Origin: Diabrotica undecimpunctata
Lineage: Eukaryota; Arthropoda; Insecta; Coleoptera; Chrysomelidae
Length of the DNA: 64,000 nt
Direction of reading: 5' to 3'
NCBI RefSeq assembly: GCF_040954645.1
Contig: NC_092807.1
Coordinates: 83,084,608-83,148,607, forward strand
The translations under genes and the position numbers were made by a program. The notes under the pieces were generated by a model. The model was not told the DNA's origin and did not search any database. It worked only from the letters and a program-made list of their open reading frames with translations. Below are positions 1 through 64,000 of this stretch, piece by piece. Numbering within the stretch: the stretch's first letter is position 1; every line of letters begins with the position of its first letter.

Positions 1-587
1 AGATCATTAAGGACGATATACTTGCAACAATCTGTTGTACGATTGCTGATTACATAGGGAGCGGTTGAGAGGAGATAATATAGTCTACAAGGAACAAGGA
101 TTTGGACCACTCATCATCAGAGAGAGATATTTTGTTTCTGCAGTTTTTTTTCTTTTATTGATAACACAATTTTTACACGTAATTTGGAAAGGATATAAAT
201 ATTTTGATTAGGAGAGTTAGAATAATTTGGGATTTTGAGATTTCAATTAATATTGTTTGTACCATTAATTTTGATTGTTCACGTACGGAGAACAAAATTT
301 TGAGAATCCTTATATGAGATTTGTTTATTGAAAACTTTTGAGTGTGAATTATTTCATTATTTTTATTTCAATATATAGTGTTAGATCATATGTGTTTTTT
401 ATTATTCCGGTATTCTCTGGACCTTACCTTTCACATGTAATGGCATAGATATTGAAGCACGAATTTAACCCTGAGATAAAAGAATTAAAATTGTGATAGA
501 GTAATAATCATATCATTTAAATAATTTTAATTAATCAAAAAAATTGATTAGCTAATTATTGCTTGGCGCACCAAGACTTTAAATATT

Positions 588-592
<5 letters not shown>

Positions 593-628
<36 letters not shown>
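593..628. repeat. (TA)n microsatellite
   Basis: Uninterrupted TA dinucleotide run. It directly abuts the left side of the inverted repeat at 629-711. Confidence 0.95.
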
Positions 629-631
<3 letters not shown>

Positions 632-706
632 AAGAAATTTAATCTTTGCAGATTAGTTAAATAGTAAACTCTTAAATATTGCAGATTTCCCCAATATTTA
701 AGAGTT

Positions 707-711
<5 letters not shown>
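629..711. repeat. Inverted-dimer repeat fragment flanked by TA tracts
   Basis: Positions 662-681 and 692-711 are exact reverse complements (20-bp stem, 10-nt loop). The unit from 629 also occurs at 53452-53524, again next to a (TA)n tract. The 681-704 part matches 53500-53521 in the opposite orientation, so this looks like two copies of one repeat joined head to head. The parent element is not identified. Confidence 0.75.

Positions 712-785
<74 letters not shown>
712..785. repeat. (TA)n microsatellite
   Basis: About 74 bp of pure TA repeat immediately right of the inverted repeat. Confidence 0.95.
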
Positions 786-791
<6 letters not shown>

Positions 792-1229
792 ATCCTTGTA
801 CTTTGGAACGGTTTTTCAATAAAAGCAGGTTTCAGTAGTTTTTAAATTTTAATTCGAACTGAGATTCTTTTTGAAATAGAATATCTTTAAGTAAACAAAT
901 AAAAAAATAAATTATTAATTCCAGTGGCAAATATGCTTATGAATACAGAAAATTCACCATATCCTAAAGGTCTCAAAGTACACACCGAGGTTAGTACTTT
1001 GGAACATAAGTATGTATACTTTGAAATGCTTATTTATTGGACGTTAAATGCAGATACATCGATAGAAAATGTCATCTCAGCATTTCTTTTGACAGTGCTA
1101 CTACTGATGGGGCTCCTACTTTCATCACCATATCTTCGCCAGGCAAGTCATAGACAGTGTCATTTTCGAAAAAAAATTTTGTGGCAAAGTTACTTCTTTT
1201 TAGATATCTAACTTTAAACCCATCATCAT
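786..1229. other. AT-rich stretch, no supported gene
   Basis: A 95-codon open frame at 924-1211 has no recognisable motif and AT-rich low-information composition. I see no other feature. Confidence 0.5.
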
Positions 1230-2868
1230 TTACTCCAAGACATTAGCAACAAAATATCGTTTTGTCTTTTTTGTTGCAATTTGTGCTAAAATAATATCTC
1301 TGACGCCAAACTCAAGAAAATATTTATCTTCCTCTTCTGCATTGGCAAAATTCACGTCATCTAGTGAGTCGTCGCACGTTATTTCGCTTTCTTTTATTAC
1401 ATCTTCATCAGAACTACTATCAAGAACCATTTTGGTTGCTTTTTGTTTTTTTGAAACAAAATTATTCGTGGTTTTAAGGAGCGCCATCATTTCAATCTCG
1501 TTTTTCTCTGGGGTATCTGTAACTATTCTACAGCGCCCTAGTTTCTTACCTCCTTTCTTCGTAAATTTCCTCGCAGCTGCCTTGGGAAATGGTCGAATTT
1601 GTTCGGGGCTTTTATGTTGATTTAATTCATTGGATACTAAGGAAGAACTAGGATCATTAAACATACTAGTTGTTCCTGAAGGCATTCCTAGACCCTCTAC
1701 AGAAACATTCGAGGAACTATTAGTTTCGGAGGTATGTTGATTATTTCTTGACTCTTCTGCAACTTCGTGCAGAAATTCGTGCTCCTCGAAAATTTTTCTG
1801 TTAAATGGAAACATGACAGAAACGGTAAAACCAGACTGGATATTTTTCTGTGTAAATGCCTGTGGATATGCATTCCCAACACACTTAGTAATATCATAGA
1901 TTGTCATCGTTTTTGCAGGATTTGCAATTAGCCAGTCGGAACAAGCTGTATTATAATATTCCTTTGGAGGCCCGAAAACCGACCTATCTAACGGTTGTAG
2001 CTTGTGGCTGGTGTGGGGTGGAAAGGTAAGCATGACGACTCACGATGATTTTGCTAAATTTAAAGCTTCCACTGAAATGTGGCTCTCATGATTGTCGACA
2101 ATCAGTAGTGATTTGTTTTCAGTACTTGAATTTGTATGTTTTATATAGTGGTTTAAATAGTCAACAAAAATCGTAGAGCTTCTTGTATTTCTATGTGTTC
2201 CTTAAAAAAAAACGCGGAAATACCAATAAAGGAAGTACACAATTACCAATAGCATTGATACATCAAATAAGAGTCACATTTACACCTCTTTTAGCCGATG
2301 TGATGCTGCCGACTTGTTTAACTCCATTCGTTGCAATAACACGAACCGGGGTATGCACCGTGGTTAGTCCGGTTTCGTCTAAATTATAAATTCTATCCGG
2401 ACTAAATGTGTATCTTACCATAAGTTACTCCAGTTTATCAAAAAATAAATTAACATTTGTTTTATTAAATGCTGTCGATCTGGCTAGACTTGTTGTTTGT
2501 GGTTTACGTAATGATGCAGACGGATGTCTTCGCAGATAGAACCTGTAAAAAAAATTATTTACCCTTATGACCTAAAAAATGCAAAACTTTTTTTATCTGT
2601 ACCACTCCTTTCCTGCTTTTTGGTTTGTGTCACAGGAAGAGGGACAATCAATATTATTTACACGTGCGTAATTATATGCTAACTTTCTTAATTCGATAGT
2701 TGAGAGGCCGTAATGCATCTTGGCACAAATGGTAACATACTTTAGTAGCTCTTCCTCTTGCTGTTTCGTAAAGACTAACTTAACGTCTGGTGATGCACTA
2801 TATACAAAATGTTCTTGTCCAGATTCTCTATGTTTCTTAAAAAATATGACAATATGACAAAACATCAA
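1230..2868 (-). pseudogene. pogo/Tigger (jerky-like) DDE transposase, broken
   Basis: This is a remnant of a pogo-superfamily transposase, which cuts and pastes DNA using a DDE/DDD catalytic triad and has a CENP-B-like DNA-binding N terminus. The upstream part (2868-2593) holds the helix-turn-helix-like stretch ending AGKEW. A GT-AG intron candidate of 60 bp (2602-2543) joins it to a conserved [13 protein letters not shown] stretch. The catalytic region shows NLDETG (first D, codon 2377-2379), IVDNHESH (second D, 2094-2096) and HKLQPLD (third D, 1986-1988). The frame is destroyed by stops after FFDKLE, after VNVTLI and just before the PPHTSHK block, plus at least one indel near 2200. The C-terminal tail (from about 1850 down) is open, acidic and serine-rich. 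The extreme N terminus is missing or lies beyond an unseen intron. No terminal inverted repeats were found. Confidence 0.85.
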
Positions 2869-3355
2869 AAATAAAATAAAGATTTACTTTTACATATTCA
2901 CACCATATTACACCTGCATACAAAACATGTTGCATACCATCAAGACAGGTTTAATATACTACTTCCATTAATATAACATGAAGAACACCTAATTACTTTT
3001 TAATCATATTATTTTTGTTTTTTTTTTCTGTTCTCTATGGATCAGTTAAAACACACCATTAAAAGATGTCACAAACAAAATTTTTACTGTCATAACAAAA
3101 TTTTAAAATGTATTTTGTTCATTATTTTATATGTTATATTTTATATGTGTGTTATTTATTTATATAAATAATCTCAACGACTAGTAAGTTGCACTGACAA
3201 TTTGTGATATATTGTAAATATTTACACATTCTTCTAATTACAGTGTCTTGAAGAAGGAATTATACAATTTCGAAAGCTAGACCAAAAGTCAAAAGAGTGT
3301 TTCTGTAACATCCCGGCCAAACCTTCTGACTGCAGCCCTGATAAACTGTGTTGTT

Positions 3356-3358
<3 letters not shown>
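2869..3358. other. AT-rich spacer, no supported gene
   Basis: Nothing recognisable. It lies between the pogo remnant and the (TA)n tract that borders Gypsy-1. Confidence 0.5.
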
Positions 3359-3406
<48 letters not shown>

Positions 3407-3414
3407 TATATATA
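3359..3414. repeat. (TA)n tract bordering Gypsy-1
   Basis: Nearly pure TA repeat ending exactly at the left LTR of Gypsy-1. A second TA tract lies just outside the right LTR (17356-17440), consistent with insertion into a TA microsatellite. Confidence 0.9.
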
Positions 3415-3699
3415 TGTTAGATCACTAATCACGTATTTGACTTTTTAAAAAAGAACTTTATTTGTTACAAATTAAATATTAAATAATAGTACAAAATTAA
3501 ATTAATTTAAAATGACTACAATAACTGGACTGGTCGAAGTTGCAGCTAAGAGTGATTCCGACACCTGAGAATGGTAATTTATAGGTTTGGTATGAAGTGC
3601 TGAATTGCTGTTCCCATGAATGTTGGCCAACGGTTCGTACAAAGTTCTAATGCGTTCTCAGCGGTTTCTATGGGAATGGGATGATGAAATCTGAAGACT
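3415..3699 (-). repeat. Gypsy-1 3' LTR
   Basis: Matches 17029-17310 with four mismatches and no gaps over 282 bp. Its U3 end differs from the other LTR by a 7-nt indel just beyond that block. The outer end abuts a TA microsatellite. Confidence 0.9.
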
Positions 3700-3701
3700 T
3701 T

Positions 3702-4589
3702 TACAGAGTAATTGGTGTTTCTGCTTCGCTTTCCTGTTGGACATTGGGTCTTCTTCTGAAGGAGGTTAAGCTTTGAAGTTTCTGTCTAATGGAATTTCTG
3801 CGTGGTAGTGGAGTTGGAGGCTGATCCTGGGACAAGGAGATTGCAATTTTTGGGAATATTTTGGTTCAGTATTTGCAGAAAAGGTATAAGATAACTAGGA
3901 TAATAATCAGGGATAAGGTTGATATAGTGAATAAGGGTAGATGTTCCTCAATGAATGATTGGCTCATAATATGGTCCAGTTCTTCTGAATATTGGTCCAA
4001 TTTGTGTTGTGCAATATTTAAGTCATCTACGTTGATTTTACTGAGTTTTAGTGGTTTCAATTTTGATAGGTGACTCTTTGTCTCAAAATGGTCACAGCAT
4101 CTGTAGGGTACGTTAACTGGGTGACTTCTATACGTGATATTTGTATATTTCTCAATTTGGTCTCTAGCATGAATTCTGGTACTGCCAATGAATGCAATAC
4201 ATTCGGGAATTAATCTTAAGATTGAATTTGTTTTTATTATTTGTGTAGTGACGTCTTTCCTTGTACATTTGATTGTTACTGGTAATGGATCGGAAATGGT
4301 TAGTAACCATAAATTTCGGTCAATTTCTTGTACATTGTAACCTTGTGCCAAAAGCATGGACATCTGGCAAGTTTTTGGTAAGTTGCTGAGAGGTTTCAAA
4401 AGCTGGGCTTCACATATAGCATCTGTGTCTATGGGATACGGAAGAATGTCTGTACACATTCTTTGGTTTTAACTGATTTGTTTGCATTTTTCGGTGTCCA
4501 TGGGTAAAACATATGAAATTGAATCATCATCTCGCGCTATGTATTTATGAACAGATGAAAGTAAATGATGAAAACCAGTTTGATATCTA

Positions 4590-4590
<1 letters not shown>
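3702..4590 (-). pseudogene. Gypsy-1 env, C-terminal part (transmembrane subunit), broken
   Basis: C-terminal half of an Env protein, the membrane fusion glycoprotein of insect endogenous retroviruses (related to baculovirus F proteins). The frame entering from 4590 is stopped by a TAA 15 nt before the Met at 4459, then is open from 4459 to 3866. It is cysteine-containing and ends in a strongly hydrophobic membrane helix of about 20 residues near 3930-3870, followed by a TGA at 3866. Beyond that TGA the same frame stays open to about 3702 as a basic, proline-rich stretch, so the TGA may be a premature stop in the cytoplasmic tail. The LINE poly-A tail sits at its upstream edge. The other half lies at 11315-10270. 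Confidence 0.8.

Positions 4591-4592
<2 letters not shown>

Positions 4593-4648
<56 letters not shown>
4593..4648 (-). repeat. Poly-A tail of the LINE (poly-T on + strand)
   Basis: 56 uninterrupted T on the plus strand at the 3' end of the minus-strand LINE. It marks the insertion junction with env. Confidence 0.93.
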
Positions 4649-5072
4649 CTGAAAAATGGCTTTGGCAGAGCCAATTAGCCAGACTTGTTTGTATTTATTG
4701 TTAAAATCGACTGAATTTCAATTAGTATTGATTGCAGATTCATAGTCAAATGTTAGTACTACATATAGCTAATATTTTTATGGATAGGTACATACATTTT
4801 GTTTTGATATATTTTTATTTTTATTTTGTTTTTTTTATTCTTTTATTATTTTCTTGTTTTTTTTTGTTTTTTGTTTTGTTGCTGTTTTGATTTTTTTTTT
4901 GTTTTTTGCTTTTTTTTTTGTTCTTTTTTTTTGGATTTATTTTTTGTTTTTTGTTCTATTTCTATTTTCTTAATTCTTTTATTTTTTTTTTTTAATTTGT
5001 GGTATACTTTTTTTTTGTTTTTTTTTTGTTTTTTTTTTCAAACCATATTAACAGATTACGCCTATATACTAT
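4649..5072 (-). other. LINE 3' untranslated region, A-rich
   Basis: Between the ORF2 stop and the poly-A tail. The 4795-5040 part is almost only A with scattered C and G on the minus strand (T-rich on plus), which produces a meaningless phenylalanine/leucine-rich plus-strand frame. Confidence 0.7.
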
Positions 5073-8000
5073 TTACAACTTATATTTACATATTTTAACA
5101 TGTTTGTAAATGCAATGAAGAATTTCCATATTATTTGAAAATATTAAAAGATTAAGGTTTGTTGGAAAACAACACTTAGAATTTATTAATTCCTTATAAA
5201 GTTCGTTTATATTAATAATTTGTAAATCACATTCTAATATAATATGTGTTAGATCGCCTATTTTACCACAAGTACAATTGGGAGTATTTGATAAGCCGAT
5301 TCCATGCATGTAAGATGGCGTAAGAGCATGATTTGCTCTCAGCCGATTAATGGTCTTTATAAAATGTCGATTAGATTCTGTGTAGAACCGTCTTATGGAG
5401 GGTATCCTAGTATTACAATGATAAAAGTTTAAGCCAGTCTTACATTCTCTGTAATGTAAATGCCAATTATTTTTAAGTTTTTGTCTACTAACGGTGTCAA
5501 TATCTGTCGCTGGAATTAAATTTGTGTTTACTTTTTCTCCAAGCATGTATGCTGATTTAGCCAAATTGTCAACGATCTCATTGCCTTTTATTCCCGAATG
5601 GCCCTTGATCCATGTAATTGTTACATTTAATCCTAATTGTATAGTTCCATAAAGAATTTTAAGAATTTCCAGTTCAATGTGGTTTATTTGTTTAACTGTT
5701 TGAATGTTGTTAAATCTGTCGACCACGCTTTTACTGTCAGTAAATATAACATAGTTGCTAGTCGGATTCAGTACTACATACTGAAGAGCAAACATTATTG
5801 CCATCATTTCTGCTGTGTATATTGAGCATTCACTGGGTAAGCTATACTGGTGATGGTAATTTTTATTTTCGTGGAACATTGCACAGCCCGTTCCATTTGC
5901 ATCTTTTGACCCATCAGTAAAAATGTACTGATAATTTGTCCATTTTTCTTTAATAATTATATCAAACATATTTGGGAGTAAATGTGAGTTTAAGTAACAT
6001 ATCCTAACCTTTCTAGAAAATAGTGTTTTTGCCATTTCACCGTAGTAGGGCGGAATTTGGCTTTTATAGAGAATATCGTTATATTTTGCCGTACTTAGAT
6101 AGCTTTCTACCAAAGGTATAGATTTTTTAGTTCTCCAGTACCTATGGGTGAGGTCTAAAACTGATAGCTCATTAAGATCTTGAAGGTATTTACAATTTTT
6201 GGACATAATTCGGACTGTGAATTTGTCGCTAAGAAATTGGCGGCGTAAATGCAATGGAGGTTCCACCGCTTCATTTTCCATTATTTGGACTGGAGTGGAT
6301 TTTAAATAACCTAGGCATAATCTCAGGCATTTATTTTTTTGAATTTCAAGTTTGTTTAGATGTGTATTGGACGCTGATCCAAATAAATGACAGTTATAAT
6401 CGAAAATCGGCCTGATCATGTTACGGTAAAACATCAAAGCAATATTTGGGTCTGCTCCCCAATTTGTTTTACAGAAAGCTCTTAAAATGTTTATTGAGTT
6501 TTCTGATTTTTTGACAATTTGATGAATGTGATCTTTCCATAACAATTTCCTGTCTAAATAGGTACCAAGATACTTAATACAGTTTTTTATAGGGAAATTA
6601 AACTTTCCCACATTAAGATTGCCTTGTGGAACTCTATGTTTTTGTGAAAAGTAACACACCTCAGTTTTTGTGTCAGAAATTGATAAACCTATTTCTTCAT
6701 AGTACTGATTTACGATTTCTAATGTGACTTTCAAATTATCCTCACAGGTACTTAACAATTTTCCTGCTGTGTATAAAACAACATCATCAGCATATTGAAG
6801 AATTTTTGTATGGTTCGGTATACTAACTTCAAGATCTATGTTGTACAGGATGTATAAAATCGGGCTTAAAATACTCCCCTGTGGCAATCCAATATTAGTG
6901 AGTCGAGAGTATGAAAATTCCTCATTATTAATTTTTAAAAAAGTTAGTCTGTTAGAATACAAAAGCAGCAGAAACGTCAAGGAACGCAGCTGCTGTAGAC
7001 TTATTTGATGTAAAATTAAGCTGAATTGAAGTAACTAGAGCTGTAGTTGCGTCTTGAGTGGACCTAGACTTGCGAAAACCATATTGGGAACTTGGAAGTA
7101 TACCATCGTGTTCTAGCCAATGTTCAAATCTATTTTTAATTATTCTTTCAAATGTTTTTAAAACACATGAAGATAAGGAGATAGGTCGGTAAGAACTTGG
7201 ATCACGTTCTGGTCTGCCAGGTTTTTTAATCGGAATTACCAGGTACTCTTTCCAACTATTTGGTACTGGTGTCTTATTTTTCCAAATATTGTTGAAAATG
7301 TTTACTAGTGAAATTTTATATTCTATAGGTAAGTTGTATAACAGCGAATATGACACATTGTCAATACCTGGAGAAGTATTATTTCTTTGTTCAAGGGCTC
7401 GATGCAATTCCCATAAATGAAAATTTTCGTCAAAATTGTGGTTTTGTCGGGGTACTGTTTGGATATGTTCTTGTACAGTGTCGTCATTTGGAACCCATGC
7501 CGGTGCAATTTTTCTATGGAATTCCTGCAACCATGTATCTTCGGGATCAATAGGTACTTTGTTGGCTTGTTTGCGGTTTTTAAAACAATTAACTTTTTTC
7601 CAGACATCTTTTATTGGTGTTCTTGAGTTAAGGCTTTCGCAAAAATCAATCCAATTTTTCTTTTTCTTCTGTTTGAAGATTTTCTTTGCAATAGCATCTA
7701 GTCGTTTATACTCCATTAGGTTTTGGAGCGTTGGATTCTGTTTATAATTTATAAACGCATGTTTTCTATTTTCAGCTGCTAACTGACAATGATTGTTCCA
7801 CCATGGTTTCGGAATATGACCTTTGTTTTTTTCTTTAATGGAAGAATGTTTTGGGATAGCTACGTTGGCTGCTTGGTTTATATTTGTCAACAATTCTTCG
7901 TAGATTAATGGTATTTTCATTGTTTCCAAAGTACTGGTATAGATCATTAAATTGGCTCTGCTAAGGTTCCATATTCTATGTTTTCTACTGGATGTGGCTT

Positions 8001-8696
8001 CTGCTGCGGAGAAACTTTGTGATGAAAAAATAATTGGCACATGATTAGATCCATAAGGTTCTTGTAGAGTATTCCAACGAAAATGAGAGGCGATATCTCG
8101 GGAACAAATGGTTAAGTCTACAGCAGAAGGTTTATTGGAAATAGCAAGAGTGGGGGATCCGTCGTTTAAATATTCTAAATTACAGTATTCTATAGCATCT
8201 ATAAGATCTTTACCTAATCTATCATCAACTTCGCAGCCCCATGCCAAATTGTGTGCGTTAAAATCGCCTCCAATTATAAATGGTTTTGGTATATTTTCTA
8301 AAAAATTGATCCATTGTTGAATTAAAACTTTATTCCTGGGTTCATTATATAGAAAAATTATATGTAAAGGTTTCTTGAAATGTGAAATTTTTATTGAAAT
8401 ACACTTATATGTAAACGAATACGTATTTTGAAAATTTATTTCTTCATATATGATGTTGGATTTCAAAAGGATTGCACAACCGCCATATCCATCAGGGCGA
8501 TCAGCTCGAACACAATTAAATTCTTTAAAATTATAATATTTTCCCGGTTTGAACCAGGTTTCAGATAATAGAGCTATAGTGATGTCGTTCTGATGAAGTA
8601 AATATTCTAAATTTTCTTTATTGGCAACTGCTGAACGACAGTTCCACTGTAATATGTTTATTTTATTTAAGTCTGCGAATTTGATGCTAGATTTTG
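5073..8696 (-). pseudogene. LINE ORF2: endonuclease, reverse transcriptase, RNase H (internally deleted)
   Basis: ORF2 polyprotein that would nick target DNA and reverse-transcribe the element RNA. The endonuclease starts near 8660 (ILQWNCRS) and shows SETW, GDFNAHN, SAVDLTI and SNHVPI. RT begins with YRPISLSS and STQDA, and motif A reads AAFLDVSAAF near 6970. The frame then breaks and resumes 1 nt out at YSNRLTFLKINN, GLPQGSILSP (motif B) and YADDVVLY (motif C). Only about 10 residues separate motif A from that resumed block, far fewer than usual, so about 40-50 codons of the palm are deleted together with a frameshift. RNase H is intact in appearance (FTDGSKD, TAEMMAI, FTDSKS, WIKGHSG). The frame overlaps the ORF1 end in the -1 register, and no ATG is visible upstream of the endonuclease. 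Confidence 0.88.
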
Positions 8697-10130
8697 GTTA
8701 AAATGGTTACTAATTATCTGAATTACATCAGCTTTTGAAATATTAAAATTATTATTTTGTTTAATTGAATTAATAATTGTAAGAACCGAATCTAAAATGA
8801 CATTTATTACAGAAGAATTTAACTCTTCTGGCCGTGAATCTGCAATGTTTAAGTTTTTTTGGTAAAATTGAGTTTTAACTATTCCCTCAGGATGTTTTGG
8901 AATGGAAACTGTAGATACTATTTCTTTTCTAGCTATATCAGTTGGGTCTGAATTATTTGGTTTCTGCCTTTTATTCGGCCTACTGGTATTTGTGTGAGGA
9001 TTAAATATGAATTTAGCAAAATTATTTCCTTGGGAGGAAGTACAAGGATGTGAATTTTGTGGAAAATTTGTATCATTGTTGGCTGTATTGGTCCTAAGAA
9101 CACTAGCATATGAATTCTTAGGCACTTGTTTACTTGCATCGTAAAAATTAACGTTTGTTAAACCCATCGTCTCTTTTATTAACTTTTGTCGTGTAAATTC
9201 TGGGCATGCGCTTAAGTTTGTGGTCAAATGATTCCCCTTACAACTGAAACATACTTGTGTGAACTCAACTTTTGTACAATTCTTTGAATTATGGGTTTCT
9301 TGGCATCTGTTACATCTTGGCTGACTCCTACATTGATTTCCCAAGTGGCCGTATCTAAGACAGTTAAAACATAACAAAACTTTCTGTTTATATATTTTAA
9401 CTTCTTTAATAACCTTATTGATTACTATATATTTAGGTAAAGTTTGCGATTTAAAGGTCACAATACAAGATTTAGTAGGGACATATTCGACAATTTTTTC
9501 CTCATTAACAATTTTTTCTACTTTACGCGTAATTCTTTTAACGTTTGCAATTTCAAATATGCAATGACTATCATACTGTTTAATTCTATTTTTAATATAC
9601 TCTTCCGATAAATCTGTGTCTATATCCCTAATAACTCCTTGTCTGTGTAAAATAAATTTTGGAATATACAGATCTAAATTATTTAAACGAAATATTTCTA
9701 GAGTTTTGTTTTTAATGAGGTTATTGGCAGTTTTATAATCTTTGCATTTGACTCTAATTCTATTTCGGCCAATGGCGTCTATACTTGAAATCATATTGTC
9801 TGCTTCAGGAAAGTTAGACAAAATAATTTCACCAATCTTTAAAGGATTTAGTTTACCTTTAAACTCAGTAGAGTTATTCTCGATATATACATGATATGGG
9901 CCTAGATCATTACTATTGAATAAAAATGCTTGCCTTACCTGTTTTATTACTTTTTGTTGTGTCTCATTCAGATTGGTTGTATTTGCATTATTCATCAAAT
10001 TAATTGGAATTGGAGTACTTACAGAAATATCCATTTCGGCATCACTTTGACTATCGAATATATTTCCAGATATAGCTGGTTTTGTGGGTTTTTTGGGGTC
10101 AGGGGGTCTCCCCCCGCTATTGACACTCAT
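8667..10130 (-). CDS. LINE ORF1: zinc-knuckle nucleic-acid-binding protein
   Basis: 487-residue open frame, the gag-like RNA-binding protein of a Jockey/I-type LINE, which coats element RNA for retrotransposition. The ATG at 10130 is the first in the frame. Residues about 80-240 form the region called pre-C2HC in insect LINEs (LGPYHVYIENN, SIDAIGRNRIRV). Three CCHC-type knuckles follow at about residues 253-312 (CFNCLRYGHLGNQC, CNRCQETHNSKNC, CFSCKGNHLT). The tail is asparagine/serine-rich. Unlike ORF2, this frame is uninterrupted. A degraded relative of the same ORF is recognisable at about 62830-63060. Confidence 0.88.
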   Translation of the reverse strand: MSVNSGGRPPDPKKPTKPAISGNIFDSQSDAEMDISVSTPIPINLMNNANTTNLNETQQKVIKQVRQAFLFNSNDLGPYHVYIENNSTEFKGKLNPLKIGEIILSNFPEADNMISSIDAIGRNRIRVKCKDYKTANNLIKNKTLEIFRLNNLDLYIPKFILHRQGVIRDIDTDLSEEYIKNRIKQYDSHCIFEIANVKRITRKVEKIVNEEKIVEYVPTKSCIVTFKSQTLPKYIVINKVIKEVKIYKQKVLLCFNCLRYGHLGNQCRSQPRCNRCQETHNSKNCTKVEFTQVCFSCKGNHLTTNLSACPEFTRQKLIKETMGLTNVNFYDASKQVPKNSYASVLRTNTANNDTNFPQNSHPCTSSQGNNFAKFIFNPHTNTSRPNKRQKPNNSDPTDIARKEIVSTVSIPKHPEGIVKTQFYQKNLNIADSRPEELNSSVINVILDSVLTIINSIKQNNNFNISKADVIQIISNHFNQNLASNSQT

Positions 10131-10269
10131 ATGGTTGGTGGTTCAACAAACGATATTGCTGTTAGAATGCAACAAATTTCACAATTTAAAGCACAATATT
10201 AATTGTATTTCTAATTGTACGTCTAATTTCTATGAATACTACTACGGAACTGTATTTAATACTATTTAA

Positions 10270-11315
10270 ATCTCTAAAAAATTATAAGGAACTTTAAAAA
10301 GCGTGTTTCAACTTTGACAGTTTTTTGACAGATGTATCTAATATTGGTATTGAATATAATTGATACAAGGTGAATATTTCGGGATCAACTAACGGAATTT
10401 CGAGAACGAAAACAATTTTTGAATCAAGCTGATAAGCTTGCAGTTTTATTATGTCAATATACTGAGCTATATTTGACATAATAAGTGGGTAGAGGCAATA
10501 CGTTATTTTGTAATGACTGTGAGATTTCTTTTAATGCGTCCATTAAGTCTATGGGCGAAATAATAGAACTATGTAGAATTTGCAGGCGAGAGAATGTGAT
10601 AGAATTTAGTATATCATTTAAATAATTTTCTAAAAATACGTAGCTTTCCATTAAGGACTCACATAAATCTAGTATTTGTAATTGTGCTTGGTAAAAGGAG
10701 ATGTCATTATTAATGTCCAGAAGTGTAGTCTCGATAGTTTTTAAGTCTTTGTTAAAAGTTTCTTCGTCTATTTGCAATTTTTGAATTGTAGTGTTGAAAG
10801 TTCTTATAACTGAAGTGGTAACAGATATTTGATTTTTTAGGAGATTTTCAATTTGAGTTTCATCGGAATTTATCTTATTTATACATTTATTAAAGTATTC
10901 GCCATCAGAGGCGTCTAAATTTCCAGTAATAGATTTCAAGATTGTTCCAATACCATTTACTAAACCGCGTTTTAGGCGTTTATTATAAGGTACTGTGTCA
11001 GAGGTTATTTCTTTATATTTTAAATTAACGGAGTTTGAGATTTGTTTTAGCAGACTAACATGTGTCTGTACTTCGGCTTAAAAGGCAAGTTTTCTCGGTG
11101 TATCCACGTTAATAAATTTTTCTAACAGGTTTTCCAAAATTCTGTCATTATTGGATATTGTAGTTTTGATAGGTAATAATTCTTTGTAAACAAGTAAAGT
11201 CCATTTGTCATTAGATATTCGTATAGTTCCTTTTTCATGAAAAAATATTCCAATTGTGTTATTAATTGGAGTGAGGAGAATTTGGGATTGGACGATAGGA
11301 AGGAGTCCATAGAAT
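10270..11315 (-). pseudogene. Gypsy-1 env, N-terminal part (surface subunit, cleavage site, fusion region), broken
   Basis: N-terminal half of Env. The surface-subunit portion (11315 to about 10985) is spread over two frames with an indel near 11230 and a stop near 11077. A basic RLKR cleavage site near 10970, immediately followed by GLVNG, is the furin-type site and fusion-peptide start expected in this family. The transmembrane-subunit ectodomain then runs 10939-10454 as a helical, leucine-rich stretch. A further indel near 10465-10500 shifts the frame, and the next block (10479-10294, VFVLEIPLVDPEIF) is again typical of F-like Env. Coding similarity stops near 10270 where the LINE begins, and env resumes at 4590. 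Several independent breaks mean no functional protein. Confidence 0.82.
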
Positions 11316-11328
11316 CTGTAAAGGAAAA
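11316..11328 (-). other. Candidate env splice acceptor
   Basis: On the minus strand a pyrimidine-rich TTTTCCTTTACAG ends at 11316, directly after the pol stop and before the first env-like codons. Errantivirus env is made from a spliced subgenomic mRNA, so an acceptor here is expected. The donor was not located. Confidence 0.45.
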
Positions 11329-14300
11329 TTATTCAAAATAAGGTTTCAGTCTGTCAAAATTTACTTTAGAGGTTTGGTTAGTTTTGGGGTTAAGGATAAT
11401 TGCGGAATTTGTAAAAACTTCTTGAATTTCGAAAGGTCCATTAAAAAGATTATCCGATTTTGATTTAATTTGGGATTCTTTTACGTAAACTTTGTCACCA
11501 ATTTTAAAATCAGGTCTTCGTTCTGAAATATTCTCGTTAAATCTTACTTTCGCCTTTTCTTTCTGTCTTTCTGTTTTGGCTCTGGCTACTTTATAAAAAT
11601 ATTCCATGCGATTATTCAGGTCTCGAATATATTTACTCATTAGTGTTTTTTGATTGTATAGAGTTTCTGGTGGTCGGCCTGCAGTGTGCCCAAATATAAG
11701 TTCATATGGTGTGAAACCGTGGGTCTTATTCATTGTGTTGTTATAGCATATTATTGCATAAGGAAGTATAGTGAAGGGATGATCGTTTGGGTTCTCGGCT
11801 TGATTTGCTCTAATCATTTCTGAGAGTGTGGCATGAAACCTTTCTATAGATCCATTAGATTGTGGATGGTTAACGCTAGAAAATGTTAGTTTAATGTCGT
11901 ATAATTCGCATAGATCTTTGATTATAGCATTCTCGAATTCTCGACCGCAGTCACAATGAATTCCTAGTGGTGTTCCATAGTGTTGAAAAAAGAGTAGGAG
12001 TGTCTTGACTACTGTTACTGCCTTTTTGTCTTCCAAAGGATAGGCTTGCGTGAATTTTGTCAATTCGTCACGAATAGTTAAAGCGTAGTTCCTAGTAGGG
12101 TATTCAAATATATCCATATTTATTCTTTCGAATGGTGTTTTTGGAGTTTCTGTTATGACTAGTGGTCCACTTAAGTTTTTCCTGTAAATCTTAACTTTTT
12201 GGCATATTTCACATGCTTTTACAAATTTCTCTACATCTTTTGTTAAATTCTTCCAATTGTATTTCTGCTTTATTCTTCTGACGGTTTCGTTTATTCCTCG
12301 ATGTAAGTTGTTTTTACCGCAATGGTAATGATCTAAAATTTGAGGGATTTCGTCTTCGCTGGCTGTTTTAATTATATTTTGACAGATTCTTAATTTTAAT
12401 TCTTTGTCAGCAAAAATATAAGAAAATATCTCTAGGATAGGTAGTTCGAGATTATTTTCGACGCAATATATTTTTGATTCATCGAATTGATCTTTATTTG
12501 CAAAAAGTACAAGAAACAAGTGTGATATTACTCGTTCGGGATCAAACGGTAATGGTATAATAAAATATTTTCGATCTTTTACAGTTTTGCTGTGTACAAT
12601 ATTAATTCTTCGGTTACTATATTCCATGTTTTCTTCGAATATGTCATTCATTATGTTCTCGTGGAGTTCTTCAAGTTTATTTTGCCAAAAAAATGTAACA
12701 ATTTTTTTGTTGGATTTGTCTAATAAGTCCGTATTCGATGTTTCAATTTTAGAATAATCGATTATTGACTTTGTTCTATACAGTTCGATAAACTTGTCAA
12801 GTTCTTCGGACATTTTTTCTATATTTTCTTCATCGTCGTCTTCGTTTTCTTGAGTTTCCGCATCATCTTCATTCGATGCATGTAATGAGATTTTTGATTG
12901 AAAGTTTGCACAATCCTTGAAATGGTTAATCTTTATCCTTGAGAGGGCATCTGCATTTCTGTTTATTTTTCCTGCGCGATGTTCTATTTTATAATTGTAT
13001 TCTTCGAGTTTTAGGCGCCAACGCGCTAATCGGCTTCCGGGATCTTTTATCGAGGAAAGGCATGTAAGGGGTCGATGATCGGTAATCAGGGTGAATTTTC
13101 GGCCAAATAAATATGGTCTAAAAGGTTTGACTACCCATACGATAGCTAATAGTTCTCTCTCTATCGTCGAATATTTTGTTTCGGCACCGCATAATGTTCT
13201 GGAGGCATAAGCTATTGGTAAATCTTTTCCAATAGGGCCTTGTGATAGAACAGCTCCAATCGCGAATGCACTAGCGTCAGTTGTTAGTAAAAATGGTTCC
13301 TCAAAATTGGGATATATAAGTATTGGATCTGAAGTTAAAATATTTTTGAGTTCGTTAAAGGCTTCTTTGCAATCAGAATTAAAAATAAAAGGTACGTCTT
13401 TCTGAAGTAGTTTCGTAAGTGGTTTAGAAATTTTGGCAAAATTTGGAATTAATCTTCTATAGTAACCGGCTAAGCCTAAGAATGACTTTATTTCTTTGGT
13501 GTTCGTTGGTTCTGGGAAGTTTTTGATGCAAGATATTTTAGCTGGATTTGTTTTTACACCATTTTCTGTTACAAGGTGGCCCAAATATGCTACTTCTTTT
13601 CTTAAAAATTCGCACTTGTCTGGCTGTATTTTTAAATTTGCTTTTCGTAACCTTTTAAAAACTTCTGTTAGTCGTGACATGTGATCATGAATAGTGGGTG
13701 AGTAGATAATTATGTCATCCATATACACTAAGCATCTTTCGTTTTGTATTCCTAAGAGGATGTTGTCCATTACTCTCTGGAAAGTAGATGGAGCATTCAT
13801 TAGTCCGAATGGCATGCGAACAAATTCGTAATGTCCATTTTCGACGGAAAAGGCCGTTTTCTGGATGTCTTGTGGCTCGATTTCAATCTGGTGAAATCCA
13901 GACGCTAAATCTAGTGTTGTGAAGTATTGGCATCTTCCTAGTTGGTCCAATAGTTCTGATATTTGTGGTAGAGGATAACGGTCTTGTACTGTGAGTTCGT
14001 GGAGTTTTCGATAATCAATAACAACTCGCCATTTTTGTTTTCCTGACTTATCTAATTTCTTCGGTACGACCCAGACTGGACTCGACCAGGGCGAGACACT
14101 TTTCTGGATTATTCCTTCTTCTAACATTTTATTAATTTGCGTCTTTACCTTTTCCTTATGTATTTGAGGATATCTATAGGATTTAGTGAAGATAGGTTTA
14201 GCGTTGTTTGTTTCGATTTTGTGCTTGATTTCGTTTGTGAAGGTCAGTTTGTCGCCTTCGACATAAAATATATCTGCGTATTCAGTACATATATCTAGAA

Positions 14301-15207
14301 TTAGTTCTTGTTCTTCGCAATTTAGATGATCAATTCTTAGTTGTTCTTTAATTATTCGTGTTCTATCTACTACGGGTTCTTCAAAATCATTTCCGTTGTA
14401 GGATAGGATTGTCTCCGAATTTTCGAAAGGTTCGATTGAAATGTCTGAAAATTCGATTGTCTTCGGCATAGCATTAGCATTTAGTGCGGAAGTTAAGAAT
14501 TCTCCATTTTCATCTACATGGACTAATGAATGAGGTAATCTAACTTTTTCTATTTCTTGAGCGGATAATATGGCATCTGTATTTGATAAGTTGCATTTTA
14601 GTCTGCATATTTGTTCGGTCCGGCTGTCAATGGTAATTCTGTTTTTTCCTTTTATTCGTTTTCTCTCTGGTCTTTCAAGATTTTTGTCTTGATCTCGGTT
14701 TTTTACGATAGTATATTTTTCATTTATAGGGTTTTGATATTTTAAATTTGATTTCTGTTTAGAATCTGATTTAATTTTTATTTTAGGTTCGTTTTGTCTT
14801 ATTTCTGTGGGGTGTGTCGGTGTTTTGTCTTTAGGAGGTGTGTTTGTCTCGTGTCCTACTTTGTGAAGGGTGACAGTTTTAAAATTTGTATGCAACTGTC
14901 GGGATTTAAGATCTATTACGCATTCATAATGATCTAGAAAGTCTAGGCCTATTATGCCATCGAAATCAATGTCTAGATTGAAAATAAAGACTTTGTGAGG
15001 ATTATCGGCAGTGAAGGGAATCAGGACAAATTCTGTTATTAACAATTTTTGATCGGCTATACCTTGAATAGTAACGTTTTCAGGAAATCTATTATGATAA
15101 TTGCGTGCTGTGTTTTCTTTGAAAACAGTGATTCCAGCACCTGTGTCGATTAAAAGTTTAAAAGTGTTGGTAGCATCGTTAATGTAATATAAATTTTTGG
15201 AACTCAT
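11329..15207 (-). CDS. Gypsy-1 Pol: protease, reverse transcriptase, RNase H, integrase
   Basis: Uninterrupted 1292-residue Pol polyprotein. The aspartic protease shows LLIDTGAG near residue 18. RT (about residues 330-560) shows YPLPQISELL, LDLASGFHQI and the YMDD-type catalytic box near residue 495. RNase H follows (TTDASAFAIGAV, ELLAIVW, TDHRPLT). Integrase has an HHCC zinc finger (HYHC ... CEICQ) and a catalytic triad with D in NMDIFEY (about 1030), D in HCDCGREF (about 1084) and E in SIERFH (about 1119). A GPF motif near the C terminus is typical of Gypsy integrases. Relative to gag the frame is -1 and remains open upstream of the ATG, overlapping gag, which fits programmed frameshifting rather than independent initiation. 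This is the best-preserved gene of the element. Confidence 0.95.
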   Translation of the reverse strand: MSSKNLYYINDATNTFKLLIDTGAGITVFKENTARNYHNRFPENVTIQGIADQKLLITEFVLIPFTADNPHKVFIFNLDIDFDGIIGLDFLDHYECVIDLKSRQLHTNFKTVTLHKVGHETNTPPKDKTPTHPTEIRQNEPKIKIKSDSKQKSNLKYQNPINEKYTIVKNRDQDKNLERPERKRIKGKNRITIDSRTEQICRLKCNLSNTDAILSAQEIEKVRLPHSLVHVDENGEFLTSALNANAMPKTIEFSDISIEPFENSETILSYNGNDFEEPVVDRTRIIKEQLRIDHLNCEEQELILDICTEYADIFYVEGDKLTFTNEIKHKIETNNAKPIFTKSYRYPQIHKEKVKTQINKMLEEGIIQKSVSPWSSPVWVVPKKLDKSGKQKWRVVIDYRKLHELTVQDRYPLPQISELLDQLGRCQYFTTLDLASGFHQIEIEPQDIQKTAFSVENGHYEFVRMPFGLMNAPSTFQRVMDNILLGIQNERCLVYMDDIIIYSPTIHDHMSRLTEVFKRLRKANLKIQPDKCEFLRKEVAYLGHLVTENGVKTNPAKISCIKNFPEPTNTKEIKSFLGLAGYYRRLIPNFAKISKPLTKLLQKDVPFIFNSDCKEAFNELKNILTSDPILIYPNFEEPFLLTTDASAFAIGAVLSQGPIGKDLPIAYASRTLCGAETKYSTIERELLAIVWVVKPFRPYLFGRKFTLITDHRPLTCLSSIKDPGSRLARWRLKLEEYNYKIEHRAGKINRNADALSRIKINHFKDCANFQSKISLHASNEDDAETQENEDDDEENIEKMSEELDKFIELYRTKSIIDYSKIETSNTDLLDKSNKKIVTFFWQNKLEELHENIMNDIFEENMEYSNRRINIVHSKTVKDRKYFIIPLPFDPERVISHLFLVLFANKDQFDESKIYCVENNLELPILEIFSYIFADKELKLRICQNIIKTASEDEIPQILDHYHCGKNNLHRGINETVRRIKQKYNWKNLTKDVEKFVKACEICQKVKIYRKNLSGPLVITETPKTPFERINMDIFEYPTRNYALTIRDELTKFTQAYPLEDKKAVTVVKTLLLFFQHYGTPLGIHCDCGREFENAIIKDLCELYDIKLTFSSVNHPQSNGSIERFHATLSEMIRANQAENPNDHPFTILPYAIICYNNTMNKTHGFTPYELIFGHTAGRPPETLYNQKTLMSKYIRDLNNRMEYFYKVARAKTERQKEKAKVRFNENISERRPDFKIGDKVYVKESQIKSKSDNLFNGPFEIQEVFTNSAIILNPKTNQTSKVNFDRLKPYFE

Positions 15208-15221
15208 TGTATGAAATGGGG

Positions 15222-16469
15222 TTATATGAATGTCTGTTCGGGAAAATTGAGATTCGGGTGAAAGTTGTCCAAGTTGAGTGCTCGGATTTGTTCTTGGATA
15301 TTCGTAATATCCGTTGAGGGGTTCGTATGATTGGGAGGATGATTTCGATTCTGAAGTGAAAGAAAATCCTGATAATTTTGTGTGTTATTGGTTTCGTAAA
15401 TGTTATCAGTTTGTGGATTATTTTCTGTATAATAATCTGTTTCATAATTTTCATAATTATCGGTATTATAATAATTATCTGTATAGTATTCGTCTGTATA
15501 ATAGTTAGTCGTCATTTCATCAGGGTATTCGTTTAAAACATGTGCTCTTTGGAAGTTTGGGTTTCTTTGAATAACAGATGGACGATTTTGATTTTGAGAT
15601 GAAAAGGAAGGTCTCTGTTGGTTGAAATGTGGATTGTTGGAGGAATATTGATTCCTATTAGGGTTCTGATTGTTTTGATAGTTGTTAGGTCCATTATTAT
15701 ATTGGTTTTGGTAACCGTGTGGCCTAGAAAAAGTTTGGTTTGGCTATACGAAACGTGAAGAGCGGCATTCACTATTTAGATGACCAATGCGGCCACAATT
15801 TGTACATTTTGTAAACTGAGATGATGGTCTTCTCATTGGTTGAGAGGGTTTAGGAATAGTTGATCTAGAATTAGATTTTTGTTCTTCAAAATATGACAAT
15901 TGAAGTTCGCGTCTAATACGATTGCTTGCTTCAATGAGATCTTTTGGATTACTAGCCCTAATAATTTGTCCTAGACGAGGTTCTAAACCGGTTAAAAGTG
16001 TGTTTAGGGCCATGGTATCGATTAAGTCACATTGGGCAGTTTTTTGATCTGGGGATAAATTTGCTACTTGGATCGAGGCGTGCATTTTTGCATTCAGAAC
16101 TTGTAAACGGTTAAAGAAAGTTAGAGGAGATTCGTTAGATAGTTGTCTTAGTCTTTGTAAGTCTTGTATTAAGGAGGTCAGGTCTCTACTGTCTCCGAAA
16201 TGTAGATGTAGTAATTGTTTTATTTCTGTATAAGAAATTGGTTTTCTAGAATTAATAAGCTGTGCAGCTTTACCTTTGAGTTTATTTTTTACGTGAATCG
16301 TTAATAGAACGCGCTGATCGCCTGTGGCCATTTTAAAAGCACAGTCGCACGCATCTAAAAATGTAGAAAGAGAAATCGGATCGCCTTCAAATTCTGGGAT
16401 AATAGAAAATATTTCCGAAAGCTTGTATGGTTCGATTTCTTGTTGAGTCTGGGAACGTGTCTCAGGCAT
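15222..16469 (-). pseudogene. Gypsy-1 gag, one in-frame stop
   Basis: Gag structural protein that would assemble the particle. It starts at the ATG at 16469 (MPETRSQ), since the longer upstream frame reads into untranslated AT-rich leader. The capsid-like region is followed by a CCHC zinc knuckle (CTNCGRIGHLNSEC) near 15780. A single TAG at 15744-15746, six codons after the knuckle, interrupts an otherwise continuous frame. That frame continues as an asparagine-, glutamine- and tyrosine-rich tail to the stop at 15222. The stop is either one nonsense mutation or, less likely, a readthrough site. Pol follows in the -1 frame. Confidence 0.88.
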
Positions 16470-17002
16470 TTTTCGAGATATTTTTAAACGAAAATGAAAA
16501 ATAGAAGTATGGAGAAATATAAAATGTATCAGTATATAAGGGAGAGAAAAAAATGTGGTGGTATATAAAGGGCAAAAATGTATCAATATAAAAATATCAA
16601 ATAATATATCAACAAAAATGTATCAAATATACTAAATAAAAATATAGCAAGTAAAAAAAATATGTCAATAAAATATCAGTATAAAATAGTATGTAAGGAA
16701 ATATCAATAATTTCAAATATTAGATAATCAACTTGTATTTTTTTTATGTATCTTGATTAATTGACTTGCAGTATAGTCAATTTCGTAAATTATTATAACA
16801 AAATTATTAACGAGATGATTCAAAATCCACTTACATAAAGAAGAACATCGGAAGACGCCTTATTCTCGCTCAGCTACCGGGGGCTTCACTAGGTGTTCCT
16901 TCCGTAGATCACAGGAGTGAGGACTTCCGTAGATTCTTTGTTCCGTTAAGGGATGAGAATCCGCCGCTGCCAGTGAGTATACACGTGTTCTAGCAACGTT
17001 AA
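16470..17002 (-). other. Gypsy-1 5' leader
   Basis: Untranslated region between the primer-binding site and gag, AT-rich with many ATA/TATCAA repeats at 16580-16700. No open frame is supported. Confidence 0.6.
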
Positions 17003-17026
17003 CCGGATCCTACTGACTTTGCGCCA
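17003..17026 (-). promoter_or_regulatory. Gypsy-1 primer-binding site
   Basis: Immediately inside the 5' LTR the minus strand reads TGGCGCAAAGTCAGTAGG, starting with the TGG complement of a tRNA 3' CCA. The tRNA species was not determined. Confidence 0.75.
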
Positions 17027-17028
17027 AT

Positions 17029-17320
17029 TGTTAGATCACTAATCACGTATTTGACTTTTTAAAAAAGAACTTTATTTGTTACAAATTAAATATTAAATAA
17101 TAGTACAAAATTAAATTAATTTAAAATGACTACAATAACTGGACTGGTCGAAGTTGCAGCTAAGAGTGATTCCGGCATCTGAGAATGGTAATTTATAGGT
17201 TTGGTATGAAGTGCTGAATTGCTGTTCCCATGAATGTTGGCTAACGGTTCGTACAAAGTTCTAATGCGTGCTCAGCGGTTTCTATGGGAATGGGATGATG
17301 AAATCTGAAGTCGGCGAACT
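17029..17320 (-). repeat. Gypsy-1 5' LTR
   Basis: Direct repeat of 3415-3699 (four mismatches over 282 bp). It is bounded inside by the primer-binding site. Its outer end carries 7 extra nt compared with the other LTR. Confidence 0.9.
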
Positions 17321-17352
17321 TAAGCTAGTTCAAGGTTAATATTTTCTCATAT

Positions 17353-17355
<3 letters not shown>

Positions 17356-17430
<75 letters not shown>

Positions 17431-17440
17431 ATATATATAT
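17356..17440. repeat. (TA)n tract right of Gypsy-1
   Basis: Long TA repeat, separated from the LTR by about 35 bp. Confidence 0.93.
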
Positions 17441-19604
17441 GTATAATGTGTATTATATATATATTATACCTCACAGAACCAATAGAATATATACTTCGCC
17501 CGTCACTATGTTATATTTATATTCTTTAATTGTTTTTCCCTTAGGTTGAAGTTATATATTGGCTTATAGTATTCCAAGGAAAATTTTTATACCAGATAAA
17601 TTATTTTGAGATTAAATGCGTCTTAAACGTCCGATTATAAATAGTACACATTCTGTAGTCGGTTGTTTGCAGCTTATTGTGATTTACATAATTACTTATT
17701 AAGCTAATTTCACAATGTCATGAATACGGTCAAAAATAACCTTTTAATTAGCTTAATTTTGCAGTCGTGCCAGACGCAGGACTACAAATCTTGATGGAAA
17801 CACCAAAAACTAATAATTCACTTTTATAATAAGTAATGTGTGTTTGTTTTAAGCAAATGTTCCTGGTTGGATTAGATTATATATAAAACTTCTCAAAAGA
17901 TATCATTGTGTTCACATGTCGAGTCAAAAAAGAAATTGATGTAATGCAAACTGAATGTTTAGGTTATAAATAAAACTGTAGACGTTGATAAATACATAAA
18001 GTAATAAATTTTTAATATATTGCCTGTATTAGTCCATTTCAAACAGGTAAAAGAAATAGGAATATGACTTACTCAAAATGAATTCATTCTACCACCGACG
18101 ACCAGTTTCTCATACCTACTATAATTTGCTATGCATCTTCAGGTGAACGGTACTTGGTAAATTAAATGTTGAAAATATAATAACCCGTATTAGAGTGCTG
18201 TCTGGTACAAAATATATAGCAATTATGCCAATATTATATGTGTGCGATTTATTAAATAAGAATTTAAATTAATTAAATAAAAAATTCAGTGAAAATCGAT
18301 CTGGTGAAAATTGAAATTAAATAAATATTACTTTCATGCTGATAGAAGGATTATTATTAAATGTTTAAGAAAACGTAGTTTAAAAATCCGATATGGTAAA
18401 CTAGTGACAGGTGATCATCGGTTTTACTGCAACTATATAACGAGTAAAGGGGTAGCTCTTGAGGGGAAATTAATATTAAAAACTAGAATAGGAATGTAAG
18501 TATTATGTAAATTGTTTGTTGAAAATTAAATGTGCTGTTATAATATTAATATTTATTGAAAAGGTATATTTTGAAATATGTGTTATTTATTGAAATTATT
18601 TATCTAGAACAGACAGTACTGTAGCAAGGCAGAATAAAATAGATGTTAGTTTTTTGTTGTCTAATAAATTTTGAGAAGTAAAAATTAACATAGTTAAAGT
18701 AGTTGGAGGTTACAGCATGACATTTCTTCTTCTCTTTTTTTAGTATTGTAAATATGGTCAACCAACTATATGATAACATAAATAACATTGATATAGTAGC
18801 TAAATATTTACATATATATATAGTAATCTAATTTATGAATAATATTAGCCAAGTTATAAGCCAAAATTTGGTAATAAAATAATAAGAAAAATAAATATTA
18901 AATACAATATTGGAAAACAATTGTCAGTATGTATGAACTATTTGTAATGGTTTATGTAAAATTTAATTATTTTATTGTGGAAAGAGAGAGCCTTGTTGAT
19001 ATCTAAATTCTTTAAAAGGTTCCAGAAAATAACTATATTATTTAAAGCAATAAGGTTGGTATTCTAAAATAGAAGAAAATTGAGAACCAGATGTGGATTT
19101 ACCTTCACATAGTCGTTGAACCATTTAAGAGGATTAGCAGTAAAATTTTTGTCTTATTTAAGTTTGTAAATTACCATGACAAGAAATACCATACCCACTA
19201 ACAAGATCATTGGTAAGTCTGTTTACATTATTTCTGCAATACTTTAACATTTTTTAATACTAGTCATTTTTGGTTAGCAATGTTGTACCTCTATTCAACA
19301 AAACAATTTTTTTTTAATTTTAACTTAAATAAACTGAGTTAGGAATATTTTAGTCTTAATGATGTGTTTGTTAATATGGTGAATTTCGGACCACGTATAC
19401 TTATTGTAAAATCAAATTCTGTATAGTAATTACTGTATAGTAATGTTTTAAAACCAGGTAGAATATATTATCAGTATTAATAAATTAAGGTACCATACAA
19501 GCCAAATACTGATAAATAATTTAGTTTTTAGAAAAATGGCTATTAAGATATTTGGTATTTGTAGTGAAAACGTTTTGGAGAATTTATTATTGAAGAGCTT
19601 ATTT
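17441..19604. other. AT-rich spacer, no supported gene
   Basis: Only short open frames (for example 18311-18499) with no recognisable motif. I found no transposon signature. Confidence 0.5.
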
Positions 19605-22185
19605 CCAAATTGTCTTAAATCCATGAAATGGTGAAATTCACAAATTACAGTCTTTGGGAAGGGGTCTAATGTAACGAAGTATACATGCTATGAGCCACTA
19701 AAATATATGGGTGAAAACCCTTTCAATATTATTAATTAATAGATATGTTACATTATATATTGTTATAAATTAGGATGTTTAAGTTACCGTTGGAATTGTA
19801 ACATGGCAACGTATGGCACTACATAGGTTACATGGTCCTGAGACAAACTGTCTTCGAGGACCTGTTGATAACAACTAATGGAGGTCAAATGGGAGGTCTA
19901 ATGTCTTACAAATTATACTGTCAATCTTTTTACAGACGTACAAAAATCTTAAGGCTTTGGAAGTGACAAAATTAAAATAACATAACCTGGATTTAAGACA
20001 CTTTGGGAATAACAAGGTATTTAATAGGATTGTTATCGGGTAAATTTTAATTTGTAAATCCAAATATTGGATATTATTGAAATTTGATTATTTGTTTCCA
20101 GTTTACAATAGGTGATGTTAGACAAAACAGCTTTTAAAAGGTATTCAATCATGGTCATTGTCACTTGAATTAGAGTTTTTAACAGCATTGCTTGTCTCAG
20201 CTGATAAAATTTTCTGCCAAAATGGCATGACAGGATGCTGTTCGAAAATAGCTAACTTACTTAGAATTAATTTAACATCTTTTAACTTCTCTTCCTTAAT
20301 TAAATGGACTAAAGCCTCTCTGTTTGGATTAAGAGATGGTCATTTCTTCCCTCTTTTTAACAGTGTATGAAAACATATGGAAAGATTCGAGTAGTTGGAC
20401 TTTGCAACCCACTCTGTTATCTTTATGGATTTCATTTCTATTATATTAAAGTCCCTTTTTTGATTTTATGTGCCTCCCAACCGATATTTTTCAGTTGTAA
20501 GTAAACCAGTCCTCGCCGAGAGCAAACACATATTCAGACTTTTCAAATAAAATGTGGTAGTCAGTTGGTAACAAAGCTTCTTCAGTTTTCTTAATGTTTT
20601 TTCGACTATTCCGAAAACATGATCTACTGGTAAATAACTGTGACCTCGTATGGTATAAGTAATATTAATTGTTATGTCATACATTTGAGCTACTGTACTG
20701 CGCATTGAGAGATTAATGTAGTTTGTGTTTTGAGCACTGCATCCATCACAAAATCGATTAATTTTCTTTATGGCTGGATTTGAGGAACAAAAACAATTAA
20801 GTGGTGATACAAACCTGTGAACTACCCTTTATACCAACAGTTTTAACCTATTTAGATTTTAAACCATAATGGTGTACAATATCCAGATAGTACTGCCACA
20901 GCTGACGGGAATAAAATGTTTCACATAAACCAGTATAATATTTTTGCACGCTTTTTATGCACCAAAAGTTCAGCTACTAATATCTTTCGTACTTTGTCAT
21001 TCTTTTCACACTTGAGACGTTGTTTACGTTTTTCACAATAGCTACATATATCTGTATGGAGTGTACCAATTCCAAAATTGAATTCAGTGGTAAATATTTT
21101 ACTAGGCTTCTGCGTTTTCCTTATTTACCTCCAGAAATATCTTCCACATTCCTCTTACCGAAAGTTGTGAAGGTAAATATTTCCGGTTAGGTGTCTAAAA
21201 CAAAGAGAAAATGAATGTTAATCGCTGTAATATATTTATGAAAAGTAATCAGTAACTATTGAACTAGTAAAAACTTACTTTCTCCCGTCCATAATGTTTT
21301 GAACTTCACTTGAAGCTCAAGATATATTGACGTATCAAATCCTTTATGTTGTTAGTACGAATATTAGTGCATTATCCTCCACTTTCTTGTGTGAAAGAAC
21401 CATGTCGAAAGTAACACGCAGTAAGGCGCTAAACACATTTTGTCGATTAGATATTCTGAGAATGCTACAGTGCTACAGAAACTGTCAGAGCACACGTTTA
21501 TATGTCAACCGCGTTTTTTCTAAACAAAGTAGGATATTGAAAATTCTCTGTTTTTTTCACTTAATGTTCCTCTAGCACGTTTTGTTTTTGGTACTTGTAT
21601 GACACTGGTAATAAATGAGTCTCGTTCTACTTTACTTTCATGACCGTAGAATATTGTATGAAAACGCTTACAGTTTCTAGAAGTAGGTAATCAAATTAGC
21701 TTGACAACGTCCACCATTATGTCTACAAGCTATTTACGTCTTTATCTATATTTTTTCGTCCACTGGGCAGGTGTTCGTGATCTTTTTCTCGCGGTACGAC
21801 CCGTGTGAGACACTACCTCTTTTTCAAAACTAGACATTATATCGTTATTCATACAAATAAGCATAAAAAACAATGCACATTCTGTAACACAGATGCTTGA
21901 CCCTTACTGTATGCATCAACTAAACGCAAACGAGTAAACAGCCATGACAAGTCACGTGACTTCTATGCGTTCATTGATTGGCCAGGCAGATTTAAGACAC
22001 TTTGAAAATAAAATCAGTCAGGAAATAAGACGTTTTGGAAGTAAATACAATTTTTTAATGCATTTTAAAATGGTAAATAAGTCGTTTTGGTACATAAAAC
22101 GTTATTCTAGACCTAAAGAAAGCTATAATGTTTTCAATAAAATAAGAACCGCAAAAATCGAAATTTTGGATTTAAGACACTTTGG
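19605..22185. repeat. Dispersed ATTTAAGACACTTTGG motif (3 direct, 1 inverted)
   Basis: GGATTTAAGACACTTTGG occurs at 19989-20006 and 22168-22185. ATTTAAGACACTTTG occurs at 21990-22004, and a near-match in inverted orientation is at 19605-19622. Related AAATAAG(A/T)CGTTTTGG stretches lie between the last two copies. They surround the minus-strand DUF7869-like remnant and may be subterminal repeats of its carrier element. Confidence 0.5.
20150..21852 (-). pseudogene. DUF7869-like insect repeat-family gene, degraded
   Basis: Remnant of a gene family present in many copies in insect genomes, annotated as uncharacterised with a DUF7869 domain. Its biochemical role is unknown to me, though multicopy occurrence suggests a mobile origin. 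On the minus strand a start-like region (ATG at 21852 or 21837) reads RTARKRSRTPAQW. Further down are FNFGIGTLHTDICSYC with LVAELLVHKKRAK (about 21080-20930) and then the hallmark DGCSAQNTNYINLSM and RGHSYLPVDHVFG block (about 20760-20590). A C-terminal tail remains readable to about 20150. Many stops and frame changes separate the blocks. The assignment rests on remembered family motifs, so the domain name is less certain than the homology between this copy and the plus-strand copy. Confidence 0.6.
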
Positions 22186-23301
22186 AAAAAAGCTTTTCAA
22201 TTTTCTGATGAAACATATTAAGTACTATTACAGGTCCCTCACTAATAGACCGTATTTCATTCAGTTTATTTATGAAAGATATTAAGTCGCCGACTTAATA
22301 TGTTTCACAAATAAACGTTCATCTATCAATTTGACAGAATACATGCAACCTCCAACCTAACTTTTGTTTGTTTGCCCTCTGTCGTTGCTAAAGCATTATT
22401 GTGGCTTTAAATTCGTATTTTAGTAACAAAAATGAGTGATAGTGAAAGTGTTGAACGGAAGAAGAGGAAAGGTAAGCTACACACTGATAAGTATAAAGTC
22501 AATAGAAATAAAAATGCAATACTTTCTGGAGCAGAGCATGTTAATTAAAAAGGCAATATAGTACGTGCAAGAAAAACCGATAAACCATGCAGGTAAATAG
22601 TTGTAACTAATATACATATGCAAGTTATATTAAATTGGGTTATATTTTAGCTGCAAGATGAAATGCTGGAATAAAATTACAGAAGAACAGCGTCAGGACG
22701 TTTTGAAGAAAATATATACCTTCAAGACCAAAAACGAAAAAGATATTTACCTACAGAGTCTAATCGAGGCCATACATATAAAAATCGAAGACCAAGAAAA
22801 TTATAGAACAAGGGAAAAAGATCATTTAAAGAGAGAACCAGCCGTTGAAAAATTATACATGTATAGTAACACTGTGCAAACAAAGCAAAAATCATTAAAT
22901 AATACGTTTTCTCTTGGAATTGATAAATATGGGCCGATTTAAAAAAAAATTCTATAGATTGCCTTTAGGAGGTCATTTATTCCTCCCAAATGATAGCGAC
23001 TTTGGTCTAGTTAAGCGTGTATTACATCGAACAGATCGCTATAACACTGTCTAAGAAGTCATGGAAATAATACTACGTCCTGGAAAGAAACGTACGTTTT
23101 TAGTAAAGCTAGTTGATACTACAGACATTCCTGGTTTTTAAAAATGGTGGCCCACTCACTACAAAAAAATTACCAACTCTATTGAATGTATTGCTAACAA
23201 AGCACAAACGAAAGAACTTTTTAAAATTTCAGAATACAACAAATTTGTATTTTACTGAAAAACAAAAGGTACTCTTGCTGTTAGTAATTTTATTGGTAGC
23301 G

Positions 23302-23312
23302 CTATATGGAGT
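23302..23312. repeat. Target-site duplication, left copy
   Basis: CTATATGGAGT, identical to 24526-24536, brackets the RTE LINE exactly. Confidence 0.9.
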
Positions 23313-24525
23313 CTTCTTCTTCTTCTCATTGCGCCGTCTCCTTTCGAAGGTTGGCGATCCAAATGGCAATTGTAGTTTTGGAAACTGCTACGCAAAAGAT
23401 CTCTGCAGATGAGCGGTCGAACCATCTCCTTAGGTCTTTCAGCCACGAGTTCTGGCGTTTTCCTACTGATCTTTTGCTCTGTACTTTTCCTTTCAGTATA
23501 ACTTGAAGTAATTCATATCTTTCGTCTCTCAACACATGACCCAAGTATTGCATTTTCCTCTCTTTGATTATTCTTAGTAATTCTTTTTGTTTACACATGC
23601 GACGAAGCACCTCAACATTAGTAACTCTTTGTACCCATGGAATCCTCAACATTCGTATGTATATATACATCTTAAAGGCATCTATTCTTTTTTCTATTTC
23701 AGAGTCCATTGTCTAACTTTCACAGCCATACAGTAAGACAGAAAAAACGTAACATCTAATCATTCGGATTCTAAGCTGTAGATTAAGGTCTGATCTTGTA
23801 AAAAATGTTTTCATGCTCATGAATGTTTTCCTTGCTTGTTGGATTCTTGATAGGATTTCTTTTTTTTTTTGATTACACTGACTATTGATATTTGTTCCCA
23901 AATATTTTATGGAATTTATCTGTTCTATTATTTGACCCTTGGCATACACCTGTACGTTTATTGTTGTCTTTGAAAATACTAAAGTTTTAGTTTTGGAAAT
24001 GTTTAGATGTAAACCGAACATTTCGCTGTGGTGAACTACCGCATTTATTATATTTTGTAGTTCTTGGGCGTTGCTTGCTATTAAGACGGTATCATCAGCA
24101 TATCTGATGTTGTCTATGCTGATTCCGTTAATCTTAATTCCGCCTTGGACCTCGTCTAATGCTTCTCTGAATATAGACTCTGAACACAAATTAAAGAATA
24201 GCGGTGATAAGACGCAACACTGTCTCACTCCTCGTCGGATTTGTATGTCTTTGGATGTTGTGTGCTCTATTTCAATTGTTGCCGTTTGGTGCCAGTATAG
24301 TTCTGAGATAATTCGCAAGTCTTGTTCGTCAACTCCAGTTGTTCTCAGAATTTCGATCATCTTTTGATGGTTAACGCAGTCAAATGCTTTTCGATAGTTA
24401 ATAAAACATGCATATACATCTACATTCATGTCTCTGCATCGTTGCGTTAACACATTTAAAGCAAAAAAAAAGAAAAAAGAGCCTCTCGTGTTCCCAATCC
24501 ATTTCGAAATCCGAATTGAGTGTCA
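23313..24525 (-). mobile_element. RTE-type LINE, 5'-truncated, in the DUF7869-like gene
   Basis: A 1.2-kb non-LTR insertion with perfect 11-bp target duplications and a short (GAA)n-type 3' tail (TCTTCTTCTTC on the plus strand at 23313), instead of poly-A. It is truncated at its 5' end inside RT, at QFGFRNG. Short microsatellite tails fit RTE-like elements. Confidence 0.88.
23326..24525 (-). pseudogene. RTE-type reverse transcriptase, C-terminal part
   Basis: C-terminal portion of an RTE-like endonuclease-reverse transcriptase ORF. RT motifs visible: YRKAFDCVNH (motif A), RRGVRQCCVLSPLFFNL (motif B), YADDTVLIA (motif C), then ISKTKTLVFSK and IKYLGTNIN. After the palm come the connection-like residues YGCES and, downstream, LRRMLRI-like, YLGHVLRDERY and WLKDLRRWF blocks that characterise this family's C terminus. 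A single TAG at about 23713-23715 replaces the Trp expected after YGCES, and the frame is otherwise the same before and after. Near 24465 an A-rich stretch suggests a small insertion. Confidence 0.85.
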
Positions 24526-24536
24526 CTATATGGAGT
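24526..24536. repeat. Target-site duplication, right copy
   Basis: CTATATGGAGT, identical to 23302-23312. Confidence 0.9.
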
Positions 24537-24717
24537 AGGTTTACTTTAAAAAAGCCAGGGCAGTATGATGTTCAACTATCTACTATTCGAGCTTATCAAT
24601 TGAAGTATCCCATTTTGAAAGAGAAGATAGGTGATTTAAAGAAGACACTTCAGTACTTACCAGAAGAGCACAAGCAATTTTATAATACTTTACAAGACTG
24701 GCCAATTCGGAAATAGG

Positions 24718-25256
24718 GAATAGTTGCTTACATCATCACATGTAATTTATGTTGATAAAAGCACATATAATGTTTTTTGGCAATAGTTTCTTGATAGTTT
24801 AAACTATATAATTAGATTTAAACCCTATTGTCAGTATTTTATATATTTAAAATAATTTATGACATCTAATCTCCTGGAAACGGTTTTTTGTTTCTCCTAT
24901 AAAATTTAAGTTTTATGACTTACTATGGTACATAAATACCTGGTTCAAATATAAACATATTTCACAATATAATTAACAGGGTTGTGTCCCTGTGTGCTAT
25001 TTATAGTCAATAGACAAAATTTAAATAAAATTTTCTTTAAACATGAAATAATGACGGTTTGCAGATATTAATTTTGGTCAGTTTAACCGACATATATTTA
25101 AAAAATACATTTAATATTTTTTCTGGTCCTAGGTCCTAGTACAGTCTTAACAATTTTAATTAATTTAAAGGCTGCATATACGAAATTAATGCCATTATAG
25201 GTAATGCCAAGTATATATACCGGTAAGTTAAAATATACCGGTTACGGCATTTATTT
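24718..25256. other. AT-rich spacer, no supported gene
   Basis: Nothing recognisable between the end of the DUF7869-like copy and the 3' tail of the next LINE. Confidence 0.5.
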
Positions 25257-27630
25257 CTTTTTTTTTTATTTAATTTAACGTGCTTTTCACAGCTTCGGCC
25301 ATTAGCACGAGGCACCGTGGATACAATTATATATAAGGTACAATTACATATTATAATATGCTATAGTTATATATTATTTAGTAAGTTTTCTAGCTTCAGG
25401 AACTGGATAGCTGTGATGAATTGGTTCTGGATCAATAATATATCTGTGATGTCGCCCTTCATGTCCACTTCTTGGCGTCGTTTATTGTAATGAGGGCAGT
25501 CCGCAAGGATGTGTAGAACGCTTAGTGGAGATTGGCAATACTGACAGATTGGCTTAGGTGTAAAATTCATTAGGTGACCATGTGTAAATCTGGTGTGACC
25601 GATACGCAATCTTCTAGCAACAACCATCTCATTTCTAGTTATACCAGGGATAACGAACCGCTCAATCGTCTGATCTATTTGGTCTAAAAATTTAGTGGAT
25701 TGTTTCCAATGATTCTGCCAGTAATTTCGTACGAGTTTCTTTATACTAGTTTTTAGGTCACTGGCAATTTGTATATTATGTGGTGTACAATTGGATACAG
25801 CAGCTTCTTTGGCAAAGCGATCGGCGTTGTCGTTACCCATAATACCGATGTGGGAGGGAATCCATATGATAGTGATATGGATGTCGTGGATGATAAGATT
25901 TTGGTAAGTGTCATGGATTTTTTCTACAAGAGGGTGATTAGTAAATAGATTATTGATGGACTGGATAGAGGCAAGGGAGTCTGTACAGATGGCAATATGT
26001 TGATTGGGTGCTGTACAGAGTTTGAAGGCTTGGTAAATAGCATACAGTTCACCAGTGTGAACGCTGCATGTGGCAGGTATTTGACATGAACCAACGACTG
26101 TTTCCGTAGTGGTAACCGCACAACCAACCCCCGTTTTGCTCTTTGATGCATCAGTGTAGAGTACCCAATCGAATTTATTAAAATTAAGAATTTCTAGTAA
26201 GGATTTCCTAATCAAATCCTGGTTGGTTTCTGCCTGACTAAACTTTGTAAGTGACACATTAAATTTCGGTAAAGTTTTGGTCCAAGGAGAATTCTGCGGG
26301 ATAGGGAGAGGGTTAGTTAGAGAGGGATAAATTTATATGTGGTATTAAAGTTGGAAGTAGGAGGGCGATAGTGTGTATGCGTGGAGCAGGAGGGTGAGTA
26401 CTAGTATAGTTGGGTAATGTCAACAGTGTGTGTACTGGATTAGAAAGGTTAGCTGAAGTAGAGGCAGCATAAGAAAGGAGGAGATATTGGCACCTAAGCC
26501 AAAGAGGGGGTTCGTTGGCTTCGCGGTAGAGGCTCTTAGTTGGACTGCTACAAAAAACTCCTAAACAGAGGCGGATAGCAGTATTATGCACTGAATTAGG
26601 GGTTTGTAAGGATGTTTTGGATGCTGACATATATATAAAGCTGCCGTAATCGAGTTTAGAGCGAATAAGAGACCTATATACTTTTAATAGTGTACATTCG
26701 CTAGCGACCCATTGCTAGTGAAAAAGTGTTTTGATAATATTTAAACGTTTTAGGCACTCTGCTCTAGTTTCCTGAATATGTTGTTTCCAAGAAAGTCGGG
26801 ACTCGAATATTAGTCCTAGAATTTTGCGGTGATCGACGATTGGGAGAAGGTGGTTATTCACTAGGATTTTAGGGGCAGTGGAGAGTGCTTTTCTGGTGAA
26901 TTTAATGAGTTGTGATTTTGTAGATGAGAGGGACAGGCCAATGGCAGTCAATCTATTTTGTAATAAGTCCACTAATGTTTGGAGAAGTTTGCAAGAAGTA
27001 GTGGTCGCAACACCATGGCAATAAATTACAAGATCATCAGCATATGTAGTAAATTTGACTGGGGAGGGAAGACTGTGGCATATATGGTTAATTGATAAAT
27101 TAAACAATGTGGGGCTTAATACAGAGCCCTGAGGGACTTCGTCTTGTTGGATGTGGGGTGATGATAGGCAACCATTTACAGAGACTCTGAAGGATATAGA
27201 GCTAAGAAAGTGCTTGATAAATTTAAAAATATTACCATTAAGGCCGTATAATAATAGTTTATCGAGAATAATCTGTCTAGGTATTTTATCGAAGGCAGCT
27301 TCAATATCAAAAATGCAGGCAATTGCAAGGAGCAATGAAGGAGGACGAGGTTATCGCTTGTGCAACGTTGTCGGCGAAAAAAAGATTGTTCTTTAGATAA
27401 AATTTGGTGTTTGTCAATAAACCATAAAAGACGTCTGTTTATCATCTTTTTCATTAATTTGCACATAGTGCAAGTGAAAGAAATCGGTCTATGGGACTGA
27501 GGAAAGATTGGTGGTTGGCCATGTTTTAGGATAGGTATAATTACGGATGTGTTCCATTGAGTAGGAAATATTTGAGAAGACCAGATAGAGTTATATATGT
27601 CTAACACGAAAGTGAGAAAGCGGTTGGGTA
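25257..27630 (-). mobile_element. I/Jockey-type LINE fragment A, 5'-truncated
   Basis: Minus-strand non-LTR fragment with the RT and RNase H part of ORF2 and a short A-rich tail (T run at 25257-25267 on plus). The 5' end is joined directly to the RNase H region of a related element (fragment B) near 27630. No target duplication was found. Confidence 0.8.
25367..27630 (-). pseudogene. LINE A ORF2: reverse transcriptase and RNase H, broken
   Basis: The N-terminal RT region (IFPTQWN, VIIPILKHGQ, HRPISFTCTMCKL) runs to about 27340, where an indel shifts the frame. The next frame holds motif A (FDIEAAFDKI), motif B (VPQGSVLSPTLFNL) and motif C (YADDLVIYC), and ends at a TAG near 26715. The same frame then continues through RSKLDYGSF and AIRLCLGVF to 26313. 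A further indel near 26260 leads to the RNase H domain (LYTDASKSKTGVG, ELYAIYQAF, CTDSLASI, WIPSHIGIMGNDNAD) and a C-terminal CQYCQSPLSVLHILADC motif ending at 25367. The enzyme would copy element RNA at the target site. At least two frameshifts and two stops make it inactive. Confidence 0.83.
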
Positions 27631-30370
27631 GGTTTTTGATTGAATGAATGATTGCTAAGTTTTTGGTACCCTGCATTGGAACCTCTAAAGCTTTAAGTAT
27701 AGCGTAGAGTTCTGCTGTGAATACACTGGTCATCTTGGGTAGTCTATACATTGCTAGTCTGTTATTTGTGAAGGTAACAGCACATCCGACACTTTCTTTA
27801 TCACATATGCGTCTTTAGATGCATATGTGAATATAATGTTATCAAACTTGCCTCTATTAATTATGTCGTTAAAAGTTTGTTTCATGAGTATCGTGGAGGT
27901 TTCTATTTTCTTATATCTGCACAAATTTACGTTAAAGTCAGGTAATATTTTTAGCCAAGGTGGAGTATTGGGCTGAATAATGGGGATGGTAAGATTTAGG
28001 TCAATATTTTCTAAGAGTGGCAATAGAAACTGTAGTGATGAATTGGCAGTAGCTCTACTGTGTGCTCCTGTTAATTGAAAATTTTTAATAAGTTGGAAAG
28101 ATATATTATTTGGGTTTGCAGAAACCTTAGCAAAATAGGAGTTTAGTAGACGTTGTCTTCTAATATTTAGAGGGGGTTTACACGATTCGACATATATGCT
28201 TTCTGTAGGGCTAGATCTGAACGCTCCAAGGCATATTCTCAATGAAATGTTTTGAATTTTATCTAGTGATTTTAAATAACTTTTAGGGGCAGATATTTAT
28301 AATATTGATCCGTAGTCTAACTTAGATCTTATTAGGGCTCTGTATAAACTTAATAGGACTTCTTCTTTGGCTCCCCATTGTCGATTGGCTAGTGATTTTA
28401 AGAGATTTATATTTTTTGAAGCACTGGCTTTAGTTTTTTCTATATGTCTCTTCCATGTTAATTTTTTGTCGAAAATTACCCCTAAAAATTTGTGATTTTC
28501 AACTAATTGTAGTGGATGCTCTTTTAATTTTATGAGTGGAAGAGTTTGTTTATATTTTTTGCTAAAGTTAATCACTTTAGACTTTGTAGGCGAGAAGCTG
28601 AAACCAATTTTGTTAGACCAGTGAGAGATGTTATCAATAGTATTTTGCAAAAGAGTGCTAGTGGAGCTTGTTACTTTACCCGAACAGTAAATAACTAGAT
28701 CATCCGCATAGATATTATGTTTGACAGGAGGTTGTACTAAGGAACTAAGGTCGTTAAGAAGCAGTAAAAATAAGGTTGTGCTGAGGACTGATCCTTGAGG
28801 TACTCCTGTCTCCAGGATATATGAGGGAGACATTTTACCATTAGCAGAGACTTTGAAACTTCTGTTAGTTAAAAAATTCTCAACAAATAGATATATGTTT
28901 CCAGATAAATTAGACTCTTTAAGTTTTTCTAGAATTGCCGGCCTTGATGCTGTGTCAAAAGCACTTTTTATATCGAGTGAGACAGTTATAAGGTTGTTTT
29001 TATTAGAGAACGCTTCTATGATATCAGATTGAAGAGTGATAAGATTATCCATCGTGCAACGATTTGGACGAAATCCTAATTAAGCGTTATTGATAATATT
29101 ATGTTTTTCAAGATACCAAAGTAAGCGTTTGTTGACAATTTTTTTCAGGAGTTTGCAAAGTGTGCACGTTAATGAGATGGGTCTAAATGACATAGTTGTA
29201 TTGGCAGAACTCTCATTTTTCTTGAGTGGAATTGTTATGGCTTGTCGCCAAAGTGTTGGAAATTGGTTACCTAGCCATATGTTGTTGTAGAATTCTAGTT
29301 ACTTTATTAGGGTATCTTCATATAGATGTTTTAGGAATATCGATGGAATGTCATCCGGCCCTGCAGCACTGTCCTTTAGGGAGTTAACAGCTTCGACTAA
29401 TTCATCGATTTTTAGTGGGAGATTGACAGGATGATCATTGGAATTTGGATTCTTATGTACAACACATTTATTTTTTATGTTTGTTGGTCCAGTACAGTTG
29501 TTATCAAGTTTAGTTTTATTTAAATAGTATTTGGCAAGTGTGTTTACAATCTGCTGGTCATCAGTTATGACATTGTTATCTTCTATAACGGCTGGAATTT
29601 TGTATGTTGTATATCTACCTTTCATCTGTTTTATTTTAATCCATATTTGACTAGAAGGTGTGTCGGAAGTTATGCTACTGATGTATTTGTTCCATGAGTT
29701 TTTTTTGCTTTCTTTAACAATTCGCTTAGATTTGGCTCTTAGTTTTCTAAGATTTATTAGGTCTGCTTAGTTTCTAGTTTTACGATATCGGTTTAATGCT
29801 TTTTAACAATCTTTTACAGCTAGTTTATATGAATCATTCCACCACGGAACATATTTTTTGGAGGGATCAAAGTGGTATGTACCGATGCATTTTTCAGCGG
29901 AAGTTATAATACAATTAATCAACATGTTAAGATTTTCATCAGCAGAATTCATAAAGGAGATTTTATTTGTTTGTTCCTTGACAATTAAGGTAAATAGATC
30001 CCAGTCTCAGACTTTGCAAATTACGATTTTATTTGAACATCAAGCAGTAACGGCAAAGAGTTGTTGTTAAGTGGAATTCTTGGTGGAATATATCTGTAGA
30101 AATAAATATAGAGCTCCCACCACTAGCTCGTGCGTGTGATGTTCGTATAAAGTGGTAGCCAACGTAATTTTGAAGGTATGGATTATGGTTTTTAGAGAAA
30201 TTGGTTTCTTGCAAACAAATGAAATCGAGTAAAGTATCAGCAACAAGCAGTTGTTCTAGATGGGGGTAAAACACATCACAATTCCACTGGATTAAATTGA
30301 ATGACAAGAATATTAGAAGGGGGGATTTTTTAGTGCTGCGACCTTTGGGATCGATCGGAAAGGCACTCAT
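27631..30370 (-). mobile_element. I/Jockey-type LINE fragment B, 3'-truncated
   Basis: Second minus-strand LINE of the same general type. It starts at the ORF2 endonuclease (IQWNC near 30300) and is cut off within RNase H near 27630, where fragment A begins. No ORF1 is seen upstream. Confidence 0.78.
27631..30370 (-). pseudogene. LINE B ORF2: endonuclease, RT and start of RNase H, broken
   Basis: The endonuclease N terminus is recognisable (NLIQWNCD, ICLQETNF, RASGGSSIFI at 30300-30100). The catalytic middle of the domain is missing, since sequence jumps to the linker (YVPWWNDSYKL near 29850). The linker and pre-RT region continue to 29299 with stops. RT follows in one good frame from 29052 to 28297: motif A SLDIKSAFD, motif B GVPQGSVLSTTLF, motif C YADDLVIYC, and LDYGS. 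The thumb and linker are at 28242-27754. RNase H begins at FTAELYAILKALE and stops at about 27631. Multiple stops and the endonuclease deletion make it inactive. Confidence 0.8.
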
Positions 30371-31481
30371 CGTCAGTTAGTTCGCTTGACAACTTTCTAC
30401 AACTGGTATCTGAGTAATATGTATCCTCACACTTTATTTAATAACCTCAGGTACTTTGTTTTCGCCACGGTTTTCGTGACGACCTCATTGATCGACTAGT
30501 GAAACACTATTAGTTACTTACACATGAATTTTTTTATAAATAGTGTTCCTACTTATCTATAATTGCTAAAATATCGAAAAACATTTTCTTACATACCTGA
30601 ATTTTATCACCGTTTATCGTAAATGAATATTCATATCACCAGCGGCACATTGAAGTTGCAAATATTGCTTGTTTTCTAGGTAGTCTTTTAACACAGTTAT
30701 TTACAAACTGTACTTAATGATCATGATTCCCAAGAGCACAAAATTGTGAAAAACTCTTGGTTCTAATTTCTAAAAATAACTTTTGAATCCATTATTTGGA
30801 ACAGTTTTTGTACACTCTGGTTTCATTTAACTTTCTCGGATTTGTTGACTTCGTTGATTTGTGAATGCAACTCCTAAATTTTTGCTTTTTATTCAAGTTT
30901 CATTTAGAATTGTTGGTATAGATTCTTTTCTTTTGGTTTATCCAAATAGCTACTTCTTACAACAAAACTATTTGTATACCTACCTGAGCACCACATAATA
31001 ACAATGGAAACAGGAATTAACAATTCGTAGCAAAATGATGATATTGTGGTCGTCTATTACAAAGAAAAAAGTAAATAGCAATGGGTATTCTAAAAACTCA
31101 TATCTTACCTCCAGAACTGAAAGGTTCATATTCAGACAAATCAACCGAGAAAGGCTCTCTTTGACTACTATACTCTACATCACTACCATTCGGATCGAGA
31201 TATTTGCTACAATGAGGCCGTAAGTTTCTTAAATAGGATTAAATCATTGCCATGTTGAATAAGTCTTTCATGGGATAATACATATAATGTATTTTCATAT
31301 AAAGGATATTCTGTGACATTAAAATATTTTGCAACAATATCCAAGTTTTCCATCTCGCCAGAAAATAAATTTTGTTCCATATCTATAATAATATATAATA
31401 TACTTATTTTGACTTACAAAAGTATGGATGTGATTATTACGTACCACGTTCAGCATCTCGATATTAAAACACTTTTATAGT
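30371..31481. other. AT-rich spacer, no supported gene
   Basis: Only short frames without motifs (for example 31035-31223). No repeats recognised. Confidence 0.5.
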
Positions 31482-32500
31482 CTTCTTGTTCTTCTTCGCG
31501 CTACTAGGATTACTTCTGTTTGTCTGCCTCTTATTCTGTTTCAGTCGTTGTTGACTGTACATTATCTTTCCACCTTTTTGGCGGCCTTCCAACGGGTCTT
31601 CTGCTATACGGCTTGTTGTTTTTACAGATGTTCGCTAATCTATCTGGTCCCATTCGGTTTACATGTTCGTTCCAGTTTTTTTTTTCTTATTTTTATCCAC
31701 CTGTTAATATTTTGAATTTTGCATTGTTCGCGTATACTTCTGTTGGTTTGTCTGTCTGTTAATGATATGCCCGCTTGATTGATCTTAATACTTTCATTTC
31801 GATATTGTTGATTTGTTGCTTCGTCTTTCTTGTATCGGTCCTTGTCTCCGCTGCATATGTTAGGATTGGTCTTACTGTTGTCTTGTATACTTTCATTTTG
31901 CTTTCCATGGTCAGATATATGTTTCTCCATATGATTTCTCGGAGGCAACCATTTAATCTTGCCGCTTTTGATGCTTGCCTTGTGGTCTCTGTTCTTATAT
32001 CCCTCTCACTAGTGATCTCTACTCCTAGGAAATTGAATACTTGTTCTACAATTTTGCCGTCTATTTCTAGTTTGGATCTACGCGGCTCTTTACTGATCAC
32101 ATTAATTAGTTTTTTTCTACTGATATTCTCATATTAAATTTGTTTGCTGTGATATTGAAGGTTTGAAGCTGCCTTTGTAGATTATCTTCGTTATCAGCGA
32201 TTAGTACTGCATCATCGGCATAGCATAGTATCGTGATATTATGCGCTCCCATGTGGTATCCGTGTCGTTTTATTTCTTCGTGAATTATTTGATTAATCAC
32301 CATATTGAATAACAATGGGCTGAGCGAGTCTCCTTGGCGGATTCCTCCTTTTAGTTCTATGCATTTTGTTTCCCCTGTTGGCATTATAACTCTGGTCTTG
32401 TTGTTCTTGTTAATTTCATTAATTGTCCTTATTATCTGATGGTCTATTTGTTCAGCTTGTAATAAATTTAAGATGTCAACTTGTATAGTCAAAAATATTA
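31482..32500 (-). pseudogene. RTE-type LINE reverse transcriptase fragment
   Basis: A second RTE-like endonuclease-reverse transcriptase remnant, distinct from the one at 23.3-24.5 kb. The 5' truncation point is near 32500. It shows RQGDSLSPLLFNM (motif B) and CYADDAVLIAD (motif C), then MRISVEK. There the frame breaks near 32105 and resumes with EQVFNFLGVEI, RPILTYAAETR and KVLRSI, to about 31759. Further motif-like pieces (WNEHVNRMGPDRL, RRPVGRPPKRW) are readable to about 31570. The 3' end near 31482 carries a GAAGAAGAACAAGAAG-like tail, consistent with RTE elements. No target duplication was found. Confidence 0.82.
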
Positions 32501-35152
<2,652 letters not shown>

Positions 35153-35800
35153 TCAGAACACCTGTAATATACAGCATTATTTGTACTCAGTGTGAAGCTG
35201 AATATGTTGGTGAGACCGGAAGAAATCTTTCAAATCGAATTATTTCTCACAAAAGTGATTGCAGAATTAAAAAACCATCTTGTGCTTTGGCAGAGCATGT
35301 AATTGATAAAGACCATATCATGGATTTTGATAACATTAAAATTTTATGTTTATATTTTATCTTCTTCTTTTTTGTTACTAAACAAAAAAGAATTTTTAAA
35401 CAAAATTTTATTTTTGGCAATATAATTGTCAAAAATAAAAATTTTAAGTTGGCATTTATGACATTGAGGCTTACTTATAATCGGTCGCTATTTTAACTTA
35501 TTTATAAATTCAATTGTTTTTTTGTTAAGAAAATGTTTTCAAAATTATACTAAAATTTCAGAGAAGCATTTATTAGATTAGGACATTTTTGTAATAATTC
35601 TTTTTGAGATGTATTAGCAGCAATTTTATTTACCAAACTAATTTTATTTGGTGAGTTAAAAAAAATTTTTTCCTTTTTAGTTCAACTTTGTAAGATATTT
35701 TGTCTTTTTTAGCAGATAATAATTGTAAACACAATTGAAAGCTCGAGATAATAAATAGTTAACCAATAGCCCCTTTTATTAACTCCAACCCATCCAAAAC

Positions 35801-35803
<3 letters not shown>
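35153..35803 (+). mobile_element. Penelope-like element, 3' part, right arm (inverted copy)
   Basis: Near-exact reverse complement of the left arm, including the GIY-YIG segment (YSIICTQCEAEYVGETGRN at about 35170-35230, open to about 35350) and the 3' UTR down to the (TA)n tract. Compared with the left arm it lacks about 230 bp corresponding to 34565-34795, so the endonuclease C terminus is deleted. The two arms meet by their 5'-truncated ends near 35152. Confidence 0.82.
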
Positions 35804-35887
<84 letters not shown>

Positions 35888-35889
35888 TA
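35804..35889. repeat. (TA)n tract between Penelope arm and Tc1 end
   Basis: TA repeat that ends at the TA dinucleotide preceding a Tc1-like terminus at 35890. Confidence 0.9.
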
Positions 35890-36997
35890 CACTACTGTCC
35901 AAAATTAACGCGCCACCTTAAATGTACCAATTTATTGAAGCTATTTTTCTTCTAATTATATTTTAATGATTTTTTCTCATATAGGTATATTTCTAGTAAA
36001 TCAGCATATTAATGAATTCTAAAAAATATTAACGTTTTACCCATATACGAGGTGTAAAATTAATTTTTTTTTTCATCGTATTTTTCGACACGCTGTAGAA
36101 TTTATTAGAATGAAACGCTACATCTTATTATTTTAAGATAGTTTTATCCTTTCTTAAGATTATCGTAAAAAATTATTTCAATGTCTCTATTATCAAAGAT
36201 TATACAGAACTTTAAATGTAACAAGTTGTTATGAACATTTAAAGTAAATAAAACAATAAAACATAAACTTTATAGACATTTAATACAACTAAAGGCTAAG
36301 AAAACATAACCTAAACAATCTTTAACAATTCTTTCTCCCAAAACACTTTATAACTAGTATTTCCACCTCTACATCTAATTACTTCTTTACAGCGACGAGG
36401 CATACTTAAAATCAAGGCGCGTATTTTCTCTTGATCAATTGCATCCCAAACTTATCTCACCCTCACTTCTGTGTTGTTAAGAGAAACAGGTATTGGATCA
36501 ATAATATCCTACAAATTCTCTATAAGATTTAGATCAGGGCTGCAGGGTGGCCAGTTCTTCCTTTGTATTCTAACATCGACCAAATAATCGCGGAGCACAG
36601 GTGCAACATGTGGTCGAGCATTATCATGCTTTAAAAAATTATTTCCTATGTTAGGAGCAAAAGACACTACATTGTTAGACAAAATGGCTCTAATGTACCT
36701 TTCATTTGTTAAGGAACCTCTTCGTAAAGCAACAAGTTCCGTTTGCACTGTAAGAGATAATCCTCCCCAATCCATTACAGATCCCTATGGAATAAAGTGA
36801 TAGGTCGTATGTTACACTATGCGTAGCGTTCTTTTGGCCATCCAATAACTGTCACAGGTCTATCTGAGCTGTATAAATAATACTTCAATTCATCAGTGAA
36901 CAGCACGTGCTCTGAGTCATCAACATTCCAGTCAAAGTACTCTCTGGCAAATTCTAATCTACTTCTATGATGATTTGTGTTTAAAACTGGTGCTCTG
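35890..36997 (-). mobile_element. Tc1-like DNA transposon, truncated by Gypsy-2
   Basis: The left end begins CACTACTGTCCAAAATTAACG after a TA dinucleotide, as expected for a Tc1/mariner terminus. The transposase lies on the minus strand. The N-terminal side is cut at 36997 by the LTR of Gypsy-2, and no continuation is found on the far side of that element. Confidence 0.8.
36300..36997 (-). pseudogene. Tc1 transposase (DD34E), N-terminally truncated and broken
   Basis: A Tc1-family transposase catalyses cut-and-paste transposition at TA sites. The fragment starts within the catalytic domain at HRAPVLNTNHHRSRLEFA, with the first catalytic D in LFTDELKYY (about 36890). A stop and a short indel follow near 36790. 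The 36775-36509 frame shows MDWGGLS, HDNARPHVAP (second D) and SPDLNLIE, giving 34 residues between D and E. Right after IENL a TAG replaces the usual Trp codon and another TAA lies downstream. The C terminus (ALILSMPRRCKEVI) is readable to about 36330. The DNA-binding N terminus is absent. Confidence 0.87.
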
Positions 36998-37550
36998 TGA
37001 AACCTAAATAAAGTTTAGGGGGTGGTATATGGAGAAGGAGATGATAAATTAGAGAAGAACTAGCAAAGAATTTATAATAAAAAGAATGGCTTAGCTCAAA
37101 AGAACACAGAGACACAAAACCACAAGCACGAATTCGGGCTAGCCTCACTACACTAGAATTTGGCTTTGAGATAAGGGGAAAAGAGATCTTTTTATCCAAA
37201 AGAATACAATATAATAATGCACCGGAAAATCTGGAACTATAAAAGGGGTAAGATAAGAGAATATACGGAGATGCCTAGGAAAATACTGAAATGGGCGCCA
37301 GCTAATTTCTGAAGGAAATTAACGAAAAAAATAAATGAAGTTATGAACAACAAGGAATAAAGTACTATTGATTTAATACCCTGTAGTAATGTTTAAAAAC
37401 CGAAAAGACACTATTGACCTTGTTCTGCTATATTATAACTGTAAGCAGGAACTGAAATAAAAGCAAAAACTATTTGTAACAAATATATTTATAATATTAA
37501 TAACTAACAAAACTCACCTATATCTATATATAGAAAATATAATTACAGTA

Positions 37551-37568
37551 GTGGGGCTACGGTATGCG
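37551..37568 (+). promoter_or_regulatory. LTR segment complementary to the Gypsy-2 leader (3' LTR copy)
   Basis: GTGGGGCTACGGTATGCG, the exact reverse complement of 46331-46348 next to the primer-binding site. The other LTR has it at 46915-46932. Confidence 0.6.
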
Positions 37569-37818
37569 AGGACCAAAAAGCGACGACAAAATGAAGGACC
37601 CCACTACTGGGCCAAACAAAAAGGTGTATTAGTAAATATATAATCTAAGTCCATGGGAGAAGCGAAATCTTAACACTAAGGTTAGTTACGAAAGTTAAAT
37701 CCTAGATAGGTAAGGTAGGGAATATAAATACTAAAAAAAAACCGTGACGGTTATACAAAAGAAACTAACTTACCTAACAAATATACGACTAATATGTGTC
37801 GAAGCAGCTAAACACCAG

Positions 37819-37851
37819 ATCTATGTGTAAGTGTTATGCTTACACATAGAT
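37819..37851. repeat. Perfect hairpin in Gypsy-2 LTR
   Basis: 13-bp perfect stem (ATCTATGTGTAAG and its complement) with a 7-nt loop, kept unchanged in the other LTR at 47182-47214. Confidence 0.8.
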
Positions 37852-37906
37852 GCTGGGAGATATCTAAAGTGATCAAGTGTGATGAGTATGGCCAACAGAC
37901 TCGGAA

Positions 37907-37948
<42 letters not shown>

Positions 37949-38729
37949 TAAAAACCCCGATACATAAATTTCTTTCCTTCCCTTTTAAAACCCGCTATAC
38001 AAAAATCATGAACCCCTTCCCTATCAATAAATCTAGTTTAATTAATTAATAACTATTTACCTAACTTTTTATAGCTGATACAAAAACTGTAATAAGTACT
38101 AACCTTGGTATATGCATATACAAAGTTGTAAATTACAATAAAAACCTTAACCCTGAGAAACTTGTTGTTAATGTCTGTCACAACACTACAGCTGTCCTGG
38201 TTGGGTCCCCTTAAGACTCTGACGGTCCTTGAGGCTCCGAAAAAAACGAATGACGAAGAACGCTGTGGTTCTGGAGACAATCGGTTCCTGGTTACCAATG
38301 GGTTAAAGTAGGTGTTTGATTAAATTACTTCTAATATTAAACGTTATCCTAATCGGGTGAAATCTACAAAAAATAACATTTGGAGAAACATCAAGGCACC
38401 CAAAGATGACTGTCAACACATACCCTTACATCGAATTACCACAATAAACAAACATTTTATTTTATCAGCTGACTGTCATCCTGTCTATTTATTGCGTCTG
38501 CGCATTTAAAGAATATCTAGTAAATTAGGCATGAAAGTTTTTATACCGAGTAGTTATACAAAAAAACAGAAAAAACTAATTAGGTGTCCGATAAATTTAT
38601 GATCTAGGCTTAAGGCCACATGATACATATGAGAAAACTCGGATTTTACGCTTTTAATATTTCAAAAGACAATGAAAATATCAATAAAATGATAGGCCTA
38701 TAAAACTAAATGATTTAATTGCTCACCTG

Positions 38730-38812
38730 GGTTTTAAATAATTATTTCAGTAGATTTGGAAGCCGGGTTTTAAATATTCATTTCTGCAGATTTGGAAGCC
38801 GGTTTTTTTCAA
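38730..38812. repeat. Two-copy tandem repeat, about 43-bp unit
   Basis: Two consecutive copies of a unit containing GATTTGGAAGCCGGGTTTTA-like sequence. Confidence 0.65.
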
Positions 38813-40131
38813 TTAAGATTTTTATCATTTGTTCCAATTTCTCCCTTGATGTTCGGGAAAAACATTAAATCCAATCCCAGATTTTCTACCCGACTTTAAG
38901 ACAAAAAAAAATGCCGGTTAAGGCTTGGAGAAATACACCTCTCTGTGTGAGTTGTTGGCCAAAACTGCCTTTAGCCGAGCATCTCTTGATCACTTTAGTT
39001 TGCGCATTGTCTCGTCTATTGCCCATAAACGTTTCATAAACGGGATTCTGAGGGGTTTTAGGATTTTAATAATAAATTATATTAATTAATTATATGTTAG
39101 CAGTTGTGACTGCTACATCCTCCCTCAACTCCAGAAAAAAAAGGAAAACTTTCCACTTACCAGAAGTTTCCTTTTTTTTATTGTCTAGGACAATCTAGCC
39201 TTAAAGACAAACCAGACGATGAATATGATGAAGCCGAAACGTTGTGGTGTCAACCACAAGGATTTTGAGCTTATCAGCCACACTGTTTACTCAGGAGATG
39301 GGATAAAAGTAATGACACTGACAGACGTACAGTAGACAGACAGCATGTGATCTATTTAATAATGCGTAATTTACCAAAAAAAAATTAAAATAATTTAATT
39401 TATTTAGACAAAGTATTAAGAAAAGTAAAAAAAAACATATAACCCAATCACTTAGGTACTTTCTAAATATAATTCAATAACCTTATAGCAATATCAATCT
39501 CAATACCAATAAATTCAATATAATTCAATTCAACCTTATATAGAGTAAATTAACCTTCAACAATACTTAAATTCTATATTTCCAAGTATTAGTAAAACTA
39601 TAAATAAACTACACTACTGAGGTGTGTTAACAACCTCTAAAAGATACGACCAAGAACCATTCACAACACAAACTCAAACAAAGTCCTATCAAGTTTACCC
39701 AACGTTGGCACTAGAGCGAACAGATTCTATTAATCACTCAAGAGTTCAATGAGGGCTTAATTTATTAGGACTAGTTGAAACTATATTACTACAAACCCAA
39801 ACATCTATATGATATGGTTCTGGATATCAGCAACATAATCGAAAATTCAAGGTAAAAGATAATTCAATACATCTACTTGCTTTAGCAGCGGTAGGGAAAA
39901 CACACAATCGGTAAAGGCACTAGCAAGCCTAGATACTAGCAAGCCCACTATACTCATGGTATAGGGTATGTACAAAACTCACTTCTACCAGCTATACACT
40001 TGGTAGAAGGAAAGATAAAAGAGATCCTAACTGTAATACCCAAACTGTACTATTGACGTGGTCCAATTCTTTACTCACGACAAGAACAGTAAAGGACAGA
40101 TTTTTAGGACTCCATAATCAAGATAAAGATA

Positions 40132-40133
<2 letters not shown>

Positions 40134-40201
<68 letters not shown>
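40134..40201. repeat. (TA)n microsatellite
   Basis: TA repeat within the Gypsy-2 3' noncoding region. Confidence 0.95.
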
Positions 40202-40204
<3 letters not shown>

Positions 40205-40224
40205 TAAGATATAGATAAGAAATA

Positions 40225-40350
40225 AACTTATCCAGGTAAAGGTAAAGATAACTAACTTAAGGTAAAGGTATGAGATAAACCAATTAAGGTAAAGGTACGA
40301 GATAAACTCAATTAAGGTAAAGATAAAGATACACTCAAGGTAAAGATAAA
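40225..40350. repeat. Degenerate tandem repeat, AAGGTAAAGGTA-rich unit
   Basis: Four to five imperfect copies of a roughly 25-30-bp unit built on TTAAGGTAAAGGTACGAGAT with variable spacing. Confidence 0.65.
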
Positions 40351-40998
40351 CTCACATCTACCAATCCGTACGAATGGTAGGTAGACAGGTACAAACTCAA
40401 GATACTTAGACATGTTAAACTCAAATTCTTGAGAAGATAACAACATAGGAGATAACAAACCAAGTTAAACAGACTTACTTACTGCTGAATATCAGAACGA
40501 TCCAATTCTAAATGACACATTCTAATTTCAACCTAAGAGACATTCAAGAAACAACTAATATGTATTGATATATTTCTGAGCCAAGTGAGGGCACACATCC
40601 AGGGTGATCAATCCTGAACCCACGCTAAAACACCGACACAGTAAGTGAATATGAATGCATAAGCTTTATGGCTATGGTCCACAAAACCATACAACACTAT
40701 TAAAGAAAATATTTGGAATGTTTTCCGCATTATCCGTGTAAATATCTATTTAACTCAGAACTCAAGATGGGGAAATTCCCATATATCCATCCTGTACTCC
40801 TATGATATGCAGTTAGACTTTTAAGAGAAAACAAACAACAAAATTAAAAAGTCCATAAACTAAGATAATAACCAACATTAAGATAAGATAAAAAAAAAAT
40901 AGAAGGCAAAATAGCACATCTTCTTGTTTTGCCAGGTAAACAAAATAGATAAACCGATCTTAAACAACCAAACTGGTACAGCATTGATAAGGGACCAG

Positions 40999-43900
40999 TT
41001 AATCTTCATTTGAAGATGAAGAATCCAAATTATCTGACAAGTTATGTGGACCTACTCTCTTGTCCTCCAGTAAGTCTTTGACATGAAACCTTCCTAGTTT
41101 CCTGCCAGTGGAAGTTTCCTGCAACTCATAAATTAAAGGAGAAATGACCTTAATAACTGTGCAAGGTATGTACTTCTGACATAACTTGGCCGATTGAAAG
41201 TTCACTTTATCAGATTTGACAAAGTTTCTTTTCAACACAGAATCTCCAATTCTGAAGGATAACTCTCGCTTTCTCAAGTCATAATGGCATTTATTTCTAG
41301 CATAAGATGCTTTCAAACGTTTGCGAACATCCACATAAATATCAGGAAGATGCTGAATATCTTCTAAACGGTGTAATTTATCTGATATAGTGGGAAAGTT
41401 ATTGGCATTTTCTGAAATTGTACCAAAATAATCACCAGAAAGAGGAACATGACGACCAAACATCAAATAAGATGGAGGACATTTGGTTATTTCGTGGGAA
41501 GAAGTCCTGATAGCCTGTACTATAGAGTGGATATGAGTATCCCAAGCTCTTTGATCAGGAAAGGAATATGACCTTAAAGCAGTCACGATTGATTTATTAA
41601 CTCTTTCGGTATGATTGACTTGTGGATGATAGTTCGCATTGTACCAGATCTTTTGGACATTATATTTAGACATGAGGTCGCGAAAAGCCTTAGCTGTGAA
41701 CTGTGGTCCATTATCGCAAGACACGATCTGTGGAACACCATAAAATAAGAAAACCTCATTCTCAAGATACTTGATAATGGATGAAGTAGTTGCCTTAGAC
41801 ATAGTATGAATCAAAGGAAATTTTGTAAAATAATCAACAACTACTAAGGCATACTGAGAACCTTTATAAGACCTAGGATAAGGACCAATGAGATCTAAAG
41901 ATATAAGTTGAAATGGAAAATCAATCCGTCGATAACTACCCATTAAACCTGGTTGAGGAAGATTTGTCGGTTTGCATGTAGCACAGATTTTGCATTTAGC
42001 GATATAGCTACGTACAGTTTGACGCATCTTCGGCCAGTAATAGAGTTCCGATATACGACGGAAAGTTTTGTAAAAACCAAAATGAGCTGCAGTAGGATGG
42101 TCATGAAAAGTGGCCAAAACCTCTGCTCTATTAGGAGTTGGAACGACTATCTTCCAATCCGACATTCCAGTAAGGGCATCCATGGAACTTAAGACATGTT
42201 TATACAAAACACCATGTTTAACTTTAAAATCAGGAAATTTACCTGGTACATTCTGTACATCATACAACATTTTTCAATACCAGTCATCTGGTTGCAAGGA
42301 AGATAAATCTAACAAATTAATATCGAACGTTCTAGAGAGTGCATCAGCGACTACTACACCTGCAGCTTTACGATGATTAATCTTATAATCATATTGTGCC
42401 AATCTTAAAATCCACCTAGCCAAACGAGGAGATGGGTTCTTCATATTCTGTAACCACACCAAACTACTATGGTCAGTTATGACCGTGAAAGAACGACCCT
42501 CAAGAAAATATCTGATATGTTCAATACCAGTAATTATAGCTAGCAACTCTTTTTCAGTTGTAGTATAATTTTTCTGTGCTTTATTTAATTTCTTGCTTGT
42601 ATAAGCTATAGGGTGTTCTTCTCCATCTACCATTTGATAGAGTACACCTCCAGATGCAGTGTTAGAACAATCAGATAAAAAGGCTTAGTAAAATCTGGGG
42701 CTACCATAACAGGAGAATTTGTGAGAGCCTCCTTGATTTTAATGAAAGCTTCATTAGCCTCAGGAGTCCACACAATATTTTGTTCCTTTTTCCGATTTTG
42801 AAGTAAATCTGTGATAGGAGACAACAAGGTCGAATAAGACTTAACAAACTTCTTATAATAACCAACCATTCCTAACAATCGACGGACCTGAGTGGTATTT
42901 TTAGGCACAGGAAAATCCCGAATCGCTGACATCTTATCAGGATCAGTACGAAGACCCTGAGAATCTACAACATATCCTAAAAACTTAATAGAGTCACGAC
43001 AAAAGCTGCTTTTATCCAAATTAATAGTCAAATTTGCGTCTTTTAAACGCTGAAACAACTGCTGCAATACAGAGATATGAGTTTCGAAATCAGGAGTAAT
43101 GACAAGAATGTCATCAAGATAGTATTGACAAAATGGGTCTAAAGCAGGACCTATTACCAAATCCATTAATCGACTCATAGTCTGAGGAGCAGACACAAGA
43201 CCAAAAGGCATTGTAGTGAACTGATACAATCCTTTGCCATTTACTGCAAAGGCAGTAAGCTTTTTACTCTCCTCGCTGAGAGGAATCTGTAAAAACGCCT
43301 TCTTTAAGTCGATAGATGAAATAAATTTTGCATTCTGTAATTTACTTAGGATGATATCTATACGAGGTATTGGATAAGCATCTCTGTTCATAGTTATACC
43401 GTTAAGTTTACGTCCGTCAAAACAGACACGAAAAGTCCCATCTTTCTTTTTTGTCAGCCACAGAGGGCTACAAAAAGAAGAAGTACTGGGCTCAATAATA
43501 CCTAACTTAAGCATTTCATCTACCTCCTTTACTAGACTTTCATGCCAGGCTTGAGGCAAAGGATATTGATATTGCCTGAAGGGCTTAGACGAACCAACAT
43601 CAATGTGATGTTCGATGAGATGAGTTCGACCTAACTGATTTTTCGATGAGATAGAAGAGAATGATGTGATGACACTATTTAACTGCTCTAATTCCTGAGC
43701 ATTAAGTCGACTCATATCTTTAACAGCATTGACACAAGAGATATTAAAAGAAGACACAGATAAGGAAAATTCAGTCAAATTTAATTCACTATTAAAAGTT
43801 TTCAGAAAATCCATACCTAGGATGACTGAATTCTTAACTGAAGGAATAACAAAGAATGTAATCATTCTTTTACAAAAACTAACAGAAATCTCAGTAGTGA

Positions 43901-44201
43901 ATTGACCTAAAATTGGTTGAACTTGACCATCAGCTGTAGTCACTTGCAAACTTTGATCTATTCCTATATTTACACTTGAATTCTGGAGAAATTCCAGACC
44001 TAGAGAACCTAAAATAGAGATATTAGAACCTGTGTCCAGTAAAGCTAAACAAGAATGTCCTAAGATAGATATTTCAAGATATGGACGATTATCCTTGTTT
44101 TTTCGAACTAACAATGAGTTTATATCTAAATCAACAAACGAAGACAAGAGATTACTTGAAGAAACTACAGAAGAATCACGGTGTTCATGCTCAACTAACA
44201 T
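40999..44201 (-). pseudogene. Gypsy-2 Pol: protease, RT, RNase H, integrase (one frameshift, one stop)
   Basis: Pol polyprotein nearly intact. Protease: LALLDTGSNIS near 44040. RT: FRVCFDGRKLNG, LKKAFLQIPL, FGLVSAPQTM and the YLDD catalytic box near 43120. A 1-nt indel near 42660-42690 shifts the frame at the start of RNase H, which continues as SNTASGGVLYQM, EKELLAII, TDHSSLVW. At 42271-42273 a TGA interrupts the frame without shifting it. Integrase follows: HFGFYKTFRR and CKICATC of the zinc finger, then D in SLDLIGPY, D in SCDNGPQF and E in NHTERVN, with the C terminus at 40999. No chromodomain or env follows. The near-integrity suggests loss of function is recent. The frame overlaps gag by a few bases. 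Confidence 0.92.
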
Positions 44202-45685
44202 TGTCCTCTCTTCGGTTGGTATTTGCCGTTCTGTGGTCTTTTGTCTTTCGGTAGAGCGTGAGATGTTTGGCTTGTGGAAGCTTGGGCATCCAGACTCGAG
44301 AAACTGGTTCCTTGGTTTTGAGGAGTTTGGACAGTGTTTGTATTCCCTGTATTTTGACGAGGAGTAGGAGCCAGGGCCAACCCACCCCTTCTGTCGTTTC
44401 CCGAACAGAATTCACACTCAAATTTACGGACACCTTGACGTCCACAACCATAACAGAACCGAATTCTAGGCTCAGGACATTCGTAATACCCATGTCCTGG
44501 CTGACAACAATTCCAACAGGTAAGCTTCGAATTAAAAGAAGAGACATTACCAGACCGAGAATAGTTAGGCCTACCAGAATAGGATGAGTCATTATTTCTG
44601 AAATTTCTACTATTACTAGACCGTGAATAATTGGGTCTATCAGAATAAGATGAGTCATTATTTCTGAAATTCTGATGAATAGGGACTCTAGACACGTTGT
44701 CAGAAGACCATGACAAAACTTCCTCTAATTTCTTACACTTTTCCGTTAAGTCAGAAATTGAAGAAATATCTGTAAGTGCCAGACTAGAATGATACGATGG
44801 CCACAATTTTTTTCTAATGATCCTTATGATATGTGACTCAGACAAAGGAGTCTCCAACCGTTTACACAAACTAACAATCTCATTTACAAATATAGTTACC
44901 TTCTCCTGCGGAGCTTGTTTTCGAGACTTAATTTCATCAAGAAGATTGTCCTCATAGTTATATGGAAGAAAATCTGACCTAAGTTTGGCAACTAACTCTT
45001 GCCATGAAGCAAAACTACCTCGGTTATTGAGAAACCAAGTGAAGGCTGAATCCTTAAATAAATCGGCAGCAGAAGAGTAACACTCTTCCTCGCTGTTACC
45101 ACGCGCTATACGCAGACATTCTACCTTCTCTAAGAAACTAACAACATTTTCAGTATCTTGACCTGAAAAATGGACACCCCATTTATGAATAGGAGCAGAC
45201 TTAACAAAGGGAAATGAATTTACTGAAACACTAGCATTATGAGGAGTAGAATGTGCCTGTGGAATCACTTTACAATCAAGTTCACCTTCCAGAATCAGAA
45301 CCCTGAAATTAAGAGACCTCTTCACTTCCTCCTCTTCCTCTGTTGTAGCTTCTAACAGATGGACTCTAGCTGCAACATGACCTAAGCGAGAAGTATAGCG
45401 AGCATAGGCAGTATCACTAGGAGAACCAACAAAAGAACTAATTTTGACCACCAGATCTGCAAGAGCAACCTCTATTTCCGCAATCTCGTCCTTAAAATTA
45501 AGATGGGAAGCAGACAGAATAGCATAACTCCGATTTGCTGCAGCTTGCTTTAATGCACCACGCAACACTACCCTTTTCCTTTCCACTGTTGTCAAAGGTG
45601 GATTGTTTAAGTGACGGACTTTCAACTCGTACTCTAATTCTGGACCTAACAGATGCTCTACCTTGAAAGCAGACATTTTATACAA
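44195..45685 (-). CDS. Gypsy-2 Gag
   Basis: Uninterrupted 496-residue Gag. An N-terminal helical region (residues 1-150, including a run of glutamates in TTEEEEEVKR) precedes a retrotransposon-gag capsid-like domain (VVSFLEKVECLRIARGN, WQELVAKLRSDFLP, about residues 180-330). Two 22-residue repeats (FRNNDSSYS with RPNYSRS) precede a CCHC knuckle (CWNCCQPGHGYYEC). A cysteine-rich CYGCGRQGVRKFEC segment follows, so two metal-binding elements are present. The tail is glutamine- and threonine-rich. The ATG at 45685 is followed closely by a second ATG (MSAF), and either could be the start. The stop at 44195 overlaps the beginning of pol. Confidence 0.9.
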   Translation of the reverse strand: MYKMSAFKVEHLLGPELEYELKVRHLNNPPLTTVERKRVVLRGALKQAAANRSYAILSASHLNFKDEIAEIEVALADLVVKISSFVGSPSDTAYARYTSRLGHVAARVHLLEATTEEEEEVKRSLNFRVLILEGELDCKVIPQAHSTPHNASVSVNSFPFVKSAPIHKWGVHFSGQDTENVVSFLEKVECLRIARGNSEEECYSSAADLFKDSAFTWFLNNRGSFASWQELVAKLRSDFLPYNYEDNLLDEIKSRKQAPQEKVTIFVNEIVSLCKRLETPLSESHIIRIIRKKLWPSYHSSLALTDISSISDLTEKCKKLEEVLSWSSDNVSRVPIHQNFRNNDSSYSDRPNYSRSSNSRNFRNNDSSYSGRPNYSRSGNVSSFNSKLTCWNCCQPGHGYYECPEPRIRFCYGCGRQGVRKFECEFCSGNDRRGGLALAPTPRQNTGNTNTVQTPQNQGTSFSSLDAQASTSQTSHALPKDKRPQNGKYQPKRGQC

Positions 45686-46330
45686 CTGGGAAATATACCA
45701 GAAAATATATGAGGGAAACTATGATAAAATAGGTAAAGTCTAATTTACTCTATGTTTCCAGGTTATTATTATAATTGAATTATTTTACCAGTAATGTTTG
45801 CTTGTTTATCCAGTCGTGAACTCAGATGCAAGGTACGGCTACAATCCCTGAGAAACCTAGAAATTTCAAAAAATTTTACTTCCAGACAGTGGTGAATTAC
45901 TTTGGTGCTACTCCGGACTTTTATAGTGTTAAGATAGTTAAATTTAAAATATTTAAATAATTTTCCCTTTTTAATATATACTTATGTTATTTATTATTAA
46001 TCCAATATGGATATTTAGTTAATAAAAAAAAATAAAGCAATTTATTCAGTCTACCCACAATATAGCAAAACAAGGGTACTACGGGTATATTTAATAGATA
46101 ATGTAGATAAACTAAATATTGAAATACAAAAACCAATGTTGCAGTTAGGAAACCAAGAGTTAAAGAACACGGCTGAAAATTAAAATACAACACCAAAGGT
46201 ACACAACCAGAAATTAAAGTGGGAGAAAAACAACCAAAGATATAAAGCCAAAAGTACGTGCAAAAAAAAGAAGCCCCACGTTTGGGTCTAGCCAATTGAA
46301 ACCGTATACGTTGCCCCACGCAACATATAT
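45686..46330 (-). other. Gypsy-2 5' leader
   Basis: Untranslated region between the leader/primer-binding site and gag. A frame at 45987-46319 is hydrophobic without family motifs and probably not coding. Confidence 0.6.
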
Positions 46331-46348
46331 CGCATACCGTAGCCCCAC
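46331..46348 (-). promoter_or_regulatory. Leader segment complementary to the LTR
   Basis: The plus strand reads CGCATACCGTAGCCCCAC, the exact reverse complement of 46915-46932 and 37551-37568 in the LTRs, so the element RNA can pair with itself over 18 bp. It overlaps the 3' half of the primer-binding region. Confidence 0.65.
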
Positions 46349-46359
46349 GTTGGGCGCCA
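46342..46359 (-). promoter_or_regulatory. Gypsy-2 primer-binding site
   Basis: The minus strand reads TGGCGCCCAACGTGGGGC two bases inside the 5' LTR. This is the TGGCGCCCAAC-type site common in insect Gypsy elements. Confidence 0.88.
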
Positions 46360-46361
46360 AT

Positions 46362-47269
46362 TGAAACCTAAATAAAGTTTAGGGGGTGGTATATGGAGAA
46401 GGAGATGATAAATTAGAGAAGAACTAGCAAAGAAGTTATAATAAAAAGAATGGCTTAGCTCAAAAGAACACAGAGACACAAAACCTCAAGCACGAATTCG
46501 GGCTAGCCTCACTACACTAGAATTTGGCTTTGAGATAAGGGGAAAAGAGATCTTTTTATCCAAAAGAATACAATATAATATTGCACCGGAAAATCTGGAA
46601 CTATAAAAGGGGTAAGATAAGAGAATATACGGAGATGCCTAGGAAAATACTGAAATGGGCGCCAGCTAATTTCTGAAGGAAATTAACGAAAAAAATAAAT
46701 GAAGTTATGAACAACAAGGAATAAAGTACTATTGATTTAATACCCTGTAGTAATGTTTAAAAACCGAAAAGACACTATTGACCTTGTTCTGCTATATTAT
46801 AACTGTAAGCAGGAACTGAAATAAAAGCAAAAACTACTTGTAACAAATATATTTATAATATTAACAACTAACAAAACTCACCTATATCTATATATAGAAA
46901 ATATAATTACAGTAGTGGGGCTACGGTATGCGAGGACCAAAAAACCACGACAAAATGAAGGACCCCACTACTGGGCCAAACAAAAAGGTGTATTAGTAAA
47001 TATATAATCTAAGTCCATGGGAGAAGCGAAATCTTAACACTAAGGTTAGTTACGAAAGTTAAATCCTTGATAGGTAAGGTAGGGAATATAAATACTAAAA
47101 AAAAACGTGACGGTTATACAAAAGAAACTACCTTACCTAACAAATATACGACTAATATGTGTCGAAGCAGCTAAACACCAGATCTATGTGTAAGTGTTAT
47201 GCTTACACATAGATGCTGGGAGATATCTAAAGTGATCAAGTGTGATGAGTATGGCCAACAGACTCGGAA

Positions 47270-47339
<70 letters not shown>

Positions 47340-47355
47340 TAAAAACCCTGATACA
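46362..47355 (-). repeat. Gypsy-2 5' LTR
   Basis: Direct repeat of 36998-37964 with few substitutions. It includes a longer (TA)n tract (47271-47334), the hairpin at 47182-47214 and the leader-complementary segment at 46915-46932. Confidence 0.9.
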
Positions 47356-47361
47356 TAAATT

Positions 47362-49274
47362 ACCGATATATACCGATATTAAGTTTATTATTTCTCAAAT
47401 CAATAATGTCACTGCTTTTCTTGATAATCACCTTCCTGACAATTTGTTGGACACTTTTGAGTCATCTTTACATAAGAAATTTAATTTTGTATATCATAAA
47501 TCCATGACACACCTTGGTAAGAAACTTAATAACTTAGACGCCCCCCAATTTTAAAAAATTCCATTTAATCCCAAGTGGATTAAAAATTTATCCAATACTG
47601 AGCTTCCTTAGGACATTCTCAAGTTGTTATCTTTGGGCCCTAAATTTGGCTTACAGCCATCTTTCAGAGATAACTCTGTTAGTAGAATCTTAGCAGATGT
47701 TGAAAATATGTTGTCACATGCTGACAATACTGACCTTCTATCTCTTAGGTCCCTTTCCCACAATATTCTGTTCAATTTCTCTAATCGCCCTAGACAACCC
47801 ATATTGGAGTTAGATAAGATTTACAGGGAGACGGTATCGTTTTTAAAAACCCACCCTAATCTTCTCGTTCTTACTAGTGATAAAGGGAATGCCACTGTCC
47901 TCATGGACAGAGATCATTATCTCAGTCTGAGTCAATCGTTGTTAGATGATGATAGATACTATCAACCTCTCTCTACCAATCCTTGCTCTAAAGTCACTAA
48001 TAAAATAAATAAATTCATTACTCATTTAAAAAATTTAATGATCATAGATCAACCACTTGCAAAATTTTTACATAATTATGATGGATATGCTCCCAGATTT
48101 TATTGTCTACCGAAAATACATAAGCCCACATTGAGCATGAGGCCGATTGTTTCCTCCATTAATTCACCTTATATTATTATTTCAAAATTTTTAACTGATA
48201 TACTATCAAAATCTTATAATTATAATAACAACTTTAATATTGTTGATTCTTTCACTTTAGTGAATTTATTAAAAACTTTGAACTTCCACAGGGTTACATT
48301 TTAGTGAGTTTTGATGTGGTATCTCTTTTCACTAATTTACCTTTTTCTAGTGTCACGACTTTCTTAAGAAATCATTGGAATTCTATCGAACCTAACTGTC
48401 CTGTTCCCTGGGATGTATTTGCAGAACTGTTGCAATTAGTATTTGACACTAATTTTTTGGTCTTTGATGACAAATATTATCTTCAGATTTTTGGGACACC
48501 TATGGGTTCCTGAATCTCTCCCATCTTAGTTAATTTTGTACTGGATGATTTAGTATCTGACCGTTTGGGTCTTTTAGATTTCCAAATCCCTTTTATTAAG
48601 CGGTATGTTGATGACTTATTATTAGCCTTACCCCCAGACAAGATTCATGCCACCTTGTCTTTGTTCAACGAGTTTGATCCTCACTTACAGTTCACTGCTG
48701 AACTTGAGGACCCTACCACTAATAGTATTCCCTTCTTAGACATGCGTGTCATTAGAATGGGAAATAACACCTTAACCACAAGTTGGTATAGGAAACCAAT
48801 GGCCTCTAATAGGTTTCTCAACTACCATTCTTGTCATCCCTACAAATATAAATTAAACCTAGTTAAAGCTTTGAGCTGTAGGCTAAATAGACTGACACAT
48901 CCGGTTAATCGAAGGGAATCCCTCCAATTACTCAAAAATATTCTAATTGAGAATTCATATCCTTCATCCCTCATTAATAAATATCTTTATGCACAGAGTT
49001 ATGGTTCCTCTTTAAATGACATGCTCAATGGTGACCAACTTAAAATAATATCAAATAATTCAATTAATAATACTGTTCTGCCTAATACTGTACTTGGGAC
49101 TCCAACCACCCATTACTCATCTCTACCTTATTTTCCTCAAGTTACTGAAAAACTTATTAAACTGTACAAACAGAAAAATGTACCGGTTAAAATTGCAGTT
49201 AAAAATGCTAAGACTGTCAAGAATTTGTTTTCTAAAACTAAAACACCCTTGTCCCTTCTGGAACAAGTAAATGT
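47362..49274 (+). pseudogene. Penelope-like element reverse transcriptase, without endonuclease
   Basis: Plus-strand Penelope-type RT, related to telomerase RT. The N-terminal region is readable from about 47380 (two stops near 47550 and 47610). The 47624-48304 frame contains VLTSDKGNATVLMDRDHY, RFYCLPKIHKP and RPIVSSINSP. After a frameshift near 48290, FDVVSLFTNLP (motif A) and FGTPMGS (motif B) follow, with a TGA right after MGS. The same frame continues VNFVLDDLV, RYVDDLLLAL (motif C), SIPFLDMRV and WYRKPMASNRFLNYHS. The linker LPYFPQVTEKL is the counterpart of that in the 34-kb Penelope copies. The sequence stops at LLEQVNV, precisely where the GIY-YIG domain should start, and joins Gypsy-3. 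Its left end abuts the Gypsy-2 LTR. Confidence 0.88.
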
Positions 49275-50131
49275 ATGTTTCCCAAGTTTTTAACCTCAAA
49301 AGAATGTTGGTGCTTTTTTTCCACTCTGATTTCCTCATTTATTAAAGTTTCGTGTTCTTTTAACATCAGACTCACCTCATTTTCTTTTTCTTCTCCACAT
49401 ATCAATTTTCTTTCTTTTTCCTCAGATTCTTGGCACATATTTATCGCACATTTTTCCTCCTCTTTTTTATCAATCTCTTCCTTAAATGCCACTGTTTCAA
49501 TCATATCCTTTTCATTTTCCTTTGTTGACACTATTTCTTTTTCTTCTTCGGGGCTTATCCCTTCTTTTGAGGAATCTCCGGTAGTGACTTCCTTTATCCT
49601 TTTCTTAAGTTTTCTTCCTTTTCTTCTTTGTCCTCGCTTCGTTGCCAAATTCATTTCCACTGTTTGTTCTTTTTCCGAATTATCAATTTTCTTTTTCCCA
49701 TGTTCATTTTCCTGACTGTCCTGTTCTTCTTCTTTTTCCTCTGTGATTTTCATCGTGTTATTTTTGAAATCTATCACCACATGTTTTTCTGCCAATTCAT
49801 CCACTCCTACGATCATATTATGCGACATGTTTGGCACCACAACACATTGTAGTGCATACATTTTCTTATCCAATCGTACTTTCACTCGTATTCCCTCATT
49901 TATCGTTGCCATTGTCCGTTTATTTGCACCCACCAAATTTACCCGTGGTATTTTGTAGATCAAATTCGTTAAATTAACTTCCTCTATTAGTTTTCTGTTG
50001 ATCAGTGTCATTTCCGATCCAGTATCAATCATAATTTTAATCGGTGTCTCGTTGATAAAACCATCTACAAATTTCAGATTTGCTCCACTTATTTTGTCCT
50101 TATTTTCTGCCAATTTAATAAATTCCTTCGG
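49275..50131 (-). pseudogene. Gypsy-3 protease region
   Basis: Open frame beginning around CHPKEFIKLAENK (no ATG; the frame is -1 relative to gag) with the aspartic protease active site IMIDTGSEMTLIN near residue 25 and IVGVDELAEKH further on. A highly charged Lys/Glu-rich linker of about 140 residues follows, which is an unusual spacer before RT. The sequence ends at the Penelope junction, so no RT is present. The last residues of the open frame derive from the neighbouring Penelope sequence. Confidence 0.78.
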
Positions 50132-50163
50132 GTGACAAAAACTTCCTGTTTGTTTCTTTGTCT

Positions 50164-51686
50164 TTAGTGAGCGCCTTCGTGAAAGGACTCTTGCTGTTCT
50201 TGTTCGCTTCTACTTCTGTCGCTTTGTCTCTCATCCTCATATTCCTCTATGTGTGTGTTGTTGACCGCTCTTCTATTTTCTCTTGGTCTCTCGGACCCGT
50301 ATCGGTTTCCGCGATTTTCCGGTTCATTCGTTCTATTATTATTTCGGTTTTCCTGATATGTGCGAGTGTTGTTTCTATTCTGGTTCTCTCGATATCTGTT
50401 TTCGTTCCATTGCCGATTTCTTTGTTCATAATTTACTCTTCCGTTGTCTCTACTTTCGTTTTCCCTCCTCGGGACAAATTCTCTTCTTGTGTACTCTCTC
50501 CTAAAGTTTTGCCCTCTATCTCTATAGTCTTGATTTTCTCGTTGTCTATAATTTTCTTGCGTTCTCCTCATTTTTCTTTCTCTTAATTTTGCTTCTCGTA
50601 TTTATAAGAATTGACATAAACTGTCAATATCTTTGTAGTTTTATAGAGTTATGTGATCTTCTAAGGTATCTTCAAAATGTCTGGCTATTAGTTCCACTAG
50701 CTGTTCGGACGAATAGTTGTAATGTAAGTGTCTTGCATTGTTGTATAGTTGTAGGGCATATGTTTTTCTGATATACCTATACTATCCTGGTATCTCCCAT
50801 TTTGTAATTCCTTGTTTATCTCTATCTATTGTATTTTCCCCCAGAAATAATTCAGAAATTTTTGTTCAAATGTTTGCCAATTTTGCAGTTCTTCTTCTTT
50901 GCTATCAAACCATAAACTTGCCTCATCTTTAAGATGGTTCCTTATCGTTTCCTTTGCTGTTTCGAAATTACCGATATGTCGTACTTTCTTTTTTAAATTG
51001 TTAATGAAAATTACTGGGTGTAAATTTTTTACGTCCCCGCCAAACTGTATTTTTATGTCACCCGGACTTTGGATGAGTACTTCTCTCCTGTCTCCCATCT
51101 CTCGTTGTTTTCTGATATCCTCAATTTGTTTTTCTATTTCTTTCTTGTCTTCTTGTAAAGCCATTTCAAATTTTGTTTCTAACTGTTCTTATTCCTTTTT
51201 CTGTACAGTCTTAATATATTTCATTTTAGTTTCTATTTCTTCTCTCTGCATCTCTAGTTTCCTCTCTGTTTCTTCTCTGACTTTTTCTAAACAGACTTTT
51301 ACCTCATTTTCATATTTGTCCAAACGCTTTTCCATTTTTCTATCATTTTCTTCTAATTTTTGTTCATAGTTTTCCAAACGCTGCTCTATATTTCTGTTAT
51401 TTAGTTCTATTGTTTGTTTTGTTTCTTGTTGATTTCTATCCATTTTTAGTGATGTTTCTTGTTGGTTTCTATCAATTTTCTTTAATGTTTCAATTTGGTT
51501 TTTCTCTATTGTTTGTGTCTGTATTTGCATCATTGCTAATAATTTTTCCAGCATCACTGTCTCTTTTCTTTCCTCCATTATTGTGGCATTTCCTTCATTA
51601 TCCGATTCTTCATCAATAATTGTTTCCTCTTCTATCTTATCCTCTTTCCTTTCTTGCGTTTTACTTTGACTCCTTGTGGTCGACAT
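50164..51686 (-). pseudogene. Gypsy-3 gag, broken
   Basis: Starts at MSTTRSQ (51686), a start shared in style with Gypsy-1 gag (MPETRSQ). Residues about 40-170 form a long coiled coil with repeated DRNQQET and glutamate/lysine-rich heptads. After a TAA at 51189 the same frame continues with the capsid-like part (IQFGGDVKNLHPVIFINNL, EASLWFDSKEEELQNWQTFEQKF). A 1-nt indel in a run of C near 50835 shifts the frame, and further stops follow around 50790-50600. The C-terminal part (50571-50164) is extremely Arg/Asn/Glu-rich (repeated RENRN, NNRT), probably an RNA-binding tail in place of a zinc knuckle. Confidence 0.78.
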
Positions 51687-52035
51687 GTTCGTTAGATTAT
51701 TTATCCCCGCCAAATATGAAGCTTTGAAATTTGTGCAATAATATCCCCGCCAAATATGAAATTCGAGTAATGTTGCAAAGACGAAAACTTTTCCTCTTAT
51801 CCCAAATGCAATAAATTCAAATAAATGCAATAAAATTTTAAAACTTTTGTCAGTTGTAAAAATCAATCAAATATGATAAATTATATCATGTAAAAATTTG
51901 TACCTAGAGAAATTTGAAATGTAATGTCATAAAAGCAAATATTATAAACTTTAACCATCGGCAAATAAATTTTCAATCAATCTGCTTTCTTTCTCTATCC
52001 GTTTAAATTTTAACTAGAAATACTTTCTACGCCTT

Positions 52036-52050
52036 ACACGTTGGGGGCAA
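52036..52050 (-). promoter_or_regulatory. Gypsy-3 degenerate primer-binding site
   Basis: The minus strand reads TTGCCCCCAACGTG next to the LTR, two substitutions from TGGCGCCCAACGTG in Gypsy-2. Confidence 0.6.
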
Positions 52051-52052
52051 TT

Positions 52053-53170
52053 TGTTATGATTGTTTATTTTGAGTTCAAACTTAGTTTATTGAGCCAATA
52101 AAAAAGAATTATAACTTATCTGTTATCAAAAGTAAAATAATCCTTATATTACCTGTGTTCGATGGATTCAAAAGATTTTCTAGTTGTCTTTTATCGGGAG
52201 GGAGAAGAAAAGGATAAGAATACAAATATATTATATTACAAAGATTTACGTTTCTTTATTTTATATGAACGAATAAAACAATTATTAAATTCTGTCGTTA
52301 TTTTATCAATCAGCATACAAGAAAATAAATCAAATTATTATGATAATAAGATTATAAAGCTACATACATTTATATTACGTGAAAAACCAATTTTACTTAA
52401 AATTTTCTTTACTTGAAGAAAAAAAACCACAAAACTTTAAACTTTTGATTAGCCTAACAAAACCTCAGTTCTTAAATTTGAATGCTAATGACCATGATGT
52501 CGAAACGATCCTTCACAGATATAAAATTCAATTGTACAAACACTTACAGCTTATTTTCTTCTTGAGTTGTATGTTGGAAAATACCCAGAAAAGTCCAGTC
52601 TCCTCAACGATGTGATCTCTCCTCTTTGGCACCTCGGCTCTTTCTTAACGTCTCTGCAAACCTCCTGCAGACTACACAAAAAAACACCTGATTCACTTCT
52701 CCAAACTCAGCTATTTATTTATGACACCAGGACCTCCTTTTGTCAACTTGATGCCGTAAGAATACTTTCACATATACCTTATAAAATGCCCACGGTAGAT
52801 ACAAGGACCTCCTTTAATCTACTTGTTATCTCCTTCTTCAAACTAATCACTTCTTTTCGTTACGCTGGTATCCAAACTCACGAACCACACCCTATCTTGA
52901 GACAAACGACTGTTTCCTTTCGATGACCAAAATATGACTAACTTCTCCTCTCCCATGATCGACTCACAAATTCCCATTTAAAAAAGACCGTCCAATCAAA
53001 AGCTCAAATTGTGTTTACCATGATTTTGGAAAAGCCTAATTTCGGTTTCAGAGAAAAACTAAATAGCTTACTTTAAAATTGGTTTTTTTCAATACATCAT
53101 TTATACATATTTCAAAAGATTAGAATATGGTCATTTAATACTCGACTATACAAACAATGAAAAGATTAAC
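52053..53170 (-). repeat. Gypsy-3 5' LTR (right end uncertain)
   Basis: Begins TGTTATGATT just outside the primer-binding site. No second copy exists in the window, so the outer end (estimated between about 52950 and 53170) is a guess. Short repeats (GGACCTCCTTT at 52731 and 52804) lie inside. Confidence 0.45.
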
Positions 53171-53382
53171 TCACAGGTAAAATGTCTTTTAATTCTAAAC
53201 AAAGGTTTTTTGATAATTTTGTTTGAAACGGAAAAAGGTCGTTTGCCAAATAAATTTCTATTCTTATCTACACTAAATCTTATCTTAAATTACTATATAC
53301 AATTTGTTTCTATTGATATCTTGAAATTTTATTTCGATGGATTTTTTTATTTATTTTTCTTTGGTTGGGAAAGAAGAAACAT

Positions 53383-53386
<4 letters not shown>

Positions 53387-53451
<65 letters not shown>
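53387..53451. repeat. (TA)n microsatellite
   Basis: TA repeat directly left of the repeat fragment at 53452. Confidence 0.95.
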
Positions 53452-53453
<2 letters not shown>

Positions 53454-53610
53454 TCAGAAAAGAAATTTAATCTTTACAGATAAGTTAAATAGTAAACTCT
53501 TAAATATTGGGGAAATCTGCAAGAAAAACTCTAATGAGTATCAATTGTTTCGCCGAACGTTTTCGCCAAAGAGAATTAATTTGGCTTCTTCTGGGCTGAA
53601 AGAGAATAAA
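53452..53610. repeat. Repeat fragment shared with 629-711
   Basis: 53452-53500 matches 629-680 with few differences. 53500-53521 matches 681-704 in inverted orientation. The rest (to about 53610) contains GTTTCGCCGAACG and TTTTCGCCAAAG, resembling Penelope 3' ends, but this is a weak inference. Confidence 0.6.
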
Positions 53611-54269
53611 TTATAATTAGCTACCATATATTATCTATAAAAAAACATTATTGATCTTACCGTAACTTAGAATTGTAGAGTTAGAATGTTAACAAACTTA
53701 GCTACCACTAACATAGTGGTGTTTTGACGTGACAACGTCTTAAATTAGGTTGTGGCTCGGAGTCACTCATGAAAAAGTGTAACGCCCGCTCACGTCTGTT
53801 ACGATGACTCTCCCACTCAAACATGATCGGTCCGCTGCGCGCGCAGCACTAGAGAATTAGGCGCGTTGAATCGGTGCGTGCTTGTGTCTCTGTCTTTCTC
53901 GAGCGTTCTTGGCGTTGGAAAACCGAGAAAGCGTCATAATACAAGTTCACACGTGTGGTTAAAGTATCGTCAGCTGTGTCTGTAGTGAAAATGTGGAGTG
54001 CTTAGATTCGTCATTTACAACAACTACAACAATAAAGGTAAATAATTGTACACTAATATTTCATTATCGTAAACTATGATTGATTGATTAATTGTTAGAT
54101 TGACACAAAAGTTAAGAAACTGAGTTTATAGGTTATGTCATACTATTGACAAATGTTGATAGTGTTAAGTAAATTATTAGTTTAAATCACTCTGCAATCA
54201 ATCGTAATTCAGTCGATTGAGAAGAAACAGCGCGTATTGCTAGTCAGGATGTGTTCCATACATACATAT
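53611..54269. other. Relatively GC-rich, promoter- or exon-like stretch
   Basis: 53750-54045 stands out from the AT-rich surroundings by CpG-containing sequence (GCGCGCGCAGC near 53835, CGCGTTGAATCGG near 53862). It ends in AATAAAGGTAAATA near 54035, which could be a splice donor. No protein-coding frame is seen. It could be a noncoding first exon and promoter, or the left end of an unknown element whose inverted end lies at 60741. Confidence 0.35.
54266..54269. repeat. Target-site duplication, left copy
   Basis: ATAT immediately outside the left LTR of Gypsy-4, repeated at 60571-60574. Confidence 0.8.
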
Positions 54270-54540
54270 TGTAGCGAGATTAAATAAAACGAGCGGTTCG
54301 AATTTATATACATATATTTATTTATAAGTTTACAGTTCGGTACTCTCTTATCAACTAAGCTCACTCCTAACAACGTTACATATATATAATAAAGTTACTT
54401 TTCGAGAACATTCTGGCGTTGTCCCACCTCTAATTGTCTCCCGTCCGAAAGACGGGCGCTATTGACAAGCCGATTCTTACGTTTTCTAGATTCGTCCTTC
54501 TAAGAATTATGACGTATCGGAGATGGGCTATTTCGTTACA
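54270..54540 (-). repeat. Gypsy-4 3' LTR
   Basis: 271 bp, apparently identical to 60300-60570. It contains AATAAAGTTAC-like and GACGGGCG stretches. The body starts 11 bp after the pol stop. Confidence 0.95.
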
Positions 54541-54551
54541 CTGCTCCCCTC
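54541..54551 (-). promoter_or_regulatory. Gypsy-4 polypurine tract
   Basis: The minus strand reads AAGAGGGGAGCAG up to the LTR, overlapping the pol stop region. It is the expected plus-strand primer site. Confidence 0.75.
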
Positions 54552-56957
54552 TTAAATCTGATTGTCCCGATCAGCAACTCTATATGTAGGCACAGGATGG
54601 CGGAATCTACAGGACTCTCCAGCTCTGCATGAACCCTTTAGAAAGAAATAACAGTCTACTGACTTTGAAGGATACGATCTCATCGGGTTAATGCAACACA
54701 CAGTAATTCGTACGCCGGTTTCTCGGAAGATCACTTCAAGCATGCTTCTGACAATCTTCCAGTCCAGATTATCTAGTGCATGGCCTATTTTGGGTAAGGC
54801 CAAATTCTTGATGTCGTAATTGCACACAATTTTCTTCAAATTAGTTAGAGCACGCCATATATCCTCGTAGCTTGCCCTGTCTGTATACGACTTCCTGGTC
54901 ACCATATACAGCAAAGATCGAGAACCATCTTCTAATCTCAGTACTCTTCCAACTTTAGGTTGCTGGTTTTTTAACTCATCCAAACGACCGAATTTCTTAT
55001 AAAATACGGATGAGATTCCGTTAGTCATCTCAAGATCTTGGGCAACACAGTGGGCTAGAGAGACGTTATGCGGAACACTAAAAAGATCCTGCTGAACTTC
55101 TGTGGTCACGCCGAATCTAGCACTCTTTCTCTCTGCGTAATTTGACATAAATTCATTAAAGCTTGGTCGCCGGTCATCTTTGATCTCATGTTGAAGGGTT
55201 CGTGCTTCTTCTGTTTCATTTGAGCCAGCATATGGTGCAAGACGATTTATGTGAACTACTTTTGGTTTACCTTTCGGCAACTTCTTAATTCGGAATATTA
55301 CGTCATTTATTTTCTTTTTAATTTCATATGGACCTTCCCATTGCCTTTGCAGTTTGGGAGACAAGCCTAGACGACGTTGTGGATTATAAAGCCAAACAAG
55401 ATCACCTACTTCATGGCTTTCACTCTTACATCGAGAATCATATTGATCTTTCATTCTGTCACTGGCTATCTGGATGTGTTGTCGGGCAAGTTCATGAATG
55501 TTGTTCATTCTTAACTTCAGGCGGTCGACATAATCTTCGCTTGCAACATGTTCTTCGGAAGGTCTGCAGCCAAACTCTAGGTCGCAGGGCAAACGAACTT
55601 CACGACCTAACATCAGGCAGGTTGGAGTCTGGCCTGTAGTTTCATTCACGGCCGAGCGGTAGGCCATTAGGAATAAATGAATATGCTGGTCCCAATCTCT
55701 TTGATGTTCTGATACAACCTTGGATAGGTGTTTACCCATTGTTCGGTTCATTCTCTCCACCATTCCGTCTGATTGAGGATGCAGGGGTGTCGTTCTGGTC
55801 TTATTGACACCAATCAATTTACAAACGTTTTGGAAAAGGGTTGACTCGAAGTTTCGCCCTTGGTCGGAGTGGATCTCCAAGGGAACACCAAATCGGCTAA
55901 AGAATTCTTTAACAAGTACCTCTGCAACGGTAGCAGCTTCTTGATTTGGTATCGCATAAGCCTCAGTCCATTTCGTAAAATAATCCATGGCTACCAGGAT
56001 ATATTTATTTCCATCATTTGTCTCTGGAAGTGAAACTGCAATGTCGATTGCTACTTTTTCCATAGGACTACCAACATTGTACTGTCTCATGGGTGCCCTC
56101 TTTTTACCTGCTGGACCATTACTGGTTGCACACAGTTCACATTTCCGGCACCATCTTCTTACATCATCTTTACAGTTCACCCAATAGAACCGTTCTCGAA
56201 CCTTTTGCAGAGTCTTCGTGATACCAAAGTGTCCACCTGATGCACCGTCATGCAACTGACGCAATACTTCTGAAACTTTACTTTTAGGTACAATTAACTG
56301 AAGCTTAGTTTCTGTACCATCATCGTTCTCAAAGGTTCTATACAGAAGATCATCTTTCAGCACTAGGCAATTCCATTGGCTCCAGTAACACTTGACTTCT
56401 GGACTACATGCACTAATGTCTTGCCAAGAAGGTCTCTCACTTCGACGCATCCAATCCAATACTCTTTTTATACATGGATCATCTGCTTGAGCGTCTTGTA
56501 GCTGTTGAGGTTGCCATTGCTCATTAATGACGGTGGTTCGTCTCACGGGGCAAATTCGTTCTTCTAATTTAAGACAGTGATTACAATTTGCACTGCACGG
56601 CCGTCTCGAAAGGGCATCAGCATTTGAATGAACTCTGCCAGCCCTGTGTTCGATCTCGTAATCATATTCTTGTAATCGTTCTAACCATCTTGCCATCTGA
56701 CCCTCTGGATTACGAAATTGTAGGAGCCATTTTAGAGCAGCGTGATCCGTGCGAAGAAGAAACTTTCTGCCATACAAGTATTTATGGAAATGCTCACAAG
56801 CCTTCACTACGCCTAGCAATTCTCTTCTGGTAACGCAATAGTTTCTTTCTGGTTTTGACAAGACTTTGCTAAAGTAAGCGATGACTTTCTCCTGCCCATC
56901 TTGGATTTGGGAAAGAACAGCTCCTATTGCACTGTTGCTTGCATCGGTGTCCAACAC
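54552..56957 (-). CDS. Gypsy-4 Pol part 2: RNase H, integrase, macro domain, CCCH finger
   Basis: 801-residue open frame. RNase H opens with LDTDASNSAIGAV, ELLGVVKACEHF and TDHAALKW. Integrase: zinc finger (HDGASGGHFGITK and CRKCELCATS), then D in AIDIAVSLPE (about residue 304), D in IHSDQGRNFE (about 364) and E in DGMVERMNR (about 399), and GPYEIKK with VVHINRLAPY near the end of the domain. After a charged linker the frame continues into a macro domain at about residues 624-755 (DLFSVPHNVSLAHCV, FYKKFGRLDELKNQQ, LPKIGHALDNLDW). It ends in a canonical C-x7-C-x5-C-x3-H finger (about 769-787). The start at 56957 is not a natural initiation site, because this frame is reached from the preceding RT frame after a one-base loss. 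The stop lies 12 bp from the 3' LTR, so the extension occupies the place of env. Confidence 0.93.
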   Translation of the reverse strand: MLDTDASNSAIGAVLSQIQDGQEKVIAYFSKVLSKPERNYCVTRRELLGVVKACEHFHKYLYGRKFLLRTDHAALKWLLQFRNPEGQMARWLERLQEYDYEIEHRAGRVHSNADALSRRPCSANCNHCLKLEERICPVRRTTVINEQWQPQQLQDAQADDPCIKRVLDWMRRSERPSWQDISACSPEVKCYWSQWNCLVLKDDLLYRTFENDDGTETKLQLIVPKSKVSEVLRQLHDGASGGHFGITKTLQKVRERFYWVNCKDDVRRWCRKCELCATSNGPAGKKRAPMRQYNVGSPMEKVAIDIAVSLPETNDGNKYILVAMDYFTKWTEAYAIPNQEAATVAEVLVKEFFSRFGVPLEIHSDQGRNFESTLFQNVCKLIGVNKTRTTPLHPQSDGMVERMNRTMGKHLSKVVSEHQRDWDQHIHLFLMAYRSAVNETTGQTPTCLMLGREVRLPCDLEFGCRPSEEHVASEDYVDRLKLRMNNIHELARQHIQIASDRMKDQYDSRCKSESHEVGDLVWLYNPQRRLGLSPKLQRQWEGPYEIKKKINDVIFRIKKLPKGKPKVVHINRLAPYAGSNETEEARTLQHEIKDDRRPSFNEFMSNYAERKSARFGVTTEVQQDLFSVPHNVSLAHCVAQDLEMTNGISSVFYKKFGRLDELKNQQPKVGRVLRLEDGSRSLLYMVTRKSYTDRASYEDIWRALTNLKKIVCNYDIKNLALPKIGHALDNLDWKIVRSMLEVIFRETGVRITVCCINPMRSYPSKSVDCYFFLKGSCRAGESCRFRHPVPTYRVADRDNQI
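54597..54653 (-). other. CCCH zinc finger in Gypsy-4 Pol
   Basis: Within DCYFFLKGSCRAGESCRFRH the spacing is C-x7-C-x5-C-x3-H, the standard RNA-binding CCCH type. It is 12 residues from the macro domain and 14 residues from the C terminus. Confidence 0.85.
54693..55088 (-). other. Macro domain (TARG1/OARD1-like) in Gypsy-4 Pol
   Basis: About 132 residues with the family pattern: DLF start strand, LAHCVAQD, NGISSVFYKKFG, LNQQ-like ELKNQQ, SLLYMVTRK, SYEDIWRALTNLK, ALPKIGHALDNLDW, VIFRETGVRITV. By eye it is closest to the TARG1/OARD1 branch, whose members remove ADP-ribose from proteins. The Asp of LDNLDW aligns with the catalytic Asp of human TARG1 (D125). The residue aligning with its catalytic Lys (K84) appears to be Arg in VTRK. 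Function is inferred from family only. Confidence 0.85.
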
Positions 56958-58795
56958 AAATTTCCTGCCTGTCTAGGGTAGCTTAAAATCGGTGCGCTGA
57001 TCAGAGCCATTTGTAAGTGTTCAAAAGCTCTTTGACACTCTTCGCTCCATGTATATTCTTTGCCTTCTTCTGTCAACTTTGTTAATGGCTTGGAGATATT
57101 GGCAAATCCTTTGACAAAACGGCGGTAATATGTACATAGGCCAAGAAAACTTCTAATTTCGTGTTTATCTCTTGGTACTGGCCAATCCTTAATTGCTGCA
57201 AGTTTTTCAGGATCAGCTGTTACACCATTACTTGCTACAATATGTCCCAAGTACTTCACTTCTCGTCGAAACAAGTGACATTTCTTCGGACTCAACTTCA
57301 GATTCGCTGCCCGCAATCGTTGAAAGACTTCTGTTAGATTATTGGCATGTTCATCGAAGGATCTTCCAACTACAATTACATCATCCAAATAAACCAGGCA
57401 TGTTTTCCATGTTAGACCTCTTAAAACTGCATCCATTAATCTTTCAAATGTGGCCGGGGCATTACATAAACCAAAGGGCATAACTGTGAACTGCCAAAGC
57501 CCTGATCCTATCGAGAATGCGGTTTTTTCACGATCAGCTGGCTCCATGTCTACTTGCCAATATCCACTTTTCAGATCGAGTGTGGAGAACCAACGAGAAC
57601 CAGAAAGTGTATCCAAAGTATCGTCTATTCTGGGCAAAGGATAACTATCTTTTTTAGTTACTGCATTGAGCTGTCGGTAGTCAATACAAAAACGTGTTGA
57701 ACCATCTTTCTTCTTTACTAGGACTACAGGTGATGTCCATGGACTGTTTGATGGTTCAATTACCCCTTGTTTGTTCATATCTTTGATGATGTCTTCGGCT
57801 TCATCTCTTTTCGAAAATGGAAGTCGTCTAGGTTGTTGTCTGATTGGCTGAGCGTCTCCGGTATTAATTTTATGCTTTACTATGCTTGTTTTGCCATTAT
57901 CCTTCTTATCCATGGCAAAAACATCTTGAAATTCTATCAGCATAGACTTCACTCTTTTAGTTCGTTCATCATCAAGATCTTGGCACGTTTTAATCATCGT
58001 CTCAACAAGCTCCTTTGGATACTTAGATTTCGACGGTTTCTCATTAGTATTCATGGAACAAATCGAAGCCACGGGAACACACTGTCCGATCAAAGTTCTT
58101 TTACTTAACTTAATGGCAGTTCCCTTTAAATTCATAACTCTTACAGGAACGACATCTCGAATTCTCACCAAAGCTTTTGCCGTTAGGAACTCGGCATTAT
58201 TCACATCTTCGACCATCCTTAAACTTCCCTCTCGGCAGTAACCATCAGGTCTGGTCATCAAAATTTTCTCACTATTACCGGGTATTGTTACGTCACAAGT
58301 AGTTATTAAGCTGATAACATCTTCTTTGTCGTCATGAAACGGCAACTCTTCACCACTGATCTCGAGAACTCCATCTTTGACATTCAATACAGCCCCAACT
58401 TTCCTTAGTAAATCCATCCCCAATATGAACTCATCGGAGATCTCTGCAATTAATACTGTATGTTTTACTGTGGTCTGGCCAATGGATACTGACATATTAG
58501 CCTCGCCATATGTATTAATTATCTCACCAGTTGCTGTTCTAAGCTTGACTGTTGCAGGCAATAATTTAAGATGGCCTCGTACTACTTCTGGCCGTGCAAT
58601 AGTTCTCGTTGCACCTGTATCTACCAAAAACGATCTACATTTATTATTGATACGACCCTCTATGTACAAGCTATGAATTCCACCTGAGGACGTAATGTTC
58701 ACAGTTACTATGGGGGCTGTGTTTCTCGAGGTCGGCAGTTGCCCCTTGTTGTCGACCCGTTCTAGTTTTCCGACTGCTGTATCATTTTCTTGCAA
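56924..58795 (-). CDS. Gypsy-4 Pol part 1: protease and reverse transcriptase
   Basis: 623-residue frame overlapping the gag end by 34 bp in the -1 register, so a Gag-Pol frameshift is expected. Protease: FLVDTGATRTIA near residue 57 and FILGMDLLRKVG. A region of about 150 residues follows. RT (about 320-560) shows RLPFSKRDEAEDII, STRFCIDYRQLN, STLDLKSGYWQV, FGLCNAPATF and the YLDD catalytic box near residue 460, then FLGLCTYYRRF. The frame ends artificially at 56924: one base is missing between GGAAA and TTTGTG near 56965, after which RNase H is in the other frame. In an element with identical LTRs this is either a very recent mutation or a sequencing error. Confidence 0.93.
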   Translation of the reverse strand: MQENDTAVGKLERVDNKGQLPTSRNTAPIVTVNITSSGGIHSLYIEGRINNKCRSFLVDTGATRTIARPEVVRGHLKLLPATVKLRTATGEIINTYGEANMSVSIGQTTVKHTVLIAEISDEFILGMDLLRKVGAVLNVKDGVLEISGEELPFHDDKEDVISLITTCDVTIPGNSEKILMTRPDGYCREGSLRMVEDVNNAEFLTAKALVRIRDVVPVRVMNLKGTAIKLSKRTLIGQCVPVASICSMNTNEKPSKSKYPKELVETMIKTCQDLDDERTKRVKSMLIEFQDVFAMDKKDNGKTSIVKHKINTGDAQPIRQQPRRLPFSKRDEAEDIIKDMNKQGVIEPSNSPWTSPVVLVKKKDGSTRFCIDYRQLNAVTKKDSYPLPRIDDTLDTLSGSRWFSTLDLKSGYWQVDMEPADREKTAFSIGSGLWQFTVMPFGLCNAPATFERLMDAVLRGLTWKTCLVYLDDVIVVGRSFDEHANNLTEVFQRLRAANLKLSPKKCHLFRREVKYLGHIVASNGVTADPEKLAAIKDWPVPRDKHEIRSFLGLCTYYRRFVKGFANISKPLTKLTEEGKEYTWSEECQRAFEHLQMALISAPILSYPRQAGNLCWTPMQATVQ

Positions 58796-60147
58796 TTACG
58801 GCGAATATGACCTACGTCACCGCAATTCCAACATCTGGGCTCGCGTCTCTTCGGCATCGTGTTACGAACTACTTTTCGTACCATTTCTTCCAGACGTTCA
58901 TCGTTTGGTTCGTCGCCTTCTTCGATGGTTCTTACTCGATGGCTCCGTGAAGTTTGACTAGCTGTTTCATGTTCCAAGGCAATAGCGAGCGCTTCATCCA
59001 GAACTTTTGGTCTTGCTAGTCGTAAAGCTTTCTGTAATTCACTTTCTTTTAACCCATTGACGAAGGTATCTACAGCAATTTTTTCCAAAATGTTGTCTGG
59101 TACTTCCGGATAAGCCAACCGCACTATACGAGCAACATCTGCTTCAAACTCTTGTAAATTTTCACTTGCTCGTTGAATTCTACTTCTTAGTTGCGCCTTG
59201 TAGACTTGTTGTAGATGGGCATCTCCGTAACGTTTGTCTAGTCGAGTGAACAAGGTCTGGTAACATTTTTCTTGACCCTTAGGAATCGATCTTAGGATAT
59301 CTGCAGCATCACCTCGTAAAGCAGCAGTCAAGGAAACAGCTTTTTCTTGTTCTGTCCAATGATTGGCTGTCGCAATAGCTTCAAATTGTCTAAGGTATAT
59401 GGACCAAGAAGACTTTCCATCAAATGGTGGCAATTTGAATCTCATATTATGTGTCGTTTCGTCTCTAGGTAATTCTTCTTTCACTACCGGATCTAAGGCT
59501 ACTGCATTAACTGGTGGTAGCACTTTTGTATTGGTTATCATGCTCTCTAATTGTTTGATCTTCTCTTCTACTTTATCAAATGTTCTTGAGACTTCTTCAA
59601 ATTTCTCATTGTTTTGATTACATACTTCTTTAATTATTTGAGAAGTCTCGTCGAATCTTCTAGCAACATTTTCGAATTTCTCTTCATTTTGTTTAGCTGC
59701 TTCTTTAATAATTTGAGACGTTTCATCGAATCTTTTGGAAACGTTCTCGAATTTATCATCATTTTTTTTAGAAGATTCTTCTATCATTTGAGACGTTTCA
59801 TCGAATCTTTTGGAAACATTCTCGAATTTATCATCATTTTTTTTAGAAGATTCTTCTATCATTTGAGACGTTTCATTGAATCTTTCATCATTTTTTTTAG
59901 AAGATTCTTCTATCATTTGCGACGTTTCATCGAATCTTTTGGAAACATTCTCGAATTTTCCATCAATTATTTTAGTTAAAACGGCTTCGTCTGCTGACTG
60001 GAACTGGAATGTCTCTGGGTCTTCTCCATTCTTGTTGAGAACAGTCTTTAGTCGTTCTTGGAGTGTCTTCTTGGACCCACTGCAGTCTTCATCGCGTTCT
60101 TCTAGTTGCTCACGCAACTGTTTTACTGAAAGTTCTACTAGCAGCAT
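58762..60147 (-). CDS. Gypsy-4 Gag with coiled-coil repeats
   Basis: 461-residue intact Gag. Residues 1-40 resemble a SAP-type helix-turn-helix (LSVKQLREQLEERDEDCSG). Residues about 60-200 are tandem 25-residue repeats built on KFENVSKRFDETSQ plus MIEESSKKNDD, predicted to form a coiled coil; one copy is shortened to 18 residues. The capsid-like retrotransposon-gag domain follows (FKLPPFDGKSSWSIYLRQFEA, LRGDAADILRSIP, LDKRYGDAHLQQVY). A CCHC knuckle (CWNCGDVGHIRRNC) lies 11 residues before the stop. The ATG at 60147 is the first in the frame. Pol overlaps the last codons. Confidence 0.93.
   Translation of the reverse strand: MLLVELSVKQLREQLEERDEDCSGSKKTLQERLKTVLNKNGEDPETFQFQSADEAVLTKIIDGKFENVSKRFDETSQMIEESSKKNDERFNETSQMIEESSKKNDDKFENVSKRFDETSQMIEESSKKNDDKFENVSKRFDETSQIIKEAAKQNEEKFENVARRFDETSQIIKEVCNQNNEKFEEVSRTFDKVEEKIKQLESMITNTKVLPPVNAVALDPVVKEELPRDETTHNMRFKLPPFDGKSSWSIYLRQFEAIATANHWTEQEKAVSLTAALRGDAADILRSIPKGQEKCYQTLFTRLDKRYGDAHLQQVYKAQLRSRIQRASENLQEFEADVARIVRLAYPEVPDNILEKIAVDTFVNGLKESELQKALRLARPKVLDEALAIALEHETASQTSRSHRVRTIEEGDEPNDERLEEMVRKVVRNTMPKRREPRCWNCGDVGHIRRNCKKMIQQSEN
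59600..59975 (-). repeat. 75-bp tandem repeat within Gypsy-4 gag
   Basis: About five copies of a 75-bp unit, in frame, one lacking 21 bp. The middle copies are nearly identical in DNA, so copy number may vary between insertions. Confidence 0.85.
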
Positions 60148-60280
60148 CTTTGGTCAGGCACACACGTACTTTTTAAATGTTCTTTTATATAAAGATCACT
60201 ACGCGGATGTTCCCGACGAATAATACTTTTCAAAAGTTCAAAAGTCTTTTTCAAAAATCACTGCTGAATTTATTTGCAAA

Positions 60281-60297
60281 CCCCACACCTGACACCA
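60281..60297 (-). promoter_or_regulatory. Gypsy-4 primer-binding site
   Basis: The minus strand reads TGGTGTCAGGTGTGGGG two bases inside the 5' LTR. It begins with TGG as expected, and differs from the TGGCGC type of Gypsy-1 and Gypsy-2, so a different tRNA primes this element. Confidence 0.82.
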
Positions 60298-60299
60298 AC

Positions 60300-60570
60300 T
60301 GTAGCGAGATTAAATAAAACGAGCGGTTCGAATTTATATACATATATTTATTTATAAGTTTACAGTTCGGTACTCTCTTATCAACTAAGCTCACTCCTAA
60401 CAACGTTACATATATATAATAAAGTTACTTTTCGAGAACATTCTGGCGTTGTCCCACCTCTAATTGTCTCCCGTCCGAAAGACGGGCGCTATTGACAAGC
60501 CGATTCTTACGTTTTCTAGATTCGTCCTTCTAAGAATTATGACGTATCGGAGATGGGCTATTTCGTTACA
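60300..60570 (-). repeat. Gypsy-4 5' LTR
   Basis: 271 bp, apparently identical to 54270-54540. Confidence 0.95.
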
Positions 60571-60574
60571 ATAT
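60571..60574. repeat. Target-site duplication, right copy
   Basis: ATAT, matches 54266-54269. Confidence 0.8.
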
Positions 60575-60999
60575 GTAATTCCATAAGAGAAATCATGACG
60601 CAGTCGACACATACAATGTTTTAGTAAACAAAATATATTTCTATAGTTAAAATTTGTGCAATTCTTATTTTCATTCAATTCCTTGTTCCTATTGTGCAAT
60701 TTAATAATATTCATATCAATAAATATTCTACCGAGAAAAAGACGTTGTCACGTAAAATCTTCGCCCGTAAAACCGACTTTACAGGCAACCGATTTTTTTT
60801 GTTACTATTTTTAGTAACTACTATAGTATATACTACTATAAAAAAAGTTTTTTTTAACGTTGGAAATGTATGGTAGCTTTAATCTTAAAACGCAAAGGTT
60901 TACCCAAGGTTAATCGAAAAACCCAATGTAACTACATTTAAAAGGAGGTAATTCTTTGAATTGTCGGCAATAACTAAATTTTAGATTGTTAGAAAGTTC
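60575..60999. other. Spacer with inverted ACGTGACAACGTCTT motif
   Basis: GACGTTGTCACGT at 60741-60753 is the reverse complement of 53727-53739. No gene is seen. Flanking it is ATCTTCGCCCGTAAAACCG, which may be part of an unknown transposon end. Confidence 0.45.
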
Positions 61000-63070
61000 C
61001 AATGTGCGGTTTTGTTTTACCAAATAAGTGGCATTCAGCCACTTATTGAAGATGTCGTAAGTTTTGTTGAATTCATATTCAGAAGTTTTAAAGTTTTTCC
61101 TTGTACAATAAAAAACAATATCATCTACGAATTTTATTGTTCGTACGTTTTAATGTTTATTACTTGCATCCATTGTATATAATAAAAACAAAACTAGACT
61201 TAAAATACTGCCTTATGGTAGTCCAAGGTTCATAGTTTTAGGTGTAGTGGAAGTATTTTTAAATGTATTTTTATGTTTGTGTACAGCAAAAATGTGTTTA
61301 ATGTCAGTTATAAAGTTTGTTAATTGTGCATGAAATCCAATTGAAATAAATTTATTCGTTAAAACATCTAGGTTAACGTTATTAAATGCCGTTAATATTG
61401 TCGAAATCTGCCATAGTCATGAGGTTACAAGTAAATCCAGCTAGAGTATACAGTGATGAGTGCCTTAAGAACCGGCAAAACAACGCAAAAGATAGAAAAC
61501 ATAATACGTTGTGAAATGAAAAGAGATGAAAGTAGTAGAGGTGGGAAATTATCGATAGAAACCTCTATATTATATTAAATTACATTAGGGCTATCGATAG
61601 TTTCCCACATTTAGACGTTAGCTTATGAGCTAGTTGACTTCAGTCATAATATTACAAGTAGGTATGACGTCGAACATTTACATTTTTTAAATTTCGCATA
61701 AAGTAAAAACTGATTGAAAGCAATAAAGCAAATGTAAGTAAACAGTTTAATTAGTAGTAATTTGATAATTAATTCTGTGTTGACGTATACAGAATAACAA
61801 GCTATGATAATTTTGTATTGAGAGTAGTGTATGCGACGTCTCAAATCATAGTTTATTATTGATCAATATTTTAATTTTGGATAAAAAATACTTCTACTTA
61901 AACTGTTTTACTTACATTACGTGATACGTATTACTGACTGAAGTCAACTAGCTCATAAGCTAACGTCTAAAGGTGGGAAATTTTCGATAATTCTAATGTA
62001 ATGTAAAGTAAATTATAGGTTAATATCGATAATTTCTCACCTCTACTACTTTCATCTCTTTTTATTTCACAACGTATTATGTTTTCTATCTTTTGCGTTA
62101 TTTTGCCGGTTCTTAAGGCACTCATCCCTGTATATTACAATTATTGTTAATGCTTCCAATTTTGACCTAGATTTTCTGAAACTATATTGTTTCAGGTAGA
62201 ATATGCTCTTTCTCTAAATATTTCTTAAGACGATTTTTAATAAGCCTCTCGAAGGTTTTCAATAAACATAAAACTAATAATATGGGCCTATAAGAGGTTG
62301 TAATGGAATCCAGTTTGTTGTCTTTTTCATTGGTATGATAATATTCTCCTCCCAACTTTCAGGGATTGTTTTTTGTCCTGTCCATATTGCATTATATATA
62401 CTTAAGAGTGATTTTTCTGATTCATTGGAAAGTTATGAAGCATAGATTATGAACTATTATCTATACCAGAAAAGCTATTGTTGGTATATTTGGTAGATCG
62501 TTCTAGTTGCGTCATCAGAAATCTATCGCTTAGATAGGTCGTACTTCTTGGTACAGACGAAATTAGAACATATTCATTCCGGTTGGTTGGTACCTATGGA
62601 GGTGAAATTTTGATATGAAACTCTTCTATCCAGTTCGAATTTGGATCTATTGGTAATCTATTTTGGGCTTTTCAATTTTTGTATGAGTTGACCTTTTTAC
62701 AAATTTGTGAAATTGGTGTATGGTGATTTAAACTCTCACAGTACTCAATCCATTTTTGCCTTTTTGTAACAGTAAATTTGGGAACATAAATATCTAAATT
62801 GTTATTAATAAATACTTAGCGTTTTTGTTGCTGATAAGGTAATTAGCGTTTTTTTGGATCCTTCATTTTATTTCGAATTCTAATGCGACCTATTGAATCA
62901 ATACTTAAAATCCTATTTTCCAGTTCTGGATTACTTGTTCAAATTATATCCCCAACTCTTAAACCATTTAGTCTACCTGAAAAATTCTTTTGATTATTTT
63001 CCACATAAACATGATAAGGTCCCTGATCATTTGAAAGTTTTGATCTGTCACCCAAATTTTGTCTAGAGTT
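61000..63070 (-). pseudogene. Degraded Jockey/I-type LINE copy with internal deletion
   Basis: Minus-strand LINE related to the one at 4.6-10.3 kb. From its 5' end: ORF1-like sequence (GPYHVYVENN, SIDSIGRIRIR at about 63040-62880). It then passes directly, near 62780, into ORF2 linker sequence (RQKWIEYCESLN), so most of ORF1 and the endonuclease are deleted. RT start follows (SYRPILLVLCLLKTFERLIKNR near 62280). A foldback element interrupts it at 62130-61451. RT resumes with LVLFLLYTMD and a KFVDDIVFYC catalytic box near 61120. There are many stops and the 3' end is not defined. Confidence 0.7.
61451..62130. mobile_element. Foldback/MITE-like element, 680 bp, in the LINE
   Basis: Long terminal inverted repeats of about 205 bp: 61451-61655 is the reverse complement of about 61926-62130 at roughly 90% by eye. 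The ends read CAGTGATGAG and CTCATCCCTG. The element is flanked on both sides by TATA, probably the target duplication. The 270-bp centre has no motif. The superfamily is not determined; the CAG start is compatible with several. Confidence 0.85.
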
Positions 63071-64000
63071 TTATGTAAAATATAAAAATGCAATAATATA
63101 CAGTATGTTATTTCAAAATACCAATGTAGTTGTTAATTTACGGTATAACTGAAAGCGGCATGTCTGTCAAAATATTTTCCTTAAGATTGTCATAACTTTT
63201 ATTCCCCACAAACCAATTTTCATAATTATCGTGAAGTATTGTCCAATATGTAGATAGTGTACTCGTCGTGAAACACCCTGTATAATGTAACATCGTCTAT
63301 ATATAACCTTATTTTAAGGGTTAAATTGACTGTGACGATAATAATATTAATAGTACGAAGAAAAAGAGTAAGTAACGGACTATCCTTGAAGATTTTCGTG
63401 TATTCTATTGTTTTTTACTTACTTAAATAACCCAATTTTTGTAGAACTTTTATTGTTACATTGCGCCAAACTGTATTAAATCCTCTGATAATATCAAAAA
63501 ATTCTGCTACGTTACTTTGATTATTATCCTACGCCGCATATCTCGCTGATTCGGGGTCTGTACTTTGGAGGAAAATCGCAGTTTCGACGCTGGTGAAGAA
63601 TATGTTTCTTAGGAGTTTATTTGACTTTGATGTTTTTGAGTTGTAGAACTGTTGTTTTGGTTCCATATTTGATTCCATTTTAATAAATATTATGTGAGAA
63701 GTAAATCCGACCATGCACACATAAAGGTAGGTATAATATATGGGCCTATCCTGCTAAAATAGATACGTGGCCCTTTACTAAAAGTGGTTATTTTGCTTAT
63801 ATAGCTGGATTTGTTTATTTACAATGATAACAAATAGTTGCAATCTAGTTGACCTTATTTAACTGGATGTTTGTACACTTACAGTTTATAAAAAATATAT
63901 CACAAGTTCACAATTTATGATTTAAATTAAACTCATGGGGGGGGGGAGGGTTAAGTATGCACAATATATTTGTTTAAATGATTATATCTCATAAACTATT
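63071..64000. other. AT-rich end region, no supported gene
   Basis: A short frame at 63529-63720 has no motif. A run of ten G at about 63936-63945 is the only compositional oddity. Confidence 0.5.

What the first reader, a model, noticed from the sequence alone, without database searches (positions are those of the whole stretch)
54552..55100. Macro domain plus CCCH finger fused to a Gypsy Pol, in the env position
Downstream of the integrase, the same open frame of Gypsy-4 encodes a macro domain of the TARG1/OARD1 type followed by a C-x7-C-x5-C-x3-H zinc finger, and stops 12 bp before the 3' LTR. Macro domains are known in some RNA viruses, where they remove ADP-ribose added by host PARPs. 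A retrotransposon carrying one with an RNA-binding finger would suggest an anti-defence or RNP-associated module captured from the host. I am not aware of this architecture being described for Ty3/Gypsy, but I could not search.
Basis: partly seen in the sequence, partly recalled or inferred. Interest (0 to 1): 0.92.

Follow-up and report, generated by a model that had tools for sequence, protein, structure and literature searches.

The report
Macro-domain module on a beetle retrotransposon integrase
An abundant jumping gene in what is probably a beetle genome carries, fused to the end of its integrase, an ADP-ribose-recognising domain like one of our own cell enzymes plus an RNA-binding-type zinc finger; related beetle elements carry it too, and in two families the domain lost different catalytic residues while its predicted fold stayed intact, which suggests that it now mainly binds rather than cuts.

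The parts
54270..60570 (-). whole Ty3/Gypsy element, family A
   Evidence: identical 271-bp direct repeats at both ends; Gag, PR, RT, RH, IN domains
54270..54540 (-). 3' LTR
   Evidence: identical to 60300-60570
60300..60570 (-). 5' LTR
54266..54269 (.). target-site duplication ATAT, 3' side of the element
60571..60574 (.). target-site duplication ATAT, 5' side of the element
60281..60297 (-). primer-binding-site-like TGGTGTCAGGTGTGGGG, 2 nt after the 5' LTR; tRNA not identified
   Evidence: read
54541..54551 (-). purine-rich tract between stop codon and 3' LTR
   Evidence: read
58762..60153 (-). Gag frame (stop to stop): SAP domain (60135-60043), 75-bp repeats, CCHC knuckle (58836-58786)
56924..58795 (-). 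first Pol frame of this copy: protease and reverse transcriptase
54552..56972 (-). second Pol frame of this copy: RNase H, integrase, macro domain, finger
55776..56066 (-). integrase core (rve)
   Evidence: Pfam PF00665 E 5.7e-15
55233..55334 (-). integrase C-terminal domain (Integrase_p58_C)
   Evidence: Pfam PF22938 E 3.7e-11
55107..55232 (-). linker with a [ST]FxxFM motif
   Evidence: motif in 9 of 10 elements compared, absent in P0004
54696..55106 (-). TARG1-type macro domain (Lys84 position is Arg, Gly123 is Ala, Asp125 kept)
54594..54665 (-). CCCH zinc finger, C-x7-C-x5-C-x3-H
   Evidence: PF00642 22.7 bits against cut-off 20.5; best PDB rows CPSF4

Best explanation
The module is an inherited C-terminal extension of the Pol polyprotein of a Ty3/Gypsy lineage found in beetles: integrase C-terminal domain, linker, TARG1-type macro domain, CCCH finger. 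By sequence it descends from an ADP-ribosyl hydrolase of the TARG1 kind. In the window's family the catalytic lysine is fixed as arginine, so the domain most likely works as an ADP-ribose binder (reader) carried by integrase: it docks the integration complex on ADP-ribosylated chromatin or break-repair proteins, or on ADP-ribosylated nucleic acid, much as a chromodomain does for chromoviruses with methylated histones (recalled), while the finger contacts RNA or single-stranded nucleic acid. Shown: sequence and predicted fold, residues, copy number, co-divergence with integrase, constraint. Inferred: ligand binding, loss of hydrolysis, tethering.
Against: No binding or activity data. 64 of 66 unique element domains outside families A and B keep Lys84 and Asp125 (53 of the 66 are Aromia copies), so a hydrolase is probably ancestral and may still act there. 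Arg84 with an acidic residue kept at 125 (Asp in 19, Glu in 5 of 24) might retain some activity by a lysine-free route. Family B also lost Cys33 (24 of 24) and His32 (23 of 24) of the distal ribose pocket, so even ADP-ribose binding may be altered. The strength of selection is poorly measured: all five fetched copies in the small sample had also appeared in macro-ranked lists. The 3' flanks show only a short ATAT-like preference, which needs no reader, and no shared target region (1 similar pair of 325). P0004 has the macro domain without a finger.
Confidence: 0.4

Rival explanations
1. Anti-defence eraser: the module removes ADP-ribose that host enzymes attach to element RNA, cDNA or proteins, as the first reader proposed and as viral macro domains do.
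For: TARG1 fold; Lys84 and Asp125 kept in 64 of 66 unique domains of other element lineages; human TARG1 reverses thymidine-linked ADP-ribosylation of ssDNA and K84A fails to rescue (PMC8501950, passages).
Against: Lys84 is Arg in the window's family and Asp125 is lost in family B, yet both domains stay constrained. Insects are not known to have the vertebrate set of antiviral PARPs (recalled).
Confidence: 0.25
2. RNP or packaging module: macro domain and CCCH finger together bind nucleic acid and help packaging, reverse transcription or 3'-end handling; ADP-ribose is irrelevant.
For: A CCCH finger follows the macro domain in both families here and in the relatives aligned except P0004 and the truncated P0124; best PDB rows for it are CPSF4, though each single finger scores weakly; the chikungunya nsP3 macro domain is described as binding RNA as well as ADP-ribose (PMC11861268, start of abstract in a listing); catalytic residues are dispensable in two families.
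Against: In family A Asp20, His32, Cys33 and Thr83 of the ADP-ribose pocket are kept; P0004 has the macro domain without a finger.
Confidence: 0.2
3. Passenger: the module is tolerated baggage on the end of Pol.
For: Finger (dN/dS 0.42-0.48) and linker (0.38-0.49) evolve faster than the macro domain; catalytic residues changed in two families; macro diverges faster than integrase.
Against: Macro pN well below pS within and between families; kept in both leaf-beetle and longhorn-beetle elements with divergence that tracks integrase.
Confidence: 0.1
4. Local fusion or assembly artefact at this copy.
For: None found.
Against: 1,140 pattern matches; relatives in other species.
Confidence: 0.01

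Closest known systems
TARG1/OARD1 (C6orf130) ADP-ribosyl hydrolase
   Same: fold; Asp20, His32, Cys33, Thr83 and Asp125 in the window copy; 38% identity in the structural alignment
   Different: fused to a retrotransposon integrase with a CCCH finger; Lys84 is Arg, Gly123 is Ala
Macro-domain ORFs in fish epsilon-like endogenous retroviruses (Basta et al. 2009, not seen; cited in PMC4977317, one passage seen)
   Same: an LTR retroelement with a macro-domain protein
   Different: described there as additional open reading frames in vertebrate endogenous retroviruses, macro subtype not given; here a Pol C-terminal fusion in Ty3/Gypsy
Chromoviruses: Ty3/Gypsy with a chromodomain at the integrase C-terminus (recalled; only the listing of PMC2864245 seen)
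   Same: a chromatin-type binding domain added to the integrase end
   Different: macro domain instead of chromodomain
Alphavirus nsP3: macro domain, zinc-binding domain, hypervariable region (PMC7468284, start of abstract in listing)
   Different: another macro class, another zinc domain, an RNA virus
DarG antitoxin macro domain
   Different: bacterial toxin-antitoxin protein with a catalytic lysine, K80 (PMC8501950, passage)

Membership tests
Ty3/Gypsy LTR retrotransposon | LTRs, target duplication, PBS-like and purine-rich sites, order PR-RT-RH-IN | tested here: met
Ty3/Gypsy LTR retrotransposon | position in an RT tree with reference clades | not tested
   no named reference elements were at hand
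Errantivirus-like element with env | env ORF between integrase and 3' LTR | tested here: not met
   the Pol frame itself fills the space up to 11 bp from the LTR
TARG1-type macro domain | fold | tested here: met
TARG1-type macro domain | signature TKx(30,35)Px[IL]GxGxD with Lys84 nucleophile (PMC6397177, passage) | tested here: not met
   window has T-R and GHALD; Lys84 and Asp125 kept in 64 of 66 other element domains
TARG1-type macro domain | ADP-ribose binding and hydrolysis | not testable with these tools
   needs biochemistry
CCCH-type zinc finger | C-x7-9-C-x5-C-x3-H spacing and PF00642 score | tested here: met
   above the Pfam cut-off in the window and in family B
CCCH-type zinc finger | RNA binding | not testable with these tools
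   needs biochemistry
Chromovirus | chromodomain after integrase | tested here: not met
   no chromodomain listed in the Pfam scan at E up to 0.1; macro domain instead

The most novel reading that the evidence does not exclude
Beetle Ty3/Gypsy elements evolved an ADP-ribose reader on integrase from a captured TARG1-type eraser, directing or assisting integration at PARP-modified chromatin or breaks: a chromodomain analogue that reads ADP-ribosylation, with catalysis lost by different routes in two families.
Probability: 0.3. Interest if true: 0.88.

Novelty: new variant of a known kind. Interest (0 to 1): 0.72.

Why it matters
It adds ADP-ribosylation to the host signals that an integrating element may read or erase, in a family that has left more than a thousand module copies in one genome. 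Because versions with and without the catalytic residues exist in related elements, the old question whether virus-type macro domains are kept for binding or for hydrolysis becomes directly testable.

Tried and rejected
Local fusion or artefact: rejected. Pfam Macro as the only test misleads, being sub-threshold here. Relatives in viral contigs: none matched the peptide patterns. Host donor: a cellular-looking TARG1-like gene was found in the genome (L061), long-branched among the element domains; one clade of element domains without it is not rejected (p-AU 0.556), so the donor is unresolved. Repeat-targeted integration: flanks of 26 copies compared (27 minus the window's own), 1 similar pair of 325 (the script's printed 351 counted the window copy, which was not in the file). 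Comparison with PDB folds by Foldseek itself could not be run.

Samples and what was dropped. The dN/dS loci (55 A, 28 B) were picked by protein similarity, hence biased low for the macro domain, and include some places fetched twice. The Gag-found sample: 8 of 39 fetched; five of the eight places had already appeared in macro-ranked lists, the other three (L088, L093, L094) had not and also carry the module, one of them with an open frame. The pN/pS used the window and five copies; L093 and L094 (broken frames) and L088 (codon indel) were left out. In one search, 14 partial domains and one locus without a match were dropped, leaving 226 domains, 136 unique.

Literature: searches showed no Ty3/Gypsy element with a macro domain. 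Searches (1 paper; 10; 3) were listed whole; others (20 of 176; 15 of 74; 10 of 479) only in part. Subscription papers, preprints and repeat databases could not be searched.

Full report
What is there. The element spans 54270-60570 on the minus strand. Its two 271-bp LTRs are identical and ATAT flanks it on both sides, so the insertion is recent. Gag carries a SAP domain and a CCHC knuckle; Pol carries protease, RT, RNase H, integrase H2C2, rve and p58_C domains. This copy's Pol is split into two overlapping frames; other copies have one open frame of 1413-1414 aa.

Not a local event. A 35-base macro-domain pattern with up to 3 mismatches matches 1,140 places, control 0. Forty Gag DNA matches were scored, one being the window; of the 39 others I fetched the expected macro position for 8, and 8 of 8 carry the module, 6 with an open frame. 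Five of the 8 places had already appeared in macro-ranked lists; the three that had not also carry it. A second family in the same genome (family B, 43% identical in the macro domain) has macro plus finger, in frames of about 1422 or about 1800 aa. Protein searches gave 4 hits and 134 hits, 120 listed, in Diabrotica virgifera, Aromia moschata, Molorchus minor and unnamed contigs; a Callosobruchus fragment appeared. One relative is filed as Klebsiella pneumoniae (P0077), most likely a contaminant contig. P0004 has the macro domain but no finger.

Selection and history. Between the window and one family-B copy, macro pN is 0.37 and pS 0.86, i.e. synonymous sites are saturated. Within families dN/dS is 0.19 for macro and 0.25 for integrase in A, 0.30 and 0.07 in B; these loci were picked by protein similarity, which biases macro low. 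A sample found by Gag DNA gives pN/pS 0.165 and 6 nonsynonymous against 10 synonymous variable codons, p 6e-4, but it is only 6 sequences and its five fetched copies had also been in macro-ranked lists. Constraint is supported; its strength is not well measured. Macro and integrase identities correlate across 10 elements (r 0.81, p 2e-4; 0.68, p 0.002 without Diabrotica), while the macro domain diverges faster. Element domains are compatible with one capture (p-AU 0.556), but the tree is weakly resolved and a long-branched cellular-looking gene (L061) sits among them.

Mechanism. I propose that the module began as a TARG1-type eraser and became, in the window's family, an ADP-ribose reader on the integrase end. 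The step from lost nucleophile plus constraint to 'reader' is inference; so is tethering. The 3' flanks of 27 copies begin with (A/G)TA(T/C) in 25 cases, a short target preference that does not require a reader. An eraser remains likely in lineages with the full residue set.

Literature. Six searches (three of them listed only in part) of the open-access library showed no Ty3/Gypsy macro-domain element. A review passage (PMC4977317) says that some fish epsilon-like endogenous retroviral sequences include ORFs for macro-domain proteins. The architecture is thus a new variant, not the first macro domain in an LTR retroelement.

Noticed in passing
window 60043-60135 (-): SAP domain at the N-terminus of Gag (PF02037, E 4.4e-6); also annotated in many Aromia relatives. 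One paper search (8 of 1,103 listed) showed no described SAP-Gag.
   Followed up: partly
window 59572-59946 (-): 75-bp tandem repeats in Gag (four overlapping 150-nt copies spaced 75 bp) encoding coiled-coil-like 25-aa units.
   Followed up: no
3' flanks of 27 copies (among L001-L030, L066, L071, L079): 25 of 27 begin with (A/G)TA(T/C), 16 of them ATAT: a short target-site preference.
   Followed up: partly
L061:904-3183 (-): Cellular-looking 760-aa frame with a charged low-complexity N-terminal part, an intact TARG1-type macro domain and, by eye, a second degenerate macro-like stretch; no Pfam match.
   Followed up: partly
P0077: Full gag-pol of a related element filed under Klebsiella pneumoniae on a 6.3-kb contig: probably eukaryotic contamination in a bacterial record.
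   Followed up: no
G000: Some copies of both families have single frames of about 1800-1866 aa, perhaps Gag and Pol in one frame, others about 1413-1422 aa.
   Followed up: no
linker before the macro domain, 10 elements: A [ST]FxxFM motif is kept in 9 of 10 elements, absent in P0004; function unknown.
   Followed up: no
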